Assembly: GCA_007131725.1 (NCBI GenBank)
Contig: SLPZ01000262.1
Location: 1-43,235, forward strand
From: Balneolaceae bacterium
Lineage (GTDB): Bacteria > Bacteroidota > Rhodothermia > Balneolales > Balneolaceae
Direction: 5' to 3'
DNA length: 43,235 nt
Of the stretch, positions 1 through 43,235 are shown in pieces (the first letter of the stretch is position 1; each line of letters begins with the position of its first letter). The notes below the pieces were generated by a model. It had not been told where the DNA came from and ran no database searches. It was given only the letters and a program-made list of their open reading frames with translations. A program made the position numbers and the translations under genes.

Positions 1-2
1 AA

Positions 3-506
3 GTATCTACACGGATCTGGGTTGGCATGCACCAGAATGTTTATGAAGACCTGGATGATGATGAAAAAGTTCAGCACGTTTCCGAGATCATTCGCCGCAT
101 CCATGAGCGTGCCCGGGAATCTGGCAGTAAAGTATCTCTCTACACCCACCAGGGCTGGCTTGGAATTCCAGAAAACCAGGTTCGCGTGATTGAGGCATCC
201 GGCCTTGAAGATCTTGGCATTGCATTCAATTTTCATCACAGCCACGATCAAATTGACCGGTTTGAGGAAGCCCTTGATATCATGATGCCCTGGCTCGAAA
301 CTGTGAACCTCAATGGAATGGAGAAAGACGGCGCCCACATCCTTGATATCGGAAAAGGTGATTATGAAAAGGAGATGATACAAACACTGATCGAATCCGG
401 GTTTTCCGGAAATATCGGAATCATAGGCCACACCTACGATGAAGATGTCCGTGAAGTCCTGGAACGAAACCTTGAGGGATTGCGGGGTATTCTTCGGGAG
501 ATTTGA
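3..506 (+). CDS. Sugar phosphate isomerase/epimerase-like TIM-barrel protein (5'-truncated)
   Basis: The frame is open to the left edge of the window, so only the last 167 or so codons are present and the true start lies outside. The visible part alternates helices and strands with stretches such as SLYTHQGWLG, GIAFNFHHSHD and TVNLNGM, which look like the C-terminal strands of the xylose-isomerase-like TIM barrel (AP endonuclease 2 superfamily). His residues in FHHSH and acidic residues could be metal ligands, as in that family. Members isomerise or epimerise sugars or related polyols, but the substrate cannot be read from this fragment. No neighbour upstream is visible. Downstream comes a repeat cluster, so it is probably the last gene of its unit. 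Confidence 0.6.
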   Translation, partial: VSTRIWVGMHQNVYEDLDDDEKVQHVSEIIRRIHERARESGSKVSLYTHQGWLGIPENQVRVIEASGLEDLGIAFNFHHSHDQIDRFEEALDIMMPWLETVNLNGMEKDGAHILDIGKGDYEKEMIQTLIESGFSGNIGIIGHTYDEDVREVLERNLEGLRGILREI

Positions 507-550
507 TGGGTTTTGGAGAGTGTTTCAGTAATGCACCCCAAAACCTCACA

Positions 551-830
551 ACGTCATCCCGTACCTTAACAAACGTCATCCCGCACTTGATGCGGGATCT
601 CCTCCCTTTGAATAGAGCAGTACTGGTACCAACGTTTGGAGATGCCTGATCGGAGTCAGGTATGACGGCCGCACACTCACAACGTCATCCCGTGCCCCGA
701 CACGGGATCTCCACCTCTCGCAAAGGGCTGTCCTATATCAACGCCCGGAAATTTCACTCCGCTGTCGCTGCGTGCCTGTCTGCTGACAAGGCAGGTTCAA
801 AAAATGAACTGATCAAGTCAGGAATGACGA
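551..830. repeat. Cluster of REP-like palindromes
   Basis: Several copies of one hairpin repeat lie in this gene-free stretch. The pattern is CGTCATyCCG, a short loop, then CGGrATCTC. Clear direct copies are at 574-602 (stem 578-585 with 591-598) and 683-711 (stem 687-694 with 701-708). An inverted, diverged copy is at 638-667, a truncated one starts at 551, and a further inverted fragment ends near 829. The stem arms differ between copies but stay complementary. The stretch 507-929 holds no convincing gene. Confidence 0.7.
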
Positions 831-929
831 TTCAGGATTTCAATATTTATGTACTACGCAGTTGCACTTATCACTTGAATCCGGCAATAAATTGATTTTA
901 TTATTTGCTTCATCTACTAAAAAATCAAT

Positions 930-1980
930 ATGACGGAAAATCCGTCCACCCTAGCAATATTGCGCGAGGCGCTGGAAAATCAATCGAAAGAGCAGTTAAT
1001 TACCGTGGTATTCCAACGGGCCGAGCGAATCAGCGAGTTGATTGAGAAAGTGGAGTGTCTCTATAAAAAATGTGCCAGGCTTTCCGATCAGATTGAAGAG
1101 TTACAACGTATAGGGCACCGTCAGGCGGCTCCCTTCCGGCGCTATGCCAACAAGAAGGTCGCTAATCCTAAGAAGCCAGGCCGAAAAACGGGGCATCGTG
1201 GAAGCTGGCACCAGCTTCCTTCTCATATCGATGAAGAGATTGATGTGCTATTAGAGGATTTCCTGAGATGTAGAGAGCCGCTTAGCGATTTGAGTCCCAT
1301 TGAGCAAATTATTTAATAGATTCCCCCGGTCACCCCACGCCGCTATAAGTTGACCACCTATCGGGGGCAGTGCTCGCGATGTGGACAAGTCCACTCCACC
1401 CATCGGCTGAAAACCTCGCAAGCTCAAGGAGCGGCCAAAGTACAATTGGGTCCGTGGGCCAAAACCATTGCCCTGAAGCTTAATTATGGCTACGGGTTAA
1501 GCAAACGTAAAACCCAGGCAGTAATAGAACAGTTCTGTGGATTGTCGGCCAGCAATGCGGGATTGCACTATGCGAGCCCGGAACTCAATCAGGTGATCGG
1601 CACCGATTACAAGGGTGCCCTGATTAGTGATTGCCTACGACGATATAAATCCGGTGCAGCAAAAATGTTATGCCCATCATCTGAAAGTCATCGCTCAGAC
1701 CAAAGATCAACATTCAGAAGAACGCATCGCCAATCGGCTTCGAAAACAACGCGATCACCTGTTTACCTTTTTGTATAATTCGAAGGTAGTTGCCACTAAT
1801 AACCTAGCCGAGCAACAGCTGCGTCTGGCAGTGATTGCCCGCAAACTATCGTGCGGCAATAAAACCCGAGAAGGTACAGATACCTGGCATATTATGAGCA
1901 GCCTGATTGTGACCAATTCCCAAAACGGAATCAACAATATCGAATATTCCGGCAAAAACCCGATAATACGCCGTTATTAA
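930..1980 (+). pseudogene. Degenerate IS66-family transposase
   Basis: The pieces of an IS66 transposase lie in order. At 930-1316 is an N-terminal coiled-coil part ending in a basic segment with KKPGRKTGHRG. It is followed by two adjacent in-frame stop codons (1314-1319), after which the same frame continues as IPPVTPRRYKLTTYRGQC with a CxxC zinc-finger-like motif. The reading then shifts frame around 1640-1660 into CYAHHLK and the family C-terminal signature NNLAEQQLRLAVIARKLSCG. Most of the catalytic DDE core between the zinc finger and GTDYKGALISD is missing, and more appears lost near 1710-1740. The copy cannot make an active transposase. No terminal inverted repeats were identified, so the element borders are unknown. 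Confidence 0.8.
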
Positions 1981-2137
1981 AAGAGCGTTTTTAAACAATC
2001 TGCGGTAAAAAAAGAATGTTGGTGTGCCGGGATTTATATGCGCTGCCTGGTTGCATCCGATTTACCTATCATTCCGCCAGTACCGAAAGCATTTGGAGCT
2101 ATGACTTTGAGATTGATTCTGCCAGTGATCAGTTCAA

Positions 2138-3376
2138 TTACTCTGTTCGCCAGATCTCAATCCTTGTGGTTTCCGTTACAGGTAGTGATTCTTGTCCTTC
2201 GAAATCAGAATCAAAATCAGTAAGATCCATTGATCGTTCAAATTCAAGATAACTAAGTAAGCCAACGAGAGCATCACCTTCTTGCATGTCCGTAAATCTG
2301 AATGCCTCACGCTCTTCATCTACATGATCCTGATGAAATAGTACAAATGATGCAAACCAAAATGTGGCCGGGAAATCCAGGTCAACAACATCAAAGCCTT
2401 CACAGCTAATAGTGGCCCAGGGAGCTTCTTCACCGTTGGTGGGGGCTGTGATGAAAAGTTCCAGATCGGAAATAGTTGCAAATTCCTCAACATCCAGCTC
2501 AACGCGCATTATCGATTCGGTTAATTCAACATCACAGTCAACACCTGCTTCAGCCACTATATCAATGATGGAGTTTTCATAGAGTCGATGACTGAGAGTT
2601 GCTTGTCCTGTGTAGAGATTATTTTCTTCAAAAAATTCCAGTTCAATCTCTGCATGAACCGCTGTATTTATCGTAACGGGAAAGTCGATTTCGGGAGAAG
2701 TTGCATCGGCCTCCATCTTGGAATCGAAAAAGATGCTGATGGATCCTTCGAAAAGTCCGCATTCCGATTCAAATGCTCCTAAAATATTTTCATCTTCAAA
2801 TTCATTAAACATCTCGGTTATCAAAGCTATGAACCAATCTTCGCCGGGTAAAATAACACCCTCATGAGATTTTATTGACTCATTCGTTTCAGCATTTAAT
2901 AGATTCATTCTCAGGACTTCTTCAGATAAATCGACTTCAATTTCCAAAATAAGCTCCGTTTCCCTTTTAAGTCGGTACTGCTGGGTACAAAAGTTTGGGT
3001 TATCTGTAAACCAATCAGCATTTGGGATGATGCTGCCATCAGGACCAAAAAATAATCTCAGTACAAAGTCGCCCGTATCCGATTCATCGACCTCAAAAAA
3101 CTTATCTCCCTCAAAACTTTCAATAGATTGAGTTGATGCCATTTTTGATGAACTATTTTCTGGTATCATTCCAAGCTCCACAAAGTATTCATAGAGCATT
3201 TGAACTGCTTCTTCGGCAGTCAACTCAATAGCTGGGGTATCATCATCGTTATCGCCGTTTTCTATATCATTGTTACCATTAGACGCTACGGGATCATCAC
3301 TACAACCAATAATTAAAAAAGAGGATAATATGATTACGAATGTAGTAAGTAATACTCGGTTTATTAAATTGTTCAT
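2138..3376 (-). CDS. Secreted lipoprotein of unknown function
   Basis: A 412-residue protein that opens with a hydrophobic signal ending in the lipobox LIIGC (Cys25). A low-complexity Asn/Asp linker (SNGNNDIENGDNDDDT) then leads into a globular part with no family I recognise. The body is acidic and rich in predicted beta strands, as in many outer-membrane lipoproteins of the Bacteroidota. It is transcribed away from the protease gene upstream, with 305 bases between them, so it probably has its own promoter, but I see no good match. No terminator is visible past its stop. The gene adjoins the IS66 remnant. It is likely surface or periplasmic; any ligand or enzymatic role is unknown. Confidence 0.8.
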   Translation of the reverse strand: MNNLINRVLLTTFVIILSSFLIIGCSDDPVASNGNNDIENGDNDDDTPAIELTAEEAVQMLYEYFVELGMIPENSSSKMASTQSIESFEGDKFFEVDESDTGDFVLRLFFGPDGSIIPNADWFTDNPNFCTQQYRLKRETELILEIEVDLSEEVLRMNLLNAETNESIKSHEGVILPGEDWFIALITEMFNEFEDENILGAFESECGLFEGSISIFFDSKMEADATSPEIDFPVTINTAVHAEIELEFFEENNLYTGQATLSHRLYENSIIDIVAEAGVDCDVELTESIMRVELDVEEFATISDLELFITAPTNGEEAPWATISCEGFDVVDLDFPATFWFASFVLFHQDHVDEEREAFRFTDMQEGDALVGLLSYLEFERSMDLTDFDSDFEGQESLPVTETTRIEIWRTE

Positions 3377-3626
3377 AGTGTATTTTCCTGATTATAATTA
3401 ATTGATAAAATGAATGTTCATTGAGAAAAAGCAATCATATACTTTTACCACGAAAAAAATTAAAGATTTGGCTCAAATAATTTTTCCATTTCCCAAATTC
3501 CAATAATACTCTTTGAAAAACTTTTCTAAATAAAATTGAAAATTCTTGATATTCGATTGTAAGGTATTGGTTTTATATTATACCGAAATTATAATCCATG
3601 GCCTGATAACTAATATCAAAATTAAA
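3377..3626. other. AT-rich intergenic region
   Basis: A stretch of about 250 AT-rich bases between two minus-strand genes, continuing to the terminator at 3627. It should contain the promoter of the lipoprotein gene that starts at 3376, but no clear -33/-7 pair was found. No gene, RNA or repeat was recognised. Confidence 0.5.
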
Positions 3627-3656
3627 AAAACCCGCAAACGCTCGTCTGCGGGTTTT
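3627..3656 (-). terminator. Rho-independent terminator of the S8 protease gene
   Basis: AAAACCCGCA (3627-3636) pairs with TGCGGGTTTT (3647-3656) around a 10-base loop. Read on the minus strand, the stem is followed by a run of seven T. It lies 26 bases past the stop of the minus-strand protease gene, the expected place for its terminator. Confidence 0.88.
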
Positions 3657-3681
3657 AAATAATTATCGGTTAAAGTTCGAA

Positions 3682-5577
3682 TCAGATACTTTCAGATTCT
3701 GAAACTGAATTTCCGGCTTCATCTGTAACAGTAAGGCGTACAGAATCAGCACTGCCCCTGGTTCGCAGTTCGGTTTCACCGGAAGCACTGCTTCCGCTTA
3801 CATTTACTGTATGGCTGTCTACAACTGAGCTGCCGTCCAGCATTTCTACCAGAACGGTGTCGAGATCACCGTCTTCATCCGAAACAGCCCAGTTTACTGT
3901 AGCTCTGAACCATGGGCCACCAGTTCTTGTGCTTACATTGAAAGTGTCTATAGTTGGCTCATTGTCACCCACTTCATCGCTATCATCTCCATTGTCTCCT
4001 TCTTCTCCATCATCACCATCATCTTCATCGTCATTCTCTTCGCCATCAAGAGATCGGGTTTCAGACGTTGAATTACCGGCGTTATCGGTGACAGTAACTC
4101 GTACAGAATCAGCATTTTCTCTGGTTCTTAATTCGGATACTCCGGAAGCACTACCGCCGCTCACGTTTGAAGTTTGGCTGTCTACCGTGTTTGATCCATC
4201 CAGCAGTTCAACTTTTACTGAAGATAAATCTCCATCCTCATCTGAAACACTCCAGCTCACTTCGGCACGCAACCATGGCCCCGATGTGTAAGAATGAACT
4301 GAAATATTGTCGATAACCGGATCGTTGCTTTCACCTACATCACCATTGCCATTATCATCACCATCATCTCCAAACAGACTGTAAAGCAGATGATTGTTCT
4401 CTGTCCTTGAGTTGGTTACGATGTTCTTGGTGCTCGCTTCAGTAATCGCATCATAAACTTCTTGTGGCGATGCATTTGGATTATCCTGTAAATATAGTGC
4501 AGCAACACCGGCTACATGAGGAGCTGCCATGCTGGTACCGCTGATAGTGTTGGTGGCTGAATCGTTTGTGTACCATGCCGCCGTAATATTTGCACCCGGG
4601 GCAAAAAGATCCACGCAGTCTCCAAAATTCGACCAACTTGTCTTTCTATCGGAATCGGTTGTAGCGCCAATGGTATAGGCGTTGTCGGCTCCAGCCGGAG
4701 AGTAGTTACAAGCGTCTTGTTCACGGCCCAGAAAATCGCCATTTCCTGCGGCTACAATTACCGGAACACCGGAATTGTACAGGTTTGTAACAGCTTCATC
4801 CACTGCACTGCTGCTGCCTCCTCCAAGCGACAAATTGGCTACAGAAGGTGCGGATGCATTATCAGCAACCCAGTCCATTCCGGCAATCACACCACTAAAT
4901 GAACCGGAACCCTGGCAATCAAGAACTCTTACTGCTACCAAATCAACATTTTTGGCCACGCCGTAAACAGTACCTCCAACAGTTCCGGCTACGTGTGTTC
5001 CATGGCCATCACAATCATCACCATCCTGGCCATCATCAAAGGCATCAAAGAAAAAACTATCATCAATCCTGCCACTGAATTCATTGTGTGAATATCGGAT
5101 GCCCGTATCAATGATATACGCCGTTACACCGCTGCCATCATTCGTGTAGCTGTAAATACCATCCAGCGGCAGTTCACGCTGATCAATCCGGTCGAGGCCC
5201 CAGGTGGCATTAGTCTGTTCTTCAGCAGTTATTGTTACAACCATGTCCTGCTCAACTCTAACAACCCGGTGATCACGCATCAAACCTTTTTTGGCCGCTT
5301 CCGATATGCTCCCGGCAAATCCGGTTATCACGTGGTGATATTCAAAATCGGGTTCAACACCATATTCAGCAGCAACATCTGAAGGGTTTTCTTTAGGCTG
5401 AAGGGTTACAATAAACTGGCCTGGAATTGGGGTATGATCTGGCCGGGCTGCTTGTTCTTCCGCCTGAGCAACAGAAAGTTCATCAGATGAAGATGGGCTC
5501 ACCATCTGATCACTTTGGTCACAGGAGATAAAAAACAGGATCAATAAAGGCAGTAAATAAGATGTTCTTAATGTCAT
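3682..5577 (-). CDS. Subtilisin-family (S8, proteinase K-like) lipoprotein protease
   Basis: A 631-residue secreted serine protease. The signal peptide ends in a lipobox FISC (Cys19), so the protein is probably lipid-anchored. An inhibitor I9 propeptide spans about residues 50-115, followed by the catalytic domain at about 125-400. The triad is readable: Asp157 in IIDTG, His192 in DGHGTHVAG and Ser349 in SGTSMAAPH, with oxyanion Asn279 in AAGNG. The C terminus holds two copies of a roughly 90-residue beta module (about 420-515 and 540-631), each with GPW and SDEDGDL motifs, joined by a linker made almost only of Asp, Glu and Gly. The modules may bind calcium or substrate. It has its own promoter and terminator, so it is monocistronic. 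Confidence 0.93.
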   Translation of the reverse strand: MTLRTSYLLPLLILFFISCDQSDQMVSPSSSDELSVAQAEEQAARPDHTPIPGQFIVTLQPKENPSDVAAEYGVEPDFEYHHVITGFAGSISEAAKKGLMRDHRVVRVEQDMVVTITAEEQTNATWGLDRIDQRELPLDGIYSYTNDGSGVTAYIIDTGIRYSHNEFSGRIDDSFFFDAFDDGQDGDDCDGHGTHVAGTVGGTVYGVAKNVDLVAVRVLDCQGSGSFSGVIAGMDWVADNASAPSVANLSLGGGSSSAVDEAVTNLYNSGVPVIVAAGNGDFLGREQDACNYSPAGADNAYTIGATTDSDRKTSWSNFGDCVDLFAPGANITAAWYTNDSATNTISGTSMAAPHVAGVAALYLQDNPNASPQEVYDAITEASTKNIVTNSRTENNHLLYSLFGDDGDDNGNGDVGESNDPVIDNISVHSYTSGPWLRAEVSWSVSDEDGDLSSVKVELLDGSNTVDSQTSNVSGGSASGVSELRTRENADSVRVTVTDNAGNSTSETRSLDGEENDDEDDGDDGEEGDNGDDSDEVGDNEPTIDTFNVSTRTGGPWFRATVNWAVSDEDGDLDTVLVEMLDGSSVVDSHTVNVSGSSASGETELRTRGSADSVRLTVTDEAGNSVSESESI

Positions 5578-5640
5578 TTGTAAGGATATTTTGTTAAAGG
5601 TTTATATGAAATGTGAAATCTTTTTAATAAAAGATGCTGA

Positions 5641-5671
5641 CAAATATAGTTCATAATTCCACAGAGTCAAG
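5641..5671 (-). promoter_or_regulatory. Promoter of the S8 protease gene (-33/-7 type)
   Basis: On the minus strand CTTG, exactly 19 bases, then TATATTTG, a full match to the Bacteroidetes -7 consensus TAnnTTTG. It lies about 65 bases upstream of the protease start. Not tested experimentally. Confidence 0.6.
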
Positions 5672-5711
5672 AAAATCGTTCAAATTCTAATGTTTAGGTA
5701 AAAGATTATTG

Positions 5712-5742
5712 TTTGCTGTACTTCCGCAATCACATAAATTTT
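5712..5742 (+). promoter_or_regulatory. Promoter of thrS (-33/-7 type)
   Basis: TTTG (5712-5715), 19 bases, then TAAATTTT (5735-5742), close to the Bacteroidetes consensus TTTG-N19-TAnnTTTG. It would give a leader of about 70 bases before thrS. Confidence 0.5.
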
Positions 5743-5820
5743 TAATGGTAGCCGGGGATTTTGTATTTTGTGAATGATTCAACCTAATATTTAAAACCAA
5801 GATTTTACCCAAAAAACTGA

Positions 5821-7773
5821 ATGTCAGAAGATCAAATTACGCTCACCTTTCCTGACGGTGCCCAGAAACAGTTCCCCAAAAATATTACCGGCTTCGAAGT
5901 TGCAGAAAGCATTTCAAAAGGCCTTGCCCGAAATGCGCTGAGTATCACCCTTGACAAGGAAATTTTAGGCTTGCACGAACCGATTACCCGAAGCGGCAAA
6001 ATTTCAATAAACACGTGGGAAAGTGATGACGGCCAGTACACCTTCTGGCACTCCTCTGCCCACCTGCTGGCTGAGGCGGTGCAGGAGCTTTACCCGGATG
6101 TGAAATTCGGAATCGGCCCGCCCATCGAAAACGGATTTTATTACGACATCGACTTTGGAGATAAATCCTTCGGACAGGATGACCTTGAAAAAGTTGAAAA
6201 GAAAATGTCTGAATTGGCCCGGCAAAAATCGGAGTTTAAAAAGCGGGAGGTCTCTAAACAGGAAGCTCTTGATCACTACAGCAAACTGGATAACGAATAC
6301 AAAATCGACCTGATTGAAGATCTGGAAGACAATTCCATTACTTTCTACAAGCAGGGCAATTTTACGGATCTCTGCCGCGGCCCCCATTTGCCGGATACAT
6401 CTCCCATCAAAGCCGTTAAACTGACCAAGCTGGCGGGTGCATACTGGCGGGGCGATGTAAAAAGCAAACAGCTTACACGCATTTACGGCATCTCGTTTCC
6501 AAAGCAAAAAATGCTGAACGAGTACCTCGAGCAGGTTGAAGAGGCTAAAAAACGCGATCATAAAAAACTTGGCAAAGAGCTGGGCATCTATATGATGGAC
6601 CAGATGGTGGGCCCCGGCCTGCCTCTCTGGCTGCCAAACGGTACGGTTCTGAGGCGGACTCTTGAGTATTTTCTGCGTGAGGAACAGAAGCGCCGCGGGT
6701 ACCAGGAAGTCATCACTCCACACATTGCCAACCTGAAGCTCTACAAAACATCGGGGCACTATCCATATTATAAAGATTCACAGTTCAACCCGATGGAAGT
6801 GGATGAAGAGGGGTACCTGCTGAAACCGATGAACTGCCCCCATCACCACAGAATTTATTCAAACGAGCTGAGAAGTTACCGCGACCTGCCGGTTCGCCTG
6901 GCCGAATTCGGCACGGTGTACCGCTATGAGCAGTCTGGCGAACTGAACGGGATGTCGCGCGTTCGTGGGTTTACCCAGGATGATGCGCACATCTACTGCA
7001 CCAACGACCAGTTGAAAGGTGAAATCAAGCATGTGATAGAATTGACACAATTTGTGTTTCACACGTTTGGCATGCCGGTGGATATTCACCTCTCCTTCCG
7101 CGACGATAAAGACGAAAAATATGGCGGAAAGGATGAAAACTGGGAGCGTTCACAGCGCGAGCTCAACGAAGTGGCAGATGAAATGGGCCTCGATTACAAA
7201 ATTGTGGAGGGCGAAGCCAGTTTCTACGGCCCCAAAATAGATTTCATCATCCGTGATGCAATCGGGCGGCAGTGGCAGCTTGGCACGGTTCAGGTAGATT
7301 ATGTAATGCCTGAACGGTTTGATTTGACCTATGTCGGCTCAGACAACAACCGCCATCGCCCGGTAATTATTCATCGCGCACCGTTCGGATCAATGGAGCG
7401 GTTTGTAAGTATCCTGATTGAACATTTTGCGGGTGATTTTCCGCTGTGGCTCGCACCGGCACAAGTGAAAGTTCTCCCCATTTCGGATGATTACATCGGT
7501 TACGCCCGGTATTGTGCCGAAAAATTGAAGAAACTGGATGTACGCGTTGAAGTGGACTCCCGCAGTGAGATGATCGGAGGAAAAATCCGTGATGCTGAAA
7601 ACAGCAAAATTCCGTATATGGTCATCGTAGGGGAAAAAGAAGAATCTGATGGCACGGTTTCCCTGAGAAGGCATAAAATGGGAGACATCGGAACGTTTTC
7701 GCTGGATGATTTCTTGAACAGGGTAAAGGAAGAAATTGACAACAGAAGCTTGCCGCCGTCTCATAATGATTGA
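5821..7773 (+). CDS. thrS: Threonyl-tRNA synthetase
   Basis: A 650-residue class II aminoacyl-tRNA synthetase that charges tRNA-Thr in the cytosol. The domain order is complete: N-terminal TGS domain (about 1-65), editing/SAD domain with HSSAHLLAEA and the zinc-like CRGPHL motif (about 70-240), catalytic core with MNCPHH and RVRGFTQDDAHIYC, and a C-terminal anticodon-binding domain after PLWLAPAQVKVLP. Cys in MNCP and His residues in the core match the catalytic zinc ligands of the family. The length is close to the usual 640 residues. The ATG at 5821 gives an intact TGS domain. A 292-base gap with its own promoter separates it from infC. Confidence 0.98.
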   Translation: MSEDQITLTFPDGAQKQFPKNITGFEVAESISKGLARNALSITLDKEILGLHEPITRSGKISINTWESDDGQYTFWHSSAHLLAEAVQELYPDVKFGIGPPIENGFYYDIDFGDKSFGQDDLEKVEKKMSELARQKSEFKKREVSKQEALDHYSKLDNEYKIDLIEDLEDNSITFYKQGNFTDLCRGPHLPDTSPIKAVKLTKLAGAYWRGDVKSKQLTRIYGISFPKQKMLNEYLEQVEEAKKRDHKKLGKELGIYMMDQMVGPGLPLWLPNGTVLRRTLEYFLREEQKRRGYQEVITPHIANLKLYKTSGHYPYYKDSQFNPMEVDEEGYLLKPMNCPHHHRIYSNELRSYRDLPVRLAEFGTVYRYEQSGELNGMSRVRGFTQDDAHIYCTNDQLKGEIKHVIELTQFVFHTFGMPVDIHLSFRDDKDEKYGGKDENWERSQRELNEVADEMGLDYKIVEGEASFYGPKIDFIIRDAIGRQWQLGTVQVDYVMPERFDLTYVGSDNNRHRPVIIHRAPFGSMERFVSILIEHFAGDFPLWLAPAQVKVLPISDDYIGYARYCAEKLKKLDVRVEVDSRSEMIGGKIRDAENSKIPYMVIVGEKEESDGTVSLRRHKMGDIGTFSLDDFLNRVKEEIDNRSLPPSHND

Positions 7774-7842
7774 TTGAGTGGTGAAAAGAGACTATTTATT
7801 TTCTCAAATGATTAGCTCTTTAGGAGGAATTGGCAAAAAGCA

Positions 7843-7883
7843 GTTGACAGTTGACAAGTTTTTTCAATTGACTATTGTCAACT
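7843..7883. repeat. Inverted repeat with GTTGACA tandem
   Basis: The tandem GTTGACAGTTGACAA (7843-7857) is followed by TTGTCAACT (7875-7883), which pairs with AGTTGACAA (7849-7857) around a 17-base loop containing six T. It lies between thrS and infC. It may be an intergenic repeat or a weak thrS terminator. Confidence 0.5.
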
Positions 7884-7971
7884 ATATATCGACAACTTGA
7901 TAGTTTTAACAGCGCTTTAAGCGTTTAAAAATCAAAAAAACTTTAAAAAAACAGATAATTTTCCGCAGGCA

Positions 7972-8002
7972 TTTGAATTTTAAATGATTGTTGCCATATT
8001 TA
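7972..8002 (+). promoter_or_regulatory. Possible infC operon promoter
   Basis: TTTG (7972-7975), 19 bases, then CATATTTA (7995-8002), a two-mismatch fit to TAnnTTTG. It would start transcription some 40 bases before the proposed AUC start of infC. Confidence 0.35.
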
Positions 8003-8047
8003 ACGCCTGTGCAAAATACAACCATTAATAAAACAGTGAGGTAACTT

Positions 8048-8590
8048 ATCGCAAGACGACAGACTATGAGAAGACAAAGAAATGATGATCGGCCAAAGGT
8101 TAATGATGAAATCAGATCATCAAAAGTCAGGTTAATCAGGCCTGATGATGAGCACGAAATTGTATCGATTGAAAGAGCACTTGAAATTGCTGATCGATAT
8201 CAATTGGATCTTGTTGAAATTGCACCCAATGCAAAGCCGCCGGTGTGCAAGGTTATTGATTTTGGCAAGTTCATGTATGAGAAGAAAAAGAAAGAGAAAG
8301 AAGCTAAGAAAAAGCAGCACACTATCCAGGTTAAAGAACTTCGCTTCCGGCCCACCACCGACGACCACGACCTGGAATTTAAAACCCGGCATGCACGCGA
8401 ATTTCTCGAAGGCGGCGACAAAGTAAAAGCTACGGTGCAATTCAGGGGGCGGGACATGCTCTACACCGAACAGGGAGAGGTGCTTCTCAATAACCTCGCT
8501 GAAGAACTTAAAGATGTAAGCAAAGTAGAATCGAAGCCCACGATGGAAGGCCGCCGAATGATTATGATTTTGGCTCCGGCAAAAGGGTAA
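8048..8590 (+). CDS. infC: Translation initiation factor IF-3, probable AUC start
   Basis: IF-3 binds the 30S subunit, prevents premature 50S joining and checks the start codon. Both domains are present: the N-domain with [21 protein letters not shown], a Lys/Glu-rich linker, and the C-domain with KELRFRP, FRGRDM and RRMIMILAP. An ATG exists at 8066 but has no Shine-Dalgarno sequence in front. Six codons upstream, ATC at 8048 follows GAGG (8038-8041) with a six-base spacer and adds the residues IARRQT (initiator Met in vivo). Rare start codons are the classic basis of IF-3 autoregulation, so I choose ATC, giving 180 residues; from ATG it would be 174. It leads the infC-rpmI-rplT operon. Confidence 0.9.
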
Positions 8591-8660
8591 AGTTTACTTT
8601 CAACAGAGTGTAAAGCTTCTTATATTTCGGGTCTTTAAAATTTCAGAAAATGGAATCATT

Positions 8661-8858
8661 ATGCCTAAAATGAAATCGAACAGTGGTGCGAAGAAACGCT
8701 TTAAGAAGACCGGTTCCGGTAAAATAAAGCGCAAAAAAGCCTTCAAAAGCCACATTCTTACAAAGAAATCCAGCAAAAGGAAGAGAAATCTTCGTCAGTC
8801 TACACTGGTAGATAAAACCGACGAAAAAGCTGTAAAACGGCTTATTCCCTATAGCTGA
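8661..8858 (+). CDS. rpmI: 50S ribosomal protein L35
   Basis: A 65-residue, strongly basic protein beginning [20 protein letters not shown], the L35 signature, and ending in RLIPYS. It is a structural component of the large ribosomal subunit. It sits between infC (70 bases upstream) and rplT (34 bases downstream), the conserved infC-rpmI-rplT order, and ends transcription with them at the terminator after rplT. Confidence 0.97.
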
Positions 8859-8892
8859 CAAAAAAATTATTAACCCTTAAACGTTAAAAAAA

Positions 8893-9240
8893 ATGCCACG
8901 ATCACGAAATCTGGTGGCTTCCCGTCGCCGTCGCCGAAAAATTCTGAAACAGGCGAAAGGCTACTGGGGCAGACGCAAAAACGTTTACACCGTTGCCAAA
9001 AATGCGGTTGAGAAAGCTCAGCTATATCAATACCGCGACCGGAAAGTCCGAAAAAGACTTTTCCGAAGGCTATGGATTACCCGGATTAACGCTGCTGCCC
9101 GCCTGAACGGAACCACCTATGCCAAACTCATACACGGCATGAAAGAAAACGACATTGACATTAACAGGAAAATGCTGGCGGACATTGCAGTTCACGACCC
9201 GGAAACATTCTCCGAAATTGTTAAAGAGTCTGTAAAATAA
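8893..9240 (+). CDS. rplT: 50S ribosomal protein L20
   Basis: A 115-residue basic protein with the L20 opening [20 protein letters not shown] and the core motifs GYWGRRKN and [11 protein letters not shown]20 binds 23S rRNA early in 50S assembly, and in some bacteria it also represses its own operon. The length is typical. It is the last gene before a strong terminator at 9256-9295. Confidence 0.98.
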
Positions 9241-9255
9241 TCTCATTACATTATC

Positions 9256-9295
9256 AAAACCGGCAAATCTGTGAAATGGCTTGCCGGTTTTTTTA
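9256..9295 (+). terminator. Rho-independent terminator of infC-rpmI-rplT
   Basis: AAACCGGCAA (9257-9266) pairs perfectly with TTGCCGGTTT (9281-9290) over a 14-base loop, followed by a run of T. It lies 16 bases after the rplT stop. Confidence 0.92.
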
Positions 9296-9476
9296 TGTCC
9301 TGAATTCCTGGTTTACGGCTATTCAGAAATTTGCCTGATTGCCATATCCGGAATGATTCAGAACCTGCGGAATGGTATATTCTGAGTTATCTTTAATTAA
9401 TTTCCCAAAACCAATTTTAAAGTCCATTTCAATTAATCCGAAATTTGTTTCGGTTTGATTTGAAGCAGAACCAATT

Positions 9477-10487
9477 ATGATTGACAAAATAGAAGCGATA
9501 AAACAGGAAATCGAACAATTTAACATCGACAGTGAAGAAACCCTGGAGGAATTCAGGCTTCGTTTCTTGTCAAGAAAGGGAAAAATCCAGGCTATGTTCG
9601 GCATGATGGGTGATGTGCCCAACGAACAAAAAGCCGCGGTTGGCAAAGCCATGAACGAGGTGAAGAACCTGGCGCAATCCACATTCGATCAAGCCAAAGA
9701 GGAACTTGCTTCCGCTCAAAAGAAAACCTTCGGGGCACTTGATGATATTTCCCTGCCCGTGGAACCGGCCTACACCGGGTCGTTTCATCCGCTGACCCAG
9801 GCACTGAACCAAATCAAAGAAATTTTTCTCAGGCTCGGTTTCAACATTGCCGACGGCCCTGAACTTGAAGACGATTTTCACAATTTTACCGCGTTAAATT
9901 TCCCGAAAGACCATCCCGCACGCGATATGCAGGATACGTTTTTTGTCCGTAAATCGGATGATGAAAACACCGATGACCTTGTTTTGCGCACACACACTTC
10001 GCCGGTACAAATCCGCCTGATGAAAGAACAGGCCCCGCCCGTGCGCTCCATCATGCCGGGTCGTGTATACAGAAACGAGGCTGTGACGGCAAAATCCTAT
10101 TTTCAGTTCAACCAGGTTGAAGGGCTTTATGTAGATGAAAAAGTGACACTTGGCGAGCTGATCGAAACACTGGTGATGTTCTCCAAACTGATGTACGGCA
10201 GCGACGTGAAATACCGCGTACGTCCCTCCTTCTTTCCGTTCACCGAACCCAGCATGGAAATGGATATTTGGTGGGAAAATGAAAAAGGCGGCCAGTGGCT
10301 CGAAATTCTCGGGGCCGGAATGGTAGACCCCAACGTTTTTGAAGCCGTGGGCATTGACCCCGAAAAATACACCGGCTACGCTTTTGGAATGGGTGTTGAC
10401 CGAATTGCCATGCTCCGTTATGGAATTGATGACATCCGCTTGCTGTACGACAACGACATCCGTTTTCTGCAGCAGTTCGAATCCTGA
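9477..10487 (+). CDS. pheS: Phenylalanyl-tRNA synthetase alpha subunit
   Basis: A 336-residue catalytic subunit of the alpha2-beta2 enzyme that charges tRNA-Phe. An N-terminal coiled-coil tRNA-binding arm (about 1-90) precedes the class II core with FHNFTALNFPKDHPARD, RTHTSPVQIR (motif 2 region), FNQVEGLYVD and the motif 3 region GMGVDRIAMLRYGIDDIR. The stretch NEAVTAKSYFQFNQVEG resembles Bacteroidota PheS more than the enterobacterial form. pheT follows after 69 bases, so the two are probably co-transcribed. TATCTTTA at 9388-9395 may be a -7 element, but no good -33 element precedes it. Confidence 0.97.
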   Translation: MIDKIEAIKQEIEQFNIDSEETLEEFRLRFLSRKGKIQAMFGMMGDVPNEQKAAVGKAMNEVKNLAQSTFDQAKEELASAQKKTFGALDDISLPVEPAYTGSFHPLTQALNQIKEIFLRLGFNIADGPELEDDFHNFTALNFPKDHPARDMQDTFFVRKSDDENTDDLVLRTHTSPVQIRLMKEQAPPVRSIMPGRVYRNEAVTAKSYFQFNQVEGLYVDEKVTLGELIETLVMFSKLMYGSDVKYRVRPSFFPFTEPSMEMDIWWENEKGGQWLEILGAGMVDPNVFEAVGIDPEKYTGYAFGMGVDRIAMLRYGIDDIRLLYDNDIRFLQQFES

Positions 10488-10556
10488 TTTATTGATTATC
10501 AGCATCTATCCAACCACAAACACCATTTTTTAAAGAATTATTGATTTACCTGAAAC

Positions 10557-12968
10557 ATGAAAATTTCATATAACTGGTTAAAACAGTACATCAACACAGA
10601 AATTTCGGCTGATGAAGCCGCCGATAAGCTGACCCTACTCGGGCTTGAAGTGGAAGAAGTTGAAGAAATCGGGTCCGATTTTGAAGGTTTTGTCATAGGC
10701 GAGGTGCTGGATGTCCGTTCTCACCCCAATGCCGATAAACTTGTTCTCTGTGATGTAAACACGGGCGATGAAACCTTGCAGATTATTTGCGGGGCAAAAA
10801 ATGTGGCCGCCGGGCAAAAGGTTCCGGTTGCAACCGTTGGCTCTACCCTGCCGGCACCGATGGATGACGGCTCCTACCTGACGATCAAAAAAGCAAAGCT
10901 TCGGGGGGAAAAATCAAACGGGATGATCTGCTCGGAAGTGGAACTGGGGCTTGGTGATGATCACACTGGCATCATGGTGATGGACAGCAGCCTGAAACCC
11001 GGAATGCCTCTCAAAGAAGCACTGAATGCCGAAAAAGATACCGTTTTTGAAATTGGCCTCACCCCTAACCGGCCGGATGCCGCCTGCCATATCGGTGTGG
11101 CACGTGATCTTTCCTCTGTTGTGGAAGAATCACTCAAAACTCCATACAAGAGCGTACCCGAACCAAAGAAAAGCCTTGATGATGAAATTTCCATCTCCAT
11201 AATAGACAGCGACAAATGCCACCGGTACGTCGGGCTGATTGTGGATAATGTGGAAGTGAAGGAATCTCCCGAGTGGCTGAAACAGCGGCTGATTTCCATC
11301 GGGTTGAGGCCGATCAACAACGTGGTGGATGTAACCAATTATGTTTTACATGAAATCGGCCAACCCCTGCACGCTTTCGATTACGAATTGGTTGGCGGGA
11401 AAAAAATTGTGGTACAAAGCTTTGATGAAGACAAAAAATTTACCACGCTCGACAGCATCGAACGGACGGTTCCGGCCGGATCACTTTTTATCTGCGACGG
11501 CAACGGCCCCGTAGCCATTGCCGGTGTTATGGGCGGTGAAAACAGTGAAGTGACCGAAAAGACCACAAAAATTTTGATCGAAAGTGCGTGGTTTGAACCA
11601 TCCTCAATCCGAAAAACCTCGAAGAGCCTGGCCCTTCAAACCGACAGTTCCTATCGCTTCGAGCGAGGAATTGACCCCACCATGCAATTGAAAGCCGCCT
11701 GGCGTGCCGCTGAACTGATCGCCGAACTTTCCGGCGGCACCATATTTGAAGGTTATGTGGATGAACATCCCATAAAACACGAACCACAGGCTGTGCCGCT
11801 TCGGGTTGCAAGAGTGAACCATCTTTTGGGCACAAATCTTGATGAACAGCGTGTCGTATCCATTCTGGGTAAACTGGAGTTTGAAGTGGAAAGTGACAGC
11901 AACGGTATACTGCAATGCACGGTTCCCCCCTTCCGTCCCGACATCACACGGGAAGTGGACCTGATTGAAGAAGTGGGCCGTGTATTTGATTACAACAACA
12001 TTCCAAGGCCGGATACAGCTCCTTTCATTACACCGGATCCTCTTTCCGATGCCGAGGTTTTTCATGAAAGAATGAGATCATTGGCAAAATCTCTGGGTTA
12101 TAAGGAGATCAGCACCAATTCGCTTCTCTCGAAAAAAGAAGCCGGCCTTCTTGCAGATGAAAAACTGCATGTGCATACTTTGAACCCGGTCTCCCAGGAA
12201 AATACCACGCTCAGAACGCACCTCGCGGGTGGTTTTATGAAAGCCGTGCATTACAATCTGAACAGAAACGCCACTAACCTGAGGTTTTTTGAAATAGGCC
12301 ATGTTTTCAGAAAAAGTGATGACAGTACCTGGATTGAAGGAGTTCAGGAGCATGTATGCCTGATGCTCGGTTTATGCGGAAGCAAAAAGCGAACAGACTG
12401 GCGCGGTGAAGCAGAACCTTACACAATATTTGACCTGAAATCCGACCTGGAAGCTGTGCTGGATGACCTGGGTATTTCTGACCGGATCACCAGGGAAACA
12501 GCAGGAAACCATATGCTCAAATATCAGTTAGAAGGAAATGAAATTGCAACGCTTCGGATAGCTCACGAAGAGTGGCTGAAAGGTTTTGATTTAGAACAGG
12601 ATGCATTTGTTGCCGAGGTTGATCTTACATTACTGGACAAACTGGGTGCTGAGAAAAGAGATATCACCTATCAGCCCGTAGCTAAATTCCCTACATTCGA
12701 ATTTGATGCCGCCTTCACGGTAGAACAGACTGTCAGAACCGGTGATTTAACCCGGGAAATCAAACATACTGCCGGAGAAATCTTAAAAGATGTTTCTGTT
12801 TTTGATGTTTACGAAGGAGAAAATCTCGGCAAAAACAAAAAAAGTATTGCATTTAGGCTTACTTTTTTAGATTCTAATAAAACACTGAACATCAAAGATG
12901 TAGAGCCTGTAGTTCAAAAAGTTGTTCAAAAGCTGGAAAAAACATTCGGAGCAAAACTCAGATCCTAA
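10557..12968 (+). CDS. pheT: Phenylalanyl-tRNA synthetase beta subunit
   Basis: An 803-residue partner of PheS that binds tRNA and edits mischarged Tyr-tRNA. In order it carries an EMAP-like tRNA-binding domain (about 40-155, with HPNADKLVLCDV and KLRGEKSNGMICSE), the B3/B4 editing domain (NVVDVTNYVLHEIGQPLHAFD), the B5 domain, a degenerate synthetase core, and a C-terminal FDX-ACB domain that begins near YQPVAKFPTFEFD. The length is normal for the family. The next gene begins only 13 bases past the stop, suggesting an operon with the two division genes. Confidence 0.97.
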   Translation: MKISYNWLKQYINTEISADEAADKLTLLGLEVEEVEEIGSDFEGFVIGEVLDVRSHPNADKLVLCDVNTGDETLQIICGAKNVAAGQKVPVATVGSTLPAPMDDGSYLTIKKAKLRGEKSNGMICSEVELGLGDDHTGIMVMDSSLKPGMPLKEALNAEKDTVFEIGLTPNRPDAACHIGVARDLSSVVEESLKTPYKSVPEPKKSLDDEISISIIDSDKCHRYVGLIVDNVEVKESPEWLKQRLISIGLRPINNVVDVTNYVLHEIGQPLHAFDYELVGGKKIVVQSFDEDKKFTTLDSIERTVPAGSLFICDGNGPVAIAGVMGGENSEVTEKTTKILIESAWFEPSSIRKTSKSLALQTDSSYRFERGIDPTMQLKAAWRAAELIAELSGGTIFEGYVDEHPIKHEPQAVPLRVARVNHLLGTNLDEQRVVSILGKLEFEVESDSNGILQCTVPPFRPDITREVDLIEEVGRVFDYNNIPRPDTAPFITPDPLSDAEVFHERMRSLAKSLGYKEISTNSLLSKKEAGLLADEKLHVHTLNPVSQENTTLRTHLAGGFMKAVHYNLNRNATNLRFFEIGHVFRKSDDSTWIEGVQEHVCLMLGLCGSKKRTDWRGEAEPYTIFDLKSDLEAVLDDLGISDRITRETAGNHMLKYQLEGNEIATLRIAHEEWLKGFDLEQDAFVAEVDLTLLDKLGAEKRDITYQPVAKFPTFEFDAAFTVEQTVRTGDLTREIKHTAGEILKDVSVFDVYEGENLGKNKKSIAFRLTFLDSNKTLNIKDVEPVVQKVVQKLEKTFGAKLRS

Positions 12969-12981
12969 TTAAACTTTTTTT

Positions 12982-13230
12982 ATGCCTGTTGATGATATTC
13001 AGAAAGAAACGTTTTTTAAGCTGCTCGATCAGATTCGCACGCAGCTGGGTTTGTTAAAAAAGAAAAACAGGGAACTGAGCAGGGAAAACCAGCGGCTTCG
13101 GTCCAAACTGAATGAGGTTCACAAAGATCAGACCGATATTTTTTCCAGCATCAGCGAGTCGGAGCGCATCGCCATGCGGCACCAGGTAAACGGCTTAATC
13201 AAAAAAATCGACAAATATCTCGATGAATAA
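12982..13230 (+). CDS. Small coiled-coil protein, possible ZapA partner
   Basis: An 82-residue protein almost wholly predicted as coiled coil (LLKKKNRELSRENQRLRSKL), with no signal peptide or membrane segment. It overlaps the start of zapA by eight bases and follows pheT by 13, so it is translationally coupled to ZapA. E. coli ZapB is also a coiled-coil protein of about 80 residues that binds ZapA at the division ring. I see no clear sequence identity to it beyond heptads, so equivalence is an inference from size, structure and coupling. It could instead be a structural protein of unrelated origin. Confidence 0.8.
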   Translation: MPVDDIQKETFFKLLDQIRTQLGLLKKKNRELSRENQRLRSKLNEVHKDQTDIFSSISESERIAMRHQVNGLIKKIDKYLDE

Positions 13231-13522
13231 CATGCAGCCAATCAAGGTAACAATACTGGGTAAACAGATACCTCTGCGTGTGCGTGAAAGTGAAGTGGAA
13301 AATACCCGCCGGATTGCTGCATTTGTTGATGAAAAATTAAAACAGTTCAGAAACCAATTCTCTAATCAGCCCGACAGTACCATCATGATTCTTGCCTGCC
13401 TGAGTATTGCAGAAGAACTCTTTGAGGTGCGGACAAAACTGCACGAAACCGATGATAAAGAAAACGAATTGATGGAAGAAGTCAACAAGCAAATCTCAAA
13501 ATTGATCAAAGAGATATCCTGA
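13223..13522 (+). CDS. zapA: Cell division protein ZapA
   Basis: A 99-residue protein with the ZapA pattern: an N-terminal strand segment IKVTILGKQIPLRV, a helix with ENTRRIAAFVDEKL, then ILACLSIAEELFEV and a C-terminal coiled coil. ZapA bundles FtsZ filaments and stabilises the Z ring. The ATG at 13223 lies inside the end of the upstream coiled-coil gene. A second in-frame ATG at 13232 (MQPIKV) is equally plausible as the start. Downstream is a gene-free stretch with a long hairpin. Confidence 0.9.
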   Translation: MNNMQPIKVTILGKQIPLRVRESEVENTRRIAAFVDEKLKQFRNQFSNQPDSTIMILACLSIAEELFEVRTKLHETDDKENELMEEVNKQISKLIKEIS

Positions 13523-13567
13523 AGGTGTTTCCTGATAAAAAGAAGTTGCCCCGTTTAAAAATATTTG

Positions 13568-13650
13568 TGGGATGTGGTGTGCGGAATGGGGATTGTGGTG
13601 TGGGGAGTGTGGATAAATCCCCCACACCACACTCCGCACTCCACATTCCA
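13568..13650. repeat. Long G/T-rich fold-back repeat
   Basis: The outer arms at 13568-13585 and 13633-13650 match at 16 of 18 positions. The inner arms at 13594-13605 and 13620-13631 pair perfectly over 12 bases. The arms are built of GTGTGG-type units, the loop is 14 bases and one side carries an 8-base bulge. It is probably a dispersed intergenic repeat. A small RNA is possible but has no specific support. Confidence 0.65.
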
Positions 13651-13779
13651 CTGTCACTTATTCAGAAAACAATCCATAAACTCAAAATGTCCGTGCATTT
13701 AAATCCTGTCCGGTAATTCTAAAGCTGATATATTACACTGATAACCTGCTCAAAATTTAATGTTAATTAAAAATTTCAC

Positions 13780-14592
13780 ATGTCAGATACTGTAAAGATT
13801 TTTTTTATTGCTGATATTGTTGGCGAACCGGGGCTTACACTTCTTGAAACGATTTTCCCAGCCATCAAAGAGAAATACAAACCCGATTTTATCATAGCAA
13901 ACGCCGAAAACTCCCACGAAGGGCGCGGACTAAACCGGCACATAGTGAAACGGCTCTACGACATTGATGTGGATGTAATTACCGGCGGAAATCACTCTTT
14001 TGACAAATGGAAAATTTTCTCATACATGAAAACAGATAACCACCTGCTGAGGCCGCTCAATTACCCGAAAGGCAACAGCGGGTATGGTTTTGGTGTTTAT
14101 AAAGTGAAAAATTCCGACCAGAAAATTGGTGTCCTGAACTTGCAGGGAAGAACCTTTATGCCACAGATTGATGATCCTTTTTCAACTTCAGACTGGGCAC
14201 TATCCAAAATTAAGGAAGAAACCAATCTCATTATTGTAGATTTTCATGCCGAAGCCACAGCTGAAAAATTGGCCTACGCCTGGCATGTGGATGGCACCGT
14301 ATCGGCAATTGTGGGCACTCACACACATATCCCAACCAACGATGCCCGGATTTTTCCCAAAGGAACCGGTTATATCACCGATGCAGGAATGACAGGGCCG
14401 TTTGATTCTGTTATCGGGATGGACAAAAACACGTCTATCCGCCGGTTTACGCTCGGAACACCCCAGAAATATAAAATTGCAGACAAGGATAACCGGCTTT
14501 GCGGTGTATTTGTTGAGATAAATTCTGAAACCGCAAAATGTAGTTCTATAGAATCGGTGATCTACCCGGAATTTGTAAACAAAACTGACTGA
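13780..14592 (+). CDS. YmdB-family metallophosphoesterase (TIGR00282)
   Basis: A 270-residue cytosolic calcineurin-like phosphoesterase. The metal-binding motifs are all present: IADIVGEPG (Asp12), IANAENSHEGRG, TGGNHSFDK, VDFHAEATAEKLA, GTHTHIPTNDARI and TDAGMTGPFDSVIG. This matches the TIGR00282 family, whose Bacillus member YmdB hydrolyses cyclic nucleotides and influences biofilm formation. The substrate here is not known. lolD begins five bases after its stop, so the two are likely co-transcribed. No rny (RNase Y) gene is adjacent, unlike the rny-ymdB pair of Bacillus. Confidence 0.9.
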   Translation: MSDTVKIFFIADIVGEPGLTLLETIFPAIKEKYKPDFIIANAENSHEGRGLNRHIVKRLYDIDVDVITGGNHSFDKWKIFSYMKTDNHLLRPLNYPKGNSGYGFGVYKVKNSDQKIGVLNLQGRTFMPQIDDPFSTSDWALSKIKEETNLIIVDFHAEATAEKLAYAWHVDGTVSAIVGTHTHIPTNDARIFPKGTGYITDAGMTGPFDSVIGMDKNTSIRRFTLGTPQKYKIADKDNRLCGVFVEINSETAKCSSIESVIYPEFVNKTD

Positions 14593-14596
14593 ATTG

Positions 14597-15292
14597 ATGA
14601 GTAAGGAAATTGTACTGAGCTGTAAAGAGCTCAAAAAAAACTTTAAATCCGAATCCGGTGATAAAGAATTAAAAATTTTGAGGGGAGTGAACCTCGATGT
14701 GCACCAAGCTGAATTAGTGGCTATTTTGGGATCAAGCGGAAGCGGTAAAAGCACCCTGCTGCACATTTTGGGCGGGCTGGACAGGCCCACTGCAGGTGAT
14801 GTTTTTTGGCACGGCGAGTCGATCTATCAGCACAAACCCGACAAGCTTGCCGAGCTCAGAAACCAGAATGTTGGATTTGTATTTCAATTTCACCATTTAC
14901 TGCCGGAATTCACAGCTCTTGAAAATGTGATGATGCCCGCACTCATCAAAGGAGAACCGGCCGATAAAGCAGAAAATAGGGCAAATGATCTGCTGGACCA
15001 ATTTGGCATGGGCGACCGCCTTCAGCACCGGCCTTCTCAGCTTTCGGGCGGGGAGCAGCAGCGTGTTTCGATGGCCAGGGCACTCACCAACAACCCCTCG
15101 ATTATACTGGCCGATGAACCCACCGGTAACCTCGACGAAGATAATACTGACATCATCCTGAACCTGCTCTTTCAGCTCAGGGATATTGAAAATGTATCCA
15201 TTGTGCTGATTACCCACGAAAAAGATATTGCAGGGCACTGCGATACACTTTACAATCTTCACAACGGCACACTCGATCAAATCAATTCTTAA
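14597..15292 (+). CDS. lolD: LolD-type lipoprotein-releasing ABC transporter ATPase
   Basis: A 231-residue ABC ATPase with Walker [10 protein letters not shown] (residues 45-53), Q-loop [12 protein letters not shown], signature LSGGEQQR, Walker [13 protein letters not shown] and the switch His in VLITHEKD. This matches the LolD/MacB-like group that powers release of lipoproteins from the inner membrane, which suits a genome rich in lipoproteins. A TTG just upstream (14594) is in frame, but the ATG at 14597 is preferred. No permease (LolC/E) gene is adjacent. Substrate assignment rests on family resemblance and could also be a MacB- or FtsE-like exporter. Confidence 0.85.
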
Positions 15293-15302
15293 ATCAGCAC
15301 AC

Positions 15303-15950
15303 ATGATTACAACTATAATTTTTGATATGGACGGTGTTATCATCGACAGTGAACCGATCTATTTCCGGGTAATTCTGAAGATGTTTCGTGAAATGGGAAT
15401 CGGCATGACCGAAGAGGAACTTACAAATTTTGTGGGCAGGTCTGACTTATGGGAAACCATCAAACAAGAATATGATGCAAATTTTGATGTAGACGAGATC
15501 AACCGGGAGGAACAGCGCCGTTTTCTTGCCTACCTGAACAACCATTTCGATGGCGGGCCGATTGACGGCGTTGAAGAATTGCTCCGAAGCCTGAATGAGA
15601 AGAACTATAAGCTGGCACTTGCCTCATCATCAAGAGTTGAAAACATCAATACGGTGCTGAATAAGCTGAATCTTGAACGCTATTTTCCGCTTCGTATCAG
15701 TGGCGCCGATCTTGAAACATCCAAACCACACCCTGAAATTTTTCTGAAAGCGGCTGAAATGGCCGGTGCACAACCGGAACAATGTCTTGTTATTGAAGAC
15801 TCAAAAAATGGCGTGATGGGAGCCAAAGCCGCAGGAATGTTGTGCATTGGCTACAAAAATCCGAATTCTGGCAATCAGGACTTGTCGGCAGCCGACCGGA
15901 TCATCAGCAGCTACAGCGAATTTGACTGGGAAATGTTGAATGGGAAATGA
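15303..15950 (+). CDS. HAD-superfamily phosphatase/phosphomutase
   Basis: A 215-residue haloacid-dehalogenase family protein of the beta-phosphoglucomutase-like subgroup. Motif I is FDMDGVIIDSEP (nucleophile Asp8, acid/base Asp10), with a helical cap (about 18-80), motif II in LASSSRVEN, the Lys in SKPHPEIF (motif III) and motif IV VIEDSKNGVMGAKAAGM. It acts on a small phosphorylated metabolite that cannot be named from sequence. The frame stays open into the end of lolD, but the ATG at 15303 puts motif I at the N terminus as expected. It follows lolD by 10 bases. Confidence 0.9.
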   Translation: MITTIIFDMDGVIIDSEPIYFRVILKMFREMGIGMTEEELTNFVGRSDLWETIKQEYDANFDVDEINREEQRRFLAYLNNHFDGGPIDGVEELLRSLNEKNYKLALASSSRVENINTVLNKLNLERYFPLRISGADLETSKPHPEIFLKAAEMAGAQPEQCLVIEDSKNGVMGAKAAGMLCIGYKNPNSGNQDLSAADRIISSYSEFDWEMLNGK

Positions 15951-16022
15951 TTGAATTCGATAGATCAGATGCGAGGTTTTACAAGATTTTTTTGTGAGTA
16001 AATCGGGCTATTACCCAAACAC

Positions 16023-16192
16023 ATCCCCTCTTGAGAGGGGAAAAGTGAAGATGAAAGTGCGAAGCGCGGTTCATCGAACGAGGGGTGTGTCCCTGAATCT
16101 GGCTTCGTGCCCCAAAGAACACACCCCTTGCCAGTCAAGAAATCACGACAAGTCGTGTTTTTGACTAACATTTCCCCTCTCAAGAGGGGATT
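16023..16192. repeat. MITE-like element of about 170 bp with nested hairpins
   Basis: The termini at 16023-16044 and 16171-16192 are inverted copies of each other, and each is itself a palindrome (CCCCTCTTGAGAGGGG). Inside are AGGGGTGTGT (16081-16090) pairing with ACACACCCCT (from 16120), and AGTCAA (16133-16138) pairing with TTGACT (16161-16166) around CACGACAAGTCGTG. The stretch 15951-16022 shows nothing, and 16193-16385 holds a promoter. No coding capacity is convincing. Confidence 0.75.
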
Positions 16193-16296
16193 CTATTTAC
16201 TTCAAACAAATTACCCAAAAGGTATCCTATTGAATCAGAATTAAAAATTTTACCAGTTTTAATATCGTTTAAATTGCAATCAACCATTCTTTAAAC

Positions 16297-16327
16297 TTGG
16301 TTAAATCGCAAACTAATTTTAACTTTA
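16297..16327 (+). promoter_or_regulatory. Promoter of the TPR-protein gene
   Basis: TTGG (16297-16300), 19 bases, then TAACTTTA (16320-16327), in line with the -33/-7 pattern seen before other genes of this window. About 50 bases of leader would follow. Confidence 0.45.
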
Positions 16328-16385
16328 CTGTTCTGAAAATTTCGCGATTCGAAACGAAGCGGGATAGACTTAACAAAAAAATTTT

Positions 16386-17075
16386 ATGAGTAAGAAATTA
16401 TCAAAAGAGGATCTTGAACAGGATATTCTGATTGAATATTCATCAAGGTTCATGCATTTTTATAATCAAAACAAGGCTGCTGTAATCGGCGGTGCACTTG
16501 GTATTGTAATCGCAGTTGGATTGGTTATCGGGTATTTTATTTATACCAGCCAGATGGAACAGGAAGCCCAGGTTCATCTGGGTGTTGCCGAGCAAGCCCT
16601 GATGCAGGGAAATTTTGAGCAGGCGCTCTACGGCGACGACGATGACTTTACACTTGGCTTTGTACAGATTGCAAGAAATTATAGCCGGACAAGCGCAGGA
16701 AACCTGGCATATTATTACGCTGCCGTTTCTGAGTATGAGCTGGGTAATTATGAAGATGCCCTGGAATATATTAAAAACTTCTCTCCACCCCGGGGAATTC
16801 TGGGTGTTGCCCCTATCTCACTGCATGCCATAATTTTGCTTGATTTGGAGCGATACGAAGAAGCTGCTGAAGAGTTCAAAAGAGCCGCCGAATGGGACGA
16901 GAACAATAGTACCACTCCTTACAATCTCTTTGAAGCCGCCCAGGCACACATCGAAGCCGGCAATAACCAAAGAGCGATAGAGCTTTTAGACAGAATTATC
17001 GCAGAATACCCGAACAGCCAGCAATTCTCAAGAGCGCAGCGCCTGATAGGAATGCTCGGTGGATCCGGTTCATAA
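16386..17075 (+). CDS. Membrane-anchored tetratricopeptide-repeat protein (YfgM-like)
   Basis: A 229-residue protein with a short cytosolic N terminus, one transmembrane helix (about 36-56, AVIGGALGIVIAVGLVIGYF), and a periplasmic part of three to four TPR-like helix pairs ending in RAIELLDRIIAEYPNSQQF. The architecture matches the YfgM/TPR_21-like group, which associates with the Sec translocon and periplasmic chaperones in E. coli. Whether it does so here is inference. It appears monocistronic, with its own promoter upstream and REP-type DNA downstream. Confidence 0.85.
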   Translation: MSKKLSKEDLEQDILIEYSSRFMHFYNQNKAAVIGGALGIVIAVGLVIGYFIYTSQMEQEAQVHLGVAEQALMQGNFEQALYGDDDDFTLGFVQIARNYSRTSAGNLAYYYAAVSEYELGNYEDALEYIKNFSPPRGILGVAPISLHAIILLDLERYEEAAEEFKRAAEWDENNSTTPYNLFEAAQAHIEAGNNQRAIELLDRIIAEYPNSQQFSRAQRLIGMLGGSGS

Positions 17076-17121
17076 CTTCTCAAGTGAGTTTTGGGAATTA
17101 TAAGCAATCAAGCCTTAAACC

Positions 17122-17214
17122 CGTCATTCCGGCCTCTGAGCCGGAATCTCAGAAACTTCAAGCGTGCGTAAGCTCCTTGAGCGTACTTTTGTAACGAAAA
17201 AGTGACGCTTGAAG
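17122..17214. repeat. REP-like hairpin and adjoining inverted repeats
   Basis: A REP copy (stem ATTCCGGC 17126-17133 with GCCGGAAT 17140-17147) has the same CGTCAT...ATCTC flanks as the cluster at 551-830. Beside it, CTTCAAGCGT (17156-17165) pairs with ACGCTTGAAG (17205-17214), and the inner AGCGTACTTTT (17180-17190) pairs with the segment at 17198-17209. It lies between the convergent TPR and mutase genes. Confidence 0.7.
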
Positions 17215-17313
17215 GATCCCTGAAAAGCACCAAAAACGCTTCTGCCAAAGGCATGTCTTGGGTAAAGGTCACTTTTATGAGCATAAACACAATAGCCAAT
17301 TTAATCACCACCG

Positions 17314-20300
17314 CTACATATTTCTCCTGTATTGGCCGCCAACCTCGTAAAGTGCGTTTGAGATTTCTCCGAGCGAACACACTTTCACGGTTTCCATCAA
17401 TTCTTCAAACAAATTCCCATCTTCCCGGGCAACTTTTTTGAGCCGGTTTATGGCTTTGCCGGATGCCTCAGCATTAATTTTCTGAAATGCAGTTAGCTGA
17501 TCAATTTGCTGATGTTTTTCTTCTTCGGTAGACCGGATCAGTTCAATTTCCCGGTTTTCTTCTGTTGTTTTTTGATCGCTCAAAAACGTATTTACCCCAA
17601 TAATGGGCAGCTCACCGGAGTGTTTCAGCGATTCGTAATGCAGACTCTCTTCCTGGATTTTTCCGCGCTGATACATGCTTTCCATTGCACCAAGCACCCC
17701 GCCCCGTTCCGTGATTCTGTCAAACTCCGCCAAAATCGCTTCTTCAACAAGATCGGTCAGCTCTTCAATGATGTACGATCCCTGCAGCGGGTTGTCGTTT
17801 TTAGTCATTCCCAGTTCTTTGTTTATGATGAGCTGTATCGCGAGAGCCCTTCTCACTGACTCTTCAGTAGGCGTTGTAATCGCTTCATCATAAGCATTGG
17901 TGTGCAGCGAGTTGCAGTTGTCGTAGATGGCCATCAGCGCCTGTAGCGTGGTTCTGATATCGTTAAACTGAATTTCCTTTGCATGCAACGAACGCCCGCT
18001 GGTTTGGATATGGTATTTTAGTTTTTGAGAGCGTTCATTCGCACCGTATTTATGCTTCATGGCAACCGCCCAGATTCGCCGTGCTACTCTGCCTATCACC
18101 GCGTATTCCGGGTCGAGCCCGTTGCTGAAAAAGAACGAGAGATTATGCGCAAAATCATCCACATCCAGCCCTCGTGAAAGATAGTATTCCACAAACGTGA
18201 ACCCGTTTGAGAGCGTAAACGCCGCCTGTGTGATGGGATTGGCACCCGCCTCGGCGATGTGGTATCCCGAAATAGAGACAGAATAATAATTTCTGACCTT
18301 GTGCTCAGTGAAATAGGACTGGATATCGCCCATCATTTTCAAGGCAAATTCTGTTGAAAAAATGCAGGTATTTTGTGCCTGATCTTCTTTCAGTATATCG
18401 GCCTGAACGGTTCCGCGAACCACTTTCAGTGTGCCTGATTTAATCCGTTCATAGGTTTCCATGTCAACCAGTTTATCACCGGAAATTCCAAGCATCCCGA
18501 GGCCAAAGCCCGTATTTGTTGGCGGCATTTCCATCTGGTAGGATGGCTGAGGAATCTCTTTTTCCTTGAAGAATTGGCTGATTTTTTTCTGTGCAGAATC
18601 CCAGTTGCCCTGCTCTTTCAGGTACCGTTCCACTTCCTGGTCAATGGCCGTGTTCATGAACATCGCCAGAATCATGGGTGCCGGCCCGTTGATTGTCATA
18701 GAAACGGACGTTTTCGGAGAAGTAAGTTCAAACCCGGAGTAGAGCTTTTTCATATCATCCAGAGTACAGATACTCACCCCTGAGTTGCCGATTTTTCCGT
18801 AAATGTCCGGCCGTTTGTCGGGATCTTCCCCGTACAGTGTTACGGAATCAAAAGCTGTTGACAGCCGCGCGGCAGGCATGCCTTCGCTCAGGTAATGAAA
18901 ACGCCGGTTGGTTCGCTCCGGGGTTCCCTCCCCCGCAAACATCCGGGTGGGATCTTCTCCTTCGCGATTAAATGGAAATACTCCCGCGGTGAATGGAAAG
19001 TAGCCCGGCAGATTTTCTTTAAGGGCAAATCTCAGGCGGTCACCAAGATTTTTGGTTTTCGGCAGTGAAATTCTCGGTACTTTTGTACCGCTGATTGATT
19101 CCCTGAAAAGCTGATTCTTGATTTCTTTGCCCCTGATCTTCACCGTAAAATATTCTTTCCGGTACTTTTCGTACAGTTCATCCCAGCCTTCCAGAATTTT
19201 TGCCGGCAGCGGATCGAGCTTTACTGACCAGTGCTCTTCCATCTCATTAAGCCGGCTGAGAATTGTAATCTCATCATCAGGTTTCCAGTTTTTTACCTGT
19301 TCGATGGTTCCCCGAACCTGGTCCAGTTTGCGGGCAATTTCAACCTGCTGTTCAGCCCACTGATGGTAGTTGTGAATAGTTTCGGTAATCTCGGATAAGT
19401 AGCGCTGGCGTTTCCCCGGGATGATGGCCTGGGAGTGAAGATTTTCGGCAGGTTCCGTGTTAACAAAAAGTTTCGGTTCCCAATCAACCGGAAATTTTTC
19501 ATTGATAAGATTCACAATGGCGGCAAACAGCCGATGGACACCCTCATCATTAAACTGAGAGGCAATGGTGGGATACACGGGCATCTTTTCCGGTTTGATG
19601 TGCCAGTCTCCCCTGTTTCGCTGCATCTGTTTCCGAACATCTCGGAGCGCATCCAGTGACCCTTTCTTGTCGAATTTGTTGAGAACCACAAGATCAGCCA
19701 GGTCCAGCATATTGATTTTTTCGAGCTGGGTTGCCGCCCCGTACTCGTGTGTCATCACATAAACGGGAATATCACTCAACTCCACAATTTCACTTCCGCT
19801 CTGGCCAATTCCACTCGTTTCCACAATAATTAGGTCAAAATCAACAGCTTTGTAAACAGCAATTGCTGAATTGACGGCATCACTCACGGATTTGTTCGAG
19901 GCACGGGTGGCCATACTGCGCATAAATACACGCTCCGTATCGATGCTGTTCATCCGGATGCGGTCTCCGAGCAGTGCTCCACCCGTTCGTACTTTAGATG
20001 GGTCGATTGAGATCACCCCGATTGATAAATCTTCAAATTCGGTCAGGAACCGCCGGATAATCTCATCTGTAAGCGAACTTTTTCCGGCGCCCCCGGTACC
20101 CGTAATTCCAAGAACCGGGATATCCGTTTTATCAGAAAGGTCTGCGGGTTGATCACCATTTAACACCAGCTTACCATCGGAGTATGAGGCTGTTTTTTTG
20201 TGGCCGTTTTCGAGCGCCGAAATGGTTCTGGAAACTGCATTAACATTCCCGTTAAAAATTCCTTTGGGATCAACCGGACTCTGGCGATTGGTATCGAAAT

Positions 20301-20778
20301 CACAGGTTTTCATCATAAAATTGATCATCCCCTGAAGCCCCATTTTGCTGCCGTCTTCAACCGAAAAAATACGGGAGACTCCGTAATTGTGCAGCTCTTC
20401 AATTTCATCGTCCACAATCACACCGCCGCCGCCGCCAAAAACATGAATGTGTGATGCATCATTTTCTTTAAGCAAATCAATCATGTATTTGAAATACTCC
20501 ATATGCCCGCCCTGGTATGAGCTGACGGCGATTCCCTGCACATCTTCCTGGATGGCACAATTTACAATTTCATGTACAGAACGGTTGTGGCCAAGGTGAA
20601 TGACCTCGGCTCCGGTGGCCTGCAGAATACGGCGCATGATGTTAATACTGGCATCGTGGCCGTCGAACAAACTGGCTGCCGTAACAAACCGGATTTTATG
20701 TTTTGGCTGATATTTATTTAGATGTGCCGATCCATTTGATGGATTGACGGCTTTTTTCTCTGTCTTAACTTCAGTCAT
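17314..20778 (-). CDS. icmF: Fused acyl-CoA mutase with G-protein chaperone (IcmF type)
   Basis: An 1154-residue adenosylcobalamin enzyme. The N-terminal B12-binding domain (about 27-160) has SLFDGHDAS, in which His41 is the expected cobalt ligand. A MeaB-like GTPase domain follows, with P-loop GTGGAGKSS (227-235) and [11 protein letters not shown] linker leads to the TIM-barrel mutase domain (about 580-1100), with [35 protein letters not shown] and [11 protein letters not shown]. This fused order defines IcmF, which interconverts isobutyryl-CoA and butyryl-CoA or related acyl-CoAs. A plain methylmalonyl-CoA mutase lacks the GTPase insert. The exact substrate cannot be read with certainty. 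The gene stands alone, divergent from an MscS gene. Confidence 0.93.
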
Positions 20779-21010
20779 TTTTTCAAATTATTTGTCTTTG
20801 GAAGCGATTTCAGAAGATACAAAACTTTCGAAGTGCTTTGCATTACTGAGGAAAAAATCTCTTGGTGAGATATCCGGGTTAGGTTGTATATTTAAAATTG
20901 AGTTGTAATCTGTTTGGCAAATCCTGTTTTGGGTTGAAGTTTGCGGTGATGGATGACAGTATCAGAACAAAATTTCAAATCAAAAAAATCTAATCGAAGA
21001 TAATTTTCTC

Positions 21011-21901
21011 ATGTTTGAAAGCTTTGGAAGTTTCGAAGACAGGCTGGCCGTATCGGGTACAATTCTCGGTTTGCTGATCAGCACAGCTATCCTGGTTTTG
21101 TCTATCATCATTGTAAAAATTCTGATACGCCGATATATCACCAGAAATGTTCAATCCGTGGAGTTACAGCGCCGATGGATTGTACAGACCCGAAACGGCC
21201 TTATACTGATCCTTGTTTTAGGGCTCATCTTAATTTGGGGCGAAGAATTAAGAACCCTTGCACTTTCTATCGTGGCGATTGCCGTAGCATTTGTAGTTGC
21301 TACGAAAGAGCTGATTCTCTGCGTTACGGGGTCAATCCTGAAGTCCGGTGCCGGATCTTTTAACATTGGCGACCGGATACAAATTAAAGATTTCAGGGGT
21401 GATGTTATTGACCAAAATCTGCTTGCCACTACCATTTTGGAGGTAGGCCCCGGAAAAATCACCCATCAGCGAACGGGACGGATGACAGTGATTCCAAATT
21501 CTTTATTTGTCTCTGAGCCGGTTATTAATGAAAGTTTCACCCACGATTATGTTCTGCATGTTTTTACTGTTCCATTTAAGCGCGAGGATGACTGGAAATC
21601 TGCCAAAACGAAATTTCTGGAATCGGCACACAAGCACTGCATGCCGTTTCTAAAAGAGGCGAAAAAATATATGGAGCAGATCAGCCGGCAAAAAGGCCTT
21701 GATGTGCCCTCAGTTGAACCGAGGGTAACGATACAGGTGCCTGCTGCCGGGGAAATCCACCTATTAATCAGGATACCTGTTAAATCCGGACAGCGCAGTT
21801 ATATAGAACAATCCATTTTATCTGATGTGTTTGTTAATCAGGATTTTTCGCCATCTGAAGATCAGCAAGCTTCCGATGATCAACCCCTTAAATCAGATTA
21901 A
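21011..21901 (+). CDS. MscS-family mechanosensitive channel (first of three)
   Basis: A 296-residue inner-membrane protein. About three transmembrane helices (near 17-38, 58-80 and 83-110) lead into the conserved beta domain with GSFNIGDRIQIKDFRGDV and VIPNSLF, then a cytosolic alpha-beta part and an acidic tail. MscS-type channels open on membrane tension to release osmolytes. The second channel gene follows six bases later, so they form an operon. The two proteins are clearly different in sequence and may form separate channels rather than one. Confidence 0.88.
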   Translation: MFESFGSFEDRLAVSGTILGLLISTAILVLSIIIVKILIRRYITRNVQSVELQRRWIVQTRNGLILILVLGLILIWGEELRTLALSIVAIAVAFVVATKELILCVTGSILKSGAGSFNIGDRIQIKDFRGDVIDQNLLATTILEVGPGKITHQRTGRMTVIPNSLFVSEPVINESFTHDYVLHVFTVPFKREDDWKSAKTKFLESAHKHCMPFLKEAKKYMEQISRQKGLDVPSVEPRVTIQVPAAGEIHLLIRIPVKSGQRSYIEQSILSDVFVNQDFSPSEDQQASDDQPLKSD

Positions 21902-21907
21902 AGTGAT

Positions 21908-22828
21908 ATGAACATACCTGAATTTCTATCAGAAGCACCCATGTTATACAGAATTCTTGTGATCATATTGGTTGCAGGAGGTGCACATCTTTTTGTCACA
22001 ATTATTCGAAGAATTTCACAATTCATACTTCTTGCACCAGTGCAAAATGCACAGGCAGGATTTTCTGATTTTGTGAAAAATTATCCCCGGGCGGCTACTG
22101 TAATTACCATATTGGAAAGCACCCTCACTTTTGCGATTTATTTCTTAGCCTTCGGGCTGATTCTGCAAGAGTTTAACCTCTCACTTAGAGCCTATCTTGC
22201 CAGTACCACGGTAATCGGTCTGGCCATCGGCTTTGGCTCACAGGGATTTGTGCAGGATATAGTAATCGGCCTGACACTCATTTTCTCCAATTTGCTGAAA
22301 GTTGGTGATGTGGTTGAAGTATCCGGACAGATTGGCCGTGTTGAAAGTGTTGGATTACGATTTACCATTTTGATTAACCTGCACGGACAGCGTGTGCACC
22401 TGCCGAACCGAAATATCGGAGTTATCAGTCAGTTCAGGGGTGGATGTATCCGGGCATATGTAGATTTTCAACTACCGGATGGGGCAACTCAAAAACAGGT
22501 TTCTGCAATTATTAACCCGCTTGCCTCAGCGCTGTATAAACAACATCGGGCAATTGTAACAGAAGAACCGGAATCGTTCGGCATACAAAACACCACAAAA
22601 GGTGGCTGGAGATATATTCGCTACAAATTCAAACTCTGGCCCGGCCAGGGGGCACTCATTGAAACCAATTTTCGGCAGATGGCCCTTGCCCGGCTGAGAA
22701 ATACATTTCCGGATTATGCAGACTGGATGATCAACATTACCTACCGTTCAGAGCGTCTGATCATGAAAGACGGAGAGTTGATCGATAAAGCAGACCGTGA
22801 TGAAGAATTAGTCGGGAATGAAACGTAG
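21908..22828 (+). CDS. MscS-family mechanosensitive channel (second of three)
   Basis: A 306-residue protein with an N-terminal hydrophobic helix (YRILVIILVAGGAHLFVTII), further helices near 60-85 and 95-115, and the MscS pore-side signature AIGFGSQGFVQDIVIGLTLI followed by LKVGDVVEVSGQIGRVESVGLR and HLPNRNIGVI. The Gly-rich third helix is well conserved. It is six bases downstream of the first channel gene and is the last gene of that operon. A role in hypo-osmotic release is inferred from the family. Confidence 0.9.
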   Translation: MNIPEFLSEAPMLYRILVIILVAGGAHLFVTIIRRISQFILLAPVQNAQAGFSDFVKNYPRAATVITILESTLTFAIYFLAFGLILQEFNLSLRAYLASTTVIGLAIGFGSQGFVQDIVIGLTLIFSNLLKVGDVVEVSGQIGRVESVGLRFTILINLHGQRVHLPNRNIGVISQFRGGCIRAYVDFQLPDGATQKQVSAIINPLASALYKQHRAIVTEEPESFGIQNTTKGGWRYIRYKFKLWPGQGALIETNFRQMALARLRNTFPDYADWMINITYRSERLIMKDGELIDKADRDEELVGNET

Positions 22829-22931
22829 TGTCGTGTCTATAGCTATTTTCGATTAAAACACGAATACATTTTTAACAAAATTTATTATAGCACAACGTTT
22901 TAAAGCGTAAAGCTATATTTTTGTTCATTTT

Positions 22932-23112
22932 GGCTTGATCCAAAACGAACCAAAAGATCAAGGCGGTGAATTCCCGGTGCGTTCGTTTCGGCTGAGTGGA
23001 ACGAATCCAAGGCCCCGCCATAAAAGTTACCAAATCATGGATAGATCATATCCTGCGTGGCTGTGGATTCGTAAAGCACCACTCCGCCTTACGAACCGGG
23101 AATTCAAGGCCG
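22932..23112. repeat. Long fold-back intergenic repeat
   Basis: CTTGATC (22934-22940) pairs with GATCAAG (22956-22962). GAATTCCCGG (22968-22977) pairs with CCGGGAATTC (23096-23105). Between these, ACGAATCC (23001-23008) pairs with GGATTCGT (23065-23072), so the arms are nested. The 430 bases from 22829 to 23259 hold no convincing gene; a 94-codon open frame here runs through the repeat. Confidence 0.65.
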
Positions 23113-23259
23113 CAGTGGCTTTATTCACAGTTGGACTGCCTTTTTTTAGGATTAAAATGCTTTCGGAACACCTAAAATGTTCTTTGAAGATTCTTAACTC
23201 GTTGATTATTTATCTCTGAAAATTGTAAAGCAAAAAAGTACTAATGTCAGGAGCTCTGT

Positions 23260-24150
23260 TTACTTATCAAAGCCAATTCCCTTTCCTCCATTGCCTTCAT
23301 CAAGATAACTGACGGTTCTCTGCGGGAATGGAATAACAATTCCTTCTTTATCGAAACGCTTCTTTACGCTTTCCAGAACTTCCCAATACATTACGGCGGC
23401 ATTCGGGGGGTCGGTGGCCCAGGCCCAGGCTCTGATAATTACTGCAGAATCCGAAAGTTCAAGCAAGCGGACTGTAACACGTGGTGTGCCTTTTTCAATA
23501 TCCTCCTCTTTTCTCACATCAATATTAAGCGGATGTTTTTCTACTTCTTCTGCCATTATCTTTTTAGCGAGGTCAATATCAGACCCATAACTGATTCCAA
23601 TATCCATCAGCCTGCAGATTTTGGTATCTGCATAATTCGAATTGATGAGAATCTGGCTGCTGATTACAGAATTCGGAATAATTATTCTCTGGTTTTCAAA
23701 ATTCCTGATTACCGTGTGCCTCAGGCTGATATCTTCTACAACACCCCGCAAGCCGTCATTAAAAGAAATTCTGTCGTTTATTTGATACGGTTTTGAAATC
23801 ACGATAAATACACCGCTGACAACATTTCCCAGCGCCTGCTGGGCCGCAAAACCTACGGCAATGGCAAGAATACCCGCCGCTCCCAGTATTGATTGTGCCA
23901 CAGGTACAAGAAATGGAATTTTGGATATTGCAAAACTTATACCCACTATATATACCACAGCAGAAATGGAGTGTTCAAGAAACTTATAAGTGGTTAGGTT
24001 TTCATCTCCTTTGCTGGCACTTCGCTCAACAAATCGCCTGTATGCAAAATTGAATATTTTGGCTACAAGGTAAGTTACAATCAGGATTATTAAAACCCTC
24101 ATAAAGAGAGCATAATCACCAAAATAGGTGTCAAATTGGTCGGGCATCAT
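23260..24150 (-). CDS. Small-conductance MscS-family channel (third of three)
   Basis: A 296-residue MscS protein with three transmembrane helices (about 12-34, 55-77 and 83-110). The pore helix signature is GILAIAVGFAAQQALGNVVSG, then DRISFNDGLRGVVEDISLRHTVI and IIPNSVISS of the beta domain. The C terminus has the family PFPQRTVS motif. It starts with two adjacent ATG codons. It lies 29 bases downstream of the Ig-like lipoprotein gene on the same strand and converges on the other two channels, so it is a separate transcription unit. Confidence 0.92.
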   Translation of the reverse strand: MMPDQFDTYFGDYALFMRVLIILIVTYLVAKIFNFAYRRFVERSASKGDENLTTYKFLEHSISAVVYIVGISFAISKIPFLVPVAQSILGAAGILAIAVGFAAQQALGNVVSGVFIVISKPYQINDRISFNDGLRGVVEDISLRHTVIRNFENQRIIIPNSVISSQILINSNYADTKICRLMDIGISYGSDIDLAKKIMAEEVEKHPLNIDVRKEEDIEKGTPRVTVRLLELSDSAVIIRAWAWATDPPNAAVMYWEVLESVKKRFDKEGIVIPFPQRTVSYLDEGNGGKGIGFDK

Positions 24151-24179
24151 TTTACTGTTAGTTATTGTTTATAAATATT

Positions 24180-25988
24180 TTAACCGGAACCATTTTCTTC
24201 ATTTTCGGTTTCATCTTCACTCTCCTCCTCATCAACTTCTTCTATTTCATCATTTTCCATCAGTGGAGTAATCTCAACCTCATCCGATTCAATTTCTTCA
24301 TCCTCATCATCAGGCCTGATTTCACCCGTTTGATAGCTCAGTGCCACTTCAGATGTAAAGCCTTCACGTACGGGAATTGATCTTCGGATGGCATAAGGTT
24401 CGGGGGCTTCGTATGGCTCAACCACTCCTGGGTCCCACCTGCCATTCTCGTTATTGTCCTGAAAAACGATGGCTTTGTATGTGAGAGGCGGAAGGTTCTC
24501 CACCAGAATGGAATCGGTAAAAGTAGTATCCACCTCAATGCTGAAATCTTCATCCGTTATTCTGAGATGGCACAAAATATCCGGATCGTGGTTTTCCAGG
24601 GTAATTTCGATGCTTCCGAGCTGATTGCGCTGCCATATTTCCGGATCTACCTGTTCATGCTCCTCCTCCCAGGGATTCCAGACACGAAACTGATAGCGTA
24701 TTCCACTCTCCCAAACTCCATCAGGTTTGATTCTTAGAATATGCCTGTCAATTTCCGTATGCGGCCAGTTTTCGATGATTCTGTCGCCTTCAACCACACG
24801 AAGAGAATCGGTCACGGCATCGTCATCAATAAATTTTGTGTATGTAATTTCGAGCGGCTCATCCGGGAAAAGACCGCTGCCTGCATTGTGAGATACCGTT
24901 CGCAAAAACGTTGTGTCTGGTTCAGAAGATCCTGTAAAAGGTGAAAAATCTGCCCGCAGCCTGTTTCCTGCCGCATCAGTGATTCCTTCAGTCCGAATAG
25001 TGAAGGTTTCTGTTTCCGGCAGCGACTGCAATGATTGTGCATATACAATATTGGGGTCCGATTCCGATTCGTACAGCGGATAGGCCCGGGTATATTCATT
25101 GTCGAGTGTATCGGTAAGAACCAGGGTTGCATCAGGCCTCCAGATAACCGGTTCAGAAAGACGGAGCCTTAGCCGCTCTTCAGAAAGAAGGCCTACTCCT
25201 TCAATTCTGGGGGCAACCGTATCAGGCATTGAAATATAAAGTGTTCCGATATCGATTGAGTCGCCATGTGCAATCTCGAAAATTCCGGTATAAAATGGCT
25301 GCGCCTGCTCCCTGTCGCGGTCCCAGATTCTGTTTCGGTTTATATCATTCACCCAAAATGCCTTGTATTTTCCCTCGCTGATATAACCAAATTCAACCCG
25401 GCCGGATGTGTCGGTTTCGGCTACGTAGATAGAGCGCTGTGTAAGGTCGAATGGCTCCCTGTACAAAAACACCCTATTCCCGCTGTCTCCCCTTCCGGTT
25501 TCGGCATCCAGCACCCTTGCGGTAACAGTTCCTTCATCCAGCACATCGCCAGTGGAGAGCGCCAAATTGAAAGACCGTTCCATACTGTTGCGGTTGGTGT
25601 CGGTTACATCAGTGCCTACCGTAATTACCACTGTTGTATTATCGGGCAGCGGGGATTGAAATTCTACAGTGGCTCTTCGCCGGCTAAAGCTGGTTTCAAA
25701 CTGGATGCCGAGATCGGGTTCAATCCGTACATTCTGGCGAAAAGAATTGCGGTCAACAAATTTATCGAATGTAAAACTGACCTCGTTGTCATCGAAGTTG
25801 GTGGTTCCGTTCTCCGGATACGTACTCACAACCTGCGGCCCTGTGCGGTCGGGCTCCCCTCCTGTCGGGGTTACCGGAGTTGCGCAGTTTTTTAAAAGCA
25901 GCAGTAAAAATATTGCTGATAAAAAGTAAAAAAACGTCTTCAACCGATTGTATTCTGTGTGATGTTTAATACGCTCAAATATATGCAA
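24180..25988 (-). CDS. Lipoprotein with bacterial Ig-like (Big_5/SbsA-type) domains
   Basis: A 602-residue exported protein. After a hydrophobic segment comes Cys35 in KNCATPVTPTGGEPDRTGP, a start seen in many Bacteroidota Ig-like lipoproteins, although Asn before the Cys makes the lipobox unusual. An Ig-like SbsA-type domain (about 48-150, VVSTYPENGTTNFDDNEVSFTF region) is followed by further beta-sandwich stretches and a very acidic tail of Asp and Glu. Such proteins are anchored to the outer membrane, and their function is mostly unknown. The MscS gene follows it closely, so the two may share a transcript. Confidence 0.82.
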   Translation of the reverse strand: MHIFERIKHHTEYNRLKTFFYFLSAIFLLLLLKNCATPVTPTGGEPDRTGPQVVSTYPENGTTNFDDNEVSFTFDKFVDRNSFRQNVRIEPDLGIQFETSFSRRRATVEFQSPLPDNTTVVITVGTDVTDTNRNSMERSFNLALSTGDVLDEGTVTARVLDAETGRGDSGNRVFLYREPFDLTQRSIYVAETDTSGRVEFGYISEGKYKAFWVNDINRNRIWDRDREQAQPFYTGIFEIAHGDSIDIGTLYISMPDTVAPRIEGVGLLSEERLRLRLSEPVIWRPDATLVLTDTLDNEYTRAYPLYESESDPNIVYAQSLQSLPETETFTIRTEGITDAAGNRLRADFSPFTGSSEPDTTFLRTVSHNAGSGLFPDEPLEITYTKFIDDDAVTDSLRVVEGDRIIENWPHTEIDRHILRIKPDGVWESGIRYQFRVWNPWEEEHEQVDPEIWQRNQLGSIEITLENHDPDILCHLRITDEDFSIEVDTTFTDSILVENLPPLTYKAIVFQDNNENGRWDPGVVEPYEAPEPYAIRRSIPVREGFTSEVALSYQTGEIRPDDEDEEIESDEVEITPLMENDEIEEVDEEESEDETENEENGSG

Positions 25989-26061
25989 AATCAGAAGCCT
26001 TCTTGAATATTAGTTTTGCTTTAACGAAATAATTTTCAAGAAATGATTTTTGATAGCAAAG

Positions 26062-26092
26062 TTTGATCCTTTCCGCATTCAGTTTAGATTTA
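26062..26092 (+). promoter_or_regulatory. Promoter of the NAD salvage operon
   Basis: TTTG (26062-26065), exactly 19 bases, then TAGATTTA (26085-26092), close to the Bacteroidetes consensus, 52 bases before the phosphoribosyltransferase start. Confidence 0.55.
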
Positions 26093-26144
26093 CAAGGCCT
26101 TTCATTATTTTTGGATATAATTCATAACCCATTTTGCGACAAAC

Positions 26145-27551
26145 ATGTATATAGATCATCCAGCATCATTTACCGATTATTATGAACTCACTATGGCCCA
26201 GGGCTATTACCTTTCGGGGATGCATCAGCACACGGCCACTTTCGACTATTTTTTCAGAAAAGTTCCGTTTGATGGCGGTTATGTAATTTTTGCCGGACTT
26301 AAAGAACTCATCGAAACCATAAAGCATTTCAGGTTTAGCGAAGAGGAAATTGAATATCTTGTAAAAGAAGGCTTTTCGGATGAATTCATTCACTATCTCA
26401 AAACCTTTCAGTTCACGGGGAATATTTATTCTGTAAAGGAGGGAGAAATTGTATTTCCGGGCGAACCGATTGTAAGAGTGGAAGGCAGTTTGCTCGAAAC
26501 CCAGTTAATAGAAACGCTGCTGCTGAATATTTTAAATTTTCAGTCGCTGATTGCCACCAAAGCGTGCCGCATTAAATTTGCTGCCGGCGAAAACTCTGAA
26601 GTGCTCGATTTTGGCCTTAGAAGAGCCCAGGGCCTTGCCGGAATTCATGCAACAAGAGCAGCCATGATTGGCGGGCTGGACGGAACTTCGAATGTTTATT
26701 CAGCCCAGCGGTTTTCAATCCCGGCCGGTGGTACTATGGCCCATTCATGGATTCAGGCCTTCGACAGTGAGCTTGAATCTTTCAGAACCTACTGCAAGTA
26801 TTTTCCGAATTCGGCGCATCTGCTCGTTGATACGTACGACACGCTCGAAAGCGGCCTGCCCAATGCCATAAAAGTGGCTAAAGAACTTGAGGAAAAAGGC
26901 TGCAAACTGAAAGGCATCCGGCTGGACAGCGGCGATCTTGCCTACTTTTCCAAACAGGCGCGTGCCATGCTCGATAATGCAGGGCTCGAATATGTGAAAA
27001 TCGCGGCTTCAAACCAGCTCGATGAACGGGTTATTGCCAGTTTACGAAATCAAAATGCACCAATTGATATTTTTGGTGTTGGAACACGCCTTGTAACAGG
27101 AGATAAATCACCTGCTCTGGATGGTGTATATAAACTGAGCTCTGTAAAAGGGAAACCGACTCTGAAGGTTTCTGAAAACATCGAAAAAATTACTCTGCCC
27201 GGAAATAAAAAAATCTACCGCTATCTGAATAACGATGGCACTTTCTGGGGAGATGCAATTTTAATGGACGAAGAAAAATTTCTTGAAAGGATGCATCATC
27301 CTACTTTTCCGGCTAAAAAAAGCTCTGTGAATGACATGAAATTTGAGGAGCTGCTGGAGCCGGTAATTAAAAACGGTGAAGTTGTATTTGAAATGCCTCC
27401 TGTGGATGAAATCGTTAAATACAAGAAGAAACGATTTAACCAACTAAACCCGGAATATAAACGTTTTGACAACCCGCATATTTATAAAGTCGGAATCAGC
27501 ATCAGGCTGATGGAAACAAGAGATAACCTTTTAACTTTATTAAAATCTTAG
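26145..27551 (+). CDS. pncB: Nicotinate phosphoribosyltransferase
   Basis: A 468-residue enzyme joining nicotinate and PRPP to nicotinate mononucleotide in the Preiss-Handler NAD route. Motifs include [17 protein letters not shown] at the N terminus, [37 protein letters not shown] (His200, the expected phosphorylated His), and [14 protein letters not shown] with [10 protein letters not shown] in the barrel. The length fits the longer bacterial form. The nicotinamidase gene starts four bases after its stop, so nicotinamide is made into nicotinate and then used by this enzyme within one operon. Confidence 0.95.
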
Positions 27552-27555
27552 CATT

Positions 27556-28170
27556 ATGAAAGCTCTCTTAATTGTAGATGTTCAAAATGATTTTTGTCCT
27601 GGAGGCGCACTTGCCGTGCCGGATGGTGACAAAGTTGTACCGGTCATTAATCGTTTAATTGACCATTTTGATGCAATCATTCAAACGCAGGACTGGCATC
27701 CGAAAAATCATTCGTCTTTTGCCTCTTCTCATCCCGAAAAAAATCTTTATGATGTTGTAGAAATGAAGTATGGAACCCAGGTGCTCTGGCCTGACCACTG
27801 CGTGCAGGGAACGAAAGGAGCCGATTTCCATCCCGATTTAAAAACGGATAAAACCCAGGTTATTATTCGAAAAGGCTTCAGAAGAGAGATCGACTCCTAT
27901 TCAACTTTCTTCGAAAACGACCATAAAACCACCACCGGTTTGGCCGGATACCTCAAGGAGCGCGGCATTACCGATCTCTATGCGGTAGGCCTCGCCACCG
28001 ATTTTTGTGTGAAATGGTCAGTGATTGATGGCATTGATGAGGGATTTAACATGCACATTGTTGAAGATGCCGTTGCCGGAATTGACCTTGATGGCTCTCT
28101 TGAACAAGCATGGAAAGAGATGAAAGAGAAAGGCGTGATTGTGACTACATCCGACCAACTTCTTTCATAA
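27556..28170 (+). CDS. pncA: Nicotinamidase
   Basis: A 204-residue isochorismatase-fold amidohydrolase that converts nicotinamide to nicotinate and ammonia. The triad is Asp8 (IVDVQNDF), Lys106 (IIRKGF) and Cys151 (ATDFCV). The metal site is Asp46, His48 and His52 in QDWHPKNHSSF. The opening DVQNDFCPGGALAVPDGD is the canonical nicotinamidase form. It is directly downstream of the phosphoribosyltransferase gene, with four bases between, and is probably translationally coupled. A REP-free but repeat-rich gap follows. Confidence 0.96.
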   Translation: MKALLIVDVQNDFCPGGALAVPDGDKVVPVINRLIDHFDAIIQTQDWHPKNHSSFASSHPEKNLYDVVEMKYGTQVLWPDHCVQGTKGADFHPDLKTDKTQVIIRKGFRREIDSYSTFFENDHKTTTGLAGYLKERGITDLYAVGLATDFCVKWSVIDGIDEGFNMHIVEDAVAGIDLDGSLEQAWKEMKEKGVIVTTSDQLLS

Positions 28171-28208
28171 ATCTTTGAAGTCATGAGGATAATTTTGAAA
28201 GAAATGTT

Positions 28209-28329
28209 AAAAGCTGAATCAATCATTCTACGGTTTCGATAGTTGTGATCTTTCAGATTAACCAAATTGGTAAGTAACGGGCAGGCTCAACTACGTGTAA
28301 AACTTCGTTGAGTAAACTTCCCGTTGTAC
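28209..28329 (+). repeat. Structured direct repeat, copy 1
   Basis: This is the first of two copies of a roughly 120-base sequence. It runs from AAAAGC-TGAATC through GGTTTCGATAG to CCCGTTGTAC. Near the 3' end ACGGGCAG can pair with CTTCCCGT (one mismatch), with an inner stem CTCAAC/GTTGAG that is perfect. Copy 2 begins 167 bases further on. Confidence 0.75.
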
Positions 28330-28333
28330 GTAC

Positions 28334-28352
28334 GCCGGACAGCTTGTCCGGC
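28334..28352. repeat. Perfect short hairpin between the two repeats
   Basis: GCCGGACA (28334-28341) pairs with TGTCCGGC (28345-28352) over a three-base loop. No T-run follows on either strand, so it does not look like a terminator. Confidence 0.6.
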
Positions 28353-28375
28353 CGGGAAAAACTCTGAACCACATT

Positions 28376-28498
28376 AAAAGCCTGAATCAACCTTACTCCC
28401 GGTTTCGATAGCTGCGATTTTTCAGGTTAACTGAAATGGTAAGTAACGGGCAGGCTCAACTACGTATAAAACTTCGTAGAGTAAACTGCCCGTTGTAC
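28376..28498 (+). repeat. Structured direct repeat, copy 2
   Basis: This second copy differs from copy 1 at scattered positions only. Its outer stem ACGGGCAG/CTGCCCGT is perfect, and its inner stem uses CTACG/CGTAG. It ends 21 bases before the Smr gene and would lie in that gene's leader. Confidence 0.75.
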
Positions 28499-28519
28499 AT
28501 TAAAACATCCTCGGATATT

Positions 28520-28774
28520 ATGGCAAAACTAAAACTTGATCTGCACGATATTTACAACAAAGGCGATTTGATCGACCGTGAATTGAATAACATCATCGAT
28601 GAAGCCATTGAAAAGAAAATCAAAACTGTTGAGATAATTCCAGGCAAAGGATCAGGCCAGCTAAAAAAACGAGTGCTGAAATTCCTGGAGCAGAAACATA
28701 TCAAAGAGAAATATCACCGGATTGATAAAGACAGCAAAAACTTTGGACGAATCTTCGTTTATTTCCGTTTCTGA
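28520..28774 (+). CDS. Stand-alone Smr-domain protein
   Basis: An 84-residue protein consisting of a single Smr domain, the fold found at the C terminus of MutS2. It has the LDLHD motif (residues 6-10) and IPGKGSGQLKK (40-50), the two landmarks of the family. Smr domains can nick or bind nucleic acid. Stand-alone versions are poorly understood. The frame stays open upstream to 28436, but that extension runs through the repeat, so the ATG at 28520 is chosen. The protein ends six bases before the convergent NTPase gene. Confidence 0.88.
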   Translation: MAKLKLDLHDIYNKGDLIDRELNNIIDEAIEKKIKTVEIIPGKGSGQLKKRVLKFLEQKHIKEKYHRIDKDSKNFGRIFVYFRF

Positions 28775-28780
28775 TTCTTA

Positions 28781-30124
28781 CTACCGATTGATGCTCTTTT
28801 CCTTAAGAAAGTCACTTAAAATATCTGTCAGGTTTGGCCTGCCAATCTCCTGCAGGTAATATTCTACCCGTACAGTTGGTTTGTTGATGTTGATGATGCG
28901 GGTCAGATCAATCGGCGTACCGATTATTACAGAATCACAATCCGCATTATTGATGGTTGCCTCAAGGTCGGCCATCTGCTCTTTTCCGTAACCCATGGCA
29001 GGGAGAACCGTCCCTATTTCAGGATAAATTTCAAAAGTATGCTTGATTCGTTTCTCTGCAAACGGGCGCGGATCCACAATCTCTGATGCGCCAAATTTCC
29101 TGGCTGCCAGGGTCCCCGCTCCAAATGTCATATTTCCGTGTGTGAGAGTGGGTCCATCTTCCACAACAAGAACTCTTTTCCCTTTTATATCTTCCGGGTT
29201 GTCCACCGAAATAGGCGAGGCTCCATCAACTACTATTGCATCCGGGTTCACCTTTTCAATATTCTTGCGGACAGTTTCAATTCCATCAGGTGCCGCACTG
29301 TCAATCTTGTTAATCAGCACAACGTCAGCCATCCTGAGTGTGGTTTCACCCGGGTAATAATTCAGTTCATGCCCGGCACGGTGCGGATCGGCGATGGTGA
29401 TCATCAAATCGGGTTCATAGAACGGGAAGTCGTTATTTCCGCCATCCCAGACTATTACATCGGCTTCTTTTTCTGCTTCATGAAGGATGGCTTCATAATC
29501 AACTCCGGAATAAATAACATTACCCCGGCGGATGTGAGGTTCATACTCTTCCATCTCTTCGATGGTGCATTCGTGACGGTCAAGATCTTCGATCTCAGCA
29601 AACCGCTGCACTTTCTGCCGGGCAATATCACCATAAGGCATCGGGTGCCGGATTGCCACAACCTTCAATCCCTGATCCATTAAAATTTCAATTATACGCC
29701 GGGAAGTCTGGCTTTTCCCTCCCCCGGTTCTTACGGCCCCTACAGCAATAACCGGCTTCGAACTTTTAATCATGCTGTTCTTTCCTCCAATCAGCAGAAA
29801 ATTCGCTCCGGCTGTATTAACCTCTGCCGCTACGCTCATTACCTCCTGATAGGAAACATCACTGTATGAAAATGCGCAGAGATCCACATCCAGTTTTTTG
29901 ATCAGGTTCGAAAGGTCACCCTGTGCATAGATCGGAATTCCGTCCGGGTACAGTTCGCCGGAAAGTTCTGCAGGATATTTACGCCCCTCAATATCGGGTA
30001 TCTGTGCGGCTGTAAAGGCAACCACGTTATAGTGTTTGTTGTCTCTGTAGCAGGTATTGAAATTATGAAAATCTCTACCGGCAGCTCCAATAATAATTAC
30101 ATTCATTCTTTGATTTTTTCCCAT
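28781..30124 (-). CDS. Cyclic 2,3-diphosphoglycerate synthetase-like P-loop NTPase
   Basis: A 447-residue protein with a Rossmann-like N-terminal part (NVIIIGAAGRDFHNF) and a P-loop GAVRTGGGKSQT (129-140). It also has VIVWDGGNNDFPFY, a G-protein-like ADVVLINKIDS, and the C-terminal GTPIDLTRIININKP. The family is named after the methanogen enzyme that makes cyclic 2,3-diphosphoglycerate, a thermolyte. Bacterial members have no established role, so the reaction here is open. AGAGGAG lies at good distance before the ATG at 30124, supporting that start over a second Met six residues later. It follows the EF-G-like gene by 114 bases. Confidence 0.88.
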   Translation of the reverse strand: MGKNQRMNVIIIGAAGRDFHNFNTCYRDNKHYNVVAFTAAQIPDIEGRKYPAELSGELYPDGIPIYAQGDLSNLIKKLDVDLCAFSYSDVSYQEVMSVAAEVNTAGANFLLIGGKNSMIKSSKPVIAVGAVRTGGGKSQTSRRIIEILMDQGLKVVAIRHPMPYGDIARQKVQRFAEIEDLDRHECTIEEMEEYEPHIRRGNVIYSGVDYEAILHEAEKEADVIVWDGGNNDFPFYEPDLMITIADPHRAGHELNYYPGETTLRMADVVLINKIDSAAPDGIETVRKNIEKVNPDAIVVDGASPISVDNPEDIKGKRVLVVEDGPTLTHGNMTFGAGTLAARKFGASEIVDPRPFAEKRIKHTFEIYPEIGTVLPAMGYGKEQMADLEATINNADCDSVIIGTPIDLTRIININKPTVRVEYYLQEIGRPNLTDILSDFLKEKSINR

Positions 30125-30238
30125 GGCAGACTCCTCTGATCTTGATGTTATTTTCCTTGTAAGATTCTGATCTCAGCCCTGCCCGGCATCCCGATAAATC
30201 GGACAGCAGCTGAAATCAGATTGATTTTGAAACTGAGC

Positions 30239-32362
30239 TTATTCCTCTTCCCTTGCAAGGGTTTCTTCAATCACCCTCTTCTGAATATCCGGCGGAACCG
30301 GTGCATATTCGTGGAAGTTTCGGGTAAATGTGGCCGTTCCCTGTGTCATGGATTTGAGGCGGGTGGTGTATTGATCAAGCTCAGCAAGCGGCACAATTGC
30401 CTTGATTTTCTGGATGGAACCTTCTGCATCCATACCCAGAATCTGGCCGCGACGTGAACTCAAATCACTCATTACATCTCCCATGTATGCAGCCGGGAGT
30501 GTCACCTCAATCTCATAAATGGGCTCCAATAGCTGCGGGTTTGCTTTCAAAAAGCCGTCTTTAAATGCCATGAGTGAAGCTGTTTTAAAGGCTGCCTCGT
30601 TTGAGTCTACCGAGTGCATCGAGCCGTCGTAAACCGACACGCGTATATCCCTCGCACGGCAGCCACTCAGCGGCCCGTTAGACATTTTTTCCATCAGCCC
30701 TTTCATGATTGCCGGCATAAAGCGGTTATCAATAACCCCGCCAACAATACAATTCTGGAATACGAGTTTGCCACCCCACTCAAGGTCTATTTCCTGAACA
30801 TCGCGCACATTCAGATCATCACGCTCAGGCATGCCTTCCTGCCAGGGTTCTATGGATAAATAAACCTCAGCAAACTGCCCGGCTCCGCCACTCTGTTTTT
30901 TATGCCTGTATCGGGAATCAACACGTTTTGTGATAGTCTCACGGTAGGGAATTCTCGGTTTGATGAATTCAACATCCAGCTTATACTTCTCCTTTAACTG
31001 ATAGAGAATCACGTTGAGGTGTTCCTCACCAAGACCGTGCAGAATGGTTTGCTGCAGTTCCTGGCTGTATTCAACTCTCGCCGAAGGATCTTCTTTTTGG
31101 ATCTGGTTCAGTGCAGTACCCAGCTTGTCTTCATCTCCTTCACGCTTCAGTTTCAGGGCAACACGCATGGTGGTGTTGGGATAGTTGATATTCTCAAACT
31201 CCAGATCCTTTCCTTTTCCCGTGACAGTATCACCGGGAATCAGATCCTTCAATTTTACAGCTACGGCAAGGTCGCCTGTTTTCACCTCTTCAACTTCAAT
31301 TCTTTTGCCGCCCTGGTTGATGTAAAGCGTTCCGAGGCGAAGGCTTTCGTCCGTACGGCGGTTCACCAGGTCCATTCCGGATTTGATGCTGCCTCCGGTA
31401 ACTTTCAGATAGGTAAGATCACCCACATGTGCTTCCGATGATGTGCGGAATACAAAAAATGAAGGCGACGAATCCTGGTCAATTTTATATTTTTCGCCGT
31501 TGGTCAGCGTCATTTTTCGCGTTAAGGGTGAAGGAGCTACATTGCCAAGGAATCCAAGAATCCGGCCTGTACCCATGTTTCTTGATGCACAGGCACAAAA
31601 CAGAGGGAAAATTTCCCGCTTGTCGATGCTCATCTGCAATCCGTTAATCATCTGGTATTCGTCCAGCTCGCCATTTTCGAAATAAAGATCCAGCAGGGTT
31701 TCATCGTTTTCGGCAATGGCTTCAACCAGTTCATTGTGCAGCAAATCGGCCTGTGCACGCTGCGATTCGGGAATAGGGAGCTTATCAGGGCGGCCGCCGT
31801 CTTCCGGAAATTCATACATCGTCATTTTCAGTACATCAATAATTGCATGAAAATCTTCTCCTTCATTGTACGGATATTGCACAACAACCACTCCGCGGCC
31901 AAAACGCTCTTTGGCCATATCCACGGCATTCTGGAAGTTGGAATTTTCACTATCCAGTTTGTTAACGATCAAAAGAGAAGGAATGCCTTCTTTTTCTGCT
32001 TTGCCCCAGAAAAATTCTGTGCCAATTTCAACTCCGGATTCGCTGTTGAGCACAAACATGGCCGTATCGGCTACTGAAAACGCTTCGGATACCTGCCCGT
32101 AAAAATCGCTTGATCCCGGTGTATCCAGAAGGTTTACTTTGGTGCCTCTCCAATCGAGATGGAGCAGTGAGCCATACACCGATTTCTGTTTATCTTTTTC
32201 TATTTCGTTATGGTCCGAGAGTGTATTTTTTGCTTCAATTGTTCCTCGCTTTCTCGATGTTCCTGATTCAAAAACCATCGTTTCAGCAAGGGTTGTTTTT
32301 CCAGAACCTGAATGCCCCAGCAGGGCAACGTTTCTAATATTTTCTGACTCATATGTTTTCAT
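30239..32362 (-). CDS. Divergent EF-G-like translational GTPase
   Basis: A 707-residue protein with the full EF-G layout: G domain, domain II, domain III, domain IV (RYRHKKQSGGAGQFAEV region) and domain V ending in TGTATFTRNFHEYAPVP. The G1 loop is GHSGSGKTT (16-24) instead of the usual AHIDAGKTT. The G3 motif is DTPGSSDF, so the catalytic His of canonical DTPGHVDF is Ser84. NKLD of G4 is intact. This fits the EF-G-like paralogue group, distinct from the housekeeping fusA. The role may be in translocation under special conditions or ribosome recycling, but is unknown. It is transcribed divergently from asparaginase. Confidence 0.9.
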   Translation of the reverse strand: MKTYESENIRNVALLGHSGSGKTTLAETMVFESGTSRKRGTIEAKNTLSDHNEIEKDKQKSVYGSLLHLDWRGTKVNLLDTPGSSDFYGQVSEAFSVADTAMFVLNSESGVEIGTEFFWGKAEKEGIPSLLIVNKLDSENSNFQNAVDMAKERFGRGVVVVQYPYNEGEDFHAIIDVLKMTMYEFPEDGGRPDKLPIPESQRAQADLLHNELVEAIAENDETLLDLYFENGELDEYQMINGLQMSIDKREIFPLFCACASRNMGTGRILGFLGNVAPSPLTRKMTLTNGEKYKIDQDSSPSFFVFRTSSEAHVGDLTYLKVTGGSIKSGMDLVNRRTDESLRLGTLYINQGGKRIEVEEVKTGDLAVAVKLKDLIPGDTVTGKGKDLEFENINYPNTTMRVALKLKREGDEDKLGTALNQIQKEDPSARVEYSQELQQTILHGLGEEHLNVILYQLKEKYKLDVEFIKPRIPYRETITKRVDSRYRHKKQSGGAGQFAEVYLSIEPWQEGMPERDDLNVRDVQEIDLEWGGKLVFQNCIVGGVIDNRFMPAIMKGLMEKMSNGPLSGCRARDIRVSVYDGSMHSVDSNEAAFKTASLMAFKDGFLKANPQLLEPIYEIEVTLPAAYMGDVMSDLSSRRGQILGMDAEGSIQKIKAIVPLAELDQYTTRLKSMTQGTATFTRNFHEYAPVPPDIQKRVIEETLAREEE

Positions 32363-32735
32363 TGCATCTCCACAATTTTATTTTTCAAAAAGATCTGTGA
32401 TCTTGTTCTAATTAACAATGTTCGAGAACCGGGCTGCCTGTAGATAATCTCACTATCGGAATATTTCAACGATGCAACCCTTGTTTTTAAGCAGGTTTCT
32501 CAAACTAACATGCAGCCAGGATCTTTTCTACTTTTTTGATGGCTTTTTCGGCAAATTCATAAAACTTTTACAGCTTTCAGATGCCAAAGCCGGGTTGTTT
32601 CAAAGTTCCCCGCAGCAATAAATTCTTTCCAATCATTAAAAATGAAAAACCATCAAATAAAATCATAACTTATTTTTAAAAAACCTGAAGTTTCTGTTGT
32701 TTTTAATCCCAAATTCTGTTGATCTCTGATTAAAC
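32363..32735. other. Divergent intergenic region
   Basis: This 373-base AT-rich stretch separates the EF-G-like gene (minus) from asparaginase (plus) and should hold both promoters. No clear -33/-7 pair with 19-base spacing, no RNA gene and no repeat was recognised. Confidence 0.5.
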
Positions 32736-33749
32736 ATGAAAAAAATCCTGCTTTTACAAACCGGCGGCACCATTGCAATGCATTTTGACAAGGACGGCAC
32801 CCAGCTCGATCCAAAAAAATGGAGCGGTGTTTTGTACAAAGAGATGCCAGAATTGCAGCAGATTGCACACATCGAGATTGAGAATGTTTTTTTTGAAGAC
32901 AGCTCCGACATCAATCCTGAGCACTGGAAAGTATTGAGTGAAAAAATCTATCGTAAAATTAATTTTTTTGACGGTTTTGTAATTTTGCACGGCACAGACA
33001 CCATGGCCTACACGGCCTCGGCCCTCTCCTTTGCGCTGAAAAACCTGAGTAAACCTGTGATAATGACGGGCAGCCAGGTGCCCATGAGTGAAATCAGGAG
33101 TGATGCACGGCGGAACCTGGTGAATGCCGTTGAACTGGCCACCTGTCCCATTCCCGAGGTAGCTGTCTGTTTTAACGACCACCTGTACCGGGGCAATCGA
33201 AGCACTAAAATGAGTATTGACGATTTTAATGCTTTTGCTTCCCCGAATTTTCCGAAACTGGCAGAAATTGGAATAAAAATTAAACTCTCAGACAAAATTC
33301 TCCCACATACAGGAGATTCTGTTGAATGTGTACCGCTGTTTGATGACGCACTTCATGTGATCAGAATCCATCCTGGGCTGAACCCTGAAATGCTGGATTG
33401 CCTGGATGTAAGCCGTACCAAAGCCGTTATTTTTGAAGCTTTTGGCATTGGAAATATGCCGATCAAGGGGCGATACAGCCTGCTTCCGTTTGTTGAAAAG
33501 TGCCGGAACTCCGGTTGTCATGTTATCATCACCTCCCAGGCAGCCTATGATTCTGTTGACCTGGATCAGTATGCAAGCGGTAAAGCCGTGAAAACACTGG
33601 GAGCTCTCAGTGCTGGTGAAATGACAATGGAAGCCACCATCACGAAAACGATGCATCTCTTAGCCCTGGAAACTGATGAAAAGAATTTTCGAAAACAGTT
33701 TCTTGCGGATTTATCCGGAGAACGTAAATCTGAGCAACTTCAACCCTGA
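32736..33749 (+). CDS. ansA: L-asparaginase, type I (cytosolic)
   Basis: A 337-residue enzyme converting asparagine to aspartate and ammonia. The two catalytic threonine regions are visible: TGGTIAM (Thr12) and ILHGTDTMAYTASAL (Thr87-Asp88). IMTGSQVPMSEIRSDARRNL and LYRGNRSTK follow. No signal peptide is present, and the length equals the E. coli type I enzyme. It ends 114 bases before a predicted exonuclease gene on the same strand. Confidence 0.95.
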   Translation: MKKILLLQTGGTIAMHFDKDGTQLDPKKWSGVLYKEMPELQQIAHIEIENVFFEDSSDINPEHWKVLSEKIYRKINFFDGFVILHGTDTMAYTASALSFALKNLSKPVIMTGSQVPMSEIRSDARRNLVNAVELATCPIPEVAVCFNDHLYRGNRSTKMSIDDFNAFASPNFPKLAEIGIKIKLSDKILPHTGDSVECVPLFDDALHVIRIHPGLNPEMLDCLDVSRTKAVIFEAFGIGNMPIKGRYSLLPFVEKCRNSGCHVIITSQAAYDSVDLDQYASGKAVKTLGALSAGEMTMEATITKTMHLLALETDEKNFRKQFLADLSGERKSEQLQP

Positions 33750-33863
33750 AAATGAAATTATTCTTGCAGGTTATGCGCGCATCAACCAAATTGAGTGCGT
33801 AAAACTTCAACCAAAAGATCAACAAATTTGATCTCAACCCACATAAACCAACACACTCGTACC

Positions 33864-34574
33864 ATGCTTTTTGTTTTTGATGTGGAAACCATCCCCGATT
33901 TCGATTTTATCAGAAGAGTAATGAACGATCATGAGAGCTCAGAGGATGACCTGCTGCTTAAAGCGAGCGAGGAGCTTGCGCGAAATCAGTCGGGCTTTTT
34001 GCCGCCCATGTACCACCGGATGATTTCCTGGGTTGGCCTCTGGATTGAAAATTCGGGGAAACCGGCACAAAAAACTGCCTGGCACGGCGAAGACGAGGCT
34101 GAGGGCCTGACTGCACTTTTCGATGCGCTTCTGACTTACAAAGATTTCGGCTTGATTCATCACAACGGGCGAGGATTTGATCTGCCGCTTCTCACCTACC
34201 GATCCATGAAACACAACTTGCAGATGCCTCTCCGGCTCAATCACTACGACATTCGTTACCGGTTCAGCAAGTCAAACATCGACCTGATGGATGAATTCAG
34301 CAATTACGGAGCCAGTTCATATCCCAAACTGAAACACCTTGGCCAATTGATCGACGTGCCCTTTAAACAGACCGCCGAAGGCAACGAAGTACTGGAGATG
34401 TACAGAAACGGTGAGTTGGGAAAAATTGAAAATTATTGTCATGAGGACGTGATGGCCACCTACATCGTCTGGCTGAGAATGAAATACACCGTTGGTGAAA
34501 TCCCGGAGGAAGTGTTCACCAATCTGAATGAACGTGCAGTAAATAAACTGAAAGAAATTCAGGCACTTACCTGA
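33864..34574 (+). CDS. Predicted 3'-5' exonuclease (PolB-like, DNA_pol_B_exo2)
   Basis: A 236-residue DnaQ-fold protein. Exo I is FDVETIP (Asp6, Glu8), Exo II HHNGRGFDLPLL and Exo III NYCHEDVMATY, as in the PolB-like exonucleases. The open frame extends upstream to 33795, but the ATG at 33864 places Exo I at the N terminus and is preferred. It lacks any polymerase domain. It converges with the GlsB-type gene, ten bases away. The physiological substrate is unknown. Confidence 0.88.
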   Translation: MLFVFDVETIPDFDFIRRVMNDHESSEDDLLLKASEELARNQSGFLPPMYHRMISWVGLWIENSGKPAQKTAWHGEDEAEGLTALFDALLTYKDFGLIHHNGRGFDLPLLTYRSMKHNLQMPLRLNHYDIRYRFSKSNIDLMDEFSNYGASSYPKLKHLGQLIDVPFKQTAEGNEVLEMYRNGELGKIENYCHEDVMATYIVWLRMKYTVGEIPEEVFTNLNERAVNKLKEIQALT

Positions 34575-34584
34575 AATATTCCGC

Positions 34585-34857
34585 TTATTTTCTTTGGGTC
34601 AGAAGTCCAACGATTACCACAAATATCACCGATCCGATGATTGACCAGATAATCGGAAATGTGCTGCCTCCTACGGTTACGTTGAATAGCTCCGGCAGCC
34701 CAAGCTGCTCACTGAGCCACGACCCCAGCAGCGCCCCGATAAAGCCAACAACAATTGAGACGACACATCCCCCGCGAGAATATCCGGCTATCGACTGGCC
34801 GATTGAACCGCATATTCCGGCAATTAAGAGCAGCAGTAAAAATTCAAAAAATCCCAT
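34585..34857 (-). CDS. GlsB/YeaQ/YmgE-family membrane protein
   Basis: A 90-residue, Gly-rich hydrophobic protein with three transmembrane helices (about 3-22, 30-50 and 65-86), including GSIGQSIAGYSRGGCVVSIVVG, cut short here to its key parts GxxGxxIAG and GFIGALLGSWL. This is the transglycosylase-associated family, whose members are linked to stress in several bacteria, with no proven activity. It is convergent with the exonuclease gene. Confidence 0.88.
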   Translation of the reverse strand: MGFFEFLLLLLIAGICGSIGQSIAGYSRGGCVVSIVVGFIGALLGSWLSEQLGLPELFNVTVGGSTFPIIWSIIGSVIFVVIVGLLTQRK

Positions 34858-34910
34858 GTTTAAAAATATTTAGGTTAGTAAAGTGTCAACGATAGAAAGT
34901 CGGATATTTG

Positions 34911-35002
34911 AGACTTCCGAAGTCTGCATCAACAATTCCAAAAGGTTTGATAAATTAAATTAGCCAATGATTTATCATAAATTCGAAAGACTTCGGAAGT
35001 CT
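34911..35002. repeat. Pair of palindromes in inverted arrangement
   Basis: AGACTTCCGAAGTCT (34911-34925) and AGACTTCGGAAGTCT (34988-35002) are reverse complements of each other, and each is nearly self-complementary. AT-rich inner segments (TTTGATAAA and TTTATCATAAA) are also partly complementary. This lies in a 287-base gap between two minus-strand genes. Confidence 0.6.
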
Positions 35003-35144
35003 TTATCAAATTAAGATTGACATAACAATAGCTTCGTATTTGGATGTGACAACTTACGAAAAAAGAACCCGGCAAGATGCAAAAAGTAACTATCAGGCTT
35101 TACCTGGTACATATTTTATTGCCTTGAACAGAACTATCAAATAA

Positions 35145-36971
35145 TCACTCGCCCATTACCACACCTTCTCTCCTGGGGTCTGCACCGCCAAAATAGCCAT
35201 CTTCGGTTACCTGTATGGCATGGATGCCGCTTGTTAGTGGCTGTATTATTACTTCATGCCCTAAGTTTTCGAGTTCTTCTGAGATGCTTGAAGGAAACCG
35301 ATTCTCCTCAAGCAGTGACGGCCCGTTAAAATTGGCAAAGTTGGGTAAATCAATCGCTTCCTGGGCGTTCAGGCCCCACTGAAGCATTCCTATCAGCGTT
35401 TTGGCTGTGTAGTGAATGATAGCAGCTCCCCCCGGCGATCCTGCTGTTGCTATAAATTCCCCGGTTTCACGGTCAAAAACCAGTGTGGGTGTCATACTCG
35501 AACGGGGTCGTTTTCCCGGCTCAACACGGTTGGCAATCAAATTGCCGTCTTCATCGATGGGATTACGGGAAAAGTCTGTCAGTTCATTGTTCAATAAAAA
35601 TCCTCCCTTCAAATCGGTGCCGCCATCGCTCATTATTCGGCTGCCAAATCCACTCTCAATCGTAGTGGTCATACTGACCGCATTTCCCTCTCTGTCAACA
35701 ATACTGATGTGGCTGGTTCCCCTTTCCGGCTGGTTCACCTGCACACCAAACTCCGGGTGAAAATCTCCCGGATTTCCCGGCTCAGCTACACCCATGGATT
35801 TATCTCCAATCAGAGAAGCCCTTTGTGCAAGATAATCCCGGTTCAGAAGGCTCTGCCAATCGCCGCCCGGCGCTTCCACATAGTCTGGATCGGCTACAAA
35901 GAGATTCCGGTCAGCGAAGGCAAGCTTGGAGGCTTCCAGAAATCCGTGAAGCCATTCTGCCGTTGGGATTGAGTCCTGAAGCGAGATTTCAGGTTCATCC
36001 AAATGCTCCATAATTCCGAGAATCTGCATCATGGCCAGATGGCCCGAGGATGGCGGTGGAAAGCCGCAAATTTCGTATTCCAGCCAATCGTTGCACAAGG
36101 CTTCAGTCCGCAAATCAAGCCTGGCGTATGCGGCAAGATCGTTTGTATGCATCAGGCCGGGCCTTTCGTGGTTTTGTATCCGCCGGACAATATCCTCTGC
36201 CGTTTCACCTTCATAGAAAGCTGCTATTCCCTGTTCAGCAACATTTCGCAGAATTTCAGCATAGGCAGGATTCTTCAGGTTATAACCCACAGGGTGCGCA
36301 CTTCCATTTTCATCGTAGTATAAATTTCGGGCAATTTCGTCGTTAATCAGGGCATCATCCTCATCAAGAAGCCGGTGAAGCCTCGGCGTGATGTTAAATC
36401 CCTGTTCAGCCAGTATGATGGCCGGTTCAAAAAGTTCTTCCCAGGATAGTGCGCCGTGCTGATCATGCGCGGTTTTTAATAGTGCAAGTGTACCGGGTAC
36501 TCCAACCGACAATCCGCTGCGAACGGCCACCCTGTGAGAAAGTGGCTCGCCATCCTCATCAAGAAAAAGGTTTTTATCGGCTGCGGATGGCGCCGTTTCA
36601 CGGCCGTTATATGCATGAACTCCCTCACCATCCCAAAAAAGCAAAAAAGCACCGCCCCCAATTCCGCTCGACTGTGGCTCAACAAGCCCTAAAACAAGCT
36701 GAACGGCAATGGCTGCATCCACGGCAGACCCGCCCGCTTTAATGATTTGATATCCTGCATCTACTGCAAGAGGATGAGCCGCCGCAACGGCAAATTCTGA
36801 TGTTGCCCAGCCGGGTTTTGGTGTGTAGCCTGTGGCAAGTTCTGGCTGTTCAGGTATGGTGTATCGAACCCGATCCTCAGTGGGCTGATCGCAGCCGGAG
36901 AGTATAAAAAATAAAATGAGAGGAATTATGAAAAAAGCAGACAGATGGTTCTGTAAAACAAAATCTTTCAT
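35145..36971 (-). CDS. ggt: Gamma-glutamyltransferase, lipoprotein form
   Basis: A 608-residue N-terminal nucleophile hydrolase that cleaves glutathione and other gamma-glutamyl compounds outside the cytoplasm. The signal peptide ends in lipobox ILSGC (Cys27), so it is anchored rather than free. Family motifs are QIIKAGGSAVDAAIAVQLVLG, EPQSSGIGGGAFLLFW and NGRETAPSAA in the large part. The self-cleaving Thr is in RGTSHISIVD, followed by GSPGGAAIIHYT near the end. An in-frame TTG nine codons upstream is rejected in favour of the ATG at 36971. CAAAGATA at 37012-37019 (TATCTTTG on the minus strand) is a perfect -7 match, but lacks a good -33. Confidence 0.94.
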   Translation of the reverse strand: MKDFVLQNHLSAFFIIPLILFFILSGCDQPTEDRVRYTIPEQPELATGYTPKPGWATSEFAVAAAHPLAVDAGYQIIKAGGSAVDAAIAVQLVLGLVEPQSSGIGGGAFLLFWDGEGVHAYNGRETAPSAADKNLFLDEDGEPLSHRVAVRSGLSVGVPGTLALLKTAHDQHGALSWEELFEPAIILAEQGFNITPRLHRLLDEDDALINDEIARNLYYDENGSAHPVGYNLKNPAYAEILRNVAEQGIAAFYEGETAEDIVRRIQNHERPGLMHTNDLAAYARLDLRTEALCNDWLEYEICGFPPPSSGHLAMMQILGIMEHLDEPEISLQDSIPTAEWLHGFLEASKLAFADRNLFVADPDYVEAPGGDWQSLLNRDYLAQRASLIGDKSMGVAEPGNPGDFHPEFGVQVNQPERGTSHISIVDREGNAVSMTTTIESGFGSRIMSDGGTDLKGGFLLNNELTDFSRNPIDEDGNLIANRVEPGKRPRSSMTPTLVFDRETGEFIATAGSPGGAAIIHYTAKTLIGMLQWGLNAQEAIDLPNFANFNGPSLLEENRFPSSISEELENLGHEVIIQPLTSGIHAIQVTEDGYFGGADPRREGVVMGE

Positions 36972-37042
36972 AGAAAATAATTGAGCTGATCTGGCCAATA
37001 GTTTTGATCATCAAAGATAAATTCCCGGGTGCATCGTAGATT

Positions 37043-37471
37043 TTATGGCCAGGCATTCCATGGTATGCGCAATAAGATTAACGCGATGCCCAGGGTATAA
37101 TACAGAATAATTGTTTTAAAACGCCTTGCATCATCACCCGGTTTTTTTGCCTTGATGTAACCGATGGTTATAAGCACGATACCAATAATCATGGTGAGAG
37201 GATGTTCCAGTGTGTAGAGCCGCATGATTGAATCCTGCATGGCTTCTGCCGACAAACTGGTTAAGCCGAGCGGTGATATAACATATAAAACCAGGCCGAT
37301 CAAAAGCTGTAAATGGGCCACAATAAATCCGGCCAAAGCAACTTTCCTGACTTTATCACTGAACCTTTTTTTCTGGATAAACTGGACGATGACATAGATG
37401 ATACAAATAATAAGCGCCGCCAATAAAACATAAGCTAAAAATGAGTGCAGGTGTTTAAATCCGGTATACAT
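37043..37471 (-). CDS. Four-helix membrane protein, cytochrome-b-like
   Basis: A 142-residue inner-membrane protein with four predicted helices (about 10-33, 45-67, 88-108 and 118-137). His residues lie in or near the helices: KHLHSFLAY, VAHLQLLIG and LEHPLTM. That pattern could bind haem, and similar small proteins in Bacteroidota are often labelled cytochrome b-like, but I cannot confirm haem binding. It lies upstream of the gamma-glutamyltransferase gene on the same strand (gap 71 bases), so the two might be co-transcribed. Confidence 0.72.
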   Translation of the reverse strand: MYTGFKHLHSFLAYVLLAALIICIIYVIVQFIQKKRFSDKVRKVALAGFIVAHLQLLIGLVLYVISPLGLTSLSAEAMQDSIMRLYTLEHPLTMIIGIVLITIGYIKAKKPGDDARRFKTIILYYTLGIALILLRIPWNAWP

Positions 37472-37536
37472 GAAAAATGTTAGTTAATATATTTAATGAA
37501 TTTGAGAGCATTAGTAATACAGAGAATGAGTACTCT

Positions 37537-37581
37537 AAACCGGATTGTTTTGTTCCAAAATTATTGACAAAAATCCGGTTT
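37537..37581. repeat. Inverted repeat AAACCGGATT / AATCCGGTTT
   Basis: Ten perfect bases (37537-37546 and 37572-37581) flank a 25-base loop, in the 529-base gap 37472-38000. The rest of the gap before 37947 shows a short palindrome TGCATATGCA (37792-37801) and no gene. Confidence 0.5.
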
Positions 37582-37946
37582 GATACCCGTATTACTCCAA
37601 ACTTGAATATGTGCACCGATCAGGACATATCCCGTCCGTCAAACCGAAGCACAATTCAAGAAATATCCCGCTTCCAAATTCGATAAACAAGTACTTTTAG
37701 AGAAACTGTCCTGAGAAGCTGGTTTGACTGAAATCTTCTTGTTCATCAAAAGACTAAAAGGCTGCTAATGAACAAAAACGCATAGAGTGAGTGCATATGC
37801 ATACACAGTTTTTCAGCCTTTCATAGTTTACTTCTACCAACAGAAACTTACCATAATTTTAAAAATCTGTTAATACTTAACTTGCCAGAATATATTTTTG
37901 TGTCATTCGTTTTCAATCTGATTTACAAAATTTAATTTAGTTGTTA

Positions 37947-37983
37947 CTTGAAGATGTACAGGCTTAGTGTATATATTCTACAC
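37947..37983 (+). promoter_or_regulatory. Promoter overlapped by a dyad, candidate operator
   Basis: CTTG (37947-37950), 19 bases, then TATATATT (37970-37977) resembles the -33/-7 pattern used elsewhere in the window. The dyad GTGTA-N7-TACAC (37967-37983) covers the -7 region, as a repressor site would. A wider imperfect inverted repeat TACTTG/CAAGTA (37945-37950 and 37988-37993) encloses it. The regulator is unknown; a Fur/Zur-type repressor is a guess from the downstream genes. Confidence 0.45.
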
Positions 37984-38000
37984 ATCCAAGTAAGTATCAC

Positions 38001-38306
38001 ATGATCAAAAAGAGTAACCCGAACATATCAGCTTTATTTGCAGTAATCATCGCTTTCGGGATTACTATATCAAATACACATGTTCATATCCATGAGTTTC
38101 ATGATGCCGGAGCGAACTATGTTTCGGTTGATGAAGAATTGCACTGTGTTATTTGCGGATCAGTAGTCAATTTCAACCCCGAAGCTTATACCCAATCTTT
38201 TTATAAGGATACTCCAGAACTGAGTCTCTTTTCGGAGAAAACCGAACACGCCAACCAGCCTTATAATAAATTTCAGGAAGGCCGCTCTCCTCCCGCTGTT
38301 GTTTGA
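38001..38306 (+). CDS. Small exported His/Cys-containing protein
   Basis: A 101-residue protein with an N-terminal hydrophobic segment (ALFAVIIAFGITIS), either a signal peptide or an anchor. Directly after it comes NTHVHIHEFHD with four His, and then ELHCVICGS with a CxxC pair. Such a layout can bind a transition metal in the periplasm, but no known family was recognised. It is the first gene of the region that leads to the lipoproteins and the TonB receptor, with a promoter and dyad just upstream. A role in metal delivery or sensing is inference. Confidence 0.72.
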   Translation: MIKKSNPNISALFAVIIAFGITISNTHVHIHEFHDAGANYVSVDEELHCVICGSVVNFNPEAYTQSFYKDTPELSLFSEKTEHANQPYNKFQEGRSPPAVV

Positions 38307-38321
38307 TCACTTATCTTTTCA

Positions 38322-38404
38322 GTTACACAGCTTTTACCACTTAAATTTTCATCTTCGCACAGATCACATGATAAACTGTGAAACCTGTGGTAACAAGCTG
38401 TAAC
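38322..38404 (+). promoter_or_regulatory. Nested intercistronic hairpin (candidate cis-regulatory RNA)
   Basis: Arms at 38322-38340 and 38387-38404 pair over 17 bases, interrupted only by a two-base and a one-base bulge (GTTAC, AGCTT and TTACCAC with their complements). Inside, CACAG (38358-38362) pairs with CTGTG (38376-38380), with ATC-ACAT-GAT in the loop. No T-run follows, so it is not a standard terminator. It could also be a palindromic repeat. Confidence 0.55.
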
Positions 38405-38445
38405 TCAATTAAACAATTTTAAACCTGAAAAGATTATAACGAAAT

Positions 38446-38509
38446 ACCCTGAGGCAGAGCTATCAGGGTGCCGCCCAGATCAGACTTTTTAAAGTTTAAA
38501 GACCCGGGC
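38446..38509 (+). promoter_or_regulatory. Second and third leader hairpins before the first lipoprotein gene
   Basis: ACCCTGA (38446-38452) pairs with TCAGGGT (38463-38469). Next, GCCC (38473-38476) can pair with GGGC (38506-38509) around CTTT/AAAG (38485-38488 and 38498-38501). It ends about 50 bases before the lipoprotein start. No known riboswitch family is recognised. Confidence 0.4.
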
Positions 38510-38561
38510 ATTTATAAACCATTCCAACTATTAATTCATTAAAAATAATAAAGTTATAGCT

Positions 38562-39320
38562 ATGAAAATTTATACTAAGCAACTACTAATACTAATTTTA
38601 TCCATATTAACTTCAGCCGCATTTTTTACGGCTTGTAGTGACAGTTCAACCGGGACGGATCCTGATGCCGATCCTGAGGTTGTAGGATTTGTCATTGAAA
38701 TTGAAGGTGTTGAAATCGTGAGATATCAAAACGGGTCGTATACTTTTAACGATGCAGCCGCAGTAGAAGAGTATGTTTTTAACAATACATTTATGCTCAG
38801 CGATACTTACAATGGTGGCAATCTCACCAGAACATCTGCTGATGAAGAGGAAATCGGGGGAAGAAGATACTTCACTCCTTCCATTTTTGTTCGTTTCATC
38901 ATGGATGATGGTGAAATTGTTGAACTGCCTCAAGAGCGGGTATCCGGAGCCAGCGGCGACGTTTCTGCTGATGAAATCAATCCAGATGGACATTATCGAA
39001 TGAATGTTTCATGGGATCAACCAAATGATTCGCGCGGTTCCAATATTGAGCAGCACGGAAGCGATCAGTCCTGGGGTTTTCACCTGCGAGCCGATCGTGT
39101 AGGGACTGCCGGCATGACCCTGCGTCTTGATCGATGCGAAGATGTTATTTCTATTGAAAGTGTTTCCGGAGAAAATCACAGAGTTGATCAAATCCGAAAT
39201 TGCGCAACCGATGATGAAACTATTTTTGAAGCAAGTTCAGCAATGCCAGTCACCATAGATGATTATGAACTTGCTGAAGATGGTTTATACCCACACAACC
39301 GGTTTGAACGGCAAAGATAA
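38562..39320 (+). CDS. Lipoprotein of a TonB-receptor-linked family, paralogue 1
   Basis: A 252-residue exported protein with lipobox FFTAC (Cys25). The opening GFVIEIEGVEIVRYQNGSYT matches the second lipoprotein downstream (GFQLEIDGEILVRY), and both have a region of the form VRF/IRW-x-D followed by a hydrophobic LPQ motif. It also contains EQHGSDQSWGFHLRAD. Similar lipoproteins occur, to my recollection, next to ZnuD-like receptors in related bacteria, but no function is established. The C-terminal part with two Cys (DRCEDV and RNCATD) differs from the paralogue. It is followed by a terminator, so expression may be uncoupled from the next gene. Confidence 0.82.
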   Translation: MKIYTKQLLILILSILTSAAFFTACSDSSTGTDPDADPEVVGFVIEIEGVEIVRYQNGSYTFNDAAAVEEYVFNNTFMLSDTYNGGNLTRTSADEEEIGGRRYFTPSIFVRFIMDDGEIVELPQERVSGASGDVSADEINPDGHYRMNVSWDQPNDSRGSNIEQHGSDQSWGFHLRADRVGTAGMTLRLDRCEDVISIESVSGENHRVDQIRNCATDDETIFEASSAMPVTIDDYELAEDGLYPHNRFERQR

Positions 39321-39362
39321 TTGTAACTCAATTTTATTTTGTACCCCAAATCATTATCCGAT

Positions 39363-39397
39363 TCCGGCAGTTTGACCACTGCCGGATTCTTATTCTT
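39363..39397 (+). terminator. Terminator after the first lipoprotein gene
   Basis: TCCGGCAGT (39363-39371) pairs with ACTGCCGGA (39378-39386) over a six-base loop, followed by the T-rich TTCTTATTCTTT. It lies between the two lipoprotein genes and may attenuate rather than fully stop transcription. Confidence 0.75.
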
Positions 39398-39432
39398 TAA
39401 AATACATTTTTCAATCAACCCATAAATTAACC

Positions 39433-40056
39433 ATGTGTTATTTAAACCGTTCAATCAAACTGTTACTTGTACTTATTCTGACAGCTTTTGTGGTAATTTC
39501 ATGCGAAGACAACCCTGCAAGCTCTGATGAATTTGGTGAACATGCCGAAGCATTCGGATTTCAGCTCGAGATTGACGGAGAGATTCTTGTCAGATACTTT
39601 TTACGAGAGTACACTCTTGACCCTAACGGCAACTTTCCACAATATGTTAAGCACGGCTCAGATGATGAAACACCGGGTTATATGCATAATGGAGACGGAT
39701 TGTTTTTCTCAAGTACAGATGCTGTTGATAATATTACAGAAGAAATTACCATACGCTGGATTGACCGCAATGAAGTGGTCTTTGATCTTCCACAACTTAA
39801 TGAAGAAGAGGGAGGCACAGCAGGCCTTTTCGGAGAGTGGAACCTCGAGTTCAGATATAAATATGCAAATACCAGTGATGTAAAACCTGTAGAAGAACGA
39901 AACTTCACTGATATTTATGATATGAATGAAGAGACATGGAAATTCTCATTCGAGCTGCTTTCAGAAGGACGCACTGATTTGAGAATCAACCTATTCCACA
40001 TTGACCATGCTGACCTTACACCTCGGCCTCTTCCCATTTACATCGAAATGGATTGA
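39433..40056 (+). CDS. Lipoprotein of a TonB-receptor-linked family, paralogue 2
   Basis: A 207-residue protein with lipobox VVISC (Cys24) and then CEDNPASSDEFGEHAEAFGF. It shares its N-terminal core with the upstream lipoprotein. Its end, HIDHADLTPRPLPIYIEMD, is a compact His/Asp-containing motif that may touch a metal or the receptor. I know of no described function. It sits 127 bases before the TonB receptor gene on the same strand, in a gap with a hairpin but no terminator-like T-run, so co-transcription with the receptor is likely. A surface-exposed capture or handover role is inference. Confidence 0.82.
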   Translation: MCYLNRSIKLLLVLILTAFVVISCEDNPASSDEFGEHAEAFGFQLEIDGEILVRYFLREYTLDPNGNFPQYVKHGSDDETPGYMHNGDGLFFSSTDAVDNITEEITIRWIDRNEVVFDLPQLNEEEGGTAGLFGEWNLEFRYKYANTSDVKPVEERNFTDIYDMNEETWKFSFELLSEGRTDLRINLFHIDHADLTPRPLPIYIEMD

Positions 40057-40100
40057 TTTTTCAAAATTTATCAGGAGATCTGACATCTTTCTTCTATTTT

Positions 40101-40129
40101 TCCGTTGATTTATCTATACCCTCAACGGA
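40101..40129. repeat. Hairpin between lipoprotein 2 and the receptor gene
   Basis: TCCGTTGA (40101-40108) pairs with TCAACGGA (40122-40129) around 13 bases. No T-run follows. TATAAT at 40151-40156 might be a -10 element, but no matching upstream box is seen. Confidence 0.5.
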
Positions 40130-40183
40130 GCCAGCGAAGTGAAGCTATGTTATAATACAGTTGTGATTTTTTAAATACATCCC

Positions 40184-42499
40184 ATGAATATTAAGCTGCA
40201 AAATATTTTTATACTCTTTTCAGCACTATTGCTACTGGTTTCTTTATCATATCCCCAGTTGCTTCTTGCAGACACTGAGCCGCCGGCAGATGAATCTGAC
40301 CGGGGAGTTATTAAGGGATATTTATTAGACACTGAAACCAATGAACCAGTGAGCAACGGCTCCATTATGATTGAAGGAACCGACCGGGGAGCTGTTAGCC
40401 ATGCCGATGGTGATTTTATTTTCCGTAATGTTTCTTCTGGCACACAGATCCTTCGCGCTCAACACATTGGTTACGAACCGGGTTTTGCAAGTGTAGAGGT
40501 AATTCCAAACGATACGGTTGAAGTTTCTATACGGCTCTACTCCAGAACGATACGAGGCGATGAAATTCAGGTTACTGCAGATTATATTAGAGACGATCAA
40601 ACCACAAATATTGAACGGGTAATGACAGGCCGCACCCTACGTCAGCAATTGGGCCGAACAATTGCTGAAACTCTGCATGAAGAACCCGGACTTGCACAGA
40701 GAAGCATGGGCCCGGCCCCGGCTCGTCCGGTATTAAGAGGGCTTGGAGGCGACCGGCTGCTGATACTGGAAGATGGCGGAAGAACCGGTGATCTTTCCGC
40801 AACTGCCGCAGATCATGCTCTTGCCATTGAACCGATGACTGCAGAGCATATAGAACTGATTCGTGGCCCATCTGCACTCACCTACGGCTCCAACACAATG
40901 GGCGGTGTTATCAACGTGATAAGAGGGCAGATTCCCCGAGATATGCCAGATCACATTCACATGAGTGGAAGTACTCAGGCTGAGACAGTAAACACAGGCT
41001 ACGCTGCAGGTATGCGGACATATGGCCCATTACTCAACAATTTTGCTTTTCGAATTGATGGTAGCTTTCGCGAAAGCCGGGATATTGGAACTCCGACCGG
41101 AACACTTGAAAACACCGGTATAACAACCTATAATGGCTCAATGGGACTAAGTTATATCCGATCCTGGGGAATGCTTGGTGTCTCAGGAAATTTGATGGAC
41201 ACCAAATATGGAGTGCCGGGAGGAATTGGCATTGCCGATGCTCATCCAAACGGTGTGGATATTGAGATGTTCAGAAGATATACCGAATTAAGAGGACGTT
41301 TTGATATGCCGGGCAGTTTTCTTGACAGGCTTGATCTGGATGCAACATACTCCTACTATAAACACGAAGAACTGGAAAAGCCCACGTTTGAGACAGATCG
41401 AAGAATTGTAGGCTCAGAATTTGGTGTAATAACCACCAATACTAAAATACATCTCCACCACAAAGAATGGTCGATCATTGAAAAAGGCCTTTTAGGCATT
41501 TGGGGTGAACATCGCGATTATGCATCTGGTGCTTTTTCTGAAACACCGGAAACAATCGAAAAGGCAATTGCAGCCTACACTTTTCAAGAGACTAACCTGG
41601 GTAATTGGAACCTCCAGGGAGCTCTTCGGTTCGATGTTCGCCAGGTAACCCCCAGTGAGGAACGGAACTCTTTTTTGATAGGACACATCAGAGAACGAAC
41701 GTTTAGTGGTTTTTCTGGTTCGGCCAGAGCTGCATATTTCATTGGTTCCAATATAAAAATCGGGAGTACAATAACAAGAACATTCCGTGCTCCTGGCATC
41801 GAAGAATTATTTTCTGAGGGTCCCCATCTGGCAAATTTCTCCTATGAGAAAGGGAATCCAGATCTGCGTGCTGAACGAGGATGGGGTAGTGAATTATTTT
41901 TTACAACAGATATAAATCCAATTCATTTTCATATAGCTCTGTTTCGGAACCAGATGGATAACTACATTTTCCCAAGAGATTCTAATCAGCGTGCAACAAG
42001 GCGAGACGACTTGAATACGTTCATTTTTATGGAACAGCAAGTATTAATGACTGGAATAGAGATGAATCTAAAATATGATTTGTCTAACCAATGGACAACT
42101 GGAGGGTCTGCAAGTTATGTCAGGGCAGATTTCATTTCCGATAGTCGCTCTTTTCCAATTGCCCGATTTGACAGGTCTGAAGAAGGAGTGCCGATGATTC
42201 CTCCGCTCACAGCCCGAATGTATCTTGAATGGAGAAACTCAAATTTAACACTGGGAGCTGCATCAAGAATGGCAGCAAGTCAAAATCGGATCGACATATT
42301 TGAAGAACCAACCGATGGATATGTTCTTTTTGACCTTTATGGACAATATCATTTTAGTTCTGGAAAATATCTTCACACCTTTTCACTAAACTTCGAAAAT
42401 ATTGCAAACACGGAGTATAGAAACCATCTTTCTCGCATCAAATCCATAATGCCGGAACCAGGTATGAATCTGAAACTTCTTTATCGGTTTTATTTTTGA
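40184..42499 (+). CDS. TonB-dependent outer-membrane receptor, ZnuD-like
   Basis: A 771-residue receptor that uses TonB energy to import a ligand across the outer membrane. After the signal peptide comes a carboxypeptidase-regulatory-like domain (about 46-130, GVIKGYLLDTETNEPVSNG). The plug (about 145-250) has RPVLRGLGGDRLLILEDGGR, DHALAIEP and ELIRGPSALTYGSNTMGGVINVI. A 22-strand-type barrel follows, ending in LLYRFYF with the terminal Phe. The plug pattern resembles ZnuD, the neisserial zinc receptor. His-containing loop stretches (IHLHHKE) are present, but the long His-rich loop of ZnuD is not obvious. The metal is therefore uncertain, and haem or another chelate remains possible. Confidence 0.88.
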   Translation: MNIKLQNIFILFSALLLLVSLSYPQLLLADTEPPADESDRGVIKGYLLDTETNEPVSNGSIMIEGTDRGAVSHADGDFIFRNVSSGTQILRAQHIGYEPGFASVEVIPNDTVEVSIRLYSRTIRGDEIQVTADYIRDDQTTNIERVMTGRTLRQQLGRTIAETLHEEPGLAQRSMGPAPARPVLRGLGGDRLLILEDGGRTGDLSATAADHALAIEPMTAEHIELIRGPSALTYGSNTMGGVINVIRGQIPRDMPDHIHMSGSTQAETVNTGYAAGMRTYGPLLNNFAFRIDGSFRESRDIGTPTGTLENTGITTYNGSMGLSYIRSWGMLGVSGNLMDTKYGVPGGIGIADAHPNGVDIEMFRRYTELRGRFDMPGSFLDRLDLDATYSYYKHEELEKPTFETDRRIVGSEFGVITTNTKIHLHHKEWSIIEKGLLGIWGEHRDYASGAFSETPETIEKAIAAYTFQETNLGNWNLQGALRFDVRQVTPSEERNSFLIGHIRERTFSGFSGSARAAYFIGSNIKIGSTITRTFRAPGIEELFSEGPHLANFSYEKGNPDLRAERGWGSELFFTTDINPIHFHIALFRNQMDNYIFPRDSNQRATRRDDLNTFIFMEQQVLMTGIEMNLKYDLSNQWTTGGSASYVRADFISDSRSFPIARFDRSEEGVPMIPPLTARMYLEWRNSNLTLGAASRMAASQNRIDIFEEPTDGYVLFDLYGQYHFSSGKYLHTFSLNFENIANTEYRNHLSRIKSIMPEPGMNLKLLYRFYF

Positions 42500-42524
42500 T
42501 TCAAGTGCATTATTCTATATCCTG

Positions 42525-43235
42525 CTACTGATTCACTTTTTCTTCATCGACATCACCCCTTCCGCCATCAAATTTATAAATCCCCCTCTCTCTCATTTTT
42601 TGGATTTCCGGGTCTTTTGAGTAGTAAGTTATCAGCATAAACAGAACCAGGTTTGAACACTTCCGAAGTGCACTGGAAACCAGCAGCATCCCTGCAACGG
42701 CGGCCGTTGCCATATTAAGTGCTCTTGAAAGTTCGATACCCGCCCACATAAAAACCAGGTCACGGCTGGGAATGAACGGAATTCGGTTTACCACAATGAT
42801 AATGGCCAGAAATGTGAACCAGATGGAAAGAGGTGTGTCAGGAATCACAACTGCCCACTGAACAATCAAAAGCCCGTGGTGTATCATAAATCGAAACAGA
42901 TAAATAGAAAAAACAATGGCCGATTTTTTTAACGACAAGGCAAAAAGATACCTGCGGAACTGTACAAAAAGCACAATAAAAACGATAAAGATGACAACAC
43001 CCGTTGCCAGATAAATCAGGTTCACATCATCAACCAAATCGTCGATATTGATAATGCCTGCAAAAACCAGTACACCTACCAGCGCAAATGCCATCATGTT
43101 TGAGGTTACCGATGACAGGATATTGTTATCCCGGATATTCTTCAGGATTTCGGTGTCTTTTTTATCCAGAAATCGCCGCCCCCACATAAAGAGATAGAAC
43201 TCGCCGGAATAGCCCATCACTTCATCATTGTAAAC
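42525..43235 (-). CDS. Membrane protein of unknown function (5'-truncated at window edge)
   Basis: The frame is open to the right edge, so the N terminus is missing. In-frame ATG and GTG codons near 43215-43220 exist, but need not be the start. The visible 236 or so residues hold about five hydrophobic helices (MAFALVGVLVFAGII, LIYLATGVVIFIVFIVLFV, FSIYLFRFMIHHGLLIV, WFTFLAIIIVVNRIPF, ATAAVAGMLLVSSAL), then a hydrophilic C-terminal tail with DPEIQKMRERGIYKF. I do not recognise a family. It converges on the TonB receptor gene, 25 bases away, so it belongs to a different unit. Confidence 0.75.
   Translation of the reverse strand, partial: VYNDEVMGYSGEFYLFMWGRRFLDKKDTEILKNIRDNNILSSVTSNMMAFALVGVLVFAGIINIDDLVDDVNLIYLATGVVIFIVFIVLFVQFRRYLFALSLKKSAIVFSIYLFRFMIHHGLLIVQWAVVIPDTPLSIWFTFLAIIIVVNRIPFIPSRDLVFMWAGIELSRALNMATAAVAGMLLVSSALRKCSNLVLFMLITYYSKDPEIQKMRERGIYKFDGGRGDVDEEKVNQ

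Follow-up and report, generated by a model that had tools for sequence, protein, structure and literature searches.

The window analyzed here, i.e., the whole 43,235-nucleotide stretch of Balneolaceae DNA, harbors four consecutive genes on the + strand (positions 38001 to 42499): the first encodes a small exported protein with His and Cys motifs, the next two encode paralogous lipoproteins, and the last encodes a TonB receptor of the ZnuD-like type. In soda-lake Balneolaceae, this module probably provides for zinc import across the outer membrane, with the two lipoproteins as partners of the importer. We propose, with a probability of approximately 0.6, that the four genes form an operon for zinc acquisition and that a nascent-peptide metal sensor, rather than Zur, governs its expression, both the arrest and the zinc signal being deduced from sequence comparisons. 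The initial annotation had described a row of five elements on one strand, namely, a dyad-overlapped promoter followed by these four genes, and each of the five was recovered at its reported position.

The last gene of the operon (40184 to 42499, + strand) encodes a 771-aa TonB-dependent receptor in which Pfam models recognize an N-terminal carboxypeptidase-regulatory-like domain, a plug, and a barrel. Its previously noted resemblance to ZnuD was borne out, ZnuD being both the best curated and the best solved match: the ZnuD model NF038289 ranked first of all NCBIfam models with 185 bits, a score which falls far below the curated cut-off of 950 bits, and the ZnuD structure (PDB 4rdr) was matched with an E value of 5e-34. 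The SusC/RagA-type receptor model, whose cut-off is 368, gave only 19.7 bits. The zinc ligands of ZnuD are Asp99, His100, Glu340, and His499 (PMC4557270), and the 24 operon receptors compared retain all four without exception; by alignment, their equivalents in the window are D210-H211 (40811 to 40816; 24/24), E396 within an HxE motif (41369 to 41371; present in 24/24 aligned strings, from which this count was read, the tallied column being that of residue 395, one before E396), and H548 (41825 to 41827; 24/24), each on the + strand. Neither OprC, a copper receptor, nor the colicin I receptor has the Asp-His pair in the same alignment, and the window receptor contains no Cys. The likeness to the neisserial protein thus covers the plug and barrel sequence as well as 4/4 high-affinity zinc ligands (PMC4557270), the difference being that neither an upstream open reading frame (ORF) nor a lipoprotein partner is described for ZnuD in the literature searched.

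The first gene of the operon (38001 to 38306, + strand) specifies a protein of 101 aa with a signal segment, the candidate metal ligands HVHIHEFH (38079 to 38102) and CVIC (38145 to 38156, within CVICG), and a C-terminal GRSPPAVV, and represents a candidate arrest-peptide metal sensor. Among 43 distinct small ORFs, the two His residues of the HxH motif are present in 43/43 and 42/43, counts to be read in the knowledge that HxH was itself a filter term, while a separate search performed without that filter also found HxH; the first Cys is retained in 42/43 and the second, and with it the CruR-type Cys pair, in 38/43. The C-terminal GRSPPAVV, which had gone unremarked in the initial annotation, proved to be the key feature of the protein. 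It contains an arrest-like motif, R95-S96-P97-P98 (38283 to 38294, + strand), located three codons upstream of the stop, which occurs among the 43 ORFs as RAPP (26), RSPP (14), RGPP (2), and RDPP (1). Since 34 distinct 12-nt codings of RxPP are found in these 43 ORFs, the motif is evidently kept at the protein level, and the sequence between the HxH/CxxC region and RxPP is barely conserved.

An upstream ORF with HxH, the Cys pair, and R[ASGD]PP followed by 0 to 8 C-terminal residues is found at 27 of the 29 lipoprotein-family loci, these 29 being all such loci found across the phylum; of roughly 2,250 ORFs checked that lie elsewhere than in such operons, not one has an R[ASGD]PP C terminus. 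The features of RAPP-like arrest peptides, i.e., a small secreted protein with an R[A/G]PP-like motif near its C terminus, encoded directly upstream of the gene presumed to be regulated, are all present. In its anatomy (signal segment, HxH, CxxC, first position, and RxPP), the small ORF, therefore, looks like a translation-arrest regulator. Arrest of CruR at RAPP is reported in PMC12992588, as is the ability of RSPP to bring about partial arrest in related peptides; the RSPP motif of the window, weaker than RAPP in tested systems, counts against the proposed regulation. The earlier suggestion that the small protein receives or senses the metal is retained as far as sensing is concerned, while the stable metal-binding partner gives way to what is probably an upstream regulatory ORF with an arrest motif.

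Neisserial ZnuD, a zinc importer, is under the control of Zur. In the sister families, TGCAA-N5-TTGCA palindromes of the Fur-family 7-1-7 type are found on those operons that lack the upstream ORF, and a matching box also precedes a Fur-family gene (L093; candidate target sequence TGCAACTNAGTTGCA) whose top NCBIfam match is Zur, a gene for a GTPase of the ZigA type (which scores 554 bits, the cut-off being 600), and an operon for a metal ABC transporter; it is from this gene content that we infer the Zur identity of the box. A box within 300 bp was present in 6/7 operons without the ORF, in 0/10 related operons with it, and in 1/28 of the phylum set (Fisher P = 6e-4 and 6e-6, the operons being phylogenetically non-independent), so that palindrome and small gene are nearly mutually exclusive (6/7 versus 1/38). 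The window operon has no TGCAA-N5-TTGCA within 300 bp, with up to one mismatch allowed. The receptors of the box-bearing sister operons are 62 to 66% identical, and in the receptor tree the window operon and the Zur-box operons fall into sister groups within one clade; control has, therefore, switched. The sole Fur-family protein found in this genome resembles Fur. Some congeners possess more remote members of the Fur family (up to 63 bits and 33% identity), and genome completeness is 88.6%, so that a lack of Zur throughout the lineage is not established. The initial designation as a metal acquisition locus is, in sum, supported and has been narrowed: because the ZnuD ligands are conserved and Zur-type boxes are found on sister operons, zinc is favored over iron and copper and, as far as sequence can indicate, is most likely the transported metal.

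The closest known layout is that of the CruR-bfrG(crtA)-bp2921 operon of Bordetella pertussis, in which the exported CruR, with CXXC and RAPP motifs, precedes and regulates a TonB receptor (PMC9426467, PMC12914433). Both operons share an exported small first gene product, CXXC, a C-terminal R[A/S]PP, a long intergenic region, and a downstream TonB receptor; they differ in that the Bordetella operon is under copper control exerted through Rho-dependent termination, encodes a PepSY_TM protein where the window has lipoproteins, and specifies a receptor of the CrtA family. Furthermore, CruR belongs to Pfam DUF2946 (PF11162), to which the window protein showed no match at E ≤ 1. The CutF-cutO system of Rhodobacter capsulatus likewise features an exported nascent peptide with a Cys metal motif and a C-terminal proline stall motif, and CutF acts on the gene that follows by way of an RNA stem-loop; the system serves copper oxidase production, however, its metal enhances rather than relieves stalling, and no TonB receptor is involved (PMC9973294). 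In a bulk survey, RAPP/RGPP upstream ORFs preceding TonB receptors were counted by annotation (PMC12992588); in the sections examined, neither a connection to zinc nor the lipoprotein family, an RSPP variant, or an exchange with Zur boxes is mentioned. Our open literature search returned no zinc arrest peptides and no ZnuD-with-lipoprotein systems in Bacteroidetes.

Such parallels raise the alternative that the operon imports copper, either free or chelated, with the small ORF as an ordinary CruR-like copper sensor and the ZnuD-like ligands as a general divalent-metal site. The characterized CXXC/RAPP regulators of this layout answer to copper, the effect of zinc on CruR being moderate (PMC9426467), CutF responds to copper as well (PMC9973294), CxxC suits Cu(I), and one homologue of the small protein, L026, weakly matches DUF2946 (E = 0.016, below the cut-off). 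We nevertheless consider a copper operon unlikely, given a Cys-free receptor nearest to ZnuD with the full ligand set, the absence of the Asp-His pair from OprC, and the Zur-type boxes of the closely related sister operons; moreover, the second Cys is lost in 5/43 small ORFs in which HxH is retained, a pattern better suited to a zinc site of mixed His and Cys ligands. That the small protein is instead a stable metal binder of the periplasm or cell surface acting in transport, as initially envisaged, and has no regulatory role accords with its export signal and metal-ligand motifs but appears very unlikely: RxPP, its most conserved element besides HxH and Cys, is an arrest motif without metal-binding logic, the stretch preceding it is poorly conserved, and the gene invariably heads its operon, with Zur boxes taking its place in the sister operons. 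That the small ORF is an arrest peptide responding not to metal but to protein export (Sec, YidC, or lipoprotein transport) is suggested by the signal segments of these ORFs and by the export-monitoring RAPP peptides encoded upstream of sec genes (PMC10987492, PMC12992588), yet appears highly improbable, since HxH and the Cys pair are conserved beside metal-uptake genes and the operons contain no secretion gene.

The two lipoproteins, A (252 aa; 38562 to 39320) and B (207 aa; 39433 to 40056), both encoded on the + strand, each possess a signal segment and a lipobox Cys. They are true paralogues, as had been surmised (BLASTP, 24% identity over 192 residues, E = 2e-8, the alignment running throughout), and the view that they constitute an uncharacterized family also holds, as no known family was matched in Pfam, NCBIfam, or PDB sequences. 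No SusD family match was obtained for either protein, and the Pfam MbnP-like domain was absent from 30/30 family members tested. According to the family alignment, lipoprotein A retains an EQHGSDxSWxFHxRAD block and a PHxRxxRxR tail, and lipoprotein B retains an HxxHxD motif (FHIDHADL); H-x(2-4)-H-x-D-[FY] occurs in 23/23 of the more distant members listed. AF2 models (mean pLDDT of 79.7 for A and 86.0 for B) predict a generic Ig-like sandwich with middling matches (best Z scores of 7.0 and 7.1), which was uninformative as a functional clue. The co-occurrence of this family with ZnuD-like receptors, the lack of which would have refuted the initial annotation, was evident, with 27/29 loci displaying the order small protein, lipoprotein, and ZnuD-like receptor. 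We regard it as an even call that in the evolution of the phylum a zinc-sensing arrest peptide replaced, or was replaced by, Zur on the same operon, and that a new zinc-binding outer-membrane lipoprotein family serves ZnuD-like receptors.

Upstream of the small gene, promoter-like hexamers (TTGAAG-18-TATATT; 37948 to 37977, + strand) were identified by a consensus scan only, which yielded 11 such sites in the region against 7.3 expected, and are overlapped by two dyads. The inner dyad, GTGTA-N7-TACACA (37967 to 37984), overlaps the -10-like TATATT and represents a candidate operator. With a spacer of N7 or N8 it also lies ahead of the small-gene homologues of L026, L030, L031, L032, L034, L037, and G004 (one base being changed in L032 and L034), and GTGTA-N7/8-TACACA occurs as a single copy in the 3.84-Mb genome and in G014, at the operon in both; because of this recurrence in relatives and its single genomic copy, it is more than a chance occurrence. 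The outer inverted repeat (37944 to 37993; 15-nt arms at 37944 to 37958 and 37979 to 37993, 80% complementary) was not conserved among the relatives inspected. A search for a regulon of its half-site, TACTTGNNNATGTA, gave no enrichment over a reversed control, the sole other exact match lying inside a metal-transporting P-type ATPase gene, and such a regulon was, therefore, discarded. The 5′ leader was dismissed as a structured RNA, its fold being no more stable than those of shuffled sequences.

Between the small ORF and lipoprotein A lies a structured 255-nt intergenic region (38307 to 38561, + strand) with a nested stem at 38313 to 38434; the fold of 38250 to 38600 has a predicted energy of -66.6 kcal/mol (z = -2.8; 0/100 shuffles as stable). 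The region had no match in Rfam, and a mobile element was discounted, as it is present as a single copy in the genome. A strong intrinsic-terminator-like hairpin, TCCGGCAGTTTGACCACTGCCGGA plus TTCTTATTCT (39363 to 39386, + strand), separates the lipoprotein genes, which renders one full-length transcript uncertain, and it could, contrary to the proposed operon, uncouple lipoprotein A from the rest.

Under the proposed nascent-peptide control, when zinc is scarce the ribosome translating the small protein would stall at Arg-Ser-Pro-Pro, and expression of the genes downstream would thereby be sustained, whether through protection of the mRNA from Rho or through a change in the structured intergenic RNA. 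Zinc, when present, would bind the His/Cys ligands of the emerging peptide and relieve the stall, thus turning the operon off. The receptor is presumed to import zinc via its buried Asp-His-Glu-His site, while the lipoproteins may work with it at the outer membrane by capturing zinc or assisting its loading, gene duplication having possibly divided the motifs of a single ancestral lipoprotein between A and B.

Metal-sensing arrest peptides in the literature examined are copper-responsive, with nickel or cobalt suggested by gene neighborhood. A zinc arrest peptide situated where other operons have Zur boxes would, if confirmed, indicate that nascent peptides are able to do the work of a classical repressor and that zinc homeostasis can rest on sensing by nascent chains, and would provide natural paired operons for comparing both modes of control. 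The lipoprotein family, widespread but unannotated, would also gain a function, and zinc import via ZnuD-like receptors in the phylum would seem to need a lipoprotein partner.

The genes described in the initial annotation were recovered from the window sequence as real and in the order stated, namely a small ORF of 101 aa (38001-38306), lipoproteins A (38562-39320) and B (39433-40056), which are indeed paralogues by sequence comparison, and a ZnuD-like TonB receptor (40184-42499) with CarboxypepD-regulatory-like, plug and barrel domains. Neither Pfam nor NCBIfam supplied a name for the small protein or for either lipoprotein. The source genome is a 3.84 Mb draft of 88.6% completeness, in which the window corresponds to contig G000:C319; the lipoprotein is also held by Balneolaceae and Balneolia metagenome-assembled genomes (MAGs), one of which, SKYV01000114 (Balneolaceae), carries a locus identical to that of the window in the compared genes. 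Isolate names (CSSed and similar) point to soda-lake sediments as the source of these MAGs.

The lipoprotein A family was detected in 22 genomes in a search of 58 relatives, nearly all fetched loci of which present the small ORF followed by one or two lipoproteins and the receptor. A profile search run against 395 genomes from the phylum placed the family in 53. The claim that the lipoproteins act with the receptor was open to refutation by a lack of co-occurrence; it withstood this comparison, because upstream ORF, lipoprotein and receptor were consecutive in 27 of the 29 loci fetched from the profile search (counting L157, whose contig ends before the receptor), the exceptions being L180 and G040, the latter carrying Zur-type boxes in place of the upstream ORF.

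The nearest characterised relative of the receptor is ZnuD, whose zinc ligands Asp99, His100, Glu340 and His499 (PMC4557270) align with D210, H211, E396 and H548. The aspartate and both histidine columns are invariant in the 24 aligned operon receptors, and the glutamate of the HxE motif is present in 24/24 printed receptor strings, from which E396 was read, the script having tallied residue 395. In contrast to the operon receptors, neither the copper receptor OprC nor the colicin I receptor has the DH pair in this alignment.

Regulatory sequences provide support for zinc that is independent of these ligands. Families f3 and f4, from the same order, contain operons whose receptors mostly show 53-66% identity in the aligned part; these operons have no upstream ORF and instead carry one to three TGCAA-N5-TTGCA palindromes, a sequence enriched relative to a reversed control. 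The palindrome also lies ahead of a Fur-family gene next to a MerC-like one (loci L093, L101 and L107; nearest NCBIfam Zur, 49 bits), a COG0523 GTPase (L091 and L103; nearest ZigA, 554 bits against a cut-off of 600) and a metal ABC operon (L096) which encodes a binding protein nearest to AztC (192 bits) and an MntR-like regulator. These contents are consistent with published Zur regulons, where 7-1-7 boxes are a recurring feature, as are COG0523 proteins and TonB receptors (PMC6103462); we infer that the palindrome is a putative Zur box and that the receptor operons carrying it would import zinc. The MerC-like membrane protein in L093, L101 and L107 has a His-rich tail, and the box-preceded pair looks like an autoregulated zur-merC unit. 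Another lipoprotein of approximately 290-300 aa (CNFDSLSHNDRALADSLL...) occurs in L092, where a TonB receptor follows, and in L100, with Zur-type boxes ahead of it in genomes G040 and G055; this is probably a second zinc-linked uptake locus.

Box and upstream ORF hardly ever occur together. Counting boxes with at most one mismatch within 300 bp, 6/7 operons without the ORF possess one, as against 0/10 Balneolaceae operons with the ORF and 1/28 in the phylum set (Fisher P = 6e-4 and 6e-6, values which overstate certainty, since the operons compared are related, and hence not independent, and the two sets overlap by a few loci). Genome G057 harbors both types at its two loci, L198 (two lipoproteins, Zur boxes, no upstream ORF) and L190 (one lipoprotein, upstream ORF, no box). 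The box-associated regulator has a strong ortholog in each of the 23 genomes belonging to the other families (E <= 4e-27); in the genus and family of the window, the match is either weak (<= 63 bits) or missing. Because the receptor tree places the ORF-bearing window group and the box-bearing G040 group as sisters within one clade, with the ORF operon L191 branching earlier, operon control has switched at least once.

The upstream ORFs all encode a signal segment, an HxH motif, either one Cys or a pair, and an R[A/S/G/D]PP motif close to the C-terminus, usually with three residues after it. This alignment was pre-filtered for HxH, Cys and motif; in the 29-locus survey, screened on the motif alone, 28 of 585 ORFs (minimum length 50 codons) had this ending, all of them operon upstream ORFs, as were all 7 such ORFs among 2,260 in other loci. 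Across 43 ORFs, 34 distinct 12-nt strings encode the motif, which is therefore maintained as protein. Two genomes (L157 and L205) each carry two motif-bearing ORFs in tandem; these RAPP ORFs, at 37-360 and 393-815 in L205, differ from each other and precede a single lipoprotein-receptor operon. The resemblance of the ORF of L184 (two-lipoprotein type) to that of L199 (one-lipoprotein type) suggests leader exchange between operons. The window protein gave no match to DUF2946, to which a single homologue matched weakly.

This layout is that of CruR, an exported protein with CXXC and RAPP motifs encoded by the first gene ahead of a TonB receptor; in that system, relief of arrest by metal is followed by Rho termination (PMC9426467). 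A 2025 study demonstrated in vitro arrest of CruR, identified upstream ORFs with RAPP or RGPP ahead of TonB receptors across the Gram-negative bacteria, and found RSPP to be partly competent for arrest (PMC12992588). The kind of regulator is, therefore, already known. The original finding stands, and the role proposed for the small protein shifts from a metal-binding helper to a probable regulatory arrest peptide.

Transcriptional control may act in addition. An inner dyad, GTGTA-N7-TACACA (37967-37984), overlaps a -10-like hexamer, recurs in ORF-bearing relatives and is a candidate single-target operator; as the sole such site in the genome, it would mean either a regulator with one target or an autonomous promoter feature, and a search for a candidate regulator of this dyad returned none. 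Shuffled versions of the 255-nt region 3' of the small ORF are less structured than the native sequence (z = -2.8), in which a long nested stem begins 7 nt past the stop codon; matching gaps in the phylum set span 52-159 nt. A strong intrinsic-terminator-like hairpin between the lipoprotein genes (39363-39386) may lower distal-gene expression, end a short transcript, or split or attenuate the operon.

Where an operon encodes one lipoprotein, that protein combines EQHGSDGxWxFHxRAD with HxxHxD (or a variant) and with a tail of the form HxRxKCR; where it encodes two, the EQHGSD-type block and the tail are kept in A and HxxHxD in B. Short relatives of about 160 aa mostly display EQHxEDGxWxFHxHAE, H-x(2-4)-H-x-D-[FY] and clusters of His that follow the lipid Cys. 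We infer that the lipoproteins may bind metal, the ancestral sites having been divided between the paralogues. AlphaFold2 predicted confident Ig-like sandwiches, for which the PDB yielded no specific structural relative.

The module, its motifs, the ligand set and the box/ORF exclusion are established from sequence. By analogy with relatives, ribosomes would arrest at RSPP, HxH and CxxC of the nascent peptide would sense the metal, and the small ORF would control the downstream genes in cis. Sequence and relatives taken together favor zinc as the metal, and low zinc may switch the operon on. The module, probably for zinc uptake, is real, conserved and unannotated, with a known type of regulator probably acting in a new role.
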